Assembly (NCBI RefSeq): GCF_001548375.1
Contig: NZ_AP017295.1
Coordinates: 2,142,501-2,206,500 of the forward strand
DNA: 64,000 bases
Reading direction: 5' to 3'
Source: Nostoc sp. NIES-3756
Lineage (GTDB): Bacteria; Cyanobacteriota; Cyanobacteriia; Cyanobacteriales; Nostocaceae
Under the pieces are notes generated by a model. The model was not told the origin of the DNA. It saw only the letters and a program-made list of their open reading frames with translations, and did no database searches. Of the stretch, positions 1-64,000 are shown in pieces. Position 1 is the first letter of the stretch, and each line of letters begins with the position of its first letter. The position numbers and the translations under genes are program-made.

Positions 1-611
1 TATGGGAAATGACATTCCGCCGCAAAATTAACGAAGATAGCCATGTCAATTATGTCTTGATCGCAACTATTGCCGAAACTGGTAATTACTCCCAAGAGGA
101 TCAAAATCATTTAGAAACTATACAACTACCACCCCTCAGCCATGATGTATTAGCAATGTGGGCTAGGGAAATATTACACACAGCCAAACTCACCTTCGAT
201 CCACGTTCTAAAGCATTGCAACTTTTTTCCGATGCGGTACAAGGACATATCGGTGATGCAATGGTACTAATTCGCCGCCTGCAAACATCTTGTAAACCTG
301 ATAGCTTGATTGGTGAAGCAGACGTACAGCAAGCCATTGAAGGACAGCTAAAAGATTTATCGATGACTTATGAATCTTTATTGATGTTACTACCAGCAAA
401 TCAGGTACATCTTTTAGAATGTCTAGCTTTATATCCCACAGAAAAACCCCAAAGCAAAGATTATATTCAAAAACACGGACTTTCTAGAGGCGGAAGTCTC
501 CAAGGCGCACTGACAGGATTGCACCATAAAGGGTTAATTTATGGTGCAGAACAAGGTTATAAATTGGCAATGCCATTATTGGCTTTGTGGTTACGACAGA
601 GGTTGAGTTAG
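1..611 (+). CDS. C-terminal part of an AAA/Orc1-Cdc6-like ATPase (5' truncated by window edge)
   Basis: The reading frame is open from base 3 and continues upstream of the window, so the ATG at 9 is probably internal. What remains looks like the end of an AAA-type ATP-binding protein: a sensor-like stretch (VLIATIAETGN), an alpha-helical lid region, then a winged-helix-like tail with an LKDLSMTYESLL segment and a LTGLHHKGLIYG turn. This arrangement resembles archaeal Cdc6/Orc1-like or DUF2791/ATP-binding proteins. The Walker motifs would lie outside the window, so the ATPase call is inferred from the tail only. A heptamer repeat array starts 8 bp after the stop codon. Confidence 0.5.
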   Translation, partial: WEMTFRRKINEDSHVNYVLIATIAETGNYSQEDQNHLETIQLPPLSHDVLAMWAREILHTAKLTFDPRSKALQLFSDAVQGHIGDAMVLIRRLQTSCKPDSLIGEADVQQAIEGQLKDLSMTYESLLMLLPANQVHLLECLALYPTEKPQSKDYIQKHGLSRGGSLQGALTGLHHKGLIYGAEQGYKLAMPLLALWLRQRLS

Positions 612-619
612 AAGGGAGT

Positions 620-660
620 GGTAATGGGTAATGGGTAATGGGTAATGGGTAATGGGTAAT
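620..660. repeat. Short tandem heptamer array (ggtaatg)n
   Basis: Almost six consecutive copies of the 7-mer ggtaatg. A looser inverted version (attacctatt...) follows at about 672-700, so the pair could fold back. This is the type of short tandemly repeated sequence known from heterocystous cyanobacteria. It lies between the ends of two convergent genes (ATPase and nifV). Confidence 0.85.
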
Positions 661-735
661 TTTAGAAAACAATTACCTATTCGCTATTACCTATTACCAA
701 CCTTAGCAACTATTTAGCAGAACTTGTGATATGGT

Positions 736-1872
736 TCAACTTGCCCAAGAATGTTGTTGTATTTGGACTAAATGCAGAAGTTCTTGAGGGGTGAGGCTGC
801 GTTTTTTCTCTACTGATTCTTGTCTAACTGCATCTAGAATAGATTGGGTTTCTTCCTGATTGAGAACAATGCCGTGTTGCTCTAAGACGCTAGATAATAA
901 ATGTCTGCCGGAATGTTTACCTACAACTAAACGGCGCTCTCTCCCGACTTCTTCTGGTGCATAGGGTTCGTAGGTTTGGGGATTTTGCAGTACACCATGA
1001 GCATGAATCCCTGATTCGTGGGCAAATGTATTCTCTCCTACAATTGCTTTCCAAGGTGGGACTGCGTAACCTGATGCTGATGCTACTAATTGAGATATTT
1101 CGAGTAAACGTTTTGTATCAATGCCTAAATCATAGTGATATAAGTGCTTGAGAGCCATAACTACTTCTTCTAAAGCAGCATTACCAGCTCTTTCTCCTAG
1201 CCCATTAACTGTAGTATTTACTGATAAAGCACCTGCTTTAATACCCGCCAAGGCGTTGGCTGTAGCTAAACCGAAATCGTTGTGGGTGTGCATTTCCACA
1301 GGTATTGTCAAAGATGCCACCAATTGTTTTACTTTAGTGTAAGTGGCGAAAGGGTCGAGAATACCTACTGTGTCACAAAAGCGAAATCTTGATGCGCCCC
1401 ATTCTTGAGCTGCTGATACGATATCAAGTAGGAAGCTTTCTTCGGCTCTTGATGAGTCTTCACCACCGATAGAAACAAACAAGCCTTGATCAACGGCAAA
1501 GCTAATACTATCTTGAAGTTTTTGGAGAACTAGTTGCCAGCGTCCTTGGAATTTGGCTGCAATTTGGATTGCAGAAACGGGAATTGAGATATGAACTCGT
1601 TGTAAACCACAGGTGATGGAAGCTTGAATATCAGAAATAACAGCGCGGTTCCAACCTAGTAGATGTGCTTGCAAATCGAGGTTAACAATATTTGCGATCG
1701 CCTGTTGTTCTGCTTTCCCCATTGCAGGTATTCCTACTTCGATTTCATGCACGCCGATAGCATCGAGAATAAGCGCGATCGCTATTTTTTCCTCTACGCT
1801 AAAAGCAACACCAGCCGCTTGTTCTCCATCACGTAATGTAGTGTCATTAATCAGCACTTTATTCATTTGCAA
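736..1872 (-). CDS. nifV: Homocitrate synthase NifV
   Basis: Condenses acetyl-CoA with 2-oxoglutarate to homocitrate, the organic ligand of the nitrogenase FeMo cofactor. The 378-residue protein has the DRE-TIM metallolyase layout: NDTTLRDGEQAAGV near residues 9-22 carries the catalytic Arg-Asp, HTHND at 195-199 gives the metal-binding histidines, and NGLGERAGN at 223-231 is the conserved loop. The short length, without the long C-terminal leucine-regulatory domain of LeuA, favours NifV over isopropylmalate synthase. ATG codons exist at 1872 and 1866. No other nif gene is adjacent; the only other nif gene in the window is nifH at 30.2 kb. A second nifV elsewhere in the genome is likely but cannot be seen. 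Confidence 0.88.
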   Translation of the reverse strand: MQMNKVLINDTTLRDGEQAAGVAFSVEEKIAIALILDAIGVHEIEVGIPAMGKAEQQAIANIVNLDLQAHLLGWNRAVISDIQASITCGLQRVHISIPVSAIQIAAKFQGRWQLVLQKLQDSISFAVDQGLFVSIGGEDSSRAEESFLLDIVSAAQEWGASRFRFCDTVGILDPFATYTKVKQLVASLTIPVEMHTHNDFGLATANALAGIKAGALSVNTTVNGLGERAGNAALEEVVMALKHLYHYDLGIDTKRLLEISQLVASASGYAVPPWKAIVGENTFAHESGIHAHGVLQNPQTYEPYAPEEVGRERRLVVGKHSGRHLLSSVLEQHGIVLNQEETQSILDAVRQESVEKKRSLTPQELLHLVQIQQHSWAS

Positions 1873-2207
1873 AATGTCTCCGAAGAAACAGAGGTAGATT
1901 ATTTGCCTGAGTTTGGCTAAATGCCAAGGAAATCTGACAAAGGATACTTTAAAACTAAACGAATTGCTAACTCACATTAAGTATAATTTCTCAGTACCAA
2001 GGCAAAACACTTAATTAGTTAAGTTGCAGAATTTAGTACGATAAATTCGATAAGTTTTACATCAATTCTGATTTTTTTGAATAGATATAAGTCCTAACAT
2101 AGCACCTAGATAGGTTTATGCACACTGTGGACATAATTATCTGATTGGTGATTTTCAATGAACTACTATTACCCAGAAACCCACATTATCACGATATTAC
2201 TGAATAA
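1873..2207. other. Spacer between nifV and the psiE-like gene
   Basis: 335 bp of AT-rich sequence upstream of nifV and downstream of the psiE-like gene, both on the minus strand. The nifV promoter should lie here. I see no convincing operator, hairpin or small gene. Confidence 0.5.
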
Positions 2208-2741
2208 TTAATTTCCCTGATTAGACTCAGTGGATAATGTTTCTAGGCTATCTTGTGTATTTTCGTATTCAGTAATTCTAACGTGTTCAAAAAACTGAGA
2301 TATCCAAGGTAGGGCTATTAATATTCCCAACAGAACTAATAGAAATATAGAAATACCTATGATTTGGTCACGAGGTATTTCCAAAACTCCACGGATAATG
2401 ACTTCCCGTAATGCAGAAACTATAGTAATTTCTGCGGCTGCACCTACTGATATTTTCTGTGTTTGTAAGTAATCAATTAATAAACGAAATAGCTCTACTA
2501 AAATCAAAATAAACAAAATATCAGATGTTACTTCTCTTAAATCTAGAGGATGTAAAAAAGATAAAAACATATCTGCCAAACGTATAAGCATTACCCAAAA
2601 TAAGCCCATACATAAAGAAATGATAATAATATCTTGAAAAAATTCTAGATTACTGACAATCTTATCTCTATTAAACCAACTATTTAATTGTGTAATTATT
2701 CTTTTAGGCATAAAATATGACAAATTTATGAACTTACTCAA
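2208..2741 (-). CDS. PsiE-like (phosphate-starvation-inducible) membrane protein
   Basis: 177 residues with about four hydrophobic segments (near residues 36-60, 72-92, 100-115 as an amphipathic stretch, and 126-147). The core LREVTSDILFILILVELFR and ALREVIIRGVLEIP is typical of the PsiE family, whose molecular function is not established. It is an inner-membrane protein with a polar C-terminal tail. In-frame ATGs at residue 1 and residue 11 are both possible starts. It stands alone on the minus strand, with 334 bp to the nifV start. Confidence 0.7.
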   Translation of the reverse strand: MSKFINLSYFMPKRIITQLNSWFNRDKIVSNLEFFQDIIIISLCMGLFWVMLIRLADMFLSFLHPLDLREVTSDILFILILVELFRLLIDYLQTQKISVGAAAEITIVSALREVIIRGVLEIPRDQIIGISIFLLVLLGILIALPWISQFFEHVRITEYENTQDSLETLSTESNQGN

Positions 2742-3198
2742 TTCATCATAAACAACCTAAAAATTAATTTTTATAAAAAATCCAACAGTTTTTCAAGTAA
2801 ATTAATTTTTTAAATGACAATGTAGTTGAAGTTACATTAAAATAAAGTTTTGTATATTTGTAATAAAAAAGAATAAAATTATAAGATTTAGAAAATATAT
2901 CTTTAAGTAGATGTTACTCTGAGTATAATATTTTACGTAAGCAATATTTACTTGTATTCTAAATATTAAGTATAAGGTTTATATAAAAATTTATTGAATT
3001 AATATTATTAGTGGAGGTCTATCATAAGATATAACTTTGACTGAAAAATTCAGTACAAAACAGAGAATATTCTTTCTTGTCCTTGTTGAGTGACGATACA
3101 AATAGATTTAAAAATCGTTACATTCACACAAAAATATAAAACCGCTTATCATAGGTGATAATGATTATCCATATGGTAAGATTAGAGGCTGTTATAGC
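2742..3198. other. Divergent promoter region with metal-regulator box
   Basis: 457 bp of very AT-rich DNA between the divergent psiE-like and cobW-like genes. Apart from the Fur/Zur-type box at 3155-3170, I see no other recognisable element and no small ORF worth calling. Confidence 0.5.
3155..3170 (+). promoter_or_regulatory. Fur/Zur-type operator upstream of the cobW-like gene
   Basis: GATAATGATTATC is a perfect 6-1-6 palindrome centred on position 3163, extended by T and C. It matches the TGATAAT-n-ATTATCA pattern of cyanobacterial Zur and Fur boxes. It sits 29 bp ahead of the CobW-like start codon, where a bound repressor would block transcription. Because COG0523 GTPases are classic Zur targets, Zur is the more likely regulator. 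This is inferred from site and gene, not shown. Confidence 0.75.
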
Positions 3199-4170
3199 AT
3201 GGTAGCTGACGTAATAACAGATTCAGTTCCCGTTACTGTTTTGACTGGCTATTTAGGAGCAGGTAAAACAACGTTACTTAATCATATTCTCACATACGAG
3301 CATGGTAAAAAAGTTGCTGTGATCGTTAATGAATTTGGAGAAGTAGGCATTGATAACCAATTAGTTATTGATGCAGACGAAGAAATTTTTGAAATGAACA
3401 ACGGTTGTATCTGTTGTACAGTTCGGGGTGACTTAATCCGCATCATTGGTAATTTGATGAAGCGCCGCGATAAGTTTGACCATTTAGTAATTGAGACTAC
3501 AGGATTGGCTGACCCTGCACCAGTAATTCAGACATTCTTTGTAGACGAAGATATGCAAAGTCAACTGTCTTTAGATGCAGTGGTGACAGTAGTTGATGCC
3601 AAGCATATCTGGCAACATTGGGATGCAGACGAAGCCCAAGAACAAATTGCTTTTGCTGATGTTATTTTACTTAATAAAACTGATTTAGTTGCCCCAACAG
3701 AATTAGATGAATTAGAAAAGCGGATTAGATCGATGAATGCGATCGCCAAAATCTACCGCACTCGCAATTCTGAATTAACAATGGATGCGTTATTGGGTGT
3801 GAGAGCCTTTGATTTAGCCCGCGCTTTGGAAATAGATCCAAATTTCTTAGGTGAAGATGCCCACGAACATGATGACACAGTTTTTTCCGTGGCGTTAGTT
3901 CAAGAAGGGGAACTCGACGGAGAAAAATTAAACGCTTGGCTATCAGAATTATTGCGTACCCAAGGCCCTGATATCTTTCGGATGAAAGGCATATTAAATA
4001 TTGCTGGTGAAGATAATAGATTTGTCTTTCAAGGGGTACACATGATATTTGATGGTAGACCCGATCGCCCTTGGAAAGCAACTGAAAAACGCAAAAACGA
4101 ATTAGTATTCATCGGTCGCAATTTAAACGAAGACCAACTCAGACAAGATTTCCTCGCTTGTTTAGCTTAA
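3199..4170 (+). CDS. CobW/COG0523-family GTP-binding metallochaperone
   Basis: 323-residue G3E GTPase. The Walker A GYLGAGKTT lies at residues 17-25, the metal-binding CxCC motif (GCICC) at 69-73, the NKTDL guanine-specificity motif near residue 152, and a HEHDD metal-binding stretch near 222, followed by the CobW C-terminal domain. Family members deliver zinc or other metals to client proteins under metal shortage. The near-perfect Fur/Zur-type palindrome just upstream supports a low-zinc role. A WD40 gene follows 149 bp downstream on the same strand and may be co-transcribed. Which client it serves cannot be read from the sequence. Confidence 0.88.
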   Translation: MVADVITDSVPVTVLTGYLGAGKTTLLNHILTYEHGKKVAVIVNEFGEVGIDNQLVIDADEEIFEMNNGCICCTVRGDLIRIIGNLMKRRDKFDHLVIETTGLADPAPVIQTFFVDEDMQSQLSLDAVVTVVDAKHIWQHWDADEAQEQIAFADVILLNKTDLVAPTELDELEKRIRSMNAIAKIYRTRNSELTMDALLGVRAFDLARALEIDPNFLGEDAHEHDDTVFSVALVQEGELDGEKLNAWLSELLRTQGPDIFRMKGILNIAGEDNRFVFQGVHMIFDGRPDRPWKATEKRKNELVFIGRNLNEDQLRQDFLACLA

Positions 4171-4210
4171 TTTAGGGAGTGGGAGTAGGGAGTAGAGAGT
4201 GCTGAGTCAT

Positions 4211-4237
4211 GTTAGCGGTAGCGGGGCGTTCAGCCCG
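4211..4237. repeat. 27-bp dispersed repeat copy (also at 17055-17081)
   Basis: The 27 bases here, beginning gttagcggtagcggggcg, recur exactly at 17055-17081. In both places a pyrimidine-rich tail of the ctccctcatctcccc type follows. A shortened variant lies near 27655-27681. Spacer-located repeats of this kind are common in Nostoc genomes. Confidence 0.8.
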
Positions 4238-4319
4238 TTGTGAGTAATAATTTCTCCCTCATCTCCCCCCACTTCCCCATCTCCCCCCACTCCCTCATCT
4301 CCCCTTGTCTTACACAACT

Positions 4320-5381
4320 ATGAATCCAATAATCAGCAAAACTCAGGAATTTGAAGTACACTTTCGCGGGACACTTGCAGAATATGTAACTGCGATCGCT
4401 TGGTGTCCCCAAGGAGATACCCTGGCTGCGGCAACGGCTGCTGGGGAGGTGGTAATTTGGCAAGATGCTAATTTGACAACACTGCAAACTGGTACTGGCC
4501 AGTCGGTGGATTGTCTGGCTTTCTCCCCTGATGGCAAATATTTAGCTATTGGTGGACAAGATGGACGAGTGAAGATTTGGCGGGAACAGGAATTAGTTGC
4601 CACCTTAGAAAACGCGCCTGCATGGGTGGACAAGCTTGCTTGGAGTCATGCTAGTAACCAGTTGGCTTTTAGTTTAGGGCGATATGTGCAGGTTTGGGAT
4701 GCTGAGAGTAGTGAGGTTGTTACCACACTGAATTTTGCCGACTCATCTGCATTGAGTATTGATTGGCGTATTGATGGACAATATTTGGCGATTGGTGGGA
4801 ATAAGGGCGTAAAAATTTGGCACGCGCAAGACTGGGATGAAGAACCATATATTCTCAATATGCCTACGGTGAGTGTGACGATGGCATGGTCTCCTGATGG
4901 TAAATTCCTAGCTTCTGGGAATATGGATCGTAGTATCACCGTTTTAGAATGGAATAATCCTGACCCTTGGGTGATGCGTGGCTTTCCTGGTAAGATTCGT
5001 CAGTTAGCGTGGTCAGAAGTAAATAGTCAGGTGGGTGCGCCGATACTAGCGTCTTCCAGTGTAGAAGGTATAGTGGTTTGGGAAAAACTAGAGGATGAAA
5101 ACTTGGGATGGGAAGCGCAAGTTTTGACTAATCATGTGGGTGTGATTAATGCGATCGCCTTTGCACCCAAAAGCTTCACACTCGCTTCCGCCGCTACTGA
5201 CGGCTGGCTATGTGTGTGGAATGAAGCCAAGCAAGTATCTCAAATTCTCACAGGTGTTGCTGATGGGTTTTCTACCCTAGCGTGGCATCCCCAAGGTAAA
5301 CTACTAGCCGCAGGTGGTGAGAAAGGGGAATTATTTATTTGGGTAAAAAGTTTGCGGGGTCAAGGATTTGGAGGTAAATAG
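4320..5381 (+). CDS. WD40-repeat beta-propeller protein
   Basis: 353 residues starting at the ATG at 4320 (an in-frame TTG at 4305 is less likely). About seven WD40 blades are visible, with recurring pieces such as VDCLAFSPDGKYLAIGGQDG, VTMAWSPDGKFLASG, INAIAFAPKSFTLASAATDG and STLAWHPQGKLLAAGG, each followed by a W-x-W or I-W end. No enzyme domain is fused. Such propellers are interaction platforms. Placement right after the Zur-box CobW gene suggests a partner in metal handling, but that is inference. HIP1 octamers occur inside the gene. Confidence 0.85.
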   Translation: MNPIISKTQEFEVHFRGTLAEYVTAIAWCPQGDTLAAATAAGEVVIWQDANLTTLQTGTGQSVDCLAFSPDGKYLAIGGQDGRVKIWREQELVATLENAPAWVDKLAWSHASNQLAFSLGRYVQVWDAESSEVVTTLNFADSSALSIDWRIDGQYLAIGGNKGVKIWHAQDWDEEPYILNMPTVSVTMAWSPDGKFLASGNMDRSITVLEWNNPDPWVMRGFPGKIRQLAWSEVNSQVGAPILASSSVEGIVVWEKLEDENLGWEAQVLTNHVGVINAIAFAPKSFTLASAATDGWLCVWNEAKQVSQILTGVADGFSTLAWHPQGKLLAAGGEKGELFIWVKSLRGQGFGGK

Positions 5382-5520
5382 GTTATAGCGATTTTAGATT
5401 TATATAGTAGCGTCACCAGGCTAAAATCTTACACTAATAAACTACACATATAGTAGAAAAAATTTATGCAATAAATTAGTCTGGTCACGCTAACAGGTTG
5501 TCCATCATGACAACAAGAAG

Positions 5521-5847
5521 CTACATTCTAGCCAAAGCTGCAACCTTGGATAGCTTGTCTTTTGCTAAACCTTCCAGTTCGTGCGTATGCAGCCAACCAT
5601 CTTTAATTAAGCCAGCCAAGACAAACAGCAAAGCTGAGTATTGGTAGTTATATTTACCCTCAATTTCGTGCCTTCTAGCGCTTAAAAAATCATGTAATTG
5701 CCAAAGATCGTCCAACTGTTGGAGCGAATTGACCTCCTGTTGAACTTGTTTTAATAAAGCCTCAATCTCTCGCTTATAAGCTTGATCAAAGGCAGTCTTG
5801 GCTATATTCTTCTCGATATCAGTCCACTCAGCTTCACTCACTTGCAT
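5521..5847 (-). CDS. frp: Fluorescence recovery protein FRP
   Basis: FRP binds the active red form of the orange carotenoid protein, detaches it from the phycobilisome and speeds its return to the inactive orange form. The 108-residue all-helical protein has the conserved block LWQLHDFLSARRHEIEGKY at about 48-66, which contains the Trp, His, Asp and Arg residues (W49, H52, D53, R58/R59) corresponding to those reported as functional in Synechocystis FRP. It also has the conserved C-terminus KVAALARM. It lies 153 bp downstream of ocp on the same strand, with a hairpin between them, so independent or attenuated transcription is likely. Confidence 0.9.
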   Translation of the reverse strand: MQVSEAEWTDIEKNIAKTAFDQAYKREIEALLKQVQQEVNSLQQLDDLWQLHDFLSARRHEIEGKYNYQYSALLFVLAGLIKDGWLHTHELEGLAKDKLSKVAALARM

Positions 5848-5904
5848 GATCCAATCTAAAATTTTTGCAGTATTAATTGGTTAGGATTGTTTACTCAGGA
5901 AAAT

Positions 5905-5932
5905 TGAGCGCTCTTTTGGTCAAGAGCGCTCA
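5905..5932 (-). terminator. Hairpin between ocp and frp
   Basis: Perfect 11-bp inverted arms (tgagcgctctt / aagagcgctca) with a 6-nt loop. On the minus strand it is followed by a short T run (attttcc). It lies 68 bp past the ocp stop codon and ahead of frp, fitting a terminator or attenuator for ocp. Confidence 0.7.
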
Positions 5933-6000
5933 GTGCGATGGGCTGCGCCCCGCAGTAGGCGATCGCTAGCTATTTAATTACCTGGAAATGCCTTATTTTC

Positions 6001-6960
6001 CTAGCGAACCAAGTTCAACAATTCTTTGGGAGAGGCTAGTAAGTCAATGGCTACAAAGAAGATTTTGCCTTCAGGGTTGAGCAGGAACCGCCAAGCCATG
6101 TTCATACCAACTGCTGCACCAAACCACGGAGTTTGCACCTTACCTGTCACTTTCACCTGAGTATAGCCATCTTCTGCGGGTTCAGCGACACCACGCTCTG
6201 GAAGCAAATTGAGGTTCTGGCATTCTTCGCGGAAGAACCGCAAAATTGCATCTTTACCAACAATTGGTCTTTGGAAGGGAGGTTGTAAAGCCCCATCCGC
6301 CACAAACAACTTGATGAGTTCATCAAAGTCATTAGCATTCAAGTTGTTCATGTAACTCAACACGGTGGGATTGTTAATCCCCTCAATATTGACTTGATTG
6401 CGTTGGGAAATATCTTTAGGTGCAACGACGGGTTCAGAAATTCTCGTGTAGCCACCTAATTTACCTGCATCATAACCCATGTCTACAACGGAGCTTCTCA
6501 GGACAGTAATCTGTTGTCCTTGATCAAGTGTTTTCAGGGTTTCTAAGACTGCATTAGCATTGGCTGAAAGCTGATAACCAGCAGGAATTGGTGCAACAAC
6601 GCCTTGCTCCATCCATTCCCCAAGTTGATTCCAAAAGCCTAGTTTGATGTTAGGAGACCATGTAGCATAGGTACGACAAATGGGCGTATCTGTATGGTTT
6701 GCGAGATCGCACATAACCTGAGTTTGCTCTTCAAAGGTCATTTGCTTAATTTGATTCAGGATTGCTTCTGCAAACTGCATACTGGCTGCACCAGGAGCAG
6801 CCACTGTAACGGTTTTACCCATCTCTAAGAAAGCGAACCATGTCCATGCCAGTTGATCCTCAGCACTGAGTTGGTTGAATCGTGCAATCAAAGCCGGCAC
6901 AGCATCAGCCTGTAGTGTGTTAGGAAAAATCCGACGGGCCGAATCGATAGTAATTGCCAT
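6001..6960 (-). CDS. ocp: Orange carotenoid protein OCP (full length)
   Basis: Blue-light photoreceptor and quencher of phycobilisome energy. The 319 residues comprise the helical carotenoid-binding N-terminal domain (about 18-165), a linker (about 166-195) and an NTF2-like C-terminal domain (about 196-317). Keto-carotenoid contacts are present: Y203 and W290 (equivalent to Y201 and W288 of Synechocystis OCP) and W110. R155, which forms the inter-domain salt bridge, is also kept. Position 44, Tyr in Synechocystis, is Phe here. Start ATG at 6960. The neighbouring frp completes the photoprotection cycle. Confidence 0.97.
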   Translation of the reverse strand: MAITIDSARRIFPNTLQADAVPALIARFNQLSAEDQLAWTWFAFLEMGKTVTVAAPGAASMQFAEAILNQIKQMTFEEQTQVMCDLANHTDTPICRTYATWSPNIKLGFWNQLGEWMEQGVVAPIPAGYQLSANANAVLETLKTLDQGQQITVLRSSVVDMGYDAGKLGGYTRISEPVVAPKDISQRNQVNIEGINNPTVLSYMNNLNANDFDELIKLFVADGALQPPFQRPIVGKDAILRFFREECQNLNLLPERGVAEPAEDGYTQVKVTGKVQTPWFGAAVGMNMAWRFLLNPEGKIFFVAIDLLASPKELLNLVR

Positions 6961-7597
6961 ACAGAGGGCTACCTTGTGAAGTTTTTACCTGACAAAAGGT
7001 GAAGCAAAAAGTCTTTGAAGATACATTTTGCTCCCGTGTTCAAACTATCACAAAAATTTGCATAAATTAAAAAAACTTTACAATTGTCTCAATATTTTGA
7101 ACCTGTCAACGGCTGTGATCCTCTATTAATCAACTCTACAGGGATTTCTTATGATATGTGCGCGATCGTCAGTTATAAAAATTTAGACATATTTATTGAC
7201 AGAAGAAGATAAATATGGTCAATCTCACACTTAAATTTCTGTGTGTCCTTTATTCTATTTGGGTATTTTGCTTAAGTTAGAAAGTATGCAACAGAAGCAT
7301 AACAAGCTATGGTGATATACGGATTTAATCCTCTTTGCGGGAAGTCTCAGGTGTAGTGTACGAAACCTGGGGATGAGAGCATGAGCAACGAACGACGATG
7401 CAATACCCAAAAGATGATGGTTCAGTCGTATCGGCTTTATGAGGAGAGGTCAGACTAATTTCTATAAATTAAAAATTAGTACAATTCTATTAATGCCTAT
7501 TCTTATTTTTATCCAGTCAGTAACAGTGAATAGTATAAAAAAGTTTATCAGCCAACTATTGCCTAAAAATAGATGCACAGACGACGCAGTATGCACA
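6961..7597. other. Spacer upstream of ocp and of the metal-binding lipoprotein gene
   Basis: Divergent promoter region. An open frame extends the lipoprotein gene upstream to 7439, but its first 53 codons look non-coding (see the start choice there). A weak dyad, caggt...acctg, lies at about 7350-7370. I see no Zur-type palindrome like the one at 3155 and no RNA gene. Confidence 0.4.
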
Positions 7598-8587
7598 ATG
7601 AATCAAATAAAGATATCTTTCCCCACTTCCCCCTATCTAAAAGTTATACTATTCATCCTTATAAGTGGGTTTTTTGGGTGTAGAAATCAAACTACAAACA
7701 CATCTGTAATTGAAGCTACTAATGTAGTTGATCAAAATCTTCCCAAAGTTGTTGCAACCACAAGTGTATTGTGTGACTTAACTAAACAGATTGCTGAAAA
7801 TACAATTAATCTTACCTGCTTAATTCCCTCCAACCAATTTCCTCAGATTTATCAACCAACCGCCGAAGATGGTGATGCTCTTGAGCAAGCTAATCTGATT
7901 CTCTACAATGGTTACAATCTGGAGCCACAATTAATCAAGCAAATCAATACTACAAAAAACTCTGCATCTAAAATTGCTGTGGGTCAAATTGCAGTTCCTA
8001 AACCACAACAATTTACTGTTAATGGTCGTAGAGTCAATAATCCTTATATTTGGCACAATCCTAAGAATGCTATCAGAATGTTAGATGTCATTAATAGTAA
8101 CTTGAATAAATTAGAGCCGAGTAATAGGACTATTTATAATGAAAACACCAAAAGAATTAAGGGTGAATTAACTCAGCTAGATAATTGGATTAAATTAAAG
8201 ATTGCTACTATTCCTAGAAATAAGCGTAAATTAGTAACAACTAATAATGCTATGGATTATTACACAAAAGCTTATGGTATTCCTTCAGTTACTCTTGGTA
8301 GTGAAGCACAAGCAACAGACCAACGAGTAAAAAATCTGGTTCAATACATCCAAAAATCTAACGTACCGACAATTTTTGCAGATATGTCAGATACATCCAA
8401 GGTGATGGTATCTATAGCGACGGAAGCAGAAGTTAATTTATCGCAACGCCAATTATATACTCAAGGATTAGGTGAAGCCATAAGTGATGGCGATACCTAT
8501 CAAAATATGATGGTTGCTAATACACGTACAATTGTTGAAGGATTGGGGGGAACATATTTAATATTTAAGCCTAAAGCCCAGAATTAG
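7598..8587 (+). CDS. ZnuA/MntC-type metal ABC transporter substrate-binding lipoprotein (orphan)
   Basis: From the ATG at 7598 the protein has 329 residues and starts with a lipoprotein signal (hydrophobic VILFILISGFFG, then Cys28), which decides this start over the open frame from 7439. The rest fits the cluster A-I binding proteins for Zn or Mn: VATTSVLCDLTKQIAENT, an IWHNPKNAIRML site (the family's first ligand His), a TTNNAMDYYTKAYGI segment where ZnuA usually has a second His, and FADMSDTSKV where MntC-like proteins carry the acidic ligand. No permease or ATPase gene is adjacent. Metal identity is open, and the Asn at the second site is unusual. Confidence 0.75.
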   Translation: MNQIKISFPTSPYLKVILFILISGFFGCRNQTTNTSVIEATNVVDQNLPKVVATTSVLCDLTKQIAENTINLTCLIPSNQFPQIYQPTAEDGDALEQANLILYNGYNLEPQLIKQINTTKNSASKIAVGQIAVPKPQQFTVNGRRVNNPYIWHNPKNAIRMLDVINSNLNKLEPSNRTIYNENTKRIKGELTQLDNWIKLKIATIPRNKRKLVTTNNAMDYYTKAYGIPSVTLGSEAQATDQRVKNLVQYIQKSNVPTIFADMSDTSKVMVSIATEAEVNLSQRQLYTQGLGEAISDGDTYQNMMVANTRTIVEGLGGTYLIFKPKAQN

Positions 8588-8647
8588 TATTTTAATTCGT
8601 AATTCATAATAGCTATGTTGATTTAGTATTAATTTTGAGTAAAATTC

Positions 8648-9166
8648 TCAAATTTTTTCTGCCTTCCATGCTAACGCCCTACTTTCAAACTCTTTGATGA
8701 ATCCATCTTTTCCATCCATATAACCCTCGATATCTTCGGGATATTCTTTGGCTAATTTGCGCTTCAATTCACTATATTTTTGTGCATCTTCAGGATGGGC
8801 AATCATATAATCTCGAAATGCTAAATGTCGTTCTATTTCTGGTGAATTAACCTCAAAAATATGAATATGATGAGTTCTTTTATCTTCTATGTGTTTGCGG
8901 AAATAGCGCCGCCCTGGAATGCCCAATTCACCCATTGCTTCATAACCAAATACTGCGATCACTGAGTTTTGCTCATCGACTTTGGTTATGTCTTTGACTT
9001 CAACTAAGATATCAATGATGGGTTTTGCATAGATACCAGGAATGGATGTACTACCAATGTGATGAATCTTCACTAGGTTGTTACCCAGTGTAGGTGTAAT
9101 CAGTTTTGATTCATCCTCAAATTTACTCTGCCATGTTGAATCATGAGGGACAACTTCTACTTTCAT
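8648..9166 (-). CDS. GrpB-family nucleotidyltransferase-fold protein
   Basis: 172 residues matching the GrpB/UPF0157 family: VVPHDSTWQSKFEDE at the start, HHIGSTSIPGIYAKPIIDIL (nucleotidyltransferase-like GS motif followed by D-x-x-V) at about 35-55, and RTHHIHIFE near 94. The biochemical role of the family is poorly defined. It is a single gene, 33 bp downstream of the macB-like permease start-to-end string on the same strand, and is not obviously functionally tied to it. Confidence 0.8.
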   Translation of the reverse strand: MKVEVVPHDSTWQSKFEDESKLITPTLGNNLVKIHHIGSTSIPGIYAKPIIDILVEVKDITKVDEQNSVIAVFGYEAMGELGIPGRRYFRKHIEDKRTHHIHIFEVNSPEIERHLAFRDYMIAHPEDAQKYSELKRKLAKEYPEDIEGYMDGKDGFIKEFESRALAWKAEKI

Positions 9167-9199
9167 TTTTGTAATTAAAACATAGAAGAAAGCGGAGAG

Positions 9200-10417
9200 T
9201 TAAGCACTTCTGAGGGCAACTATAGGATCGAGTTTAGCAGCACGACGGGCGGGAACTACGCCGAAAAATAAGCCGATCGCACCAGAAATACCTACGGCTG
9301 TACCAATGGCTACCGGAGAAATGGCTGCTTCTAGGGGTGTTAAGGCTGCTACTAAGAGAATCCCACTAACACCAACACCAGTCCCAATTAAGCCACCGAT
9401 GGCAGAGACAATCACCGATTCGATGAGAAACTGTAATAAGATATCTTGTTCTGTCGCACCGATGGCTTTGCGGAGTCCGATTTCTTGGGTGCGTTCGGTG
9501 ACGGAGACTAGCATAATATTCATGATGCCGATACCACCTACAAACAATGATATACCAGCGATCGCCGCTAACATCACTGTCAATGCACCAGTAATTTGCC
9601 CTACTGTCTGTAAGGCATCTTTTTGAGTACGTATGGTAAAGTCGTCTTCCCCGGTGATTTTGTGCCGTTGTCGTAGTAAGTTGGTAATTTGAAAGACTGC
9701 TGCATCCACACTTTCGGCGTTTTTAGCTGAGGCGACAACGTAAGTTAACTCCAACCCATAGGGAGAAGTGCGCCCGACAATGCGGTTAGCGGCGGTGATG
9801 ATAGGTACGAGGGCTGCATCATCATAATCTACACCCAAGTTTGAACCTTTGGATTCCAACACGCCAATAATTTGAAAGCTGGTGTTTTTGATGCGAAACT
9901 GTTGCCCTACTGGATTACTATTGCCAAAGAGTCTTCCAGCTAATTTTGCACCGAGTACAGCAACTTGATTGCTGCGTTTGCTATCTATATCGCTAAAAAA
10001 TCGCCCCCTTTCCACATCAAAATCCCGCACTAATAAAAAGTTGGGATTCGTACCGATGATATTGACGTTAGTATTTCTATTACTATAAGTGACTACTTGC
10101 CGACTATTTAACTCTACAGTTACGGCAGCTACGGTGGGTACTTGAGTGGCGATCGCTTCTGCGTCGGCTAGTACCAAAGTTTTGGGTAGATTAGTGGTGA
10201 TACGCTGCGTGGCTTGGTTCCCAGGAATCACAAACAGCACATTCGGCCCTAACGATTCTAGCTGCTTTTTGACATACCTCTGTCCGCCTTCCCCAATCCC
10301 AATCATGGCAATGACGGAGGCGTTACCGATGACAATGCCCAACATAGTTAGGGCGCTACGCAGTTTGTTAGATAGCAGGGTTTTACCTGCCATTTGCATA
10401 CTTTCTATGAGGTTCAT
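9200..10417 (-). CDS. MacB-like ABC transporter permease (FtsX family)
   Basis: 405 residues. One N-terminal membrane helix (about 20-42, within SALTMLGIVIGNASVIAMIG) precedes a periplasmic MacB core domain (about 50-245), and three C-terminal helices carry the FtsX hallmarks GGIGIMNIMLVSVTERTQEI and GLRKAIGATEQDILLQF. It overlaps the upstream HlyD/MacA-like gene by 4 bp, so translation is coupled. The cytoplasmic ATPase that completes a MacAB-type exporter is not in the window. The substrate is unknown; cyanobacterial relatives include exporters of envelope glycolipids and drugs. Confidence 0.88.
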   Translation of the reverse strand: MNLIESMQMAGKTLLSNKLRSALTMLGIVIGNASVIAMIGIGEGGQRYVKKQLESLGPNVLFVIPGNQATQRITTNLPKTLVLADAEAIATQVPTVAAVTVELNSRQVVTYSNRNTNVNIIGTNPNFLLVRDFDVERGRFFSDIDSKRSNQVAVLGAKLAGRLFGNSNPVGQQFRIKNTSFQIIGVLESKGSNLGVDYDDAALVPIITAANRIVGRTSPYGLELTYVVASAKNAESVDAAVFQITNLLRQRHKITGEDDFTIRTQKDALQTVGQITGALTVMLAAIAGISLFVGGIGIMNIMLVSVTERTQEIGLRKAIGATEQDILLQFLIESVIVSAIGGLIGTGVGVSGILLVAALTPLEAAISPVAIGTAVGISGAIGLFFGVVPARRAAKLDPIVALRSA

Positions 10418-11883
10418 TGATTTGCTTTTTCTCTAGCCTTTTGAATTTTGTAGTCTTGGGGTAAGTCCACAAACACGCGATCGCCCTCTTTGATTCCAGA
10501 TAAAACTTGCGTCTGATCCTGAATTTGTGCGCCTACTGTGACTTCACGAAACTGGGGTTTATTTTTGGCATCGGGTACTAAAACACCCGTTTTCCCGTTT
10601 TCGGTGACAATGGAAACTGTAGGTAACACCAAGGCTTGATTGACGCGATCGCCCAAGAAAGTTAAATCTACATTTAAGCCAGATCGTAATTTATCTACGC
10701 CTGTATCGATAGCTACTCGCACTTGGAAGGATGTCACGCCTTGTTCCACAACTGCTTCTGGGGCAATTAAACGTACACGCCCACGAAACACTTGATCAGG
10801 ATAAGCATCAGCGACAATTTCCACTTGCTGTCCCTGCTTAATCTGACCAATATCAGCTTCTGGGACTTGCGCCAATACTTCTACACCCCTTGCTACAGCC
10901 ACAATTGAACTAGAAGTGGCTGAGGCGCTGCTAGAGGCTGAGGTGGTAGGAGTTACGAAAGAGCCGACATTGGCGTACTTTTGCGTCACGATGCCAGAGA
11001 AAGGGGCGCGAATCACTGTATCCGCTAATCTGACTTGGGCGGCTGCTAGCTGTGCTTGTGCTGCTTTCACGGCGGCTTGACGTTGGGCAATTTCTTCAGG
11101 ACGGCTACCTTCTTGGGCTAATACCAAAGCGGCGCGTGCTTCAGTTACAGCCGCTTCCTTAGCAGAGATGACTTCACTGCGAGTCCCACTCTGCAATAGT
11201 GATAATTGTTTTTGCGCTTCTGCTAAATTAGCCCTAGCACTTTTATCTTCACTTAGGGCTTGGTCATATAATTGCTTCTTCTCTGCACCTTGTTCGTAGA
11301 GGTATTGATAACGTTTTACCTGCTCAGTTGTGTAGTTTACCTTGGCTTGGGCTGCATCGACTCGGGCTTGGGATTGGGCGATTTCTTGGGGACGATTCCC
11401 TGCCACAGATTCGGCTAATTGGGCTTGGGATTGGGCTAAACGTGCCTTGGCTTGAGCAATTTCTTGGGGACGATTCCCCGCTTTCGCTTCATCTAACTGG
11501 GCTTGGGCTTGGGCTATATTAGCTCTATATTGAGCAATTTGGGCTTCAATTTCCCCCACATCCATCCGGGCGATAATTTGTCCTTGCTCGACGCGATCGC
11601 CTTGTTCTACGTATAATTGCGCTAGTATACCAGGATTTTTCGGACTAATATTGACACTCTGAATCGGCACAACTTTACCACTAGCCGTAATTCTAATGGT
11701 GACGTTCTGAGTTTCTACCGGAACTGTTAGCTGTGTAACATCTTGTTTGCTGTTTCCCTGCTGAACAATTTTATAGGTTGTGGTTGTGCCAACTATTAAC
11801 ACACCAGCAGCCACTAATCCCGCCAGCCAACGAGTCGGATGTTTAAGTTTACCAATAATCGGAACTTCTATGTACGCAATCAT
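10414..11883 (-). CDS. MacA/HlyD-type periplasmic adaptor
   Basis: 489 residues from the ATG at 11883 (a TTG start at 11943 would add 20). A membrane anchor lies at about 17-38, followed by a lipoyl half (GKVVPIQSVNISPKNPGILA), a long alpha-helical hairpin and the second lipoyl half (VRLADTVIRAPFSGIVTQK). The hairpin has internal repeats built on GNRPQEIAQ/SRPEEIAQ, visible also as repeated DNA at about 11380-11480, which would lengthen the coiled coil. It joins the inner-membrane permease encoded next to an outer-membrane TolC-like channel. The first gene of a two-gene operon. Confidence 0.88.
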   Translation of the reverse strand: MIAYIEVPIIGKLKHPTRWLAGLVAAGVLIVGTTTTYKIVQQGNSKQDVTQLTVPVETQNVTIRITASGKVVPIQSVNISPKNPGILAQLYVEQGDRVEQGQIIARMDVGEIEAQIAQYRANIAQAQAQLDEAKAGNRPQEIAQAKARLAQSQAQLAESVAGNRPQEIAQSQARVDAAQAKVNYTTEQVKRYQYLYEQGAEKKQLYDQALSEDKSARANLAEAQKQLSLLQSGTRSEVISAKEAAVTEARAALVLAQEGSRPEEIAQRQAAVKAAQAQLAAAQVRLADTVIRAPFSGIVTQKYANVGSFVTPTTSASSSASATSSSIVAVARGVEVLAQVPEADIGQIKQGQQVEIVADAYPDQVFRGRVRLIAPEAVVEQGVTSFQVRVAIDTGVDKLRSGLNVDLTFLGDRVNQALVLPTVSIVTENGKTGVLVPDAKNKPQFREVTVGAQIQDQTQVLSGIKEGDRVFVDLPQDYKIQKAREKANQ

Positions 11884-12170
11884 AACTAGCAGCCTATTAA
11901 CCTTGGTTCGGGAAGTGGTCTGGTTGTGAGATAGGGAAGCCAAAAATCAAGAGTTTTACAACTGGAAAAGTAAATATTTATAGAAATTTGGTAAATAGAC
12001 CCAGTAATAAATGATATATTAGGCAAATTTGATTTTAGCCTGTAGAAAATTTTTATGCCTTCACCTGAATGGGTGAACTGAAACAATCCCTACTTTACTG
12101 AGGGTATAAAAGTTGAGAAATAAGATTGATAATGGCTTGTAGTTTTTCTAGACATAAACGATATCCCCTA

Positions 12171-12273
12171 AGACTGGGTGTAGTGCATCGCTGCGCGGAA
12201 ATCGAGTTTCGGCTACGCAGGAGTTGAGCGTAGTCGAAACTCAACTCCCTCGGAGTCGAGATTCACCAACCAG
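12171..12273. repeat. Dispersed repeat, copy A
   Basis: Begins agactgggtgtagtg and ends attcaccaaccagg. A second copy with the same ends, but with an internal palindromic insertion, lies at 19581-19754. Similar internal modules (gcatcgct.tgcggaaatcgag) are shared by both. Confidence 0.75.
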
Positions 12274-12327
12274 GTGCAAGGGTGTAAGGGTTTTCATTGG
12301 TGTCAATTTAACCTAAAAATCTTGTCT

Positions 12328-12351
12328 AGCAAGGAACTGAAGTTCCTTGCT
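12328..12351. repeat. 11-bp palindrome pair
   Basis: agcaaggaact and agttccttgct are perfect inverted arms around a 2-nt centre. Two weaker palindromes of the same style follow in the next 100 bp. Confidence 0.7.
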
Positions 12352-12449
12352 CATAGTTTAATCATCTGAAGATGACTAAATTATGCACAAAAATCTCAAG
12401 TCCAGTTAGTAGAAAGAAGCTCTCAGCCAGGAATTTAATTCCCTGGAGG

Positions 12450-13907
12450 CTAACTTTCCCTAATTAAATACACTTCATGTCCCTTGATTTCTACTCCATG
12501 AGCAGCAAGACATTTTTCCCAACCAGCACGAGTACCAATTTCGCTTTTTTGCTGAAGCAACCCTAATTGCTGTTCTTGTTGGGTGAGTTTAGCAAATTGT
12601 TCATAGAGTGGGTAGTTGCTAGTAACGAAGGTTTCTTTACGGTGTAGTACGGGTGGGTTGGCTCGATTACTGTAATCACGGTGAGTTACATACAGGGTTT
12701 TTAAGTCAATTGTGATACTAGCTTTGAGGGCTGGGTGGGGGTCAGTGTCGAAATCTGGATAAAATAGGTAGGATATTTGCGGTTGGTCGGTGTAATATTT
12801 GATTAGTGTAGCTCCATCGACACGCCCGATAGTACGGCTGGCACAACCTTCATATATGCGTAGCAACGGGTCGAGGGCTGCTAGGGCGGAAATGTGGACA
12901 TACAAAGCGCCCCGTGTGTGTTTACCAATTTTGCTTTTATCGCAGGCTGTTTGCACAACTCCTGGTCTACCTAAACTAAATAACTTTTGGTCAGCGACTT
13001 CGCAAGCTTCCTCATAACTACCAAAGAAAGCTTTGATATCATGGCGCATTTCCGGCGCAAGTTGGGAAAATTTCGGACGTTGATCGAAGTGAGTCAGAGC
13101 AAGGTAAACTTGAATATCTAAAGAGCGACGATAGGCGATCGCATCCCATTCTGCCTCATCGGTGGCTTGCAGGACAACGGCGAAAGCCCGGCGGAAGTTA
13201 CCAAATTCACCCAGTAATTCTTGTTCGTTTGCTAATTCCCCTTTAACTGGCAGTCTACCGCGCTTGGTGAAAAATGCCATCAGAGGCGCAAGTTGTTCTT
13301 GATAGTCTTCAAACCGCTTTGTCGGAATGCGGACTCGCGGTGTAGCGGTGCGAGAAAAGAAGCGGACGGCTTTGAAGCTTTCTTTTTCGGCTTCATCGCG
13401 GAAGACAAAGTAAACCCCAAGGGCGACGGGAACAGCATCAACGTTTAAAACTTCATCAATATATTTTTTCAGTTCTGCTTGTTCGTAATATTTTTGAAAC
13501 GTATTACGGCTAGTGACAATACCATCACTGTAAGCCAGTTGTGCCTTACTAGGAGCGTTAATTAATACTTGGGCTGCAACAATTAAAACGTTGCGGGTGA
13601 GTTCCCAAGCCTGGATGAGACTTTGACGGCGTTCTTCTTGGTCTTCGATGACGTTGAGGACGTAACCTAAATTGACCACATCGGCGGCGGTTATAGGTTC
13701 GTTGGGGTAGTAATAAGGATCCCAACCTGCACTGTTATAGCCAAGGTTAGCCACACGCTGGACATCACCACCATAACCACAGCCGTAGTCAAAAAATGTC
13801 TTATCTGGGTTAAGAACTGCCCATTCTATAGCTAATCGTACAGGACGAGAGATTTCCACTCTGGCGATCGCAGCTCGATGGCGATCAATTTCTAACGCTT
13901 CAGCCAT
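12450..13907 (-). CDS. DNA phosphorothioation-associated putative methyltransferase
   Basis: 485 residues. An N-terminal SAM-dependent methyltransferase fold shows FDYGCGYGGDVQRVANLGY (motif I, about 40-57), GWDPYYYP, and VVNLGYVLNVIEDQEERR, the signature stretch of the family annotated as phosphorothioation-associated methyltransferase. A large C-terminal domain of unknown role follows, including HPALKASITIDL near 390. Known relatives are found with dnd genes. Here it is directly downstream of dndE on the same strand (30 bp gap), which supports the assignment. The substrate is unknown. No membrane segment is evident. Confidence 0.85.
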   Translation of the reverse strand: MAEALEIDRHRAAIARVEISRPVRLAIEWAVLNPDKTFFDYGCGYGGDVQRVANLGYNSAGWDPYYYPNEPITAADVVNLGYVLNVIEDQEERRQSLIQAWELTRNVLIVAAQVLINAPSKAQLAYSDGIVTSRNTFQKYYEQAELKKYIDEVLNVDAVPVALGVYFVFRDEAEKESFKAVRFFSRTATPRVRIPTKRFEDYQEQLAPLMAFFTKRGRLPVKGELANEQELLGEFGNFRRAFAVVLQATDEAEWDAIAYRRSLDIQVYLALTHFDQRPKFSQLAPEMRHDIKAFFGSYEEACEVADQKLFSLGRPGVVQTACDKSKIGKHTRGALYVHISALAALDPLLRIYEGCASRTIGRVDGATLIKYYTDQPQISYLFYPDFDTDPHPALKASITIDLKTLYVTHRDYSNRANPPVLHRKETFVTSNYPLYEQFAKLTQQEQQLGLLQQKSEIGTRAGWEKCLAAHGVEIKGHEVYLIRES

Positions 13908-13937
13908 AATATTCAGTTAACAGTCAACAGTTAACAG

Positions 13938-14339
13938 TTAACTAATATCCTTTCCATCTTTTATTGCCAGTTCAATTAAATCTTCAATTTTCTTGATATT
14001 TGGGTCGCCTGCTAAGTAGCCGATACCGCGATGTAAATGTAAGCGGAATTGGGTGGCGAGGGTTTCTTTATCGGTGGGGTAGCCGTCATTATGACAGCGT
14101 TGTTTAAGTGCGAGAAGGAGAATATCGGAGATTTCGCCGCCAAAAACTCGCCATGTCATTTCCACGTTGCTGTCTTGGGGAATGGGAACGGGAGAAGGTG
14201 GAGTTGCTTCAGCGAGGGAACGACAAAAAGCCCAGCGACATAGAATATTCCATTGGTCAATTTTACTACTGCGACGGAGTTTTAATAGTTGGTCTTTGGC
14301 AGTTTGTGATAGTTTAATTCTTTCGATTGGGGATTCCAT
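13938..14339 (-). CDS. dndE: DNA sulfur modification protein DndE
   Basis: 133 residues. DndE is the small DNA-associated subunit of the Dnd phosphorothioation complex that replaces a backbone oxygen with sulfur. The conserved pattern is present: IKLSQTAKDQLLKLRRSS at about 7-24, WNILCRWAFCRSLAE at 31-45, EMTWRVFGGE near 74-83 and a final LRLHLHRGIGYL. It is followed by the associated methyltransferase and preceded (across an inserted opposite-strand gene) by dndD. Its own start lies only 4 bp from a heptamer array, so its original link to dndD has been altered. Confidence 0.87.
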   Translation of the reverse strand: MESPIERIKLSQTAKDQLLKLRRSSKIDQWNILCRWAFCRSLAEATPPSPVPIPQDSNVEMTWRVFGGEISDILLLALKQRCHNDGYPTDKETLATQFRLHLHRGIGYLAGDPNIKKIEDLIELAIKDGKDIS

Positions 14340-14342
14340 AAT

Positions 14343-14374
14343 AATTCGTAATTCGTAATTCGTAATTCGTAATT
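14343..14374. repeat. Heptamer array (aattcgt)4, left arm
   Basis: Four exact copies of aattcgt plus aatt. The reverse-complement array (acgaatt) lies at 14793-14831, so the two form inverted arms around the four-helix-bundle gene. Confidence 0.9.
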
Positions 14375-14440
14375 GAAGTAAGTTAAATTTTTATTTTGGC
14401 ATGGGCATTATAAAAATGATGATTAAATGAAAGCAAGATT

Positions 14441-14794
14441 GTGGTTAATAGTAGTATTGCTGAGCGGACTAAAAGATTTGCTATTAGGGTTGTTAAAGCT
14501 TGTTGCTTTTTGGATGAAAAACCAGGAGTTTATCGTACCATATCTAAACAGCTACTTCGTTCTGGTACTTCTATTGGCGCTAACGTCCGAGAAGCTCAGT
14601 CTGCACAATCTAACAAAGATTTTATCAATAAATTAGAAATAGCTTTAAAGGAAGCTAGAGAAACACAATACTGGTTAGAAATCCTAATTGAGTCTGAGCT
14701 AGTAGACAAGCATAAATTTCAACTACTCCTCCAAGAAGCTAACGAAATCGGCAAAATTCTAGTTTCCTCCACCAAAAAATTAAAAGGTAAGTAA
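14441..14794 (+). CDS. Four-helix-bundle protein (23S rRNA intervening-sequence/S23-like family)
   Basis: 117 residues from a GTG at 14441. The pattern is FAIRVVKACCFLDE, then YRTISKQLLRSGTSIGANV, then EAQSAQSNKDFINKLEIALKEARETQYWLEIL. The family forms pentameric four-helix bundles and includes proteins encoded in rRNA intervening sequences; the Avd accessory proteins of diversity-generating retroelements share the fold. No reverse transcriptase or variable repeat is near, so an Avd role is not supported. It lies on the opposite strand between dndE and dndD, and its ends are flanked by inverted heptamer arrays, so it looks inserted. Start uncertain, since no clear ribosome site is seen. Confidence 0.8.
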   Translation: MVNSSIAERTKRFAIRVVKACCFLDEKPGVYRTISKQLLRSGTSIGANVREAQSAQSNKDFINKLEIALKEARETQYWLEILIESELVDKHKFQLLLQEANEIGKILVSSTKKLKGK

Positions 14795-14831
14795 TTACGA
14801 ATTACGAATTATGAATTACGAATTACGAATT
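14793..14831. repeat. Heptamer array (acgaatt)n, right arm
   Basis: Copies of acgaatt with one atgaatt variant in the middle. Inverted relative to 14343-14374. The stop codon of dndD (14830-14832) overlaps the last repeat unit. Confidence 0.9.
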
Positions 14832-16818
14832 ACCAAAAATATTGATTTTCTACTACCGTTGTTTGACGAGTCGCTGAATTATATTTTAAAAGATATTCAC
14901 GGGCGATCGCTTCATTCTCCCTCAGCGTTTCTACTTCTTTTTTACCTATTTCCGTATCAGTAGATAGTAAAATTACTTGATGGCTGGCGGCGGGAAAGTA
15001 TTTCTCTACTAAGTTTTGGCGGTGGGAGGAATCGAGTCTACCAAGAGGTGTGTCTATTGCTACTGGTAAGCGCAAACCTGAGACTTTGGCTAGTCCCCAG
15101 AGGAAAGCTATTGCTAGTAGTTGTTTTTCTCCAGCTGACAAGCGATGTTTGGGAACTGGTTTACCCTCAAAATCGAATAGAGATAAGGCAAAGGTTTTAG
15201 TATCGATAGCAATGCGAAATACTAAATCAGATTTATGTAGTAGGTAAAGGAAACAATTCTTTACGTCCTCCTCTAGTTTATTGAGTTTACGCAGAGTTAA
15301 TTTCTCTCGAAAAACTTTCAGAGTTTCTTGAACTTTCATTGACGAAGTAATAATATGTTCTCTATTTTTCTTATCAATATTTTTATCAGTATATTCTCCT
15401 AATTCTGTTTTAGTTTTTTCAATAGTCTCTGCTAATTCGGCTAAACTGCGGCGAGTCGTTTCATAATTAGCTTTAGCTTGCACAACTTGGTTTTGTGCTT
15501 CTTCCATAGTCTCACGCAACTTTTGATAAGCTTCTGGTTCGGCGGCTGTCTGTACTTGTCTTGCTAGAACAATTAGTTCTTCTTCTAAAATTTTGAGGTT
15601 AGCTAATTGCTGCTTTGCAGAAACTTTAGCATTTTGCAAGTGATATCTAATATTATCTAGCTGACTTAAGCTTTCTTCATCAGCTAATAACCAAGGCACT
15701 TCTGCTTGGGAGTAACCTGTATATAGATTGTCAGCATCTTCAGTTAAAAAGGATTCTATTTTCTCAACTTGTTCGGAAGCGATTGTTAATTGCTGCAACC
15801 ATTTCAGCAAGCGTTTATCTCTCTCAATCAAAACATCTCTAGCCAACTGTACTTGTTGATAACGAAATTCTTTTGCACCTTGTGCTTGTACTTGACTAAG
15901 TAAATTGGGAATTAACGCCAATGGTAGCGCCTCAGCTGCTAATTGGCACATTGACTGTCTGATAGTCTCTGCTGCGTGATTTTTTTCCTTTTGTTGCAGT
16001 TCTAATTGATGGCGATCTCTGGCGATTTTACCACCTTCAGAAACAAATCTATCTAAGGCTTCTCGCTGGATTATCTCTAATTCTTCAATTTGGTTTTTGA
16101 ATATTGCTAACTTTTCTTCTAGAATTTGATAGTCTGCTTGCTGTTGACTTAATTTTTGCTCAATTTCTTCCAATTCAGCTAAATCTTTAGCATCAGCAAG
16201 TTCTTTACGTTTACGATTGACTAAAATTTCCAAATCTACTGTTAGTTTATCCGCCAATTCTAGCCCTAAAAGTCTACGAATAGCTTCAATTATAATCTGT
16301 GGTGGTGATTCCTGTTCTGCAAGGTTTCTTACTTGTTCACCATCGAAGAGAAACAAATTAGAAATTCCTAACGGCAGAAGGTTTTCTATATAATCATCCC
16401 AAGTATTCATCAAAGATTCCACAGGCCACGTATCGTCATCACCTAAAATTCCCAAGAAATCTTTACCATCTTTAGGATTTTTTTCCCAAGTTCTAACAAT
16501 CCGATATTTTACTGGCTTATCGTCTTCAATATGTTCAATAAGTAACTCAATTCTGGTCTTTTCAGCAGGGTTAGCTTTACTATTAACACATTGATTTAAA
16601 AAATCTCCATAGCTTAGATTACCACGAGTAGAACATTGAGAGCGTTGTCCATATAGTGCAAGACGAATAGCATCCATGAGAGTAGTTTTTCCGCCACCAT
16701 TCATCCCTCCTAACAGGATAATTGGTTGAGGATTTTCTCCAATTCTTGGGTCAAGATTGATGACTTGTCTCCCAGCGTAGGGGCCAAAATTTTGTAGAAC
16801 GAGTTCGAGAAATATCAT
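14830..16818 (-). CDS. dndD: DNA sulfur modification protein DndD (SMC-like ATPase)
   Basis: 662 residues. The N-terminal Walker A is GGMNGGGKTT at 37-46. A central pair of coiled coils spans about 200-500, and the ABC signature LSAGEKQLLAIAFLWGLAK (about 555-575) is followed by the Walker B LPVAIDTPLGRLDS. This is the RecF/SMC-type ATPase layout of DndD, which acts with DndC and DndE in DNA phosphorothioation. Length agrees with the family. The gene should be first or follow dndC, but upstream there is only a 480-bp spacer and then divergent egtD. dndB and dndC must therefore be elsewhere or absent. Confidence 0.9.
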   Translation of the reverse strand: MIFLELVLQNFGPYAGRQVINLDPRIGENPQPIILLGGMNGGGKTTLMDAIRLALYGQRSQCSTRGNLSYGDFLNQCVNSKANPAEKTRIELLIEHIEDDKPVKYRIVRTWEKNPKDGKDFLGILGDDDTWPVESLMNTWDDYIENLLPLGISNLFLFDGEQVRNLAEQESPPQIIIEAIRRLLGLELADKLTVDLEILVNRKRKELADAKDLAELEEIEQKLSQQQADYQILEEKLAIFKNQIEELEIIQREALDRFVSEGGKIARDRHQLELQQKEKNHAAETIRQSMCQLAAEALPLALIPNLLSQVQAQGAKEFRYQQVQLARDVLIERDKRLLKWLQQLTIASEQVEKIESFLTEDADNLYTGYSQAEVPWLLADEESLSQLDNIRYHLQNAKVSAKQQLANLKILEEELIVLARQVQTAAEPEAYQKLRETMEEAQNQVVQAKANYETTRRSLAELAETIEKTKTELGEYTDKNIDKKNREHIITSSMKVQETLKVFREKLTLRKLNKLEEDVKNCFLYLLHKSDLVFRIAIDTKTFALSLFDFEGKPVPKHRLSAGEKQLLAIAFLWGLAKVSGLRLPVAIDTPLGRLDSSHRQNLVEKYFPAASHQVILLSTDTEIGKKEVETLRENEAIAREYLLKYNSATRQTTVVENQYFW

Positions 16819-17298
16819 TTTGATTTAAGCAGCGGAACACTATTTTAAACGAATATGATTCGCGTCTACATAGGCACAGCCAAATGTAGACTAGAGATTA
16901 ACAATAACAATATTTAACCCACGCAGGCAGGTTTTGTTTGTGTAGCTGCTTGCACCGTACTCTTATATCCGCAGTCACATAAGTCAAGACATGTAAAAGC
17001 TTGAATACTACCCATAGTAAGACTTTACCTCCTGAATTGAGAGTGATGAGCGCTGTTAGCGGTAGCGGGGCGTTCAGCCCGTGCTGAGTGCTGAGTAACA
17101 ATTTCTCCCTCATCTCCCTTATCCTCCTCATCTCCCTCATCCCCCTCCTGCTTAAGTCTTAAAAAACTTCCAATATAGCTTTAATGCTTGATTAATCCAG
17201 CTTAGGCGTGATGTTATTACTATGGCTATATGTTTCACTGGCTAGCGTAAAGATTCGCCTGTAAGGGCAATCTGTTACATGCAGCATACGGAGGTTAA
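16819..17298. other. Spacer between divergent dndD and egtD
   Basis: 480 bp. Contains the 27-bp dispersed repeat (17055-17081) and a ctccctcatctccc-type pyrimidine tract at about 17100-17150. An 80-codon frame on the minus strand across this repeat is low-complexity and not believed. Promoters for dndD and egtD must lie here. Confidence 0.5.
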
Positions 17299-18312
17299 AT
17301 GTCAGTAATTAAAGCTGTTCACAGCATTGAAGAACGTTTGCAAATACAACGTTTACAGGAACCAACGCGCGTAGTTACATCTACGGTTGGGAGTGACGTA
17401 GTGAAAGGGTTGACTAAAACACCTAAATCCTTACCGCCTTGTTACTTCTATGATGACCGAGGTTCTGAGTTATTTGAGCGCATCTGTGAGTTACCAGAAT
17501 ACTACGTGACTCGCACAGAAACGGCTATTTTACAACAGTATGCTAGTGAAATTGCCCAAATCACTGGTGCTTGTGAATTAGTAGAACTTGGCAGTGGCAA
17601 TTCTACCAAAACTCGCATTTTACTGGATGCTTATGAGCAACTAGATTATCCTCTGCATTATTTACCAATTGATGTATGTGCAGGGATTTTGGAAAGTAGC
17701 GCCAAGCAGTTACTACAAGATTATTCTTCCTTAAAAGTTTATGCCTTAGCAGGAACTTACGAATCAGCACTGGCACAACTTACCACTAGAACATTATCCA
17801 GTAGGATGATTTGTTTTATTGGGAGTACCTTAGGCAATCTCAACCCACAAGAGTGTGATATCTTCTTATCGCAAATCAGAACCAGCTTGCAGACGAGTGA
17901 ATATTTCTTATTGGGGGTAGATTTGCAAAAGCCAAAAGAAATTTTGGAACCAGCATATAACGACAGCCAAGGCGTAACCGCAGAGTTTAATCTCAATATG
18001 TTAGAGCATTTGAATAGGCGGTTTGAGGGTGATTTTGATACTACACAGTTTACACACTGGGCGTTTTATAATGAGGCTGAAAAGCAAATTGAGATGCACT
18101 TAAAAAGTGAGCGATCGCAAAAAGTCCATTTAAAATCTCTCAACCTCACCGTTCATTTTGCCCCAGGTGAAACCATCCTCACCGAAATCTCTCGCAAATT
18201 CCACCTCGACACCATCAGACAGCAACTCACAGCAAAAGGATTAAAACCCATCAAAACATGGACTGATAAAAATCAGTGGTTTGGTGTATTGCTCTGTCAA
18301 TTGCAAGCGTAA
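17299..18312 (+). CDS. egtD: L-histidine N-alpha-methyltransferase EgtD
   Basis: 337 residues. EgtD trimethylates histidine to hercynine, the first step of ergothioneine synthesis. Visible features are PPCYFYDDRGSELFERICEL (47-66), EYYVTRTETAIL, the SAM site ELGSGNSTKTRILLDA at about 96-111, and the late EMHLKSERSQ plus GETILTEISRKF region. Length is typical. A good ribosome site (ggagg) stands 6 bp before the ATG. No EgtB gene (sulfoxide synthase) is adjacent, so hercynine processing would need a distant partner. A strong hairpin terminator follows at 18407. Confidence 0.88.
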   Translation: MSVIKAVHSIEERLQIQRLQEPTRVVTSTVGSDVVKGLTKTPKSLPPCYFYDDRGSELFERICELPEYYVTRTETAILQQYASEIAQITGACELVELGSGNSTKTRILLDAYEQLDYPLHYLPIDVCAGILESSAKQLLQDYSSLKVYALAGTYESALAQLTTRTLSSRMICFIGSTLGNLNPQECDIFLSQIRTSLQTSEYFLLGVDLQKPKEILEPAYNDSQGVTAEFNLNMLEHLNRRFEGDFDTTQFTHWAFYNEAEKQIEMHLKSERSQKVHLKSLNLTVHFAPGETILTEISRKFHLDTIRQQLTAKGLKPIKTWTDKNQWFGVLLCQLQA

Positions 18313-18406
18313 GGAATATAACTTCAAAATTTAAGAAACCAACTCTCTCAAGATTTTAAGTTTTGAATTATTGGTGCATTTGGAAAGTTTTAGTTAAATT
18401 CAGTAG

Positions 18407-18434
18407 GAGCGCACGGTTATCTGTGCGCTCTTTT
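18407..18434 (+). terminator. Rho-independent terminator after egtD
   Basis: Inverted arms gagcgcac / gtgcgctc with an 8-nt loop, followed directly by tttta. Located 95 bp past the egtD stop. Confidence 0.8.
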
Positions 18435-18713
18435 ACTATATGTAAATATCGAGAAAAACTTCCACTCTGACTATTTAGTAATATTACTTACTTTCTATTA
18501 TAAATCAATACTCAATGCTATTAATATTTCAGTAATTAACATTGTTAGTATAGTGTATTTAATTACTATATTCATGTGATTTTGCGGTAGCAAAAAATAT
18601 GTAAGGCTAGCATAAAGTATCTGATAACTCTTTATAAAGGTGAAGAATATCACATATATTTTAAATATATTATTTTATACCTTAAACGCAACACACAAGT
18701 AGAGGAGCTAAAA

Positions 18714-19523
18714 TTGTCTTCTAATTTCTCTCGCCGTCAGATACTTAAAACAGCTGGCTTCATTACTGGTGCTGCTTCCGTAAGCAGTACGCCAATACTG
18801 GGTAATTTAATTACTGGTTCTCATAGTAATGGTTCGGCACAAGCTCAAGAACCGAATACGCTTTCAGCCCCACAGATGGTGATTAATAGCCGAATGTTAT
18901 ACTTCGGCTGGATTCCAGAAGATCCTAGTGCTGTTAAATCCTTAGTGCCAAATCGGTTCACACCCAACTACAAGGGTGCTGTCTTTATGAACCAATATGT
19001 TGTTGATACCGCCGAACAAACTTCTGGCTTTGGTGCTTATTCACTCACTTATTTAGGCGTTGATCTGCAAAACCTTGATGCTCCTGGTGGTGTTAATCCT
19101 GGTAGATGGTGGACTCACTACTTTAACTCTAGTTCTACCGTCATTAAATATGTTTTAGAGCGTGGTGTACCTGCAACACCAGGACGTACAATTTTGAGTC
19201 TCAATGGCGACACCTTAATCGCCACAACTGAGTCTAACGGTATTCCTATCATCCGCACTACAGCCAAGGTTGGGAATACTATTGCTAGTGTAGCTCGTGG
19301 TCAATTACGCTACATCACTAAAAAGCCTTATGGCCCATATACAAGTGGTGTTTATCCTTATGTTGCAGAAACTGTGACTCCTTGGGAAATTGTTTCTTTG
19401 GAGTTCTTACAACCAAGTCATCCAGTATATGCTTTGCGACCAAAACAACCTTTAGAAATCACTTTTGGTTTTTATGCTCCCCGTTCTTCCTTTTGTTATC
19501 CTGGCGGCGAAGAAGTAATTTAA
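18714..19523 (+). CDS. Tat-exported acetoacetate-decarboxylase-like protein
   Basis: 269 residues starting at a TTG; the strong aggag ribosome site 7-12 bp upstream decides the start. The N-terminus SRRQILKTAGFITGAASV is a twin-arginine signal, with cleavage likely after SAQAQ near residue 43. The mature part has the acetoacetate decarboxylase-like beta fold pattern: MLYFGWIPEDPSAVKSLVP, FMNQYVVDTAE, TYLGVDLQ and FGFYAPRSSFCYPGGEE. The Schiff-base lysine of true decarboxylases is not clearly identifiable, so enzymatic activity is uncertain. The gene stands alone between long spacers. Confidence 0.65.
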   Translation: MSSNFSRRQILKTAGFITGAASVSSTPILGNLITGSHSNGSAQAQEPNTLSAPQMVINSRMLYFGWIPEDPSAVKSLVPNRFTPNYKGAVFMNQYVVDTAEQTSGFGAYSLTYLGVDLQNLDAPGGVNPGRWWTHYFNSSSTVIKYVLERGVPATPGRTILSLNGDTLIATTESNGIPIIRTTAKVGNTIASVARGQLRYITKKPYGPYTSGVYPYVAETVTPWEIVSLEFLQPSHPVYALRPKQPLEITFGFYAPRSSFCYPGGEEVI

Positions 19524-19580
19524 CGTTTACTCCTCTTTATTAATTTAAAGTCAGGACTTACGCATCAAGGTTGTCTGTTG

Positions 19581-19754
19581 AGACTGGGTGTAGTGGTTAG
19601 ACACTTCTCTACGTTCTCTATGAGACGCTTACGCGAACGCATAGCGTCTCGTAGACAGACCCTCCGCGACTTGTACTGAGCGCAGTCGAAGTAACGACTG
19701 CGCTCAGTGCATCGCTTTGCGGTAATCGAGCGGAGTCGAAATTCACCAACCAGG
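19581..19754. repeat. Dispersed repeat, copy B with nested palindromic insertion
   Basis: Same first 14-15 bases and last 14 bases as 12171-12273. Between them lies an extra GC-richer palindromic block (about 19594-19705) containing gcgtctcgtagacag- and cgaacgcatagcg-type units. Confidence 0.75.
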
Positions 19755-20203
19755 GGTATAGAGGTGTAATGGTTTTGAACGCCTATACCCCTATACCCCT
19801 ACACCTTACCAAAACCTTAATTTTTCCTTCTCATGCGTATGTCCTAAAAGTAAAAGTAGGTTGTGTTGAACAAACCGAGCTAACACAACGACGTTATTCT
19901 TGGGTGGGACGATATTCCACCAATCCTAAACTAATTAGCAATTCGTAAATAAACACTATTAAGTTATTTGATATAATCAGGTTTTTATACGCTACATCTG
20001 TTGTTTGCTTCTGGAGAATTTATATTCTATTTATTCAAAATAATCAATAGTTATTAATATTGCTTTGCCAATTTATAAAGTTTATCAACTAAGTATCTAA
20101 GCTTGAAAAGCATAACAAATCCAATTAAATTACAGTTTTTACCTTAAGAGACTCGTCCAAGAGCTAATTTCTTGTAAGTAGAACAGGTTAAATAATTAAA
20201 GGC

Positions 20204-20338
20204 TCGTAGTAAGAACTTTAGTTCTCTCTGCGTTCCCTACGGGACGCTACGCGAACGCATAGCGTGTCGTAGATAGACGCTCCGCGTTCGCGTAAGCGTC
20301 TCGTAGAGAACAAAAAAGGACTAAAGTCCTTACTACGA
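20204..20338. mobile_element. 135-bp MITE-like element with 22-bp terminal inverted repeats
   Basis: Arms 20204-20225 and 20317-20338 are reverse complements at 20 of 22 positions (tcgtagtaag... / ...cttactacga). Inside, agttctct/agagaac extend the pairing, and the centre is built from palindromic cgaacgcatagcgtgtcgtag units. No ORF. It could be a MITE or one of the Nostoc palindromic repeats. Confidence 0.65.
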
Positions 20339-20555
20339 ACTGAATCCTAGTCTTTTTACATTACTTAACATAGTTTGTTTTTTTCAAGTCGTTCTACTTA
20401 CATATACAAAATAAAACTTTGATATATTTAGTATTTCATCTCATTAGATGTTAAATAACTCTTCATAATGGGCATTCTATATGCAGAACCCACTCTACTT
20501 TCCTAAATCACAAGTAGAGCAGGAAATATTTTGAGACATTTTGGGGAAACCTTTG

Positions 20556-22733
20556 ATGGAAATTTCTGATTTAACCACAGATCACAATACTGAATTACTC
20601 AAAATTAAAGAAGCCCTACGTCAACAAGAGAAAAGTACTAAATTATTAGAAGCTATCACTCTGGCTCAATCTCAATTTATTGTTGAGTCTAACCCTAGAA
20701 TTGCATTTAATGTCTTACTTGATAATCTTTTAATACTCACTGAAAGTGAGTACGGTTTCATTGGTGAAATGCACTATACAGAGGCTGGTGATATAGATAT
20801 GACCACACACATGAAAGTGCGTGGTAATCCTTATTTAAAAACTCATGCTATTACCAATATTGCTTGGAATGAAGAAACTAGAGCTTTTTATGAAGAAAAT
20901 GCTCCAAAAGGAATGGAGTTTCATAATTTAAAAACTCTATTTGGTGCTGTTATTGTTACAGGTGAACCAGTCATATCTAATTCTCCCACCACAGATCCCC
21001 GCCGTGGAGGAATACCTGACGGGCATCCACCTTTAAATGCTTTTTTAGGGCTACCGTTTTATAGTAATAAACAATTAGTTGGTATGGTAGGAATTGCCAA
21101 TCGCCCTAATGGCTATGATGAATCAGTCATTGCTTACTTACAACCATTTTTAGCAACTTGTACTAACTTAATTGAATCTCATAGAAATTATAAACGTCGT
21201 GAACAAGCTGAAACAGCGCTACGTCAAAGCCAAGAATTGTTGCAAAAAGCTAATGAAGAATTAGAGATTAGAGTCGAGCAACGCACAGAGCAATTAAGAC
21301 AAGCAAAAATCACTGCTGATAGTGCTAATAAAGCCAAAAGTGAATTTTTAGCTAACATGAGCCATGAACTGCGCACACCTCTTAACGGTATTCTTGGCTA
21401 TGCTCAAATTATTAAACGCTCTCAATCATTACCTGAATCTCATCGCAAAGGTATTGATATTATTCAGCAATGTGCTTCTCATTTATTGACTTTAATCAAC
21501 GATATTTTAGATTTATCTAAAATTGAAGCTCGCAAAATGGAGCTTCATCCTATAAATTTTCATTTTCCATCTTTTCTAGAAGGTGTTGCTGAAATTTGTA
21601 AAATTCGCGCAGAACAAAAAGGTATTGCATTTTTATACCAGCCAGATCCACAACTACCTATAGGGTTGTTTGCCGATGAAAAGCGGTTACGCCAAGTTTT
21701 GATTAATCTCTTAAGTAATGCTACTAAATTTACCGACCAAGGTAGTGTGACATTTCGTATTCAATCTCATCCCATAACTAATCAAGATTTAGTTCATAAA
21801 ATTTGTTTTGAAGTTGAAGATACAGGTGTTGGTCTAACTCAAGAGCAGATAGAAAAGATTTTTCTGCCTTTTGAGCAGGTTGGTGATACTAAGAAACAAG
21901 CAGAAGGCACAGGATTAGGATTAGCAATTAGCCAAAATATTGTTTCTTTAATGAATAGCAAAATTCAAGTTAAAAGTTATCCGCAGCAAGGTAGTAGTTT
22001 TTGGTTTGAAGTGCAACTTCATGAAGTAGAAAATTGGTTTGAAGACCCTAATTTAAAAGATTTTAGCGCTATCGTTGGTTACGAAGGTACAAAACAAAAA
22101 ATATTAGTTGTAGATGATAAATGGGAAAATCGTTCTGTTATTTCTAACTTATTAGCACCATTGGGATTTGATGTAATTGAAGCTAGTGATGGTCAAGAGG
22201 GATTGGAAATAACATCTAAATATCAACCAGATTTAATTATTACTGATTTAGTTATGCCTGTTATGGATGGGTTTAATTTTATCAAAAACATCCGACAATC
22301 ACCCAAATTCAAAGACATAGTTATTGTTGTTTCTTCAGCTAGTGTCTTTGAAACTGATCAATATAAAAGTATTGATGCCGGAGCCAATGACTTCTTAGTA
22401 AAACCTATCCAAGTAGATATGCTATTTCGGCTATTAAGTAAATTTTTAAAAATTAATTGGATATATCGGTCAAATAACCAAAATATTGACAAAACTTTCA
22501 CAACTCAACTGCAATCACAGACAATTATTCCTCCTGCACAAGAAATTTTACAAAATCTTTACCAGTTGGCGAAAAAAGGTGATATTTACGCAGTTATAAA
22601 TGAAGTAAATAAATTAGAAGATACTGATACTAATTTGATTCCTTTTATCCAAAAAGTCACTCAGCTAGGTCAAAACTTTCAAATTAAATTACTCCGAGAT
22701 TTTTTGAAAACTTTTATTGATGAACTCCAATAA
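20556..22733 (+). CDS. Hybrid sensor histidine kinase (GAF-HisKA-HATPase-REC)
   Basis: About 725 residues from the ATG at 20556, which has ttgggga just upstream (a TTG at 20541 is the longer alternative). Order: a GAF-like sensor (about 35-210, with [17 protein letters not shown]), a short coiled coil, HisKA with the phospho-site [17 protein letters not shown] near 270, HATPase with [20 protein letters not shown] and [11 protein letters not shown], then a receiver with [10 protein letters not shown] and phospho-acceptor Asp in [12 protein letters not shown], and a roughly 95-residue tail. No membrane helix, so it is cytosolic. The next kinase gene starts 27 bp downstream and probably forms a relay with it. 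Confidence 0.92.
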
Positions 22734-22760
22734 TATTAATTTTAAAATTATACTACAATT

Positions 22761-24035
22761 ATGCTGATACCAAACTCACCAATAAATTCAGGTTTCATTT
22801 TAATTGTTGATGACAATCCAACTAATCTTTCGGTACTAGCACAAATTCTTAATCAGGCTGATTTGTCAATTCGGATAGCTACAGATGGTGAAAGTGCTTT
22901 AGAGTTATTGGCAGAAGATCATGAACTTCCAGCACTCATCATTCTTGATGTACAAATGCCCGGGATTGATGGATTTGAAACTTGTTATAGGCTCAAATCT
23001 AACCCTATAACTTATGATATTCCTGTAATTTTTATGACTGCAGCTTCTGATGTTACTAGCAAAGTCAAGGGCTTATCTTTAGGTGCTGTAGATTATATTA
23101 CTAAACCATTTGAATCTGAAGAAGTCTTAGCTAGAGTCCGCATTCATTTACAAATTCAGCAGTTAACTAAAAAACAACAACAATGGAATCAAGAGTTAGA
23201 GCAAAAATTAGCTGAACACATCAATGTTTTACAAAAAACACAAGTACAACTTGTACAACAAGAAAAGTTTGCAGCTATGGGGCAATTAATTGCCGGCGTA
23301 GCTCATGAGATTAATAACCCTATTACTTGTATAGTTAATAATATTCCTCCTGCTTATGAATATGTGAAAAATTTAATAGCAGTTATCCAACTTTATCAAC
23401 AATATTATTCTCAACCAGTACCAGAGATTCAAACTGCTTTAGAAGAACTTGATATTGAGTTTGCTTCTGATGATTTATTTAAACTCTTGAATTCTATGAA
23501 GCTTAGTTCTGAACGAATCCAAGATATATCTGTTTCACTACGTAATTTTTATCGCAGCGATATTTCGACAAAAATTGCTGTCAATTTGCATGAATGCTTA
23601 GATAGTACTCTTTTGATTTTACGCCATCGTTTAAAAGCTTTAGGCGATCGCCCCGCTATTGAGGTACTTAAAGAATATGGTGAACTACCCAAAATATATT
23701 GTTATCCGGGTTTATTAAATCAAGTATTTATGAATCTCATCGCTAATGCCATTGATGCAGTAGAAGAAGTACAACACCCTCAAATCCGCATTTTTACACA
23801 AGTTATAGGTTCTCAAGTATTAATTACCATTGCTGACAACGGTGTTGGTATGACTGAAGAAATGACACATAAATTATTTCAACCATTATTCACTACTAAG
23901 CCTTTTGGTAAAGGAACAGGGCTAGGCTTGTCAATTGCACGTCAAATTATTGACGAAAAACATCATGGGCAATTAAAAGTATCTTCAGAATATGGTAAAG
24001 GCAGCGAATTTATTATTTTTCTTCCTCTTTCTTAA
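22761..24035 (+). CDS. Response-regulator/histidine-kinase fusion (REC-HisKA-HATPase)
   Basis: 424 residues. Receiver domain first (about 10-128) with IVDDNPTNLS, phospho-Asp in IILDVQMPGIDGF and the Lys switch DYITKPF. Next a coiled coil, a histidine box GVAHEINNPITCIVNN near 185, and HATPase motifs NLIANAIDAVEEV, IADNGVGMTEEM and GTGLGLSIARQI. Cytosolic. It follows the hybrid kinase by 27 bp, so the two are very likely co-transcribed: the receiver of this protein can accept phosphate from the first kinase. The signal and output are unknown. Confidence 0.92.
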   Translation: MLIPNSPINSGFILIVDDNPTNLSVLAQILNQADLSIRIATDGESALELLAEDHELPALIILDVQMPGIDGFETCYRLKSNPITYDIPVIFMTAASDVTSKVKGLSLGAVDYITKPFESEEVLARVRIHLQIQQLTKKQQQWNQELEQKLAEHINVLQKTQVQLVQQEKFAAMGQLIAGVAHEINNPITCIVNNIPPAYEYVKNLIAVIQLYQQYYSQPVPEIQTALEELDIEFASDDLFKLLNSMKLSSERIQDISVSLRNFYRSDISTKIAVNLHECLDSTLLILRHRLKALGDRPAIEVLKEYGELPKIYCYPGLLNQVFMNLIANAIDAVEEVQHPQIRIFTQVIGSQVLITIADNGVGMTEEMTHKLFQPLFTTKPFGKGTGLGLSIARQIIDEKHHGQLKVSSEYGKGSEFIIFLPLS

Positions 24036-24127
24036 GCCTTAATTTATGTCATGCGGTGTGGTCATTATTTGTAAAAGCAATGCCTACAACCGTAGATAAA
24101 AATAAATATAAATAAATCAGAAAATAT

Positions 24128-24346
24128 TTATATGTACATCAATACATCAACTTCATAAGCAATACTTGTAGGCTGAGGAATAGGCAAACTATCTTCTAAC
24201 ATTCCTTCTATATGAAACTCAATAGCTTCAGCAATAAGTTCTTTAACTTCTTCTAAGGTTTCACCTACAGCTACACAACCCGGTAAATCAGGGACATAAG
24301 CACCATAACTAGTTTCACCCTTTTCAATTACAATTGTGTAACGCAT
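24128..24346 (-). CDS. hicB: HicB-like antitoxin
   Basis: 72 residues from the ATG at 24346 (MRYTIVIEKGE), which overlaps the stop codon of hicA in the arrangement TAATG; an upstream in-frame ATG at 24376 lies inside hicA and is not needed. The partial RNase-H fold of HicB is clear: YGAYVPDLPGCVAVGETLEEV, then LIAEAIEFHIEGMLEDSLPIPQP. It has no C-terminal DNA-binding domain, as in the short HicB forms. Antitoxin of a type II pair whose toxin gene here is interrupted. Confidence 0.87.
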   Translation of the reverse strand: MRYTIVIEKGETSYGAYVPDLPGCVAVGETLEEVKELIAEAIEFHIEGMLEDSLPIPQPTSIAYEVDVLMYI

Positions 24347-24537
24347 TAATCTTCCTCCATTTGAGCCTGTCTCCAAATATTTTTTAGAGTACCAATTGGT
24401 ACATCAACACTTGGCTTACTGAATACTGTTACTGTAACAGCTTTATCAGGGTGTTTGAACTGGCGATGAATACCTTTAGTTCTCTCAAAATACTAGCCAT
24501 CAGCTTCTAGTATTTTAATAACTTCTCTTAGTTTCAT
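24346..24537 (-). pseudogene. hicA: HicA-like toxin gene with internal amber codon
   Basis: Reading from the ATG at 24537 gives MKLREVIKILEADG, then a TAG at 24493-24495, then YFERTKGIHRQFKHPDKAV and a normal HicA end (PIGTLKNIWRQ). The stop occupies the place of the conserved Trp of DGWY, so one G-to-A change (TGG to TAG) explains it. The catalytic His (HRQ) and the dsRNA-binding fold are otherwise intact, and the TAATG overlap with hicB is kept. The toxin should therefore be inactive unless the codon is read through or the protein restarts. Confidence 0.85.
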
Positions 24538-24607
24538 TTATTTATACTCTAAATAGTATTTACCTATCCAAAGTACCCAAATATTGGTTATATCCCAAAT
24601 CAAGCAG

Positions 24608-25216
24608 CTATCCAATAGGAAGATTACCAGGATTGACTGCATGAATAAATTCACTACCTGATTTTGGTCTACCACGTTTGTAACTAGCTTCTTCTGGGTT
24701 GCCCCATCCTAACTGTAAAACTATTTCTAAAAAGTTAGGATTTTCCCACTTTAATAAGGTAGCCCATTCTGTTCTTTGTACAATTCTCTCTACATCAGAT
24801 AGAAAAATTAGCTGATGTTGTTTATTATTATTAAAGCTCAAATACAAATCCATTCCGGCAGAGACTTCATACCAAAATTCTAAAATAGAATTTTTAGCGG
24901 CTTGTAATATTTCTAAATCGCTACTTAAAGCAGTGAGTTGAGTATCTACTTCTGGGTAACGTAATATTTTACCTTTTACTGATACTTCCTTCCACACAAT
25001 ACCAGAAACTTGATGTTCTCTTTGATAATCATGAATAGCATTTTTAAAGTCTTGATAGGCAGTAAATTTTTGTAGCCCATCTGTTCTAATGAACTGGTCA
25101 ATTACAGGATTGCCAGAAACTGTTACTTCCAATTTTAGACGTTCTCCTTTGAGGCAAGCTTGACGTTCATCTGCCAATATCTGGATTAGTTCTTCGGTAG
25201 TATAAACCTTTGACAT
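24608..25216 (-). CDS. Hypothetical protein
   Basis: 202 residues, not recognised. No signal peptide or membrane segment. The start is MSKVYTTEELIQILADERQAC; the middle is helical with acidic and hydrophobic alternation (LTALSSDLEILQAAKNSIL), and a late block has Trp-rich WATLLKWENPNFLEIVLQLGWG. The C-terminal KRGRPKSGS is an AT-hook-like basic motif, which could touch DNA. It lies between the hicAB pair and a heptamer-containing spacer on the same strand as both. Codon use matches its surroundings. Confidence 0.65.
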   Translation of the reverse strand: MSKVYTTEELIQILADERQACLKGERLKLEVTVSGNPVIDQFIRTDGLQKFTAYQDFKNAIHDYQREHQVSGIVWKEVSVKGKILRYPEVDTQLTALSSDLEILQAAKNSILEFWYEVSAGMDLYLSFNNNKQHQLIFLSDVERIVQRTEWATLLKWENPNFLEIVLQLGWGNPEEASYKRGRPKSGSEFIHAVNPGNLPIG

Positions 25217-25233
25217 TAGAACACGCTTAATTG

Positions 25234-25290
25234 GTCATTGGTCATTGTTTTGGACTATTGACTGTTGACTCTGGACTGTGGACTGTTAAT
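25234..25290. repeat. Degenerate heptamer repeats (ggtcatt / ggactattgactgt)
   Basis: Tandem ggtcatt units followed by variants of tggactgt/tgactgt. The same family recurs at about 26150-26225, 27555-27585, 34329-34360, 54598-54620, 57395-57440 and 60096-60136, always in spacers. Confidence 0.7.
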
Positions 25291-25376
25291 TCGATATTAT
25301 CTCTTGGCATTATGGGGAATTACAGTAACGCATATCACTAAAAATCAGGGCAGACCAATTTGGTCTACCCCCAATG

Positions 25377-25967
25377 TTACTTGGCTAACTCACTACTAAA
25401 CTCATTGAACGATCGCCTTTTTAATTGTACTGATTCAGTACGAGGCAATAAATCAAACACTTCCCGCAGTTTATCGTCGATTTCCTCATAAGGTACTTGA
25501 CCTTTCTTATTAAAAACTACCTCACCAGACTGATTAAACACTACAATCTGAGGCACACCCCCAGAATAGTAATATCCTGGTTCGGTGGGTTCATAAGACT
25601 TTTTAGAGAGGAAAGTATCAACACTAATAGGGATAATCTCGGCGGCTCTACCGTAAAATTCTTGTATCCGCGAAATCACGATCGCATATTGCTTACAATC
25701 TTTGCTGTCATCTAAATAGAAAGCCAAAACTATGGGTTTATGTTCCGCTAAGGATTGGGCTAAGGTAAATTTGGATGGTACTAATGACCCATTACCAGCA
25801 TAAACCACGAACATATTGCCGTCATAAATATCATCGTTTATACCTGCAAACGCTGGCTGCATCCCTAGCATTAACAGAAACATAAGCAATAACAGGCATT
25901 TAGAAACCAACCGTCGCCAGTCAGCAATGCGTTTATGTAAAAAAGAAAACTCAATGATACTCATCAA
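25377..25967 (-). CDS. Thioredoxin-fold thylakoid/PSI accumulation-factor-like protein
   Basis: 196 residues. An N-terminal hydrophobic stretch (LLLLMFLLMLGMQPAFAG, about 25-42) is a signal peptide with an AFA-G cleavage site, so the protein is exported to the thylakoid lumen or periplasm. The mature part is a thioredoxin fold (KPIVLAFYLDDSKDCKQYAIVI, then the cis-Pro loop GGVPQIVVFNQSGEVV). The CxxC redox pair is missing: only one Cys (KDCKQ) is kept. This pattern matches the cyanobacterial family annotated as thylakoid photosystem I accumulation factor. The family call is moderately certain; catalytic redox activity is unlikely. Confidence 0.7.
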   Translation of the reverse strand: MMSIIEFSFLHKRIADWRRLVSKCLLLLMFLLMLGMQPAFAGINDDIYDGNMFVVYAGNGSLVPSKFTLAQSLAEHKPIVLAFYLDDSKDCKQYAIVISRIQEFYGRAAEIIPISVDTFLSKKSYEPTEPGYYYSGGVPQIVVFNQSGEVVFNKKGQVPYEEIDDKLREVFDLLPRTESVQLKRRSFNEFSSELAK

Positions 25968-26225
25968 AAAGAACCTTGCAAGCTACTGTTTGTCTTCGGT
26001 ATGTGCTGAATTAGGCAACCTGGACTGGATATATAATTACGCCCGTATACTATTTTTTAAGATAGCGCCTAGTGGGATCTGTGGGGAGTGGGAAGTGGTG
26101 GGGGAGATGAGGAAGATGAGGGAGTGGGGGGAGATGAGGAAGATGGCTATTAACTGTTGACTAATGACTATGGACTGTGGACTATGGACTATTGACTAAT
26201 GACCAATGACTAATGACCAATGACT

Positions 26226-27551
26226 ATGAAAATTATAGATAGGCTGCGTTTGGGTTTTGCGGTGTCGGTGGCGAAAAGCGTGACGTTCTTGGTGCGATCG
26301 CTGCGTCTGGGTGCTGCTAGTGTGTTACCAGGGTCAATTGCACGGCGGATTGAACCCAGGCTTTTACAATTATTGAGTCAGCAGGTGAAAAATGGGGTCA
26401 TCATCATTGCTGGTACTAATGGTAAAACTACTACGTCGTTGCTGTTACGCACAATTTTAGAAAATAAGGGTTATCGTGTCTGTCATAACTCGACGGGTGC
26501 AAATCTGGAAAATGGGTTGATGACTGCTTTGCTAGAAAGCACCAGCTTGGTGGGGACTCTGGATGTCGATTATGCGATTCTGGAAGTAGACGAGAATATT
26601 GTTCCCAAGGTATTAAAGCCACTCCAACCACGAATTATCCTTTGTTTAAACCTATTTCGTGACCAACTTGATAGGTACGGTGAAGTAGATACCATTAGTA
26701 AACGGTGGACTAAAGTTATTTCCACCCTTCCACCAGAAACCGTGGTAATTCCTAATGCTGATGACCCAACTTTATCGCTTCTCGGTCAGCAGTTACAACA
26801 AAAGATCTTATTCTTTGGCTTAAATGAACCAGAACATTATTTAGAAGCTATTCCTCACGCTGTTGATTCTATTTATTGTCCGCAATGTGGACATTCTTTA
26901 AATTACCAAGGCGTATATTTGTCTCACCTGGGAGATTTTACTTGTCCTAGCTGCGGTTTTAGTAAGAGTCAACCAGTCTTAGCAAGTAGCAAATGGCCGC
27001 AAATCTTAGTTGGTTTGTACAACAAATACAACACCTTAGCCGCCACAACCGCAGCCATAGAATTAGGTGTTGATGAGGCGACGATACGAGATACTATTAA
27101 TAATTTCCAAGCCGCTTTCGGTCGTGCAGAAGATTTAGTAATTGATGGTAAACGGGTGAGAATTTTATTATCCAAAAATCCTGTAGGGACGAATGAAACA
27201 ATTCGTGTCGTCACCCAAAGCACAGATAAAACCACATTATTAGTATTAAACGATCGCACCCCCGACGGCACAGATGTATCTTGGATTTGGGACGTAGATA
27301 CAGAAAAATTAGTTGAACGGGGAGGAACGTTAGTAGTAAGTGGCGATCGCGTTTATGATATGGCGCTACGTCTGCGTTATAGTGAAAAGTCGGCGGATAG
27401 TAATCTTAACTTAATTGTCGAAGAAGATTTACGTCAAGCGATCGCCAAAGCCTTAGAACACACCCCAACAACCGAAACCCTCCACATTCTTCCCACCTAT
27501 TCAGCCATGCTAGAAGTCCGCGAAGTTTTAACGGGAAGGAAAATTCTTTAA
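26226..27551 (+). CDS. murT: MurT-like Mur ligase (lipid II isoglutaminyl synthase subunit)
   Basis: 441 residues from the ATG at 26226, which directly follows a heptamer array. Mur ligase core: P-loop IIAGTNGKTTTSLLLRTIL (about 61-77), CLNLFRDQLDRYGEVD, a zinc-ribbon insertion with two CxxC pairs (YCPQCGHS and FTCPSCGF, about 217-247), and a C-terminal DUF1727 domain (NDRTPDGTDVSWIWDVD). With GatD it amidates the D-glutamate of lipid II to D-isoglutamine. GatD follows 151 bp downstream on the same strand. The spacer with repeats suggests a loosened operon. Confidence 0.88.
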   Translation: MKIIDRLRLGFAVSVAKSVTFLVRSLRLGAASVLPGSIARRIEPRLLQLLSQQVKNGVIIIAGTNGKTTTSLLLRTILENKGYRVCHNSTGANLENGLMTALLESTSLVGTLDVDYAILEVDENIVPKVLKPLQPRIILCLNLFRDQLDRYGEVDTISKRWTKVISTLPPETVVIPNADDPTLSLLGQQLQQKILFFGLNEPEHYLEAIPHAVDSIYCPQCGHSLNYQGVYLSHLGDFTCPSCGFSKSQPVLASSKWPQILVGLYNKYNTLAATTAAIELGVDEATIRDTINNFQAAFGRAEDLVIDGKRVRILLSKNPVGTNETIRVVTQSTDKTTLLVLNDRTPDGTDVSWIWDVDTEKLVERGGTLVVSGDRVYDMALRLRYSEKSADSNLNLIVEEDLRQAIAKALEHTPTTETLHILPTYSAMLEVREVLTGRKIL

Positions 27552-27702
27552 ATTAGTCAATAGTCAACAGTCCATAGTCCAAAGGTAGGAGGCAGAAAGC
27601 AGGAATTAATAATCATCATCTCCCTTGTCTCCCCCACTCCCCAATTACAAATTACGTTAGCGAAGCGGGGCGTTAGCCCATTACGAATTACGAATTAAAA
27701 CA

Positions 27703-28515
27703 ATGACCCTAGAATTAACAATCGGTTGGCTATATCCTACATTGATGAGTACCTATGGCGATCGCGGTAATGTGATTACTATAGAACGTCGCGCCCAATG
27801 GCGGGGATATAGCGTTAAAGTATTACCTCTAGACCAAAATGCTACAGCAGATGATATTAAATCTGTAGATGTCATAGTTGGTGGTGGTGCGCAAGATAGA
27901 CAGCAAGAAATTGTCATGCGTGATTTGCAAGGTGCGAAAGCTGATGCAATGCGTGAAAAAATAGAAAATGGCACACCAGGAGTTTTCACTTGTGGTTCAC
28001 CCCAGTTATTGGGACATTATTACGAACCAGGCTTAGGACAGCGTATTCAAGGGTTAGGAATACTTGATTTAGTTTCTATCCATCCTGGGGAGAATACAAA
28101 GCGTTGTATCGGTAACTTAGTCATTGAAGTTACAGCCAGCCGTTTGGCGAAAGATTTAGAAGAAATGACGGGAAGTAAAGCCTATTTAGTAGGTTTTGAA
28201 AATCACGGCGGTCGGACTAAATTAGGTAAGGTAGAAGCTTTAGGAAAAGTGGTTTATGGTTTAGGCAATAATGGTGAAGATGGTACTGAAGGCGCATTTT
28301 ATCAGAATGCGATCGCTACTTATTCTCACGGGCCATTGTTACCTAAAAATCCCTTTGTTGCAGACTGGTTAATTCAAACAGCATTACGCTTAAAGTATCA
28401 GCAGCCCATTACTTTACAACCTTTAGATGATACTTTAGCTATGCAGGCAAGGGAAGCAATGTTTAAAAAGTTGCAAGTTAACCCACCAAAGTCTACTTTA
28501 GTAGCTAAAGTCTAA
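27703..28515 (+). CDS. gatD: GatD-like glutamine amidotransferase
   Basis: 270 residues. A class-I glutaminase fold related to CobB/CobQ. The nucleophile Cys97 lies in FTCGSPQLLGHYY and the catalytic His near residue 208 in TYSHGPLLPKNP; VGGGAQDRQQ and GFENHGGRT are further family motifs. It releases ammonia from glutamine for MurT to amidate the peptidoglycan stem peptide. It pairs with the murT gene just upstream, and a hairpin terminator lies 30 bp after the stop. A cobyric-acid synthase role is less likely because of the MurT neighbour and the short length. Confidence 0.88.
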   Translation: MTLELTIGWLYPTLMSTYGDRGNVITIERRAQWRGYSVKVLPLDQNATADDIKSVDVIVGGGAQDRQQEIVMRDLQGAKADAMREKIENGTPGVFTCGSPQLLGHYYEPGLGQRIQGLGILDLVSIHPGENTKRCIGNLVIEVTASRLAKDLEEMTGSKAYLVGFENHGGRTKLGKVEALGKVVYGLGNNGEDGTEGAFYQNAIATYSHGPLLPKNPFVADWLIQTALRLKYQQPITLQPLDDTLAMQAREAMFKKLQVNPPKSTLVAKV

Positions 28516-28545
28516 AATTTACCTTAATAGTGAAGTATTTATGAG

Positions 28546-28579
28546 CAACTCCTCAACTATTGGGATGAGGGGTTGTTTC
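28546..28579 (+). terminator. Terminator after gatD
   Basis: Arms caactcctca / tgaggggttg (one G-T wobble) with a 10-nt loop, followed by tttcgtt. Ends the murT-gatD transcript. Confidence 0.7.
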
Positions 28580-31086
<2,507 letters not shown>

Positions 31087-31118
31087 TTTTGATGTAGTCA
31101 TAAATTATTTCTGATCAA

Positions 31119-31153
31119 CCAAAACCTCGGTTTGATAAAAACCGGGGTTTTGG
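31119..31153 (+). terminator. Hairpin after nifH
   Basis: 15-bp arms (ccaaaacctcggttt / aaaccggggttttgg, one wobble) with a 5-nt loop. Only a weak T tract follows (aattt), so it could equally protect the mRNA 3' end. Confidence 0.65.
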
Positions 31154-31423
31154 AATTTCCGCCTTCCACAATTTAGTAATATATACCTTGAGAAAATTAG
31201 CGATCGCTGCTCATCTGGCAAAAAATCAAAGTATTTTTCATAAAGTCTATCTTCATACAAAATTGGAGAAAATTAACAGATATAATTTTGGACGATTTGC
31301 TCATTTTAATCATCATATAATTCAGAATGTAAAATTTTGAATTATTAGGTATTATTTACGATTTTTGTATGAGCAAGTGGGTTGAAATACTTAGCTAATC
31401 TATTGAATTATCTAACATCTAAG

Positions 31424-32227
31424 ATGAATAAAAAAGACAACTTTAAGTACAAGCAGACTGCGCTTATTACTGGTGCAGCTAATGGCATCGGTTATGAATT
31501 GGCATACATTTTTGCCCAAAATAATTACAATCTTGTATTAGTAGATCGACTAGAGGGCAAGCTTCAAGAAATTGCCCAAAATTTTCAAGAAGAATTTAGC
31601 ATTTCTGTTAAATATATTGTCAAAGATTTATCCAAAGCAACGTCTCCTGAAGAAATTTTCCAAGAATTAGCACAGGACAATATTAAAGTTGATGTGCTGG
31701 TTAATAATGCTGGGTTTGGTACATATGGATTATTTAACGAAACTAGTCTTACTGATGAATTAGAAATGCTACAGGTAAATTTGGTATGTATGACTCATCT
31801 CACTAAGTTATTCCTGAAAAATATGGTTGAGCAAGGTAAAGGTAAAATTTTAAACGTCTCTTCAGCTGCGGCTTTTCAACCAGGGCCTTTGATGGCAGTT
31901 TATTTTGCTACTAAAGCTTACGTTTTATCTTTTTCAGAAGCACTTGCTAATGAGTTAGAAGGTACAGGTGTAACTGTGACGGTTCTTTGTCCAGGAACAA
32001 CAAAATCTGCTTTTCATGAAAGGACAGGGATGGCAGATTCTAAACTTGTTAAGGGAAAAAGAATGATGGATGCCGCAACTGTAGCAAATATTGGTTATCA
32101 TGCTTTAATGAATGGCAAAACAATTGTGATTCCTGGTCTAATAAATAAATTAATGGCCAAAAGCGTAAGATTTATACCTAGAAATCTGGTAACTAAAATT
32201 GTTAGAAATATGCAGGAAGATAAATAA
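31424..32227 (+). CDS. Short-chain dehydrogenase/reductase
   Basis: 267 residues from the ATG at 31424 (a TTG at 31382 would add 14). Cofactor-binding TGAANGIGYELA near 14-25, NNAGFGTYG around 92-100, catalytic Ser in NVSSAAAFQPG and the Tyr-Lys pair in YFATKAY. These are the classical SDR motifs of the DltE/YqjQ-like group (COG0300). The C-terminus has a hydrophobic patch (IVIPGLINKLMAKSVRFIP) common to this group. The substrate is unknown. It is a single gene 338 bp after nifH, with a terminator about 210 bp downstream. Confidence 0.87.
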   Translation: MNKKDNFKYKQTALITGAANGIGYELAYIFAQNNYNLVLVDRLEGKLQEIAQNFQEEFSISVKYIVKDLSKATSPEEIFQELAQDNIKVDVLVNNAGFGTYGLFNETSLTDELEMLQVNLVCMTHLTKLFLKNMVEQGKGKILNVSSAAAFQPGPLMAVYFATKAYVLSFSEALANELEGTGVTVTVLCPGTTKSAFHERTGMADSKLVKGKRMMDAATVANIGYHALMNGKTIVIPGLINKLMAKSVRFIPRNLVTKIVRNMQEDK

Positions 32228-32438
32228 TTTAATTATTTTCAATTTGGTATCGATACTTTTTAATTTGCATTCCATAATACAGAGAAGTAGAAATCTTTAG
32301 CTCGTTAATTACACTTTATTTAGCCTGATTTAACGGTTGCAGCTAACTAAAACTTAAAATTTTTAAATCTGCGGTGGCAGGTTTGGTTAGTGTATAAGCC
32401 GTTTCTAAGCGCCCATTTGGCTTTTGACTAGATATATC

Positions 32439-32489
32439 AATCTTCTCACGACTTCGCAATAAACTACGAAGTTGTGAGAAGATTTTTTA
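32439..32489 (+). terminator. Strong rho-independent terminator
   Basis: 18-bp arms (aatcttctcacgacttcg and its inverted partner, one wobble) around a 10-nt loop, followed by tttttt. It faces the plus strand and is the likely end of the SDR transcript. Confidence 0.8.
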
Positions 32490-32603
32490 ATTTATTGTAT
32501 CTACAGAAAAATTAATTAATTTTTTTTAGAAGATGTTTGAAAAGGTGCAAAATATACTCAAGACCCCTCTCCAAACCTCTCCCCGAGTCGGAGAGAGGCT
32601 TTT

Positions 32604-32636
32604 AACCTCCCCTTCCCTACAAGGGAAGGGGAGGTT
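32604..32636. repeat. Perfect 15-bp hairpin repeat
   Basis: aacctccccttccct and agggaaggggaggtt with a 3-nt loop. A related cctccttccctt-gta-gggaagg block lies at 49780-49815. This is the dispersed palindromic type found across cyanobacterial spacers. Confidence 0.75.
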
Positions 32637-32970
32637 AGGTTTGAGAGAATAGTTATATCTATCTTTAGAAAGTTGCTAGTTTAAGTAGAAAGAAATTAAT
32701 TTACATCTATAACAATAGCTTTTAACTGAATAAATTTACAGCTTATCTCTTTTTGAAGGAACTATTGTATGTGTTTAGCTTGTTAGCAAAAACTTAACTG
32801 ATAAACAATGAACTGGCTTGTTTGTCAAGTAGGCACACTTGAAAATTTTAATTTTTCATTCATTGTTTATCGATACTTCTGCTAAAAAGAGCAACGCAAA
32901 GTATTTCTTTTTGCAAGGATTTTATTTTCTCATTCCTGACTAATTAACACTAGCGATCGCTACATTAAAA

Positions 32971-34281
32971 ATGTTGTACCGACCAATAAACAAACTGCAA
33001 AGATTCATCCGAAACCAAAGTTTGTTGCGTGTGGGAGCCTTTCTGGCAACCCTGTTGGGTATCATCTTGTTTAGTTGGGTAGCACTCGCGCAGCGACCAG
33101 TTACCCTCAATATGTTAATCACAGCCCCTGATGCCCAACCTTGGAGACAGGGTTTAATTAAAGACTTCGAGGCTGCCAACCCAGGCATTCGCCTTAACCT
33201 AGTTGAAGGGCCGAATGCAACAAACTTGCTAGAAGACCTATATACTTCATCTTTTATCTTGGGGGAATCTCCTTATGATTTGATAAATATGGATGTCATT
33301 TGGACACCCAAGTTTGCTGCGGCTGGATGGTTGCTACCCCTAGACGATCGCATTTCTCAACAGGAGTTAGCAGCATTTTCAGCTAAAGATGTAGAAGGGG
33401 GACGTTACCAAGACAAACTTTACCGCATTCCTATGCGTTCTGATGCGGGAATGCTCTACTACCGGGAAGATTTACTCCAACAAGCAGGACTCAAACCCCC
33501 AGAAACTTTTGCGGATTTGATGCAAATTTCCCAAACCTTGCAGAAGAAAGATAAAGTGAATTGGGGCTATCTGTGGCAAGGTCGCCAATACGAAGGACTC
33601 GTGGCGATGTTTCTCGAAGTCCTCGAAGGCTTTGGTGGCTTCTGGGTGAATCCCGACACCTTGGAAGTTGGACTAGATAGACCAGAAACATTACAAGCCA
33701 TTGAGTTTCTGCGTAGTACCGTCAAGGAAGGCATTTCTCCCCCTGGCGTGACAACCTACCAAGAAGAAGATACTCGGCGCTTGTTTCAAAGTGGTCAAGT
33801 AGCATTTTTACGCAGTTGGCCTTACGCTTGGCCTTTAGGTCAGGCAGAAAATTCGCCAATTCGGGGCAAAATTGCGATTAAGCCAATGGTTCATGCTCCT
33901 GGGCAAACGGGAGCAGCCTGTCTGGGGGGTTGGGGTTTAGGGATTGCCAAAAACTCCAGACATCCTGAAGAAGCTTGGAAAGCAATTCAATATTTTACGA
34001 GCAAAGAAGCACAACGCCGCTTCATTTTAACCGCAGGCTTTGTACCAAGCCGCCAAGAATTGTTTACAGACCCAGAAATAGTTGCCAAATACCCCCACTA
34101 TCCCCAACTACTGCAAGTAGTGAACAATGCCGTTTTGCGTCCACCCATTGCCCAGTACGCCCAGACTTCAGATATTTTGCAGCGTTATCTCAGCGCCGCC
34201 CTAGCCGGTCGGATGGCTCCTGAACGAGCAATGCAAGCGGCGGCGGCGGAAACGCGCCGATTGTTAGGGGCTAAAGGCTAG
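32971..34281 (+). CDS. Sugar ABC transporter substrate-binding protein
   Basis: 436 residues of the MalE/UgpB superfamily (cluster D). N-terminal hydrophobic segment (VGAFLATLLGIILFSWVALAQ, about 22-42) serves as signal or anchor. Then TLNMLITAPDAQPWRQGLIKDFEAANPG, the NMDVIWTPKFAAAGWL hinge and the late AACLGGWGLGIAKNSRHPEEAWK typical of oligosaccharide binders. First gene of a four-gene operon with two permeases and the ATPase. The 89-bp gap to the next gene contains heptamer repeats. Confidence 0.92.
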   Translation: MLYRPINKLQRFIRNQSLLRVGAFLATLLGIILFSWVALAQRPVTLNMLITAPDAQPWRQGLIKDFEAANPGIRLNLVEGPNATNLLEDLYTSSFILGESPYDLINMDVIWTPKFAAAGWLLPLDDRISQQELAAFSAKDVEGGRYQDKLYRIPMRSDAGMLYYREDLLQQAGLKPPETFADLMQISQTLQKKDKVNWGYLWQGRQYEGLVAMFLEVLEGFGGFWVNPDTLEVGLDRPETLQAIEFLRSTVKEGISPPGVTTYQEEDTRRLFQSGQVAFLRSWPYAWPLGQAENSPIRGKIAIKPMVHAPGQTGAACLGGWGLGIAKNSRHPEEAWKAIQYFTSKEAQRRFILTAGFVPSRQELFTDPEIVAKYPHYPQLLQVVNNAVLRPPIAQYAQTSDILQRYLSAALAGRMAPERAMQAAAAETRRLLGAKG

Positions 34282-34370
34282 GGATTGGGGAGATGAGGGA
34301 GAAATAATTAACTTCTGCCTCCTGCCTTTTGACTATTGACTGTGGACTATGGACTATTGACCAATAAAAA

Positions 34371-35282
34371 ATGACTAACTCACAAACACTCCGAAGTCGG
34401 GAACAACGCACAGCTTGGATATTACTAGCACCCGCATTGCTGCTGCTGTTGTTTGTATTTGCCTACCCAATTTTACGGGCATTTTGGTTAAGTGTATTTA
34501 CTAGGAACTTGGGAACGGAGTTACAACCCGTATTCTCTGGTTTAGACAATTATGTGCGGATGGCGGGGGATGGTCGTTTTTGGCAGAGTTTATGGGCAAC
34601 GACTGTGTTCACCACAGCATCGGTCATCTCCGAACTACTGCTAGGGCTGGGGATTGCTCTGGTTTTGAATCAGGCGTTTTTTGGCCGGGGCATAGTGCGT
34701 ACAATTGCTATTTTACCTTGGGCTTTGCCTACAGCTTTGATTGGGCTGGCATGGGCTTGGATTTTTAACGATCAGTTTGGAGTCGTCAACGATATCCTGC
34801 GAAGGTTGGGATTGATTGACACGGGAATTAACTGGTTAGGAGATCCAACGCTGGCGATGATAGCAGTGGTGTTTGCTGATGTTTGGAAAACTACACCATT
34901 TATTAGTATCTTGCTGCTAGCTGGTTTACAGTCGATATCACAAGACCTCTATGAAGCTTATTCAGTGGATGGGGCAACTGCTTGGCAAAGCTTCCGCAAT
35001 ATTACCTTGCCATTGCTACTGCCACAAATTTTAATTGCAGTGCTGTTTCGGTTTGCGCAAGCTTTTGGGATTTTCGACTTAATTGCGGTAATGACTGGGG
35101 GTGGCCCTGGTGGCGCGACAGAAGTGGTGTCATTGTACATTTACTCTACAGTGATGCGCTACTTAGATTTTGGTTATGGTGCAGCCCTGGTCGTAGTGAC
35201 ATTTCTGATATTAATTGCAGCTGTGGCGATCGCAAGTTTCTTATTAAATAAATACCGTGCCAGATCATCAGGAGCCATTTAA
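34371..35282 (+). CDS. Sugar ABC transporter permease (MalF/UgpA type)
   Basis: 303 residues with six predicted membrane helices, the first at about 14-35 (AWILLAPALLLLLFVFAYPIL). The cytoplasmic EAA loop, which contacts the ATPase, reads EAYSVDGATAWQSFRNITLP near 202-221. It forms the transmembrane pore with the next gene, which begins 3 bp after its stop; translational coupling is expected. Confidence 0.92.
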   Translation: MTNSQTLRSREQRTAWILLAPALLLLLFVFAYPILRAFWLSVFTRNLGTELQPVFSGLDNYVRMAGDGRFWQSLWATTVFTTASVISELLLGLGIALVLNQAFFGRGIVRTIAILPWALPTALIGLAWAWIFNDQFGVVNDILRRLGLIDTGINWLGDPTLAMIAVVFADVWKTTPFISILLLAGLQSISQDLYEAYSVDGATAWQSFRNITLPLLLPQILIAVLFRFAQAFGIFDLIAVMTGGGPGGATEVVSLYIYSTVMRYLDFGYGAALVVVTFLILIAAVAIASFLLNKYRARSSGAI

Positions 35283-35285
35283 GCT

Positions 35286-36167
35286 ATGAGTGTAATTCCC
35301 CAAGCAAGTCCCACAACTCCCAGAACAGGGGGAAGCAAGTTTTCTGTTAAAAAAATCTTGTTGCCTGTAGCAGTTGTCTTAGTGGTGCTATTCAGCCTAG
35401 CGCCGGCTTTATGGCAATTGCTGACCTCGTTTAAAGTCAATGAAGATATTGCTGCCGTTCCTACTGTTTATTTTCCCACGCGATTCACTTTCAATCACTA
35501 TATTGAGTTATTTACTCGTCGCCCATTTTGGCGTTACATCTTTAACAGTGCCTTTGTATCAATTATCTCTACATCTGTATCTTTAGCGATCGGCGCACCT
35601 GCTGCTTATGCCCTGGCACGGTTACGCCCTTGGGGTGGAAAAGCCATCCTCGCCAGCATTCTCATCGTGACTTTATTTCCAGGCATTTTATTGTTCTTGG
35701 GATTGTTAGAAATTATTCAGGCGCTCAAACTGGGTAACAACTATTTGGCGCTAATTATTCCCTACACCGCCATCAATTTACCCCTGACAATTCTAGTCCT
35801 CAGAAGCTTTTTCGAGCAGTTACCCAAGGACTTGGAAGACTCTGCCAGAGTTGACGGTTACAACACCTTTCAACTACTCTGGCAAATTGTTCTACCCATG
35901 ACCCTTCCCGCCTTAGTCACAACTGGGATTCTCACCTTTATTTTTGCTTGGAATGAGTTTATCTTCGCTCTCACATTTATGACCCGCGAAGAATTGAAGA
36001 CAATTCCCGTGGCGGCTGCTCAATTAGGTGGTGCAACCGTATACGAAATTCCCTATGGCCCCATCGCGGCTGCAACTGTCGTAGGGACTATACCCCTAGT
36101 TTTACTAGTTTTGTTTTTCCAACGCAGAATTGTCCAAGGTTTGACGGCTGGTGCTGTAAAAGGATAA
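35286..36167 (+). CDS. Sugar ABC transporter permease (MalG/UgpE type)
   Basis: 293 residues with six membrane helices. EAA loop EDSARVDGYNTFQLLWQIVL near 190-210, and a conserved ending with IVQGLTAGAVKG typical of MalG-type permeases. Starts 3 bp after the preceding permease and ends 5 bp before the ATPase gene. Forms a heterodimer with the product of 34371-35282. Confidence 0.92.
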   Translation: MSVIPQASPTTPRTGGSKFSVKKILLPVAVVLVVLFSLAPALWQLLTSFKVNEDIAAVPTVYFPTRFTFNHYIELFTRRPFWRYIFNSAFVSIISTSVSLAIGAPAAYALARLRPWGGKAILASILIVTLFPGILLFLGLLEIIQALKLGNNYLALIIPYTAINLPLTILVLRSFFEQLPKDLEDSARVDGYNTFQLLWQIVLPMTLPALVTTGILTFIFAWNEFIFALTFMTREELKTIPVAAAQLGGATVYEIPYGPIAAATVVGTIPLVLLVLFFQRRIVQGLTAGAVKG

Positions 36168-36172
36168 GAAAA

Positions 36173-37273
36173 ATGGCTAAACTTGAACTCAAAAATTTGA
36201 ATAAAACCTATAATCCCAAAGTTGTCCCGGTCAAAGACGTTAGCTTAACTGTAGATAACAATGAATTTCTGACTCTACTCGGCCCTTCGGGTTGTGGCAA
36301 ATCTACAGTCTTACGCATGATTGCCGGTCTTGAAGAACCTACTCGTGGACAAATCAAGATTGGGGATGTAGATGTCACCAATAAGCGAGCAGCCGATCGC
36401 AATATTGCTATGGTATTCCAAAGCTATGCACTCTATCCCCACATGACGGTGTACGAAAATCTGGCTTCTGGGCTGAAGCTGAAAAAAGTACCACCAGCAG
36501 AAATTAAACGGCGGGTAGCAGAAGTGGCAGAGGTTTTGGGATTAGAGGAGTTAATGAACCGTAAGCCTGGACAAATGTCTGGAGGTCAACGCCAGCGAGT
36601 TGCTGTCGGTCGGGCTTTAGCGCGTAATGCTGATGTGTATCTGCTAGATGAACCTTTAAGCAACCTAGATGCACTATTACGGGAACGAGTCCGCGCCGAC
36701 CTTAAACAAATCTTTGCCGCCCAAAAAGTGCCAGTAGTCTACGTCACCCACGACCAAACAGAAGCAATGACACTTTCTACGAAAGTAGCTTTGCTCAACA
36801 ATGGCTACGTGCAGCAACTTGACCCACCAGACCGCATCTATAACCATCCAGCTAACTTATTTGTGGCAGGATTTGTTGGCAGTCCCCAAATGAATTTGCT
36901 AACTGTACCCTGTCAGGGAAGATATGCCCTACTCGGTAACTTCCAAGTGCGTTTGCCAGACCTCCCCACTGTACCACCCCAAATTATCTTAGGAATCCGC
37001 CCAGAAAATGTCCGCATTGCTCAACCCGGTGATAGCCAAACTATCCAAGGGCGAGTGTATTTAGTAGAAAACTTGGGTATGCACTATTTGGTCAGTGTCA
37101 GGGTTGAAGGTTCACCAACCGGAGCGCTGACAGTACGTGCTTTGTTGCCAATAGATCAAAATTGGAGTGGCGAAGATATTACCCTAACATTCCCCCCTGA
37201 AAATATTCACTGGTTTGATGTTGAGTCTGGTCATGCACTTGTCAAGCGGCAAATGTTAGGTGTGAGGGGCTAA
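36173..37273 (+). CDS. Sugar ABC transporter ATPase (MalK/UgpC type)
   Basis: 366 residues. Walker A GPSGCGKST near 39-47, Q-loop VFQSYALYPHMTVYENL, signature MSGGQRQRVAVGRALARN, Walker B VYLLDEPLSNLDA, His switch VTHDQTEAMT, then a C-terminal OB/TOBE regulatory domain (ILGIRPENVRIAQPG). Powers the permease pair encoded upstream. The second sugar transporter of the window (44553-47557) lacks an ATPase gene, so this subunit could be shared, as MsmK-type ATPases are; that is inference. Confidence 0.95.
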   Translation: MAKLELKNLNKTYNPKVVPVKDVSLTVDNNEFLTLLGPSGCGKSTVLRMIAGLEEPTRGQIKIGDVDVTNKRAADRNIAMVFQSYALYPHMTVYENLASGLKLKKVPPAEIKRRVAEVAEVLGLEELMNRKPGQMSGGQRQRVAVGRALARNADVYLLDEPLSNLDALLRERVRADLKQIFAAQKVPVVYVTHDQTEAMTLSTKVALLNNGYVQQLDPPDRIYNHPANLFVAGFVGSPQMNLLTVPCQGRYALLGNFQVRLPDLPTVPPQIILGIRPENVRIAQPGDSQTIQGRVYLVENLGMHYLVSVRVEGSPTGALTVRALLPIDQNWSGEDITLTFPPENIHWFDVESGHALVKRQMLGVRG

Positions 37274-37369
37274 TATCAATTCAAAATACCCTACGGGTTC
37301 GCGGTAGCATCTGTCTACGACACGCTATGCGAACGTCAGAGAAGCAAGCTAAAAAATTCAAAATTAAGG

Positions 37370-37438
37370 TGAGTTCGACAGATTGAAAAACCCCATATCC
37401 GCGTCGGATATGGGTTGGGAAAAGGTTCATCGAACTCA
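37370..37438. repeat. Nested inverted repeats next to the IS remnant
   Basis: Outer arms tgagttcga / tcgaactca (37370-37378, 37430-37438) enclose inner arms cccatatccg / cggatatggg (37392-37401, 37405-37414). The right outer arm overlaps the last codons of the transposase remnant. Could be an IS end or a terminator for the sugar operon, but no T run follows. Confidence 0.55.
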
Positions 37439-37901
37439 GGGTAAAAGATTTACTGCTATCTGCCGCATTACTGCAAAGTTTTGTGGAGCATTATCTTTCC
37501 TAATCCGACAGTCATCTTCTTTTAAAGCTATCTAATAACGGCAGTCGCTACAACGGGGGGAACCCCCGCAACGCGCTGCCTCCCCAATGCAATGAATTTT
37601 CTATGCCCCAGTGACTGCGAACAGAATTAGCAAATTGTTTGGCATTATCTTCAAGACTACTAATAAAATAACGAGTCTCTACTCTTGTTTTACCATTTAC
37701 TTGCAGGACGGATTCTACCATCCCAACACTATTAAAGTTTGACCAAACTGAATCAGGGTCAAGCCGAGATTGAATTTCTGATAACATCACATAATTGCGT
37801 ATTTCATGCCGACCATGCCCTGTTTCTTCGGTTTTATATGTGCTATGTTGAAACTCTTGAAAACCCGTACTTATCCCTAATTTGAATAGCTGCTCTAGCA
37901 T
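37436..37901 (-). pseudogene. Remnant of an ISAs1-family transposase
   Basis: The minus strand encodes HGRHEIRNYVML, YFISSLEDNAKQFANSVRSH and WGIENSLHW of the ISAs1 DDE transposase. A GC-rich Nostoc repeat at about 37534-37585 interrupts it (read as GGSALRGFPPL), and the real C-terminus resumes as KEDDCRIRKDNAPQNFAVMR with a stop at 37436. The N-terminal two-thirds, including most of the catalytic domain, are missing. It is therefore inactive and older than the repeat insertion. It marks the left side of the peptide-gene region. Confidence 0.85.
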
Positions 37902-38011
37902 TTAGATGCGTTTGCCCTGCTCTAAGGCTCAAATGAAATTATAGTTGCAAATAATACTAGCTGAAAACAACGATAATTGCCGACTCTTAAAAATACCACT
38001 ATTGAATAGGG

Positions 38012-38042
38012 AGAGGCATCAGTAAGTTGCCTCTGTTTTTTT
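38012..38042 (+). terminator. Terminator-like hairpin upstream of the peptide gene
   Basis: agaggca / tgcctct arms with a 9-nt loop, then g and seven T residues. It faces the plus strand although no intact plus-strand gene precedes it, so it may be a leftover of a lost gene or an attenuator. Confidence 0.65.
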
Positions 38043-38199
38043 GATTATGTTATTATATGCTACTCGTTTTTAGTTTAATGTATTAAACAGAATATTGTTA
38101 TTTTTTGCATATTTTTCATTAACCAAAAGTTATAAATTAATTATATTAATCTCTTACTTTAGAAGAATGAAAAATTACCAAATTAATTAATTATAAATG

Positions 38200-38220
38200 T
38201 ATAGGTGTTATTCACCTATA
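38200..38220 (+). promoter_or_regulatory. Dyad (operator or mRNA hairpin) before the first peptide gene
   Basis: tataggtg-ttatt-cacctata: perfect 8-bp arms, 23 bp ahead of the start codon and just before the gaggtaa ribosome site. Could bind a dimeric regulator or act as a 5' mRNA stem. No equivalent precedes the second peptide gene. Confidence 0.5.
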
Positions 38221-38243
38221 ACAGTAAGTGAGGTAAAGAATTT

Positions 38244-38444
38244 ATGTCAAATCAAATCATGCCATTTGTTCAAGATAACGAACTGTTCTCTCAAATGTCT
38301 GCTGAAGAAGCTGCTACCCTCAGTGGTGGTGGACCCGCAGCTGGTGCATACGCAGGTATTTACGCAGTAGGCGGCGGGCTTTTCGGTAGTGCAGTCGCAC
38401 AAGCTGGGATATTAGCGGCTTCACTTAACCCTACCATCGGGTAA
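38244..38444 (+). CDS. Double-glycine-leader bacteriocin-like peptide 1
   Basis: 66 residues. An acidic leader ending in EEAATLSGG is followed by a small, glycine- and alanine-rich hydrophobic core starting after Gly-Gly, with GxxxG-type spacing (GAYAG) and the end ASLNPTIG. This is the layout of peptides exported by peptidase-containing ABC transporters, which cut after GG. No Cys in the core, so lanthionine formation is unlikely. A gtgaggtaa ribosome site precedes the ATG. A 17-bp-arm terminator follows, so it is its own transcript. It is paralogous to the peptide at 38919. Bacteriocin activity is inferred. Confidence 0.75.
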   Translation: MSNQIMPFVQDNELFSQMSAEEAATLSGGGPAAGAYAGIYAVGGGLFGSAVAQAGILAASLNPTIG

Positions 38445-38470
38445 GCTTGTTTCCATAAATTGAGGTCAAG

Positions 38471-38519
38471 AATGCGCCCACCTCACTACTTAAAAGTGAG
38501 TGAGGTGGGCGCATTTTTT
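38471..38519 (+). terminator. Very strong terminator after peptide 1
   Basis: Perfect 17-bp arms (aatgcgcccacctcact / agtgaggtgggcgcatt), 11-nt loop, six T residues after it. Starts 26 bp past the stop codon. Confidence 0.93.
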
Positions 38520-38918
38520 AGACATCTTGTGGCAATAAACAGTTTCTTTCTTAACTGCGTCTTCCCCCACCCATCTATAAGAAATTAAGTTTTTCTGCAA
38601 TTTTTTAAGGGTAAGGAAGTGAATAATTATCTTTATTTCCGGTCAAGAGCGGACTCCAGACTTATTCTGTATGTCTATCAATTCTTATTGCTAGATTGAG
38701 AACATTTTGTATTAAGTATTCACTCAATAAAATTGATTAGACTTTGCTTACAAGGATTCACTATTAAGTTATAAGTGGACAAGAAAAATTGACTATTAAC
38801 AAACATAAAACTTGGATATTTACCTTCATGTTATCTGTGATTAGTAGGGATGTGTATACATTTAGCTATGAAAAGGTGCCACTTCACTCTTAATCCTGAT
38901 TAATTGAGAAAAGACAAT
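38520..38918. other. Spacer between the two peptide genes
   Basis: About 400 bp of AT-rich sequence. No gene or strong structure seen; it must contain a separate promoter for peptide 2, since the terminator at 38471 isolates it. Confidence 0.45.
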
Positions 38919-39113
38919 ATGCTGCAAATTACCGATCTCGAAAATAAGAAACTGTTTAGCGCAATCTCTACTGAAGAATCCACTACCATTAGTGGCGGTG
39001 GGCCGCAATCAGCTGCCTTAGCAAGCATCATTGCAATAGGTAGTGGCATTTTTAACAATGCAATTGTACAAGCTGCGATATTTGCGATCGCACTTAACCC
39101 CACCATCCCGTAA
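38919..39113 (+). CDS. Double-glycine-leader bacteriocin-like peptide 2
   Basis: 64 residues from the ATG at 38919 (a TTG at 38904 is an alternative). Leader KLFSAISTEESTTISGG, then a hydrophobic core ending IALNPTIP. It aligns to peptide 1 without gaps from the GG site to the end: both have a Pro directly after GGG, a GxGxF-type centre and a shared LNPTI end. The nucleotide match continues past the stop (taagcttgtt). The pair thus arose by duplication, and the two different cores suggest a two-component toxin or variant set. No immunity or transporter gene is obvious beside it. Confidence 0.72.
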   Translation: MLQITDLENKKLFSAISTEESTTISGGGPQSAALASIIAIGSGIFNNAIVQAAIFAIALNPTIP

Positions 39114-39167
39114 GCTTGTTTAACTAAATGTCCATTAAAGAGTTATTTGCTAGTGTGGTAAAATTCA

Positions 39168-40060
39168 CTAAAGAAGACGACTCTCTAGGTTAGCTAAGTA
39201 AGCCTTGGGGTCTCGGCGAAATCGATACTGTTCAATTCTGGCTTTGTGGTGTTTTTGCAATTGAGAGCGTAATTCGAGCCAAGTATGAATATCAACTTGT
39301 GCTAAATCAGATGCGGTAAAAGAATGAAGCGAAGTTGCGATGGCGCAAGCGCCCGCCGTAGGCGATGGCGTTCCGCCCAGCGTAGCTGATCCCACAGGCA
39401 AGTTTGACAGAACCACGAATAACGAGGGATGAGGGGGCAACCTTACGACCAGTACAACGACGTTGATGATGACGTAGCATACCAAAAGCATGTTCTAAGT
39501 CATTATTAGTTCTGGGAAAATCTTCAATTTCGTAACAATGAAAAAGTCCAGACCAGTAGTTATTGGTGGTTTTTATAAAGTTATCGATGGCGGTATTTAG
39601 TGTACCAGCTTTCTACTTTTGTTGGGACATTTATGTTAACAGTTGCTGATAACTTTGTTTGACTCCAGCAGCATCAAGAGCTATTTTATTGTTGAGAATA
39701 TTACTAGCTTTATCAACCCAATCATATGCAACCCTAACAGGTGAAAATAAAGATGCAGTCACAGATAATCCCTTGGCTAGGAGGTGTTTTAGGTTAACTA
39801 AAGGTAGTGGTAAAGCACTTTTTTTCCATTCGTTCTAAGCTTTGCTCTATCAATATCAAATTTTCTGGTAACTTTAATCCAGATGCCTCTAATGGTGGAT
39901 GACCATCATTGGTTATAGAACTAAGCACTGCCGAGCAATAATATTCAATAATAGTTGCCATTTCTTGAGTTTCATTGGTAACACTACGTTCAATATCTCG
40001 TAATCGAGAATATTCTCAATTATGAAACACAGTTTTAACTGTTCAGACAATAGTTCTGGT
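39168..40060 (-). pseudogene. Degraded transposase (several stops, repeat insertion)
   Basis: Minus-strand pieces read in order: VRVAYDWVDKASNILNN (about 39720), a stop near 39640, LNTAIDNFIKTTNNYWSGL, EDFPRTNNDLEHAFGMLRHH, RRCTGRKVAPSSLVIRGS, then a HIP-like GC-rich repeat at about 39340-39395, and RSQLQKHHKARIEQYRFR to the final stop at 39168. The PRTNNDLEHAFG and TGRKVA pieces are typical of a cyanobacterial DDE transposase family. At least two stops and the insertion make it non-functional. The start is not defined; the upstream limit is approximate. Confidence 0.75.
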
Positions 40061-40113
40061 TTTAAAAGCCAAAAAATTTGTCTAATAAAAAAAGCCTGCC
40101 CTTAAAAGTGGGG

Positions 40114-40129
40114 TAGGGTGGCCGCCGAG
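40114..40129 (+). repeat. Left 16-bp inverted repeat (pairs with 44440-44455)
   Basis: TAGGGTGGCCGCCGAG. Its exact reverse complement lies at 44440-44455. The next 20 or so inward bases are loosely similar in both copies (TAC.GT..CGAA...TATTG), as expected for old transposon ends. The two enclose the hlyD-glycosyltransferase pair. Confidence 0.8.
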
Positions 40130-40614
40130 TGCTACCGTGACGAATACTATTGAGTAGAAATGAAAACAGACACAAATTCAAGAATTATGTCTAAACATTT
40201 AATCTGAAAGAATTGATTATTATAGCTTAATCATCAAATTGAGTATAGCATCTAATAGGCTATTGGCTATTTAGCTAATAAACTAACTTTAATCAATATT
40301 TCTATTTTATATCAGTATATTTTATTGATTTACTCAGATTGCATTATTACTTATCTGAGTATAAGCAGAAGAATTTCTCAAAGACTTATATCTCAATATA
40401 ATGTCTAAATCGTTTATTTATGAAGCTGGAATCTGAAGGATTATTAAAAATAATCAAGAGTACTTAGGTTTGATAGTCTTCACTCTAAGCAGATTTCATT
40501 TATATCAGTTATCTAATTGATTTGATGTGAACTTCAAATGGATTAACTTAAATTTAAACTTGATAAATCATTAGAGTTGAAGTATGAAATTATCTCAACA
40601 CAAACGGTTTAATT
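40130..40614. other. Promoter region of the hlyD-glycosyltransferase pair
   Basis: 485 bp, strongly AT-rich, no ORF or clear hairpin. Presumed regulatory region inside the left inverted repeat. Confidence 0.45.
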
Positions 40615-41955
40615 ATGCCAATGTTCAAACGTCCTCATGCTTCCCAAAGTACTGAAACTGTTAATGGTCAGCCTTCATCTCTTCATGAGTTAAAAGTCTT
40701 GCGTGAACCAAAGTCAGTACGCTCTCTAGCCTCCAATGTAGCAATGATTCTAATCAGTACTGCATTGCTAAGTTGGTCTTTCCACTTCATGAAGGCTCAA
40801 CTAACAACTGTAAATAGCGTTGATGCAGTTATGAACGGTAGGCTGACGGACATACGAGCACAACAAGAAGGTGTGCTTTCAAAAGTTACAGTCAAAACTG
40901 GTCAGTCTATAAGCTCTAAGGAATTGTTATTTGTTATAGAAAATCAACGAGCTAGCCAACTTCAAGCTCAAGAAATTTCTAGTCGCCTGAATCAACAAGA
41001 AGCAGAATTGAGACAGTTAGAAGAACGTTTAGCGCATAAACTGTCACTTCTGAATATAGTAAATCGAGATGCTGTAAACCAAGAGAGGTTGGCAGTCTCG
41101 GAGAATCAACAAAACCAAAAGCAATTACTGTCCGATCTTGAAGCTACAAAGTCGCGTTACAAACTTGCACAATTAAACTATAGGCGAGCAAGGCTTTTAA
41201 AGTCAGAAGGAGCGATTGCCGAAGCCAGCTTTGATGCAGCAGAGGTCGAACTCCAACAACGTGAAAGTGAAGTAAAAAGCCTGCAAGCTAAACTTGCAGC
41301 CTTACAGGTTAACCAAGATGCTGTTCGGAATGGCTTATCCTTATCTAGAACAAGGAGTAACTACGACCCAAGTATTCGTTTAGTAGAATTGCAATTGCAA
41401 ATTGCTGAAGACCAGCAAGGAATTCAAACCTTGAAAAAAAAGATTCAAGGAACTAAAGCAGAGTTTAGTCAGGCAAAGAAAGATTTACAACACAAGCAGG
41501 CTGTGACAATCAAATCACCGGAATCTGGAGTAATGTGGCGGGTGACTGCCCAACCTGGCAAATTTGTGCAAGAAGGAGAATCTCTAGGACAAATTGCGGT
41601 CTGTAATGAACGATGGGTAGATGCTTGGGTGGACGAACAGAAGGTGCAATTACTTCAAGTTGGAACTCCAGCCGAGATTAAGCTAAATGGTACAGCGTCA
41701 TCCATTACCTTTACAGGAAAAATCTCGGTTATCCGTTCGGGGATCGGACGATTGTCTGCCGGAGAAGATACTGTTGTAGCAATGATGCCAAACTTACCAC
41801 GACATACGCAAGTTCAGATTAGATTAGATACCGAACCTAGCCCTTACTCATCCGAGAATATGCGTAATGGCAATCTTTGTTATGTCGGTTATACAGGGCG
41901 GGTAGTATTCAAGGTGCAATCTACCAGTTTTTTGCGGGTTCTTAATTTGCACTAG
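40615..41955 (+). CDS. HlyD-type membrane-fusion protein
   Basis: 446 residues. One membrane helix (VAMILISTALLSWSFHFM, about 42-59) follows a cytoplasmic N-terminus. A split lipoyl domain (DIRAQQEGVLSKVTVKTGQS and TIKSPESGVMWRVTAQPGKF) flanks a coiled-coil hairpin of about 170 residues, and a beta-barrel ends the protein. It may be an exporter adaptor or, given the BcsA-like glycosyltransferase gene 58 bp downstream, an Alg44/HlyD-like conduit for exopolysaccharide, as reported for cyanobacterial cellulose systems. The nearby GG-leader peptides raise a peptide-export option, but no peptidase-ABC gene is present. Confidence 0.85.
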   Translation: MPMFKRPHASQSTETVNGQPSSLHELKVLREPKSVRSLASNVAMILISTALLSWSFHFMKAQLTTVNSVDAVMNGRLTDIRAQQEGVLSKVTVKTGQSISSKELLFVIENQRASQLQAQEISSRLNQQEAELRQLEERLAHKLSLLNIVNRDAVNQERLAVSENQQNQKQLLSDLEATKSRYKLAQLNYRRARLLKSEGAIAEASFDAAEVELQQRESEVKSLQAKLAALQVNQDAVRNGLSLSRTRSNYDPSIRLVELQLQIAEDQQGIQTLKKKIQGTKAEFSQAKKDLQHKQAVTIKSPESGVMWRVTAQPGKFVQEGESLGQIAVCNERWVDAWVDEQKVQLLQVGTPAEIKLNGTASSITFTGKISVIRSGIGRLSAGEDTVVAMMPNLPRHTQVQIRLDTEPSPYSSENMRNGNLCYVGYTGRVVFKVQSTSFLRVLNLH

Positions 41956-42046
41956 TTATTAGTAATTATACTTTTTCCATAAAAACACACTTATTACAGT
42001 TTTTTACTTCCTCTTGCTCAAGGAATTTTCAGTTTTTCATACTATT

Positions 42047-44233
42047 ATGAACAATGACGAAAAACGAACCTCAAAAAGTTTTTTTTCAGGGGTCTGGATA
42101 CTGTTTATCATCAGTGCTATCGTATTTGTATCAACAGTATTTATTAGTACTTGGACAAGCACAGGACCAACACTTTTTCCAACCTATGAAGTTAATCCAA
42201 GTATGACTCGATTATTGCCAACTGTATTACAGATTCCATCCATTGATTGTGAATTATTATTTCCTAATGTTGCTGTTATTTTAGTTTGTGTTTGTCTGCG
42301 GTTTATTCAACCTACAAATGGTACCCGCTTTGTCATGAAATTAATCCTATTATTTCTGGCAACACGTTACTTTATCTGGCGAACAGTTGCCACTTTAAAT
42401 TTTTCCCATCCAGCTAGTGTAGTTTTTTCTTTAACAATTTATATTTTAGAAGTAATTTCCTTTTTTTCTTGCTGTTTATATACACTGCAAACTATTTGGT
42501 CAAACTCCAAAGTACGAAGCGCAGAAGCGAATCAATATTCTCAAGCTGTTCTTTCTGGCCAATATCTTCCCTCAGTTGATGTGCTGGTTCCTACTTATAA
42601 TGAACCAGACTATATTGTTCGCCGAACTATTATCGGCTGTCAGGCAATGGAGTATCTCAACAAAACTATTTACATTTTAGATGATACTCGCCGCCCTCAC
42701 ATTAAAGCACTGGCACAGGAATTGGGATGTGAATACATCACTCGCCCAGATAATACCCATGCAAAGGCTGGTAACTTAAATAACGCGTTGAAGCATATTG
42801 ACGGTGAATTAGTTGTATCTATTGATGCAGACTTTGTGCCATTCAAAAACTTTTTGACTCGAACAGTTGGCTTTTTTCAAAATCCAAAAATTTCCCTTGT
42901 CCAGACTCCACAATACTTTTACAATGCAGACTATCATTCTCGAAATTTAGGGTTAGAAAATTTTCTACCCAATGATTTAGAGCATTTCTATGGATTACAG
43001 CAATCAAATCGAGATGTAGGCAATAGTGTGATTTGCTGTGGCAGTTCCTATGTTGTTCGACGAAGTTGTCTTGATGCCGTTGGAGGTTATTACACTCGAT
43101 GCTGCGTTGAGGACTTTCAAACATCTTTGCGGATGTTGACGCAGGGTTTTCGGCTGATTTTTCTCAATGAAGTTCTTAGTACAGGAGAATCAACTCGAAC
43201 CTATACAGATTTTATCGATCAGCGACTTCGCTGGTTACAAGGAAATTTTCAGGTTTACTTTTGTGGCGATGATATTCCGATTTGGTCGAAACTAAACTGG
43301 ATTCAAAAAAGCTACAGCATATCGCAATTTCTTTATTGCTTTCAATCAGTGTTTCGAGCTGTTTTTATATTGGCACCTCTGTGCAGTGCCTTCCTTGGAA
43401 TTTCACCCTTTATTGCAACCTCGCCTGAAATTCTCTACTACTTCATGCCATTCTGGTTGTTGCATATTGCAATTTATGGTTGGGCATCAAATTACCGAGT
43501 TTCTTACTTTTGGAACGAAGTATACGAAACAATCTTTTGTTTTCCAGCACTCAAGCGATTGTGTCTCATTATCCGCAATCCTTTTGCTAGAGCAAGTCGG
43601 GCTACTCGTAAAGGGGTCAAGGCAGATCGAAAAAATTACAATTTCGATCATACATTGCCACTCATTATTCTTTTAGCATTGTCGGGATTGATTCTTGGAT
43701 TGCATCTTCTTGGGCTACAACTTGGAGTTTGGTTAACTTTGGATGAAAGTTCAAGTGTATTAAGATTCTGGCTTTTCTACAATGCTCTATTTATGGGAGT
43801 AGCTATTCTATCCGCTATCGACCAGCCAATTCGGCGGACAATGGATCGTTTCCCTTTAAAAACAGCTTGTAAGATCACAACTAAAGATAAAGTTTTTTTG
43901 GGTTACACTCAAAACCTTTCTGAAAGTGGAGCTAGAGTGGTATTGATTAAGCCAGATGTCGCCCTCAATACATTGATCGTCGAGATTACATTTTTGGAGT
44001 ATGGTTTTTCCATACAGGCGGAGGTTGTTCGTTATTTTTTTAAGAAAGATGAGTTCGGGATCGCCCTGCAATTTGTCCAGCTTGAAACTGAGCAACAGCG
44101 TAAATTGGTTGAGGTGCTGTATACCGAAATGACTTGGTGGAAACAGCGCAAGAAGCCTGGAACTTTAGACTCTTTTCTAGCGATGATAGCCTCTACCATT
44201 CAAGCAAGACCACTTCTCAATCGGTATCACTGA
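42047..44233 (+). CDS. Cellulose-synthase-like (BcsA-type) processive glycosyltransferase with PilZ domain
   Basis: 728 residues from the ATG at 42047 (a TTG at 42014 is the longer option). Two-plus N-terminal membrane helices, a GT2 domain with VDVLVPTYNEP, DDTRR, the DAD metal site (SIDADFVP), TPQYFYN, VEDFQTSL and the QRLRW product-site motif, further membrane helices, then a PilZ domain with RTMDR (RxxxR) and NLSESG (N/DxSxxG) that should bind cyclic di-GMP. It polymerises a beta-glucan or similar polymer while exporting it through the inner membrane, switched on by c-di-GMP. BcsB, BcsC and BcsZ are absent. The polymer identity cannot be told. Confidence 0.9.
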   Translation: MNNDEKRTSKSFFSGVWILFIISAIVFVSTVFISTWTSTGPTLFPTYEVNPSMTRLLPTVLQIPSIDCELLFPNVAVILVCVCLRFIQPTNGTRFVMKLILLFLATRYFIWRTVATLNFSHPASVVFSLTIYILEVISFFSCCLYTLQTIWSNSKVRSAEANQYSQAVLSGQYLPSVDVLVPTYNEPDYIVRRTIIGCQAMEYLNKTIYILDDTRRPHIKALAQELGCEYITRPDNTHAKAGNLNNALKHIDGELVVSIDADFVPFKNFLTRTVGFFQNPKISLVQTPQYFYNADYHSRNLGLENFLPNDLEHFYGLQQSNRDVGNSVICCGSSYVVRRSCLDAVGGYYTRCCVEDFQTSLRMLTQGFRLIFLNEVLSTGESTRTYTDFIDQRLRWLQGNFQVYFCGDDIPIWSKLNWIQKSYSISQFLYCFQSVFRAVFILAPLCSAFLGISPFIATSPEILYYFMPFWLLHIAIYGWASNYRVSYFWNEVYETIFCFPALKRLCLIIRNPFARASRATRKGVKADRKNYNFDHTLPLIILLALSGLILGLHLLGLQLGVWLTLDESSSVLRFWLFYNALFMGVAILSAIDQPIRRTMDRFPLKTACKITTKDKVFLGYTQNLSESGARVVLIKPDVALNTLIVEITFLEYGFSIQAEVVRYFFKKDEFGIALQFVQLETEQQRKLVEVLYTEMTWWKQRKKPGTLDSFLAMIASTIQARPLLNRYH

Positions 44234-44264
44234 ACAATCCTTTAATTTCCGGCAATCTTTTCCT

Positions 44265-44408
44265 TTAAGTCACAAATGCCTCCACAAGTATTTCTTCTAG
44301 TTTATTGATAATTGAGGCAGCTGACTTAATTTTTTTATTTTCGTGTATTACACGGAAAGGTATATCTATCTTCTCCAAGTAGTACACGGTAAATCCGCCG
44401 TTTTTTTG
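44265..44408 (-). pseudogene. C-terminal fragment of an unrecognised gene
   Basis: A 47-codon open stretch without a start reads GFTVYYLEKIDIPFRVIHEN and continues through IINKLEEILVEA to a TAA at 44265. An in-frame TAA at 44409 closes it upstream, next to the right inverted repeat. Amino-acid composition is protein-like. I do not recognise the family. Probably the truncated tail of a gene cut when the hlyD-GT module arrived. Confidence 0.4.
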
Positions 44409-44439
44409 TTAAGCAATATTTCGCCAACCGTATCCATAT

Positions 44440-44455
44440 CTCGGCGGCCACCCTA
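44440..44455 (-). repeat. Right 16-bp inverted repeat (pairs with 40114-40129)
   Basis: CTCGGCGGCCACCCTA, the exact reverse complement of the left copy. About 4.34 kb separate the outer ends. Confidence 0.8.
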
Positions 44456-44552
44456 TGTTTTCGTTACTTATTGCGACTAAAGAGATATTAATAAATAAAA
44501 TTCTATTTTGAAGTCGGCTCGGTGACTGGGTTTCAAACACCTAAGTCCTTAC

Positions 44553-45389
44553 CTATCCTTTACCTCCTGTAAAGGTAGCAGTTTGGATAAAGTAGCGGTT
44601 AAAGAAAGCATATATACCTAAAGCAGGGAGGGTAAATACCATAGAAGCTGCCATGATGTAGTTCCAATAACTAATGTATAAACCTTTGAAGGTGTTCAAA
44701 CCCAAGGGTAGAGTGAACATTTCAGGGTCAAATAAAATAACCACGGGTAATAAGAAATTATTCCAACTACTCATAAAGACAAAAATGCCTTGTGCTGCTA
44801 GTGCTGGTTTTGCTAAAGGTAGGACAATATATCTAAAAATTCCCCAGGTATTTAAGCCATCTAATTGGGCAGCTTCTTCTAATTCTCTGGGAAAATTAAC
44901 AAAAAATTGCCGCATCATAAAGATAAAAGTAGCATTAACCATGCTAGGTACAATCATGCCTTGATAAGAATTTAACCAACCGATCGCCTTTAAAATCAAA
45001 AATGTGGGAATTAATGTAATTTGTGCTGGAACTGCCAAAACTGCCAAAATTAACAAAAACCAGAAGTTTTTACCTATAAAGTGCAGTCTAGCCAAGGCAT
45101 AACCCGCCATAGAGTTAAATATTAAGTTTAAGAGCGTCACGCTAACAGCAATAAATACACTGTTGAACAGCCAACGCCAAAATAAAGGCTCTTGTAAAAA
45201 TATTTGCTTGTAATTATTTAAGGTAAAGTTTTTTGGTATGAAATTAGTGCCACCGATTACTATTTCTGATAACGGTTTAAATGATGCTGACAATGCCCAT
45301 AAAAAAGGAATCAAAGTAATAATTGCATAAATTGTCAGCACCAAGTATAAAAATAGTTTGATCCAAGGTATGCGAGAAATTTTATTCAA
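44553..45389 (-). CDS. Sugar ABC transporter permease (MalG type)
   Basis: 278 residues, six membrane helices. EAA loop EEAAQLDGLNTWGIFRYIVL near 165-185. Overlaps the upstream permease by 4 bp. Last gene of a three-gene operon with no ATPase. Confidence 0.9.
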   Translation of the reverse strand: MNKISRIPWIKLFLYLVLTIYAIITLIPFLWALSASFKPLSEIVIGGTNFIPKNFTLNNYKQIFLQEPLFWRWLFNSVFIAVSVTLLNLIFNSMAGYALARLHFIGKNFWFLLILAVLAVPAQITLIPTFLILKAIGWLNSYQGMIVPSMVNATFIFMMRQFFVNFPRELEEAAQLDGLNTWGIFRYIVLPLAKPALAAQGIFVFMSSWNNFLLPVVILFDPEMFTLPLGLNTFKGLYISYWNYIMAASMVFTLPALGIYAFFNRYFIQTATFTGGKG

Positions 45390-46279
45390 CCTTTTTCGCC
45401 TCCAAATAAATGTCTTTGAATTAAAGTTATGGTAATGATGACTACTGCTAACAAAAAGGCAATCGCCGCAGCATAACCCATCTGTAAATTACGAAATACT
45501 GCTTGGTAAATTAACAAAACTAAAGTCAGAGTAGCGTTGTTCGGCCCGCCAGTACCAGCCGAGAAAATATAAGATTGGTCAAATAGTTGAAAAGTACCAA
45601 TGATGCCAATAGCTACAACAAAAAAGGTGACGGGATTGAGCAATGGAATAGTAATATAAATAAACTGCTGCCAAGAATTTGCCCCATCAAGTTCTGCCGC
45701 CTCGTACAGTTTTTGTGGAATATCCTGCAATGCTGCGAGATAAATCACCATATAAAATGGCGCAGTTGACCAAATATTCATAATCATGATGGCTTTGAGT
45801 GCTACAGCCGGATCACCCAACCAGTTATAAGTAGGTAAACCGATAAAAGCCAGAACATTATTTAGTAGCCCATCAGTATTATAAATCCACATAAAAATGA
45901 GCGTTAGCACTGCGGAAGAAGTCACTGTAGGCAAAAAATAGAGGATACGCCACCAATTTTTTCCGCGAATACCTGAGTTCAAAGTTACTGCCAAAACTAA
46001 AGCTAAAATAGTTTGCGAAGGAACGACAATCGCGACGTATTCTGCTGTATTTTTTAAAGCAATCCAAACTCGTTCATCCTCAATTAAGCGGCTGAAATTA
46101 CGAAATCCGATGAACTGATATTCAATCCCGCCCAGAAGTTGCACTTTATGAAACGACAGAAAGACAGCGTAGAGAATTGGTAAGACAACAAAAGTTATCA
46201 AAACTAGAATAGTGGGTGCTAGGAAAAGATATGCTGCTAGATTTTCCCTCAGATTCGACCGAATGCTAATTTGCAACAC
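45386..46279 (-). CDS. Sugar ABC transporter permease (MalF type)
   Basis: 297 residues, six membrane helices, first at about 16-40. EAA loop YEAAELDGANSWQQFIYITI near 195-215. The next gene overlaps it by ATGA-type coupling, and the binding protein gene lies 24 bp upstream. Confidence 0.9.
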   Translation of the reverse strand: MLQISIRSNLRENLAAYLFLAPTILVLITFVVLPILYAVFLSFHKVQLLGGIEYQFIGFRNFSRLIEDERVWIALKNTAEYVAIVVPSQTILALVLAVTLNSGIRGKNWWRILYFLPTVTSSAVLTLIFMWIYNTDGLLNNVLAFIGLPTYNWLGDPAVALKAIMIMNIWSTAPFYMVIYLAALQDIPQKLYEAAELDGANSWQQFIYITIPLLNPVTFFVVAIGIIGTFQLFDQSYIFSAGTGGPNNATLTLVLLIYQAVFRNLQMGYAAAIAFLLAVVIITITLIQRHLFGGEKG

Positions 46280-46303
46280 AATTTTACCTCAATCTAATTA
46301 TTA

Positions 46304-47557
46304 TTAATCCATGACTTTAATTTGCTGATTGGCTGAATTTTGCGCCCTTAACATCGCTTGGTTTAATGCTTGTTGTCTCAACAAAGCACTGACAAATTGA
46401 TTTTCAAAATTATTAATAATTGCTGCGGGATATTTACCAACTTGCCAAGGTGTGGCATATTTCACTCCGGCAACGAATGGACTTCTGAGGTAGTCTTGGT
46501 CATAAGCTAATGTTTTTGCTACCGATTTTCGAGTCGGTAAAGCAAATCCTGTTGCTGTCCATTTTCGCATTCCAGTTTTGCCTGTGAGGTAAGAAATTAA
46601 CTCCCAAGCTGCTGCTTTATGCTGAGATTGCTTGTTCATCACATAGGCTACGGTAAACACCATCGTGCTTTTTTGATTATTAATTCTGGGTAATTCTGCT
46701 GTAGCAAATTTAAGATGTGGAAAAGTTTCTTGAAGATAAGAAATTGCCCAACTCCCTTCAATAATCATCGCTACCTTACCCTGCCCAAACATTTCGCTAC
46801 CTGAGTTTGTACCCACATCAGATTTTTGAGCAGAAGATTTATCTTTTTGATACTGGTCGATAACTAATTGCAATGCTTGTAAACTTGGTTTATCGGCAAA
46901 AGCTGCATAACCATTCTCATCAATAATGCGTCCACCAAAGGCTTTTATCTTATATGCTTGACGGGCTAATTCTGTAAATTCCCCAAATCCATATCTGTTG
47001 AGTTTGCCTGTTAATTTTTGGGAGTAAGTCAGCAGTTCTGTCCAAGTAGTGGGGGGATGATTTAAACCTGCATTCGTAAACGATTCTTTGTTATAAAAGA
47101 GAGCTAATGTAGAATAGTCTTTAGGCAGCCCATAAATATGATTTTGGTACTTAAAACTGTCTAATAGGGTAACTTCAAAGTCACCTATATCAAATTTTGG
47201 CTGAATGTAGTTATCTAAAGGCTCCAAAACATTTTGACTCATCAAAAAAGGTGCTTCTAGTGCATCAAGATAGAATACATCAGGAGCCGCATCTGCGACC
47301 AAACGAGTTTTGATTACGTCCATATATTGGTCAGAGATGACTTCGTATTTAACTTTGATTTGAGGATGTTGGACTTCAAAGTCTTGTAGAACTTGTTTCA
47401 ATAGCTTTTGCTCTACCTGGGAACCAGCCCAGCCACTAAGTTTAATGGTGACTGCGGTTGCTTTTTGTAATTGTAAACTGTGACAGCTAATAATAGCGAT
47501 CGCGATCACTATTACTACACCCAAAAATCTCCATAAGTTGATTCTTTTCATACACAA
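46304..47557 (-). CDS. Sugar ABC transporter substrate-binding protein
   Basis: 417 residues. N-terminal hydrophobic segment (FLGVVIVIAIAIISCHS, about 10-26) with a Cys that may be lipidated. Then KLSGWAGSQVEQKLLKQVL, DVFYLDALEAPFLM, LPKDYSTLALFYNKE and MIIEGSWAISYLQ, a MalE/UgpB-type binder of sugars such as glucosides or glycerophosphodiesters. First gene of the operon with the two permeases; the transporter has no dedicated ATPase here. Confidence 0.9.
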   Translation of the reverse strand: MCMKRINLWRFLGVVIVIAIAIISCHSLQLQKATAVTIKLSGWAGSQVEQKLLKQVLQDFEVQHPQIKVKYEVISDQYMDVIKTRLVADAAPDVFYLDALEAPFLMSQNVLEPLDNYIQPKFDIGDFEVTLLDSFKYQNHIYGLPKDYSTLALFYNKESFTNAGLNHPPTTWTELLTYSQKLTGKLNRYGFGEFTELARQAYKIKAFGGRIIDENGYAAFADKPSLQALQLVIDQYQKDKSSAQKSDVGTNSGSEMFGQGKVAMIIEGSWAISYLQETFPHLKFATAELPRINNQKSTMVFTVAYVMNKQSQHKAAAWELISYLTGKTGMRKWTATGFALPTRKSVAKTLAYDQDYLRSPFVAGVKYATPWQVGKYPAAIINNFENQFVSALLRQQALNQAMLRAQNSANQQIKVMD

Positions 47558-47760
47558 ATGGCAGTACTTTTAATTTCACTTATATCGTCTCTAGCTCAAG
47601 GCAGATATTTAAGTAATTTGAATTTTTGTTGAGAACTTGCAAGATAAAATAACCAAAAAGATGAGGAAATTTCACTGGACTGAAAACTTTAGTAATGCCT
47701 GATTATTTTCTATAGCCCCGATGCTTTATCGTTAGAACCACATAAAGTCTTGCCGTCAAT

Positions 47761-48489
47761 TGCTATGCGATTATCCTTGGAACGGGTATATCAATTATTT
47801 TAGCTTGTGTTATTGGTTACTTCGTGGCACTGCCACAATTTGGCAGCGAAATTATTAGTCGTTCTCGACCTACTTTATTAGACTTAGGTATTGCTGTAGC
47901 GGCTGGGGGAATTAGTGGTTTTGCTAAGGTGCAACCTAAAATTTCTGAAAGTTTAGCCGGAACTGCGATCGCTGTTGCACTCATGCCACCAGTTTGTGTG
48001 ATTGGCTTAGGTTTATCGCAAGTAAATTGGTCACTGAGTATGGGTGCATCTATACTTTATCTCAGCAATTTGTTAGGAATCACCCTTTCTTGTATGCTGA
48101 CGTTTTTACTAACGGGTTGTACTTCATTTAAACGTGCAAGAAAAGCCCTAGCATGGACGTTAGCTTTAACAGCAATACTTTTTATTCCCTTAAGCATCAG
48201 CTTTTATCAATTAATTAGACAAGCCAGACTCGAAGTAAGTGTAAAACAAGCATTGCTCAATAGAACCGTGACTTTTCAAAGGATGGTACTACTAAATAGT
48301 GATGTAAATTGGTTAACCACTCCACCAAAAGTTCGTTTAAGCGTTCGTATTAAAGAACCTATAACACCAAAACAAGTAGCACTACTAGAAAAATTTTTAG
48401 CAAAAGAGATGGGTCAACCTTTTATTCTCATTTTTGAAGTTGGGGAAATTGAGGAAGTTACAAGTTCCCCCTTAAAGAATACTCCATAA
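47761..48489 (+). pseudogene. N-terminally truncated DUF389 membrane protein
   Basis: The frame carries the DUF389/TIGR00341 pattern: VAAGGISGFAKVQPKISESLAGTAIAVALMPP, then LSNLLGITLSCMLTFLLTG and a soluble C-terminal piece. Coding similarity begins at about 47761 (ILGTGISIILACVIGYFVAL), while in-frame stops lie just upstream at about 47713 and 47743, so the first helices of the family are missing. A GTG at 47824 could start a 221-residue protein with about four helices, but it would be a partial domain. More likely a decaying gene. Confidence 0.6.
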
Positions 48490-48567
48490 GTCTTACTCAT
48501 GGGTTTGATATGTACTTCAGAATGTTAGTTGTTAAAAGAATTTACACAAATTCACAGGAGAAAAACT

Positions 48568-49377
48568 ATGAAAGGATTGAAAGGAAAAAACGCCTTAATT
48601 ACAGGTGCAAGTTCCGGGATTGGACAAGCGATCGCCATTCGTCTGGCCCAGGAAGGCTGCAATATTGCGATTAATTACCGCAAAGACCCTGAAGCTGCGG
48701 AAGATACTGAGGAAATAGCAATGCAAAAAGCCTGTGGCGATGCAAGTAACTGTGGTGTTCAGTCTTTACTTATACAAGGTGATGTCTCTAAAGAAGAAGA
48801 CGTTGTAGAAATGGTCAATAGTGTAGTTGATAAATTCGGCAGTATTGATATTTTGGTAAACAATGCTGGTATTCAAACCGAATGTGCATCTCATGAAATT
48901 AAAACAGAAGACTTTGACCGAGTAATTGGAGTTAATCTGCGCGGTGCTTATCTATGCGCTCGTGAAACTATCAAAAAATTCCTGGCGCAACATCAACCAG
49001 GAGTCATCATTAATATTTCCAGCGTTCACGAAATTATTCCTCGACCGATGTATGTCAGCTATTCCATCAGCAAAGGAGGGATGGAAAATATGACTAAAAC
49101 TCTGGCGTTGGAATATGCAAACAAGGGTATTCGTGTAAATGCGATCGCACCAGGAGCAACTATCACCCCCATCAATGAAGCTTGGACAAACGACCCCCAA
49201 AAGAAAGCAGTTGTAGAAAGTCATATCCCAATGGGTCGTGCAGGAACCTCCGAAGAAATGGCCGCAGCCGCAGCTTTTTTAGCATCTGATGAAGCTGCAT
49301 ATATCACTGGACAAACTCTATTTATTGACGGTGGATTAACACTGTACGCTGATTTTCGAGAAGCTTGGTCTGCCTGA
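48568..49377 (+). CDS. Short-chain dehydrogenase, glucose 1-dehydrogenase-like
   Basis: 269 residues from the ATG at 48568, chosen because aggag lies 8 bp upstream; the longer TTG start at 48529 is unlikely. TGASSGIG cofactor site at about 11-18, NNAGIQTE, catalytic ISSVHEIIPRP Ser and YSISKGG Tyr/Lys, and an end with AYITGQTLFIDGGLTLY. This set is typical of glucose/ribitol dehydrogenase-like SDRs. A DUF2795 gene follows 93 bp downstream on the same strand. The substrate remains to be determined. Confidence 0.88.
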   Translation: MKGLKGKNALITGASSGIGQAIAIRLAQEGCNIAINYRKDPEAAEDTEEIAMQKACGDASNCGVQSLLIQGDVSKEEDVVEMVNSVVDKFGSIDILVNNAGIQTECASHEIKTEDFDRVIGVNLRGAYLCARETIKKFLAQHQPGVIINISSVHEIIPRPMYVSYSISKGGMENMTKTLALEYANKGIRVNAIAPGATITPINEAWTNDPQKKAVVESHIPMGRAGTSEEMAAAAAFLASDEAAYITGQTLFIDGGLTLYADFREAWSA

Positions 49378-49470
49378 AATGAATGATTACAAAGACAGAT
49401 TCCACTTTTGATAGAGGGAACTCATACACTTGCTAGTGAAGATGGTAATAATCTTTGGAGGTGGATGAAC

Positions 49471-49668
49471 ATGGCTAAAGCTAACCCAGTGCAAATCCAA
49501 AAAAACTTAAAAGGTATTGATTATCCAGCCAGCAAGCAAGAGTTAATTCAACACGCTCAACGTCAGGGAGCCGATGAAAAGGTAATTTCTCTCTTACAGC
49601 AATTGCCAGAAAATGAAAAATACAAAAACCCCACAGATTTGAACAAAGCAATTGGTGAAATAGATTAA
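49471..49668 (+). CDS. DUF2795 small protein
   Basis: 65 residues from the ATG at 49471, with ggagg 9 bp upstream. The DUF2795 pattern is NPVQIQKNLKGIDYPASKQE, then LIQHAQRQGADEKVISLLQQ and PENEKYKNPTDLNKAIGE. The family is small, soluble and helical, with no established function, and often sits near stress genes. It is downstream of the glucose-dehydrogenase-like SDR, probably in the same transcript. Confidence 0.8.
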   Translation: MAKANPVQIQKNLKGIDYPASKQELIQHAQRQGADEKVISLLQQLPENEKYKNPTDLNKAIGEID

Positions 49669-49744
49669 ATTATGGTACTGGTGGCAAAATGCCAAATTGG
49701 GATAAATTGTCTTGATTCAACCTGTGGAAATCTAACTTTTCACG

Positions 49745-49830
49745 GTATCTGAAAAACCTTTCTCCTACAAGGAGAGAGGCTTTAATTTCTCCTCCTTCCC
49801 TTGTAGGGAAGGGGTTTGGGGGGTTAGGTC
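49745..49830. repeat. Palindromic spacer repeats
   Basis: Two hairpin modules: ctcct-acaa-ggag at about 49762-49774 and ccttccct-tgt-agggaagg at about 49793-49811. The second is related to the hairpin at 32604-32636. Confidence 0.6.
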
Positions 49831-49906
49831 TGGATTTTTCCACATAAAGTGAAGAGTCAAGTGGAAATAGACAATAAACCAAGGTTTTCCATCTAAAATG
49901 TAAAAT

Positions 49907-50413
49907 CTAAAATCCCAAATTAGTATAATCTCCTGATTTGCCACCAGTTTTACTAACTAATCTAATCGCTTCAATTTGCATCGATTTTTCTAGAGCCTTT
50001 GCCATATCGTATAAAGTTAAAGCCGCCACGGAAACAGCAGTTAAAGCTTCCATTTCTACACCGGTTTCGGCTTTAGTTTTGACGGTGGCTTGGATTTGAT
50101 AACCAGGAAGTTGTGGATCTGCTGTAATCTCAACGGTAACTTTCTGCAATGGTAGGGGATGACATAGGGGAATCAAATTCGCCGTCTGTTTAGCTGCCAT
50201 AATCCCAGCTATTCTCGCGGTAGCTAACACATCTCCTTTGGGAGTATTGCCAGCTTGGATGGCTACTAAAGTTTCTGGACGCATCCGCACCTGACCAGCA
50301 GCCACAGCTTCCCTCACAGTAACGGTTTTCCCAGACACATCAACCATATGTGCCTGCCCTTGAGCATCTAGATGAGTGAGGTTGGGAGAATTTTCCGAAG
50401 AAAGGTCTTGCAT
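49907..50413 (-). CDS. moaC: Cyclic pyranopterin monophosphate synthase MoaC
   Basis: 168 residues. Acts after MoaA in molybdenum-cofactor synthesis, converting the GTP-derived 3',8-cyclo product to cPMP. Features: [18 protein letters not shown] start, [18 protein letters not shown] (active-site His), and [20 protein letters not shown] with DMAKALEK. Length is as usual. Single gene here; the tRNA-Arg on the other strand starts 37 bp from its start codon. Confidence 0.95.
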
Positions 50414-50450
50414 AATCTCAAAAGAAAGTGCTACTATATATTTCTTGTAA

Positions 50451-50524
50451 GGGCGTGTAGCTCAGTGGACTAGAGCACGTGGCTACGGACCACGGTGTCG
50501 GGGGTTCGAATCCCTCCTCGCCCG
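50451..50524 (+). tRNA. tRNA-Arg (ACG)
   Basis: 74 nt cloverleaf: acceptor gggcgtg/ctcgccc (one internal mismatch), D stem gctc/gagc, anticodon stem cgtgg/ccacg with loop ctacgga giving anticodon ACG, T stem ggggg/ccctc with ttcgaat. CCA is not encoded. A terminator hairpin follows. Confidence 0.95.
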
Positions 50525-50544
50525 TTCTAAAATCAAAACTAAAC

Positions 50545-50578
50545 AGGCAAGAGTTGTTTTAGCTCTGCCTATTTTTTT
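50545..50578 (+). terminator. Terminator after tRNA-Arg
   Basis: aggcaagag... / ...agctctgcct imperfect stem with one bulge, followed by seven T. Only 20 bp beyond the tRNA; it also abuts the end of the convergent MFS gene. Confidence 0.8.
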
Positions 50579-50584
50579 ATCAAT

Positions 50585-51856
50585 TTAGTGGCTGTTATTC
50601 AAGGAATAGACATCCTGACCACGACCTAACGCAAACTTCAAGGAATGAGTTAGGTTCTTATTTGATAGAGTCAGGAAAATCATCAGTGCGACGAGCATTA
50701 ACACACTAGTATAAGCAAACATACTCCGATAGCCCATTTGTTGAGCCATAAAACCTAAAATGGGAGCAGCGATCGCAATTCCTAAGTCAAAGCCAGCGAT
50801 ACAAATAGCAAAAATCCGTCCTCTTTCTTGTGGTAGCGAACGGTCTGCCATCATCGTTGTAATCATGGAAATCATCGTACCACCACCACAACCTTCAGCT
50901 AATGCGGCAATGATAAAAGCGTTAGTACTGTTGGCAAACCATAACAGCAAAGATGCTACTAAATAAGCGATGATGCCAAAAGTGATGAATAAACCCCGAC
51001 CCAGGCGATCGCTTGCTTTGCCCACAAAAATGCGTAAACTAAAACTACTGATGGCAGCAATTGTATAAAATAGCCCAGCGTTAAGTTCTGCCCCCGTCGA
51101 TTTAATATACAGTGGGACGAAAGTATGGACAGCACCAACTCCTATCCCAACTAGTAACATCACCAACGTCGGTATTCTCACCCGTGGACTGCTCAAAATT
51201 TGCCAAAAATTACTACTAGTTTTGCTTGCTTGCTGTTTTTGAACTGGGGGATTATTAACTTGTAATGCACCCAAAAGCCCGATAAAAGCTAATTCGGCAG
51301 TTAGCAAAAATAAGAAAGGATAACCCGTGGCAGACTCTAAATATCCCCCCAAAGCTGGGCCAATAGCCAAGCCAATGGGCGCAGTTAAACTCATATAACT
51401 AATAATCTCGCCACGAGTAGCGACTGGGGCTAAATCTGCTACTAAGGCACTGTAACCAGTAGTAAAAGCAGCAATACTAATACCGTGAAATATGCGCACC
51501 AGCATTAATAAGGGAATGGCTTTAAATGCCAAATAACCAAAGGGGGCTGTTGTCGCTACAATTGTGCCAATTAATAGCAGCAATTTCCGACCATGTTGAT
51601 CTGCTAGCCGTCCTAGCATTGGGCGAAACAGCAATAACCCAATAGCGAAGCCACCCATGACAATGCCGATTTCTTGCTTGCTTCCTCCCACCTCCTCGAT
51701 ATATAACGGTAGAGTGGGTAAGAAAGTAGCAGTACTAGACCAGAATAATAAACCTGCCGTGAATAGAATCAGCAGGTTAAGTCGCAGAGTTGCGTCAAAT
51801 GTATGAAAAGCTTTCAAGGCAGGCAGATGCAATTCAATGCTAAGTGTTTTTAACAA
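50585..51856 (-). CDS. Major facilitator superfamily exporter
   Basis: 423 residues, twelve predicted membrane helices. GRLADQHGRKLLL between helices 2 and 3 and GKASDRLGRG in the second half are the two MFS loop motifs; PIGLAIGPALGGYL fits the drug/H+ antiporter (12-helix) group. The start is TTG at 51856, since no ATG precedes the first helix. Likely multidrug or sugar-efflux type; substrate unknown. Confidence 0.9.
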   Translation of the reverse strand: MLKTLSIELHLPALKAFHTFDATLRLNLLILFTAGLLFWSSTATFLPTLPLYIEEVGGSKQEIGIVMGGFAIGLLLFRPMLGRLADQHGRKLLLLIGTIVATTAPFGYLAFKAIPLLMLVRIFHGISIAAFTTGYSALVADLAPVATRGEIISYMSLTAPIGLAIGPALGGYLESATGYPFLFLLTAELAFIGLLGALQVNNPPVQKQQASKTSSNFWQILSSPRVRIPTLVMLLVGIGVGAVHTFVPLYIKSTGAELNAGLFYTIAAISSFSLRIFVGKASDRLGRGLFITFGIIAYLVASLLLWFANSTNAFIIAALAEGCGGGTMISMITTMMADRSLPQERGRIFAICIAGFDLGIAIAAPILGFMAQQMGYRSMFAYTSVLMLVALMIFLTLSNKNLTHSLKFALGRGQDVYSLNNSH

Positions 51857-51926
51857 AAAAGCCTGGATTCAACACCCAAGATTCTGAATGCTGAGTTTCC
51901 GACTCTTCTTTACTAATATTTTTACC

Positions 51927-52940
51927 TTAGTTCCCATTTTTTGCTACTACTTCTCTCACCCGATAAATAGGTCGTCCTTGGGATTCGTGGTAGGTACGCA
52001 TGAGTAACTCTGCCAACAGACCAAAGCAGAATAGCTGTACACCTGTGACTAGTAATAATACTGCCAAAATTAGCAAAGGGCGATTCCCAATCATTTGACC
52101 CAAAGCCAATTTGACGAAAGTTAAGTAAATTCCTATACCTGTACCCGAAACCATTGATATCAAACCTAACAACCCAAAAACGTGCATTGGGCGTGTGAGG
52201 AACTTCTTCATGAAAGAGATGGTTAACAAATCCATCAGGACGCGGAATGTCCGCCAAATGCCGTATTTACTGCGTCCAAAGCGTCGGGCATGATGTCGTA
52301 CAGGAATTTCGGTAATTCTCGCGCCTTCTATATATGCTAAAGCTGGCAAAAAGCGGTGCAGTTCGCCGTAGAGGTTCATATCTGCCACCACTTCGGAACG
52401 ATAGGCTTTGAGAGAACAGCCGTAGTCGTGCAGTTTTACCCCGGTGATTTTACCAATCAACCAGTTAGCAATTTTAGAGGGAAGTAAGCGGGAGATGGCT
52501 GCATCTTGACGCTTGTGTCGCCAACCACTAACTAGGTCAAAGCCTTCCTCTAACTTTGCCAATAACATAGGGATATCGGCTGGGTCATTTTGCAAATCAG
52601 CATCTAAAGTTACGATCGCCTCACCTAAAGCATAATTGAATCCGGCTGCCATCGCCGCAGTTTGCCCATAATTACGCCGCAAGATAACTGCTTTTAAGTC
52701 AGAACGAATTTGTGCTTGTTCTTTGAGGAACTTATCTGAACCATCAGTTGAACCATCATCCACACAGATGATTTCATAACTTAACTGACTAGCAGATAAT
52801 GTAGATGCGATCGCCTCTAACAACAAAGGTAGACTTTCCACTTCGTCATGTACCGGCACTACCACAGAAACATCGGGAATAATAGTGGAAATGCCTTCAT
52901 TATCTGCGTTCACCCTAGCCGAAATTAACCCACTCCTCAT
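51927..52940 (-). CDS. Family 2 glycosyltransferase (polyprenyl-phosphate sugar transferase type)
   Basis: 337 residues. GT-A domain with VSVVVPVHDEVESLPLLLEA, the UDP-binding CVDDGSTDGSD and the DADLQNDP metal site, followed by two C-terminal membrane helices (about 250-275 and 285-312). This is the dolichol-phosphate-mannose synthase/GtrB/ArnC architecture that loads a sugar onto undecaprenyl phosphate. Same strand as the NlpC gene, 14 bp downstream of it, so probably co-transcribed. Confidence 0.9.
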   Translation of the reverse strand: MRSGLISARVNADNEGISTIIPDVSVVVPVHDEVESLPLLLEAIASTLSASQLSYEIICVDDGSTDGSDKFLKEQAQIRSDLKAVILRRNYGQTAAMAAGFNYALGEAIVTLDADLQNDPADIPMLLAKLEEGFDLVSGWRHKRQDAAISRLLPSKIANWLIGKITGVKLHDYGCSLKAYRSEVVADMNLYGELHRFLPALAYIEGARITEIPVRHHARRFGRSKYGIWRTFRVLMDLLTISFMKKFLTRPMHVFGLLGLISMVSGTGIGIYLTFVKLALGQMIGNRPLLILAVLLLVTGVQLFCFGLLAELLMRTYHESQGRPIYRVREVVAKNGN

Positions 52941-52954
52941 ATTCCTCAGTATCC

Positions 52955-53659
52955 TTAACGTCCTTGTGGTTCGTAACTTTTAACAACTCTGCCAGCACCC
53001 CGCAGTTGCTGATAATATGACCGACTTACCACATCTCCCTGTTCCGAGAGAATGTCAATTCCAATACCGTTACGTCCTTGTGCTTTGCCTGAACTATGGA
53101 TGTAACTACCATCTCCTAAATACAACGCTACATGATTCGCCTTTTGGGGAGTTCCAAAAAATACCAAATCTCCTGGTGCTAATTCGTCAATAGTAATTGC
53201 TTGAGTAAAAGCTTCTTGCTGATAAGCATCTCTAGGTAGCCAAATTCCCACGGAAACAAAAGCCGCCTGCATCAAACCAGAACAGTCATAATTCGGCCCG
53301 ACTGTACCGCCCCAAAGATAATAATTAGACTGCTGCATAGCTTTGTGGGTAAAAGCAATCACTTCTGGTAGCAGTTTTTGAATCTCCGATTCCGAAAATG
53401 ATTTAGCCTGATAAAGTACAGTAGCAGGTTTTAATAAATTTAAGTCACTAAGGGCTAGCCAACCTGGGTAGTCATCCTCACATAAATATACCTCAACTGC
53501 TGAAGCTTGCTGATTTGATGTTACCTGTAAATGTCGCCCGACGGTCGCCTGAGTTGCCAAGCTGGTACATTCAGGAGAATCATATAAATTCAAATCAGCC
53601 AGACATTCGTATTCTCCCAATTGGGGGTTTTGGATTTGTGATTCTATATTAGAGAGCAT
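52955..53659 (-). CDS. NlpC/P60 gamma-D-glutamyl-diamino-acid endopeptidase
   Basis: 234 residues from the internal ATG at 53659 (MLSNIESQ). This start is preferred over a GTG at 53791 because the homologous cyanobacterial proteins of known structure begin there and the longer form would run through the divergent gene. N-terminal SH3b-like domain (ECLADLNLYDSPE...), then NlpC/P60: catalytic Cys in NYDCSGLMQAAF, His in KANHVALYLGDGSYIH, third polar residue in SSGKAQG. It cleaves peptidoglycan stem peptides for recycling. No signal peptide, so it acts in the cytoplasm. Confidence 0.93.
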   Translation of the reverse strand: MLSNIESQIQNPQLGEYECLADLNLYDSPECTSLATQATVGRHLQVTSNQQASAVEVYLCEDDYPGWLALSDLNLLKPATVLYQAKSFSESEIQKLLPEVIAFTHKAMQQSNYYLWGGTVGPNYDCSGLMQAAFVSVGIWLPRDAYQQEAFTQAITIDELAPGDLVFFGTPQKANHVALYLGDGSYIHSSGKAQGRNGIGIDILSEQGDVVSRSYYQQLRGAGRVVKSYEPQGR

Positions 53660-53664
53660 CTGCA

Positions 53665-54600
53665 ATGGTTTTTTTTCAAAAAGACGAACAATTAGAAAAT
53701 CTTGGTCATAGCATTTTAGAAGCCACTTGGACAGCCTTCCCCACCTTGTCCCGTAACCAAATTGCCTTGACTTGGGTAGTTTACGATCCACCAGTACCAG
53801 TAAATACTGGTGGCGCGTTAACTCCTGATGCTTTTTGGAACCATTCGGTACGGGGTTTTAGTTATCGTGGTGAGGAACGGATTTATCCTGCGAGTGTAGT
53901 TAAGCTGTTTTACTTGGTAGCCGCTAACGAATGGTTAGAGAAAGGTATGACTCAACCTTCCAAAGAGTTAGAGCGGGCTTTGCGTGATATGATTGTTGAT
54001 TCTAGCAACGATGCTACCAGCTTAGTTGTAGATATTTTGACTGGTACGACTTCAGGGCCAGAATTACCACTAGGCCCTTATGATACTTGGAAGCAACAGC
54101 GTCATATTATTAACCGCTACTATCAATCTTTAGGTTGGGAGGAGATGGAGACAATTAACGCTTGTCAAAAAACCTGGGGTGACGGGCCTTATGGACGGGA
54201 ACGGGCTTTTTACGGCGAGATGTTTGAAAATCGCAATATGTTAACGACAAATGCGATCGCCCGTTTACTCCATAGTATCGTGGGTGGGGTAGCGGTTTCG
54301 AGTGAGCGATCGCAAGCCATGATGGCTTTACTCAAGCGCAGTCTCAACCCCAATGAGTTACCCCAAGATGTAGAAGAAGACCAAGTAACAGGTTTTTTAG
54401 GTGGCGGTTTACCCCAAGACGCACAAATTTGGTCAAAAGCCGGCTGGACAAGCCAAGTCCGTCACGATGCAGCCTATATCGAAATCCCAGAACAACGTCC
54501 TTACTTATTAGTAGTCTTTACCGAAGGCAAAGCCCAAGCCAAAAGCCGCGATATCTTACCCTATGTATCTAAATTAATCGCTCAAGCAATTAGTCATTAG
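53665..54600 (+). CDS. Class-A beta-lactamase-like serine hydrolase
   Basis: 311 residues. SxxK in YPASVVKLFYL (about 76-86), SxN-type SSNDATSLV, and a late KAGWTS replacing KTG, so the penicillin-recognising serine-hydrolase fold is present. There is no obvious signal peptide, unlike secreted beta-lactamases, so a cytoplasmic or housekeeping role (for example with peptidoglycan fragments) is possible. Its start lies 5 bp from the start of the divergent NlpC gene, so the promoters overlap the opposite coding regions. The T run near 53670 should be confirmed, as it affects this start. Confidence 0.82.
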   Translation: MVFFQKDEQLENLGHSILEATWTAFPTLSRNQIALTWVVYDPPVPVNTGGALTPDAFWNHSVRGFSYRGEERIYPASVVKLFYLVAANEWLEKGMTQPSKELERALRDMIVDSSNDATSLVVDILTGTTSGPELPLGPYDTWKQQRHIINRYYQSLGWEEMETINACQKTWGDGPYGRERAFYGEMFENRNMLTTNAIARLLHSIVGGVAVSSERSQAMMALLKRSLNPNELPQDVEEDQVTGFLGGGLPQDAQIWSKAGWTSQVRHDAAYIEIPEQRPYLLVVFTEGKAQAKSRDILPYVSKLIAQAISH

Positions 54601-54792
54601 TCCACAGTCAATAGTCAATAGTTATTCTCCTCATCTCCCCCCACTCCCTCATCTCTCCCCTCTCTATTTACGTCCCTGTAAGGATGTAGAAACAGATTTT
54701 TTGGTGTAATTTTTTCAAATGGCTAGAAATTCTCGGAATTTAGAGTAATTGCTAGAATTATCTAATGTGGAACTTGTTTGTTAGGAGTGAAG

Positions 54793-55626
54793 GTGAATAA
54801 TATTTTTCTTCATAGAAATTTTTTTTGGTTGCCAGGTTTAGCTGCTTTAGCAGTTGTCGGTACTGGCTTATCTGCTCATGCTCAAACAGCTACTCCTGTT
54901 GATGCTCAACAGTTAACAGAAACCTCTGCAACTGAGTTCTCTGCCAATCAAGCAAATACTGAAGCAGAGACACAAATTCAAGAATTTTCAACTGAGAATC
55001 AAGTATCAGATACAACTGCATCCCAACAGTTTCCCAGTATTGATACACAGAATGCAACTGGCCGCATAATCACACCCATACCTGGAACGGTAGCAACTAC
55101 ATCCTCTACCTTAACGCCTGAGAATGTAGAACCTACATCTCAACCATCGTCTGCTCAAGCACCTACATCTACAATTGCCCAATCAGATATTGACCCAGGC
55201 AGACCTACTCGCGGTGGCAGAAGCTACATTGGTGTTGGGGCGAACATCGGTATTAGTGGAGATAGCTCATCTTTGGGTGATGGTAACTTTGCCGTTGTCA
55301 GCAAGATTGGCTTGACCAACGCTTTCTCTTTCAGACCATCAGCAGTGTTTGGGGATAGCACTACGATTTTACTTCCCCTCACTTACGATTTTAATCTACA
55401 GGCAGCTGATGCTTTTAGTGAACCGCTAGCGATCGCGCCCTATGTAGGCATAGGTGCAGCCATTACAACTGGCGATGGCTCAGAAGTAGGGTTTTTAGCT
55501 TCTGGTGGTGTCGATTTCCCACTATCTACTCAATTTACCGCCACAGCATCAGTTAATGCCGCGTTTTTCGATGACACCGATATCGGTTTACTGCTGGGTA
55601 TTGGCTACAACTTCTCTGGCTTCTAG
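54793..55626 (+). CDS. Exported outer-membrane beta-barrel-like protein
   Basis: About 277 residues from the GTG at 54793, with aggag just ahead (other starts: GTG 54787, TTG 54778). Signal peptide FFWLPGLAALAVVGTGLSAHAQ. Then a Thr/Gln/Ser-rich low-complexity region (about 25-135) and a C-terminal barrel-like domain with alternating strands (RSYIGVGANIGISGDSS, GYNFSGF at the end). The aromatic C-terminal residue suits outer-membrane insertion. Function unknown. Confidence 0.72.
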   Translation: MNNIFLHRNFFWLPGLAALAVVGTGLSAHAQTATPVDAQQLTETSATEFSANQANTEAETQIQEFSTENQVSDTTASQQFPSIDTQNATGRIITPIPGTVATTSSTLTPENVEPTSQPSSAQAPTSTIAQSDIDPGRPTRGGRSYIGVGANIGISGDSSSLGDGNFAVVSKIGLTNAFSFRPSAVFGDSTTILLPLTYDFNLQAADAFSEPLAIAPYVGIGAAITTGDGSEVGFLASGGVDFPLSTQFTATASVNAAFFDDTDIGLLLGIGYNFSGF

Positions 55627-55735
55627 TAAGTTAGGCTAGGGAGTAGGGACTAGGGGGCTAAAGACTAAGGACTAGAAAAACTAATTCTTTAACTCCCTCA
55701 TCCCCCTCATCTCCCCCTACTCTCCACTCCCCTAA

Positions 55736-57058
55736 CTACTTAGGCGTAACTTTATCTACGGTCTTAATCTTGCCATCGTCGCCTACTGCCCACACATCAT
55801 AAACACCGATGACATCACCATTAGCATCAATATCAACGTTACCACTAGCGCCTTGGTAGTTGATGTCTTTGCCTTCCTTGATTAACTTTAACCCTTCACA
55901 GACATCAGTAACTTCTACACCAGGGGCGCTGGATACTTCCCGAATTTTACCAGCAATACCCACACCAGTATTCTCTTTGGCGGCTTGGGCTGCTAAAACT
56001 AACAATGCGGTCGCATCCCATGCTTGGGGAGCAAATTCTCCTGGCGCACTACCTTTTTTCGATTGCCAAAGTTTGTTTAAAGCTTCTAAACCTTTACCAT
56101 CTGAGCCAGGAACTGTACCAATAATGCCAGAGGCGATGAATTTACCATCACCAGTTTTACCGACTTGCACGGGAAACTCATCAGATTTCATCCCATCAGT
56201 TAACATTACCTGCACGCCTTGCGCTACACCTTGCTGATAGGCTGATTTAAGTAGCAAACTACCTGTTTCTACGTAAAAAACACCAAGAACTGCATCTGGC
56301 TTACCAGCAAAGGCGGACGCAGCTTCAGTTTCAAAGGTGGTTGCTTTGGGGTCGTAGCGGACAGGATTATTTTTATTAACTACAGTCCCACCTAGTTTTT
56401 CAAAGGCTTGGACAAAGGCTTTTTCAAAGCCCACCCCATAGTCATTGTTAATAACAATTGTAGAAACTCGCTTAAAGCCTTTCTTCTGTGCAAGTTCCGC
56501 TAAAGCTGGGCCTTGGTAGCTATCAGGGGGAACTGTCCGCGCCCAAAAACCTTGGAAATCTCCCTTCTGGGCTTTTTCGGTAAATACAGGGCTGGTACTA
56601 CCAGGGGAAACCAACATAACTTTATTTTGGGCAGCAATGGAGACAGCCGCCGTGGAAACACTACTAGCAAACGAACCAACTACACCTGCAACTTTATCTA
56701 TAGTTGCCAGTTTAGTCATACCAGCAGCACCGGCTCTGGGGTCTGTTTGGTCGTCTACAGCAACTAGGCTCACGGGTTGACCATTGACACCACCACAAGC
56801 GTTGACAGTTTCCACTACTAGGGGAACAGCCGCAGCCATTTGTTGACCGATGGATGCTAAGTCACCTGTTGTTGGTAACAGAGAACCAATTTTTAGCCCT
56901 GAACCGCTACTAGTTGTGGTTTGAGCGGCTGGGGTACTGGTTGCACCATTGTTAGCTGTACCGTTAGGGGGGGTACTAGGCGTTTCACAGGCTGCTAACA
57001 AAAAACCAGATGCGAAAGTGGCTAAACTTAAACTCAGGGCAGCACTAATTTTTTGCAT
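55736..57058 (-). CDS. LivJ-type ABC transporter substrate-binding lipoprotein
   Basis: 440 residues. A lipoprotein signal (FASGFLLAACE, Cys near 24), a short Thr/Ala/Asn linker, then periplasmic binding fold type I: KIGSLLPTTGDLASIGQQM, VGSFASSVSTAAVSIA, RVSTIVINNDYGVGFE and GVFYVETGSLLLKSA. Family members bind branched-chain amino acids, urea or amides. No permease or ATPase gene is near, so it serves a transporter encoded elsewhere. Confidence 0.9.
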   Translation of the reverse strand: MQKISAALSLSLATFASGFLLAACETPSTPPNGTANNGATSTPAAQTTTSSGSGLKIGSLLPTTGDLASIGQQMAAAVPLVVETVNACGGVNGQPVSLVAVDDQTDPRAGAAGMTKLATIDKVAGVVGSFASSVSTAAVSIAAQNKVMLVSPGSTSPVFTEKAQKGDFQGFWARTVPPDSYQGPALAELAQKKGFKRVSTIVINNDYGVGFEKAFVQAFEKLGGTVVNKNNPVRYDPKATTFETEAASAFAGKPDAVLGVFYVETGSLLLKSAYQQGVAQGVQVMLTDGMKSDEFPVQVGKTGDGKFIASGIIGTVPGSDGKGLEALNKLWQSKKGSAPGEFAPQAWDATALLVLAAQAAKENTGVGIAGKIREVSSAPGVEVTDVCEGLKLIKEGKDINYQGASGNVDIDANGDVIGVYDVWAVGDDGKIKTVDKVTPK

Positions 57059-57251
57059 ATATTACTTTCACTCCTCAAAGATGCGGGAGCCTGAAAGTAA
57101 GATTCAAGCTAGATTTTTAGGTTAGCCTGATCTTAGCAGGACTCTAAAGGTTAAATGATAACATCCACCTTTAGATGTAGAAGTATTTACCCCAACATTA
57201 GTATTTTTTATTAACACATAACTGTGTATATGTGCTGGGATGCTTGTAAAA

Positions 57252-57343
57252 CGGAGAGGGAGGGATTCGAACCCTCGGTACGGAGTTGCCTGCCGTACAA
57301 CAGATTAGCAATCTGCCGCTTTCGACCACTCAGCCACCTCTCC
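57252..57343 (-). tRNA. tRNA-Ser (GCT)
   Basis: 92 nt on the minus strand with acceptor ggagagg/cctctcc, anticodon stem-loop cagattgctaatctg giving GCT, a long variable arm (tacggcaggcaactccgta) as expected for serine, and T loop gttcgaatc. CCA not encoded. Confidence 0.95.
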
Positions 57344-57440
57344 ACGGTGACAAAAATAAATGTTAGCAGATATTTTTGTCAATGTCAAATAATGTTTGGT
57401 CAGTAGTCAGTAGTTTGAGGTTTCGACTATGGACTATTGA

Positions 57441-59796
<2,356 letters not shown>

Positions 59797-60095
59797 TTAA
59801 ACCTACTATGCTTCAATATTTCTTAATGGTTTTGTCGTTCTCATTATACGTTGCAATCTGTAACATTTGGCAGGGATTGTGCGATCGCTTGGGGAAAAAA
59901 TTCTATACAGAGTATTTGGGAAGTGGGGGAAGATGTGGTATGGCTAAACGCCACGCTCCGCGAACGGCTACGCTCACCAACCGGGAGAGGGGGAAGATGA
60001 AGGAGATGAGGGAGATGAAGGAGAAACCCACCCCTGACCCCCTGACAGGAGGGGAACAGCAGAGGAGAAAAAACAACTGTCAACTGCCTCCTGCC

Positions 60096-60136
60096 TTTTG
60101 ACTGTTGACTATGGACTATTGACTATTGACCAATGA
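60096..60136. repeat. Heptamer repeats (tgactattgac type)
   Basis: Runs of tgactgttgac / tatggactattgac / caatgac just after the oxygenase stop codon; same family as at 25234-25290 and other spacers. Confidence 0.65.
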
Positions 60137-61093
60137 CTAAATAAGTCTCAATTGAGACATTGGTTTAATATCATGTTGCATATGATAGTCGGTGGTGGCA
60201 AATTCTATTTGCAGTATGAGGCGGTCTTTGTGAGTGGGAGGAATACCTTTATGGAAGCATAGGGGGTCTTCGGCAAATCCAAAGCCTGCTTGACCACATA
60301 TATTTATCAAAGATTCTTGACCATAGTAATCAATGATGTCTTTATCTGTTTCTCTTTTACGTAACCAAACATGATCTGATTTTTTTTGCTTGTGGCTTCC
60401 CCGCACACAAATATGAGGCCCACTTTGGTTATCTACATCTGTTAAATAAAAGAAAAATTTCAAAAACTTATAATCATCTAAATCATAATGAAAGCATTGA
60501 GCCGCTTTGATTTGTTCTAGATAAGATGAGTTTACAGGAAAACTCCACCACATGCGATTGCCTTGATGGGCTGGTGAAGTGTTTAAGTATTTAGCGGCGA
60601 TCGCCAACAATTTTGGATCACTTTGCAATTTCTTAATAGCTGAACATTGAATTTCTGTGTTGAAATAATCAGCTATTGTAAATTGTTGTCCAGATTTTAT
60701 TTGTGCTTTTTCTTTCTGGTCGTAATAAAAACCAAATTCTGATTTGCGATTGCCATAACAAGCATTAGATTTGGCAAATTTAACTATTTCTTCAACAATA
60801 TATGGTGGTAAATTAATTCCTAAATGCAACCCATCACTCTGAAGATTTTTGACAACTTCGTCTACATTTACATTTACTAAACATGATTTTTCGAGATTGA
60901 TTGATGTTAAATATGTTTTAGTTGAAGTTTTTGTCAAACTTGTAATGAAAAGCCTGCCAATTTTAAACCGAGCTATTTTTCTCATTAATAGCCATCTAGG
61001 ATTTTTGGTTATTCCCTTGTAATATTCATAACAAGTGTCATACAACGTGGCAAAAATCTTTTGACGGTAGTTATTTAACAAACTTATATACAT
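60137..61093 (-). CDS. Phytanoyl-CoA dioxygenase-like Fe(II)/2-oxoglutarate oxygenase
   Basis: 318 residues. The double-stranded beta-helix is indicated by the HxD metal site in FHYDLDDYKF, GPHICVRGSHKQK, then the distal His in FHKGIPP and the 2OG-binding Arg in HKDRLILQIEF. The N-terminal 100 residues are basic with a hydrophobic stretch and may be an extra domain. Substrate unknown. It is separated from crtP by a 340-bp spacer with repeats. AT-rich codon use suggests an accessory gene. Confidence 0.75.
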   Translation of the reverse strand: MYISLLNNYRQKIFATLYDTCYEYYKGITKNPRWLLMRKIARFKIGRLFITSLTKTSTKTYLTSINLEKSCLVNVNVDEVVKNLQSDGLHLGINLPPYIVEEIVKFAKSNACYGNRKSEFGFYYDQKEKAQIKSGQQFTIADYFNTEIQCSAIKKLQSDPKLLAIAAKYLNTSPAHQGNRMWWSFPVNSSYLEQIKAAQCFHYDLDDYKFLKFFFYLTDVDNQSGPHICVRGSHKQKKSDHVWLRKRETDKDIIDYYGQESLINICGQAGFGFAEDPLCFHKGIPPTHKDRLILQIEFATTDYHMQHDIKPMSQLRLI

Positions 61094-61573
61094 AAATTTT
61101 CTGAAGTTTCACACCATTTATTCGTTGTGCGCCAGATTGTACTTAAGTGAGTATGTGTAAACAGGTGAGTATATTCTTGGAATTAGATATAGTAAATAAT
61201 AAAGCAAGTCAGTAAATATCACTACTGTAATCAAGTAAGTTTACAAGCTCTTTACCAACTAAGTGAGTTTGCGTTCATGAAGTGTTAACAGCTTTTATTG
61301 TTTAAGTGTTGTAAATACCGATAATCAATAAGATGCCCATTACTACTATTGAGGGTGTAGGATCAGGGCTGATATTCTTTATGCTGTTTAAGTAAACTTT
61401 TGCGCTCTTATTGCAGAGTTAATTCATCCAGTTTGTTCACTGCTAAAGGTTAACAGTCAACCGTAAACTATCAGCTATCACAGCCAGCACGAAAAGATGT
61501 ACAACTAAGATGCAACACGGCTTAATTCCAGTTTTGAACTGCACAACTATAGGTTAAGTATAGGTTAAGTATT
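61094..61573. other. Spacer between oxygenase and nagZ-like genes
   Basis: 480 bp divergent promoter region. AT-rich with a duplicated taggttaagta immediately before the nagZ-like start (about 61549-61572). No gene or hairpin recognised. Confidence 0.45.
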
Positions 61574-62668
61574 ATGCCAACATTACAGAAGCTAGAACGC
61601 TTTGGATATCACTTAATTATGGGTATTTCTGGGACTACTTTAAGTGATGAGGATAAGCACGCTCTTAGTGAATTAAAACCTATAGGGGTAATATTTTTTG
61701 CAAAAAACTTTCTCGATGGCTTACCTTATGAGGCTTGGCTGGAAACTTTTGGGCAATTACATAGCCAAATACAAGAATACGCAGAACGTGATTCTATGTT
61801 TTTTACTTTAGACCATGAGGGAGGCCGGGTTGTCCGCACACCTTTACCAATTACTAAATTTCCTCATGCGTTATTGTTGCGATCGCACGCTCGTGAAGTA
61901 GCCAAAGCCACGGCAACTGAATTAAAATCTTTAGGTATCAATTTATCTTGGGCCCCTGTAGCTGATATTTATTCCAACCCCCAAAATCCTATTATTGGTT
62001 CTCGCGCTTTTGGTGATACCCCTGAGACTGCGGCTTTTGGTGTGCGCGAATACTATTTAGGACTAACAGAAGCGGGAATTGTGGGATGTGCTAAACACTT
62101 CCCCGGACATGGTGACACTAGTAAAGACTCTCACATTGAATTACCAATCCTCAATCTTACTCCAGAAGATTTACAAAATCGAGAACTAATACCCTTCAAA
62201 ACTTTGATTGAGGAAAATATCCCCTTAATCATGACAGCTCATATATTGTTTCCCAAAATCGACCCTGATTTACCAGCTACCCTCTCTCGCCCCATCCTCA
62301 AAACCATCCTCCGGGAAGAACTTGGTTTTGAGGGGGTAGTTGTGTCTGATGATTTAGATATGAAAGCTGTTTCAGATATGTTTACCCAAACGGGTACAGT
62401 AGCCAGAGCTTTTTACGCTGGTTGTGATTTATTTATTGTCTCGCGTAACATTCACTCATCATCGATTGAACGTACATATAAAATTGCCGAAGATTTAGTT
62501 GATTCACTAAGTAATGGTACTTTGGCGGAGTCAGTGGTCGAAGCGGCCAAAGAGAGAGTTGAAAAGCTGTTGTCTGTAACTCCCCAATATTCTGTACAGG
62601 CTTTAAATAAAGATACTTTAGTACAACATGCTCAGTTAGCGATCGCTTGTTGTTTTGAAAATAGTTAA
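61574..62668 (+). CDS. nagZ: Family 3 glycoside hydrolase, NagZ-like beta-N-acetylhexosaminidase
   Basis: 364 residues, a single GH3 TIM barrel without the second domain. LDHEGGRVVRTPLPITKFPH, then the conserved KHFPGHGDTSKDSHIELP loop (catalytic His/Asp) at about 176-193, and nucleophile Asp in VVSDDLDMKAVSD near 261. NagZ cleaves N-acetylglucosamine from 1,6-anhydro-muropeptides in the cytoplasm during cell-wall recycling. No signal peptide. Related in pathway to the NlpC peptidase at 53 kb. Confidence 0.92.
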   Translation: MPTLQKLERFGYHLIMGISGTTLSDEDKHALSELKPIGVIFFAKNFLDGLPYEAWLETFGQLHSQIQEYAERDSMFFTLDHEGGRVVRTPLPITKFPHALLLRSHAREVAKATATELKSLGINLSWAPVADIYSNPQNPIIGSRAFGDTPETAAFGVREYYLGLTEAGIVGCAKHFPGHGDTSKDSHIELPILNLTPEDLQNRELIPFKTLIEENIPLIMTAHILFPKIDPDLPATLSRPILKTILREELGFEGVVVSDDLDMKAVSDMFTQTGTVARAFYAGCDLFIVSRNIHSSSIERTYKIAEDLVDSLSNGTLAESVVEAAKERVEKLLSVTPQYSVQALNKDTLVQHAQLAIACCFENS

Positions 62669-62733
62669 TAGTCAATAATTCAAAGCTTAGGTAAAGTTAG
62701 CCACTGTCATCTGTCCCTACTATAAATTCCTGA

Positions 62734-62757
62734 TAGGACGGGAAAAATCCCGCCCTA
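62734..62757. terminator. Weak bidirectional hairpin between convergent nagZ and icd
   Basis: taggacggg / cccgcccta with one mismatch around an aaaaat loop; no strong T run. Placed between two convergent genes. Confidence 0.45.
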
Positions 62758-62771
62758 ATGATTAAATGAAA

Positions 62772-64000
62772 TTAACCGAAATGTTTGATGATTGCATCAG
62801 CAAATTCAGAACATTTTAGTGGTTCTACTGGTGGTTCTAGTAATCTAGCTAAATCGTAGGTGACTTGACCGTTAGCGATCGCATCTCCTAAACCTTTCTT
62901 AACTAGGTCTGCGGCTTCTTGCCAACCTAAGTATTCCAGCATCATTACACCAGACAAAATCACCGAACCAGGATTAATTTTGTCTAAGCCGGCGTGTTTG
63001 GGTGCTGTACCGTGGGTAGCTTCAAACACGGCGCTGGAATCACCAATATTTGCCCCAGGCCCCATTCCTAAGCCACCGACAATAGCCGCAGCCGCATCAG
63101 ATAGATAATCGCCGTTTAAGTTCATTGTCGCCAGAATCGAATACTCATCCGGTCTGGTTTGGATTTGTTGAAAGATACTGTCAGCAATGCGGTCATTGAC
63201 TAAAACTTTTTCTTTCCACTTACCGTTACCGTGGGTTTCCCAAATTGAGTTAAGAACTGTTTCCACTTCCTTGACAATTTGCGCTTTTTTCTCTTGGGTA
63301 AGGGCATCAAAACCAGGGTCAATTTGACGGGCGTTTTCTTCTAAGGAAATATTTGGGTTCTTCTCCTTGTTGCTGAGAATCCAAGATTCCCTTTCGGTGA
63401 CAGTTTCTTGACGAAACTCAGTAGTGGCGAGTTCATAACCCCAATCACGGAAAGCGCCTTCGGTGTACTTCATGATGTTACCCTTATGCACCAAAGTTAC
63501 TTGTTGCTTGTGCTTGGGCAATGTTAAAGCATGTTTGATAGCACGACGGACAAGGCGCTGAGAACCAGTTTTACTGATGGGTTTGATACCTATACCAGCA
63601 TCGAGGGGGATTTGCTTTTTACCATGTTCTGGGGTAGCGGGGATGAGTTCTTTGTTGAGGATGGAAATGAGGCGATCGCCTATTTCACTACCTTGCTTCC
63701 ACTCAATGCCTAAATAAATGTCCTCAGTGTTTTCCCGATAAACAATTACATCTAGCTTTTCAGGGTTTTTGTGAGGTGAAGGTGTACCTGCATAATAACG
63801 GCAAGGACGTACACAGGCGTACAAATCAAAAATCTGTCTCAGCGCCACATTCAAAGACCGAATCCCACCACCTACAGGAGTAGTCAAAGGCCCTTTAATT
63901 GCTACACCATATTCCCGAATAGCAGTTAAAGTGTCCTCTGGTAAATACTGATAAGTACCGTATAAATCACAAGCTTCATCACCAGCGTAAACCTTAAACC
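62772..64000 (-). CDS. icd: NADP-dependent isocitrate dehydrogenase Icd (5' end outside window)
   Basis: Oxidises isocitrate to 2-oxoglutarate, the carbon skeleton for ammonium assimilation. The minus-strand frame stays open to 64000 ([20 protein letters not shown] side), so the start is beyond the window. Substrate motif [13 protein letters not shown] with the key Ser, [11 protein letters not shown], the Lys in [16 protein letters not shown], and [12 protein letters not shown] roughly 45-residue insertion ([20 protein letters not shown]) is typical of cyanobacterial Icd. About 410 residues are visible. Confidence 0.95.

Follow-up and report, generated by a model that had tools for sequence, protein, structure and literature searches.

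Double-glycine peptides and C39 exporters are already known from cyanobacteria, and a 2011 survey by Wang, Fewer and Sivonen predicted 290 cyanobacterial precursors (PMC3140520). In Synechococcus elongatus, fragments of the EbfG1-4 peptides are present in the medium and a role in biofilm formation was shown (PMC4997328), and EbfG1-3 form amyloid structures (PMC9981879). The substrate of another C39 exporter, HetC, is unknown (PMC10986499), and orphan C39 substrates are of wider interest. Few cyanobacterial double-glycine peptides have been assigned a function or a trigger.

Here we describe two such genes, A and B, in Nostoc sp. NIES-3756. They lie within a stretch of 64,000 nucleotides, called the window below (Table 1). 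A sequence-only reading had proposed them as a candidate two-peptide bacteriocin. We think that they are probably an orphaned, perhaps decaying, bacteriocin-like pair derived from a peptide system under the control of an ECF-like sigma factor, SIG. The wider proposition, that an ECF-like sigma lineage runs a peptide-arsenal regulon through one 27-bp promoter and that the window pair is a fossil left after loss of the sigma factor, appears to us evenly balanced between right and wrong.

Table 1 Features of the peptide locus, in coordinates of the window
Feature	Position	Strand	Basis
Remnant of an ISAs1-family transposase (profile positions 179-281 of 314)	37548..37901	-	NF033564, 100 bits, cut-off 70
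Repeat common to five Nostocales plasmid records	37926..37980	.	H3, H5, H6, H7, H10
Inverted repeat TATAGGTG-N5-CACCTATA, then AAGTGAGG, upstream of A	38200..38220	.	kept in relatives
Peptide A precursor, 66 aa, leader end SGG, core GPAAGAYAGIYAVGGGLFGSAVAQAGILAASLNPTIG	38244..38444	+	homologues P0002-P0004, 78-80% identity
Hairpin with T run, resembling an intrinsic terminator, in the A-B gap	38468..38519 (stem-loop 38468-38518)	+	folding vs shuffles
Degenerate SIG-type promoter remnant (AGAACATTTTGTATTAAGTATTCACTCAAT), 190 nt upstream of B	38699..38728	+	matrix, 8.2 bits
Conserved untranslated leader ('B-box'), common to SIG-locus peptide genes	38799..38918	+	105/119 aligned bases identical to L065
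Peptide B precursor, 64 aa, leader end SGG, core GPQSAALASIIAIGSGIFNNAIVQAAIFAIALNPTIP	38919..39113	+	homologues P0006-P0008, 83-86% identity
IS-like repeat, onset 22 nt past B	39135..39200	.	7 plasmid records match

Both open reading frames named by the sequence-only reading are present where it placed them, and they encode small hydrophobic peptides without cysteines. For B the ATG at 38919 is the likely start, the TTG at 38904 being the mechanical first start (69 aa). The claim that the two are paralogous duplicates with leaders ending in SGG is borne out: the precursors align at 50% identity with 32 invariant columns, the cores run without gaps up to LNPTI, and the DNA identity extends 12 nt beyond the last core codon (GTAAGCTTGTTT). 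The GxxxG-like spacing described for both cores holds in its strict form in A, with three motifs; B has none and shows small-xxx-small spacing only. Against the homologues in Nostoc sp. LEGE 12450, dN/dS is 0.35 for B (9 synonymous and 11 nonsynonymous changes; Fisher p 0.027, from rounded counts and, like all Fisher values given here, descriptive) and 0.78 for A, a sign of weak constraint. No curated model matched A or B above its cut-off. For A, AlphaFold predicts a helical fold with three helices of at least 12 residues, at low confidence (pLDDT 58), and a PDB search with this model gave no match. Among 72,556 plasmid records there is no copy of A or B at E <= 0.01.

The strong terminator that had been read between the genes is confirmed as a hairpin. 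Its stem-loop has a folding energy of -37.7 kcal/mol, where shuffled sequences average -11.4 (z -10.2), and 0 of 200 shuffles fold as well; a simple terminator scan did not list it. The hairpin arm GGTGGGCGCAT is seen again between the peptide genes of two related loci, L068 and L075. Rfam gave seven weak matches, all below the gathering score and rejected, the best being NrrF (31.4 vs 60 bits) on the minus strand in the hairpin region. The inverted repeat upstream of A is kept before the A-type gene of LEGE 12450 (locus L065) and partly in L068.

IS remnants stand on both sides of the pair, and under the match to the repeat at 39135 three of the seven plasmid records carry an annotated transposase. 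The other neighbours are sugar-type ABC transporter genes (assigned by eye), a HlyD-like adaptor gene and a cellulose-synthase-like gene. The latter two form the stretch 40615-44233: first the adaptor gene (40615-41955), then the cellulose-synthase-like gene, which includes a PilZ domain. No relative of the adaptor turned up at E <= 1e-60 in the remaining 12 genomes of the genus. The statement that neither exporter nor immunity gene is adjacent needs qualification, since the adaptor lies 1.5 kb downstream of the pair; it stands in so far as the window contains no C39 match and no immunity gene was recognised near A and B, where a small immunity protein of a new type would escape recognition by sequence.

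To place the pair among its relatives, direct searches covered 5.8 billion proteins and returned four A-type and four B-type clusters, the window's own included. A profile search reached 62 proteins, mostly unnamed or hypothetical and some named 'Bacteriocin', which is also the UniRef name of several relatives. Among 217 genomes of the family, 30 have a profile match at E <= 1e-4, many of them to the leader only; within the 13 genomes of the genus, full-length matches to the pair are confined to the own genome. LEGE 12450 has both types (L065 9154-9360 for A, from 10099 for B), separated by a further double-glycine ORF. Consecutive locus tags in Desmonostoc muscorum CCALA 125 suggest that the two are adjacent there, and the same is likely for a 1.2-kb contig, a length given for both types.

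That A and B are two distinct partners, as had been supposed, agrees with their separate lineages in the four species that carry pairs of the window's type. The comparison left out P0002 (partner not known), L078b (a near-copy of L078a) and the G204 pair (one ORF recovered, L062). Leaders give 0.69-0.83 for A-A, 0.74-0.85 for B-B and 0.41-0.52 for A-B within a locus. B cores are nearly fixed (B-B 0.86-0.97) and A cores vary (0.38-0.81), with A-B cores at 0.46-0.57; the A core of LEGE 12450 is nearer its own B (0.51) than other A cores (0.38-0.45). Two further core families exist as pairs, one in L068 and L075, the other in L076, L078 and L084. There, too, B cores are the more conserved (0.74 vs 0.57 and 0.52-0.72 vs 0.36-0.50, respectively), and neither the A-A cores nor the A-A leaders are clearly closer than A-B. 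Between the window's A and that of L068 the leaders are 72% identical and the cores 31%; for B the values are lower, 59% and 23%.

These observations bear on the possibility that A and B form a class IIb bacteriocin, that is, that both are expressed and exported and insert jointly as a helix pair into target membranes. Two different adjacent genes with double-glycine leaders and hydrophobic, small-residue cores, whose partners form separate lineages in four species, would suit this, as would the two-gene sets with like cores in L068, L075, L076 and L084 and a distant relative, P0040, which JGI names 'lactobin A/cerein 7B family class IIb bacteriocin' and which passes TIGR03949 (24.9 vs 21.5 bits). 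However, the genes are separated by a terminator-like hairpin, are accompanied by no recognised immunity gene or adjacent exporter and match no curated model above cut-off, and strict GxxxG is absent from B. The lineages also lose their clarity outside the window's type, and within it in the A core of LEGE 12450. The number of genes speaks against the idea as well. With a wider leader regex, every one of 15 related loci (L065-L072, L074-L079, L084) proves to hold between two and seven leader-bearing ORFs, exactly two being present in L067, L068, L075, L076 and L084; many have unlike cores and some end in SGC, so that the notion of just a two-gene system is not supported. Finally, both ORFs recur in relatives, but the Gly-Gly site is only partly conserved, B having GF in two of the four pairs (LEGE 12450 and D. 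muscorum). The earlier proposal thus keeps its leaders, its duplicates and its separate A and B lineages, and loses the support of curated models, an immunity gene and a two-gene rule; we consider it quite unlikely.

Near-identical tandem copies of double-glycine peptides occur in L069 (10093-10823), L078 (9620-10551) and L080 (9834-10306), and in L078 the leaders and promoters ahead of them are repeated too, as if gene and promoter had been duplicated as one unit. In second peptide genes beside SIG (L066 10129, L067 9764, L070 9494) SGC replaces SGG in an otherwise intact leader.

How would the peptides leave the cell? The leaders of A and B look built for cutting after Gly-Gly by a C39-peptidase ABC exporter. 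A matrix built from 15 exporter-adjacent leaders, with a leave-one-out range of 31.7-47.2, gives 29.0 for A, below that range, and 31.7 for B, at its bottom; these scores are equalled by 2 and 1 of 20,000 shuffles, respectively. With four CTB-type leaders as matrix the scores are 16.9 and 12.8, below the exporter-adjacent fit. The genome has nine C39 (PF03412) matches above cut-off, eight of them strong, so distant transporters are available, as the sequence-only reading had surmised; the nearest on the contig lies about 0.3 Mb from the pair. Since the leaders fit the exporter-adjacent set better than the CTB type, the likeliest exporter is a short-type one with a HlyD-like partner (G000:C1:6411466-6415252, locus L027), situated 4.2 Mb along the contig, or 2.2 Mb the other way if the contig is circular. 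It has three double-glycine ORFs directly upstream and the HlyD-like gene downstream, and its relatives in L073, L080, L082, L083 and L122 have peptide genes upstream too. In nine of ten Okeania and Trichodesmium loci (L016-L025, the exception being L019) such an exporter lies downstream of a leader match; as homologues of A and B the matches in these two genera were rejected, having only the leader in common.

An exporter of this type invites comparison with EbfG-like surface or biofilm peptides, which would act as adhesin or matrix and not as weapons. The leaders of A and B do resemble those beside the short-type exporter, and biofilm formation in S. elongatus depends on PteB together with four peptides of this kind (PMC4997328). 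The same article states that mature EbfG1-4 lack homology to other cyanobacterial proteins, so that the parallel is one of analogy. The model of A is helical, if at low confidence, and a promoter common to lasso-type genes points to natural-product peptides instead. We regard a role of this kind as unlikely.

The promoter in question is associated with a sigma gene found beside many of the related peptide genes. Twenty relative loci (L065-L084) were chosen because of their peptide matches, and in 13 of them (L066, L067, L069-L072, L074-L079, L084) the peptides lie beside the ECF-like SIG, which passes TIGR02937 (59.6 bits, cut-off 42.9) and matches Pfam Sigma70_r2. A conserved 234-aa gene accompanies SIG in 12 of the 13, L076 being the exception (L066 5690-6391, with orthologues in L067, L069-L072, L075, L077-L079 and L084). 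The protein of L066 has no Pfam or NCBIfam match and AlphaFold gave no usable model (pLDDT 37); it is a candidate regulator of SIG or immunity factor. No anti-sigma gene was recognised. Downstream of the double-glycine genes beside SIG, seven loci carry devBCA-type exporter genes (L066 11001-14178 and six others), and the copies of L066 pass the DevB, DevC and DevA cut-offs.

With SIG as the query, 59 of the 217 family genomes give a match at E <= 1e-20; in 27 the identity is at least 57%, and all ten genomes with at least 80% identity have such peptides within about 3.5 kb. Twenty more loci (L115-L134) were chosen by SIG similarity only, some of them truncated by contig ends; there the leader regex is positive in three (L121, L122, L128) and finds nothing in 17. 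The same query has no match in the genome of the window, and neither does the 234-aa gene, in a search run without a genome-wide positive control.

Most of the SIG-locus peptides are encoded behind the 27-bp element GGAATATTTTGCATyGAGTATTCGTTA (GGAAT-N17-CGTTA). ECF sigma circuits use promoters of the GGAAC / CGTC type, and we take the GGAAT-N17-CGTT layout to resemble these. Pattern and 14-site matrix both derive from SIG-locus sites, and in a census that allows up to three mismatches 31 copies were found in 21 of 217 genomes, with none in the reversed control. SIG is present (E <= 1e-20) in 19 of these 21, the exceptions being G111 and G133 (LEGE 12450). Conversely, no promoter was found within three mismatches in 40 of the 59 genomes with SIG, or in 8 of the 27 whose SIG reaches 57% identity; among the genomes without such a copy, G157 and G049 have sites with more than three mismatches that are included in the matrix. 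When the 13 site-supplying genomes are excluded, the promoter is present in 8 of the 14 that have a SIG of at least 57% identity versus 2 of 190 others (p 2e-9), a descriptive value for related, non-independent genomes and a threshold chosen afterwards. No promoter within three mismatches exists in the genome of the window.

Downstream of the 31 sites, by our reading, are 12 double-glycine peptides, seven lasso-type genes, SIG itself in two cases and ten other or unassigned contexts: two sites share a single IS-like ORF downstream, four lead to other proteins and four have no clear ORF nearby, three of which point towards SIG. The lasso-type assignment is best supported in LEGE 12450, where the B2 protein reaches 55.1 bits (cut-off 33) and the cyclase-like protein stays below cut-off; it is weak in G091, where neither the cyclase fragment (88 bits) nor the precursor (17.8 bits) reaches its cut-off, and the other five are likenesses by eye. 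The cluster of LEGE 12450 (L065 11936-15210, NZ_JADEXU010000117.1) lies behind a SIG-type promoter copy of 32.7 bits and comprises a 54-aa precursor-like ORF, a cyclase-like gene and a B2/PqqD fusion. ORFs that by eye resemble relaxase and ParA genes share its contig, and SIG has no match in this genome.

From this distribution we infer that SIG reads the promoter. Among the titles and abstract openings surveyed, a scope outside which most subscription papers fall, none concerns such a SIG/peptide regulon, and the word 'sigma' is absent from the available text of PMC3140520; the regulon would thus be the novel part of the picture. The proximity of the peptide genes to SIG and the conserved 234-aa gene, together with the promoter before SIG in two genomes, which makes a feedback loop possible, might also be taken to mean that the peptides are signals, secreted and perceived by the population through a pathway whose output is SIG. 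With no receptor gene recognised, and with a genome that retains peptides without SIG, such a role seems very improbable.

What, then, is left of this system in the window? The best position of the matrix on both strands of the 64 kb is the relic upstream of B, the next reaching -1.05 bits, and it is also the best of the 476,020 own-genome positions scanned (both strands), with one other site at 7.3 bits. Its score is low against the 39-51 bits of the 14 matrix sites, both core boxes being changed (GGAAT to AGAAC, CGTT to CACT), and 3 of 5000 dinucleotide shuffles of the 474-nt gap between A and B equal it. The score alone is modest evidence, so position, orientation and alignment with the SIG-locus leader carry the argument: the stretch from the relic to the ATG of B aligns throughout with that leader. 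A corresponding relic upstream of A was rejected (best position 38106, only -2.0 bits). The LEGE 12450 sequence ahead of the leader of B (-330 to -181) shows no alignment to the window. A pattern search for the B-box found seven copies in 6 of 217 genomes; it misses the own and LEGE 12450 copies and is therefore too strict for a census. An RNA hairpin in the leader was likewise rejected, the consensus folding at -0.27 kcal/mol with five predicted pairs and the window copy no better than shuffles.

A second orphan double-glycine peptide lies 1 Mb away in the same genome (G000:C1:3156290-3156487; L026 6291-6488, minus strand). Its untranslated leader aligns as well and another GG-bearing ORF adjoins it; a promoter relic was sought there and not found (matrix best -2.5 bits).

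The lack of SIG or its partner gene, the degenerate promoter of B, the flanking IS remnants and this second orphan together argue that the pair is an orphan. Much of the same evidence would fit dead remnants, neither A nor B being expressed or secreted any longer: SIG is absent and the promoter degenerate, an IS-like repeat begins just behind B, two relatives have GF in B, one of 13 genus genomes holds the full pair, and A is weakly constrained. Yet neither frame is broken, B shows mild purifying selection, and between the window and LEGE 12450 the 120-nt leader of B (88%) is conserved about as well as the third codon positions (54/64, 84%) and the coding sequence (91%). That leader and frame are still conserved suggests that B may be in use, and we think it rather unlikely that both genes are dead.

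The favoured account, of an orphaned pair, would run as follows. In Nostocaceae-like cyanobacteria SIG would switch on sets of double-glycine peptides through the 27-bp promoter, in some genomes activating its own gene as well and in some also lasso-type clusters. A and B would be exported and cut after Gly-Gly by a C39 exporter; left behind after the loss of SIG, they would now be expressed from another promoter or be on their way out. Loss and decay, rather than re-wiring, is the course we infer. One observation hints at a different history: the A/B-type pair of L068, whose genome does carry SIG, is located on a separate contig from it and lacks a promoter match (best -3.1 bits). Control by SIG may therefore never have applied to the A/B lineage.

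Lasso peptides are often antimicrobial. Because the same promoter serves lasso-type peptides, antagonism, in the manner of bacteriocins, is the likeliest function of the intact system, judged from the company of lasso-type genes and from annotation names. If the account is true, a single tie between promoter and sigma factor would help to tell when such peptides, the lasso-type ones included, are made in many relatives of Nostoc, would predict which orphan copies, like A and B, are likely silent, and opens the question of 'weapon, glue or signal' to a direct test by a sigma mutant.

Compared with the double-glycine precursors of the 2011 survey, A and B are alike in being small, in their double-glycine leader, in the presence of C39 exporters in the genome, in poor core conservation and in their arrangement in arrays. 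That survey restricted its search to 20 kb around each gene cluster (PMC3140520), whereas for A and B the nearest C39 match on the contig lies at the much greater distance given above. With EbfG1-4 and PteB of S. elongatus the pair shares the occurrence of several small double-glycine peptides, whose secretion there needs a C39 exporter (PMC4997328, PMC9981879). In contrast to EbfG, A and B do not lie beside a PteB-like exporter, and the likeness is one of description rather than of aligned EbfG sequences.

Among the curated families, the lactobin A/cerein 7B family of class IIb (TIGR03949) likewise consists of paired double-glycine peptides with small-residue-rich cores; A and B differ in having no match to it, no recognised immunity gene and no adjacent exporter. 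The leader region of A aligns weakly with the CTB family bacteriocins (NF038167, 12.5 bits, cut-off 32). B has no match to this model, and of 19 family members 10 match it to some extent (E <= 1); the CTB leader is of another type than that of A and B. With ECF sigma circuits the proposed system shares a sigma factor that passes TIGR02937 and a promoter with a GGAA-type -35 and a CGTT-type -10 box. Unlike these circuits, SIG comes without a recognised anti-sigma factor, and its apparent targets are double-glycine and lasso-type peptides.
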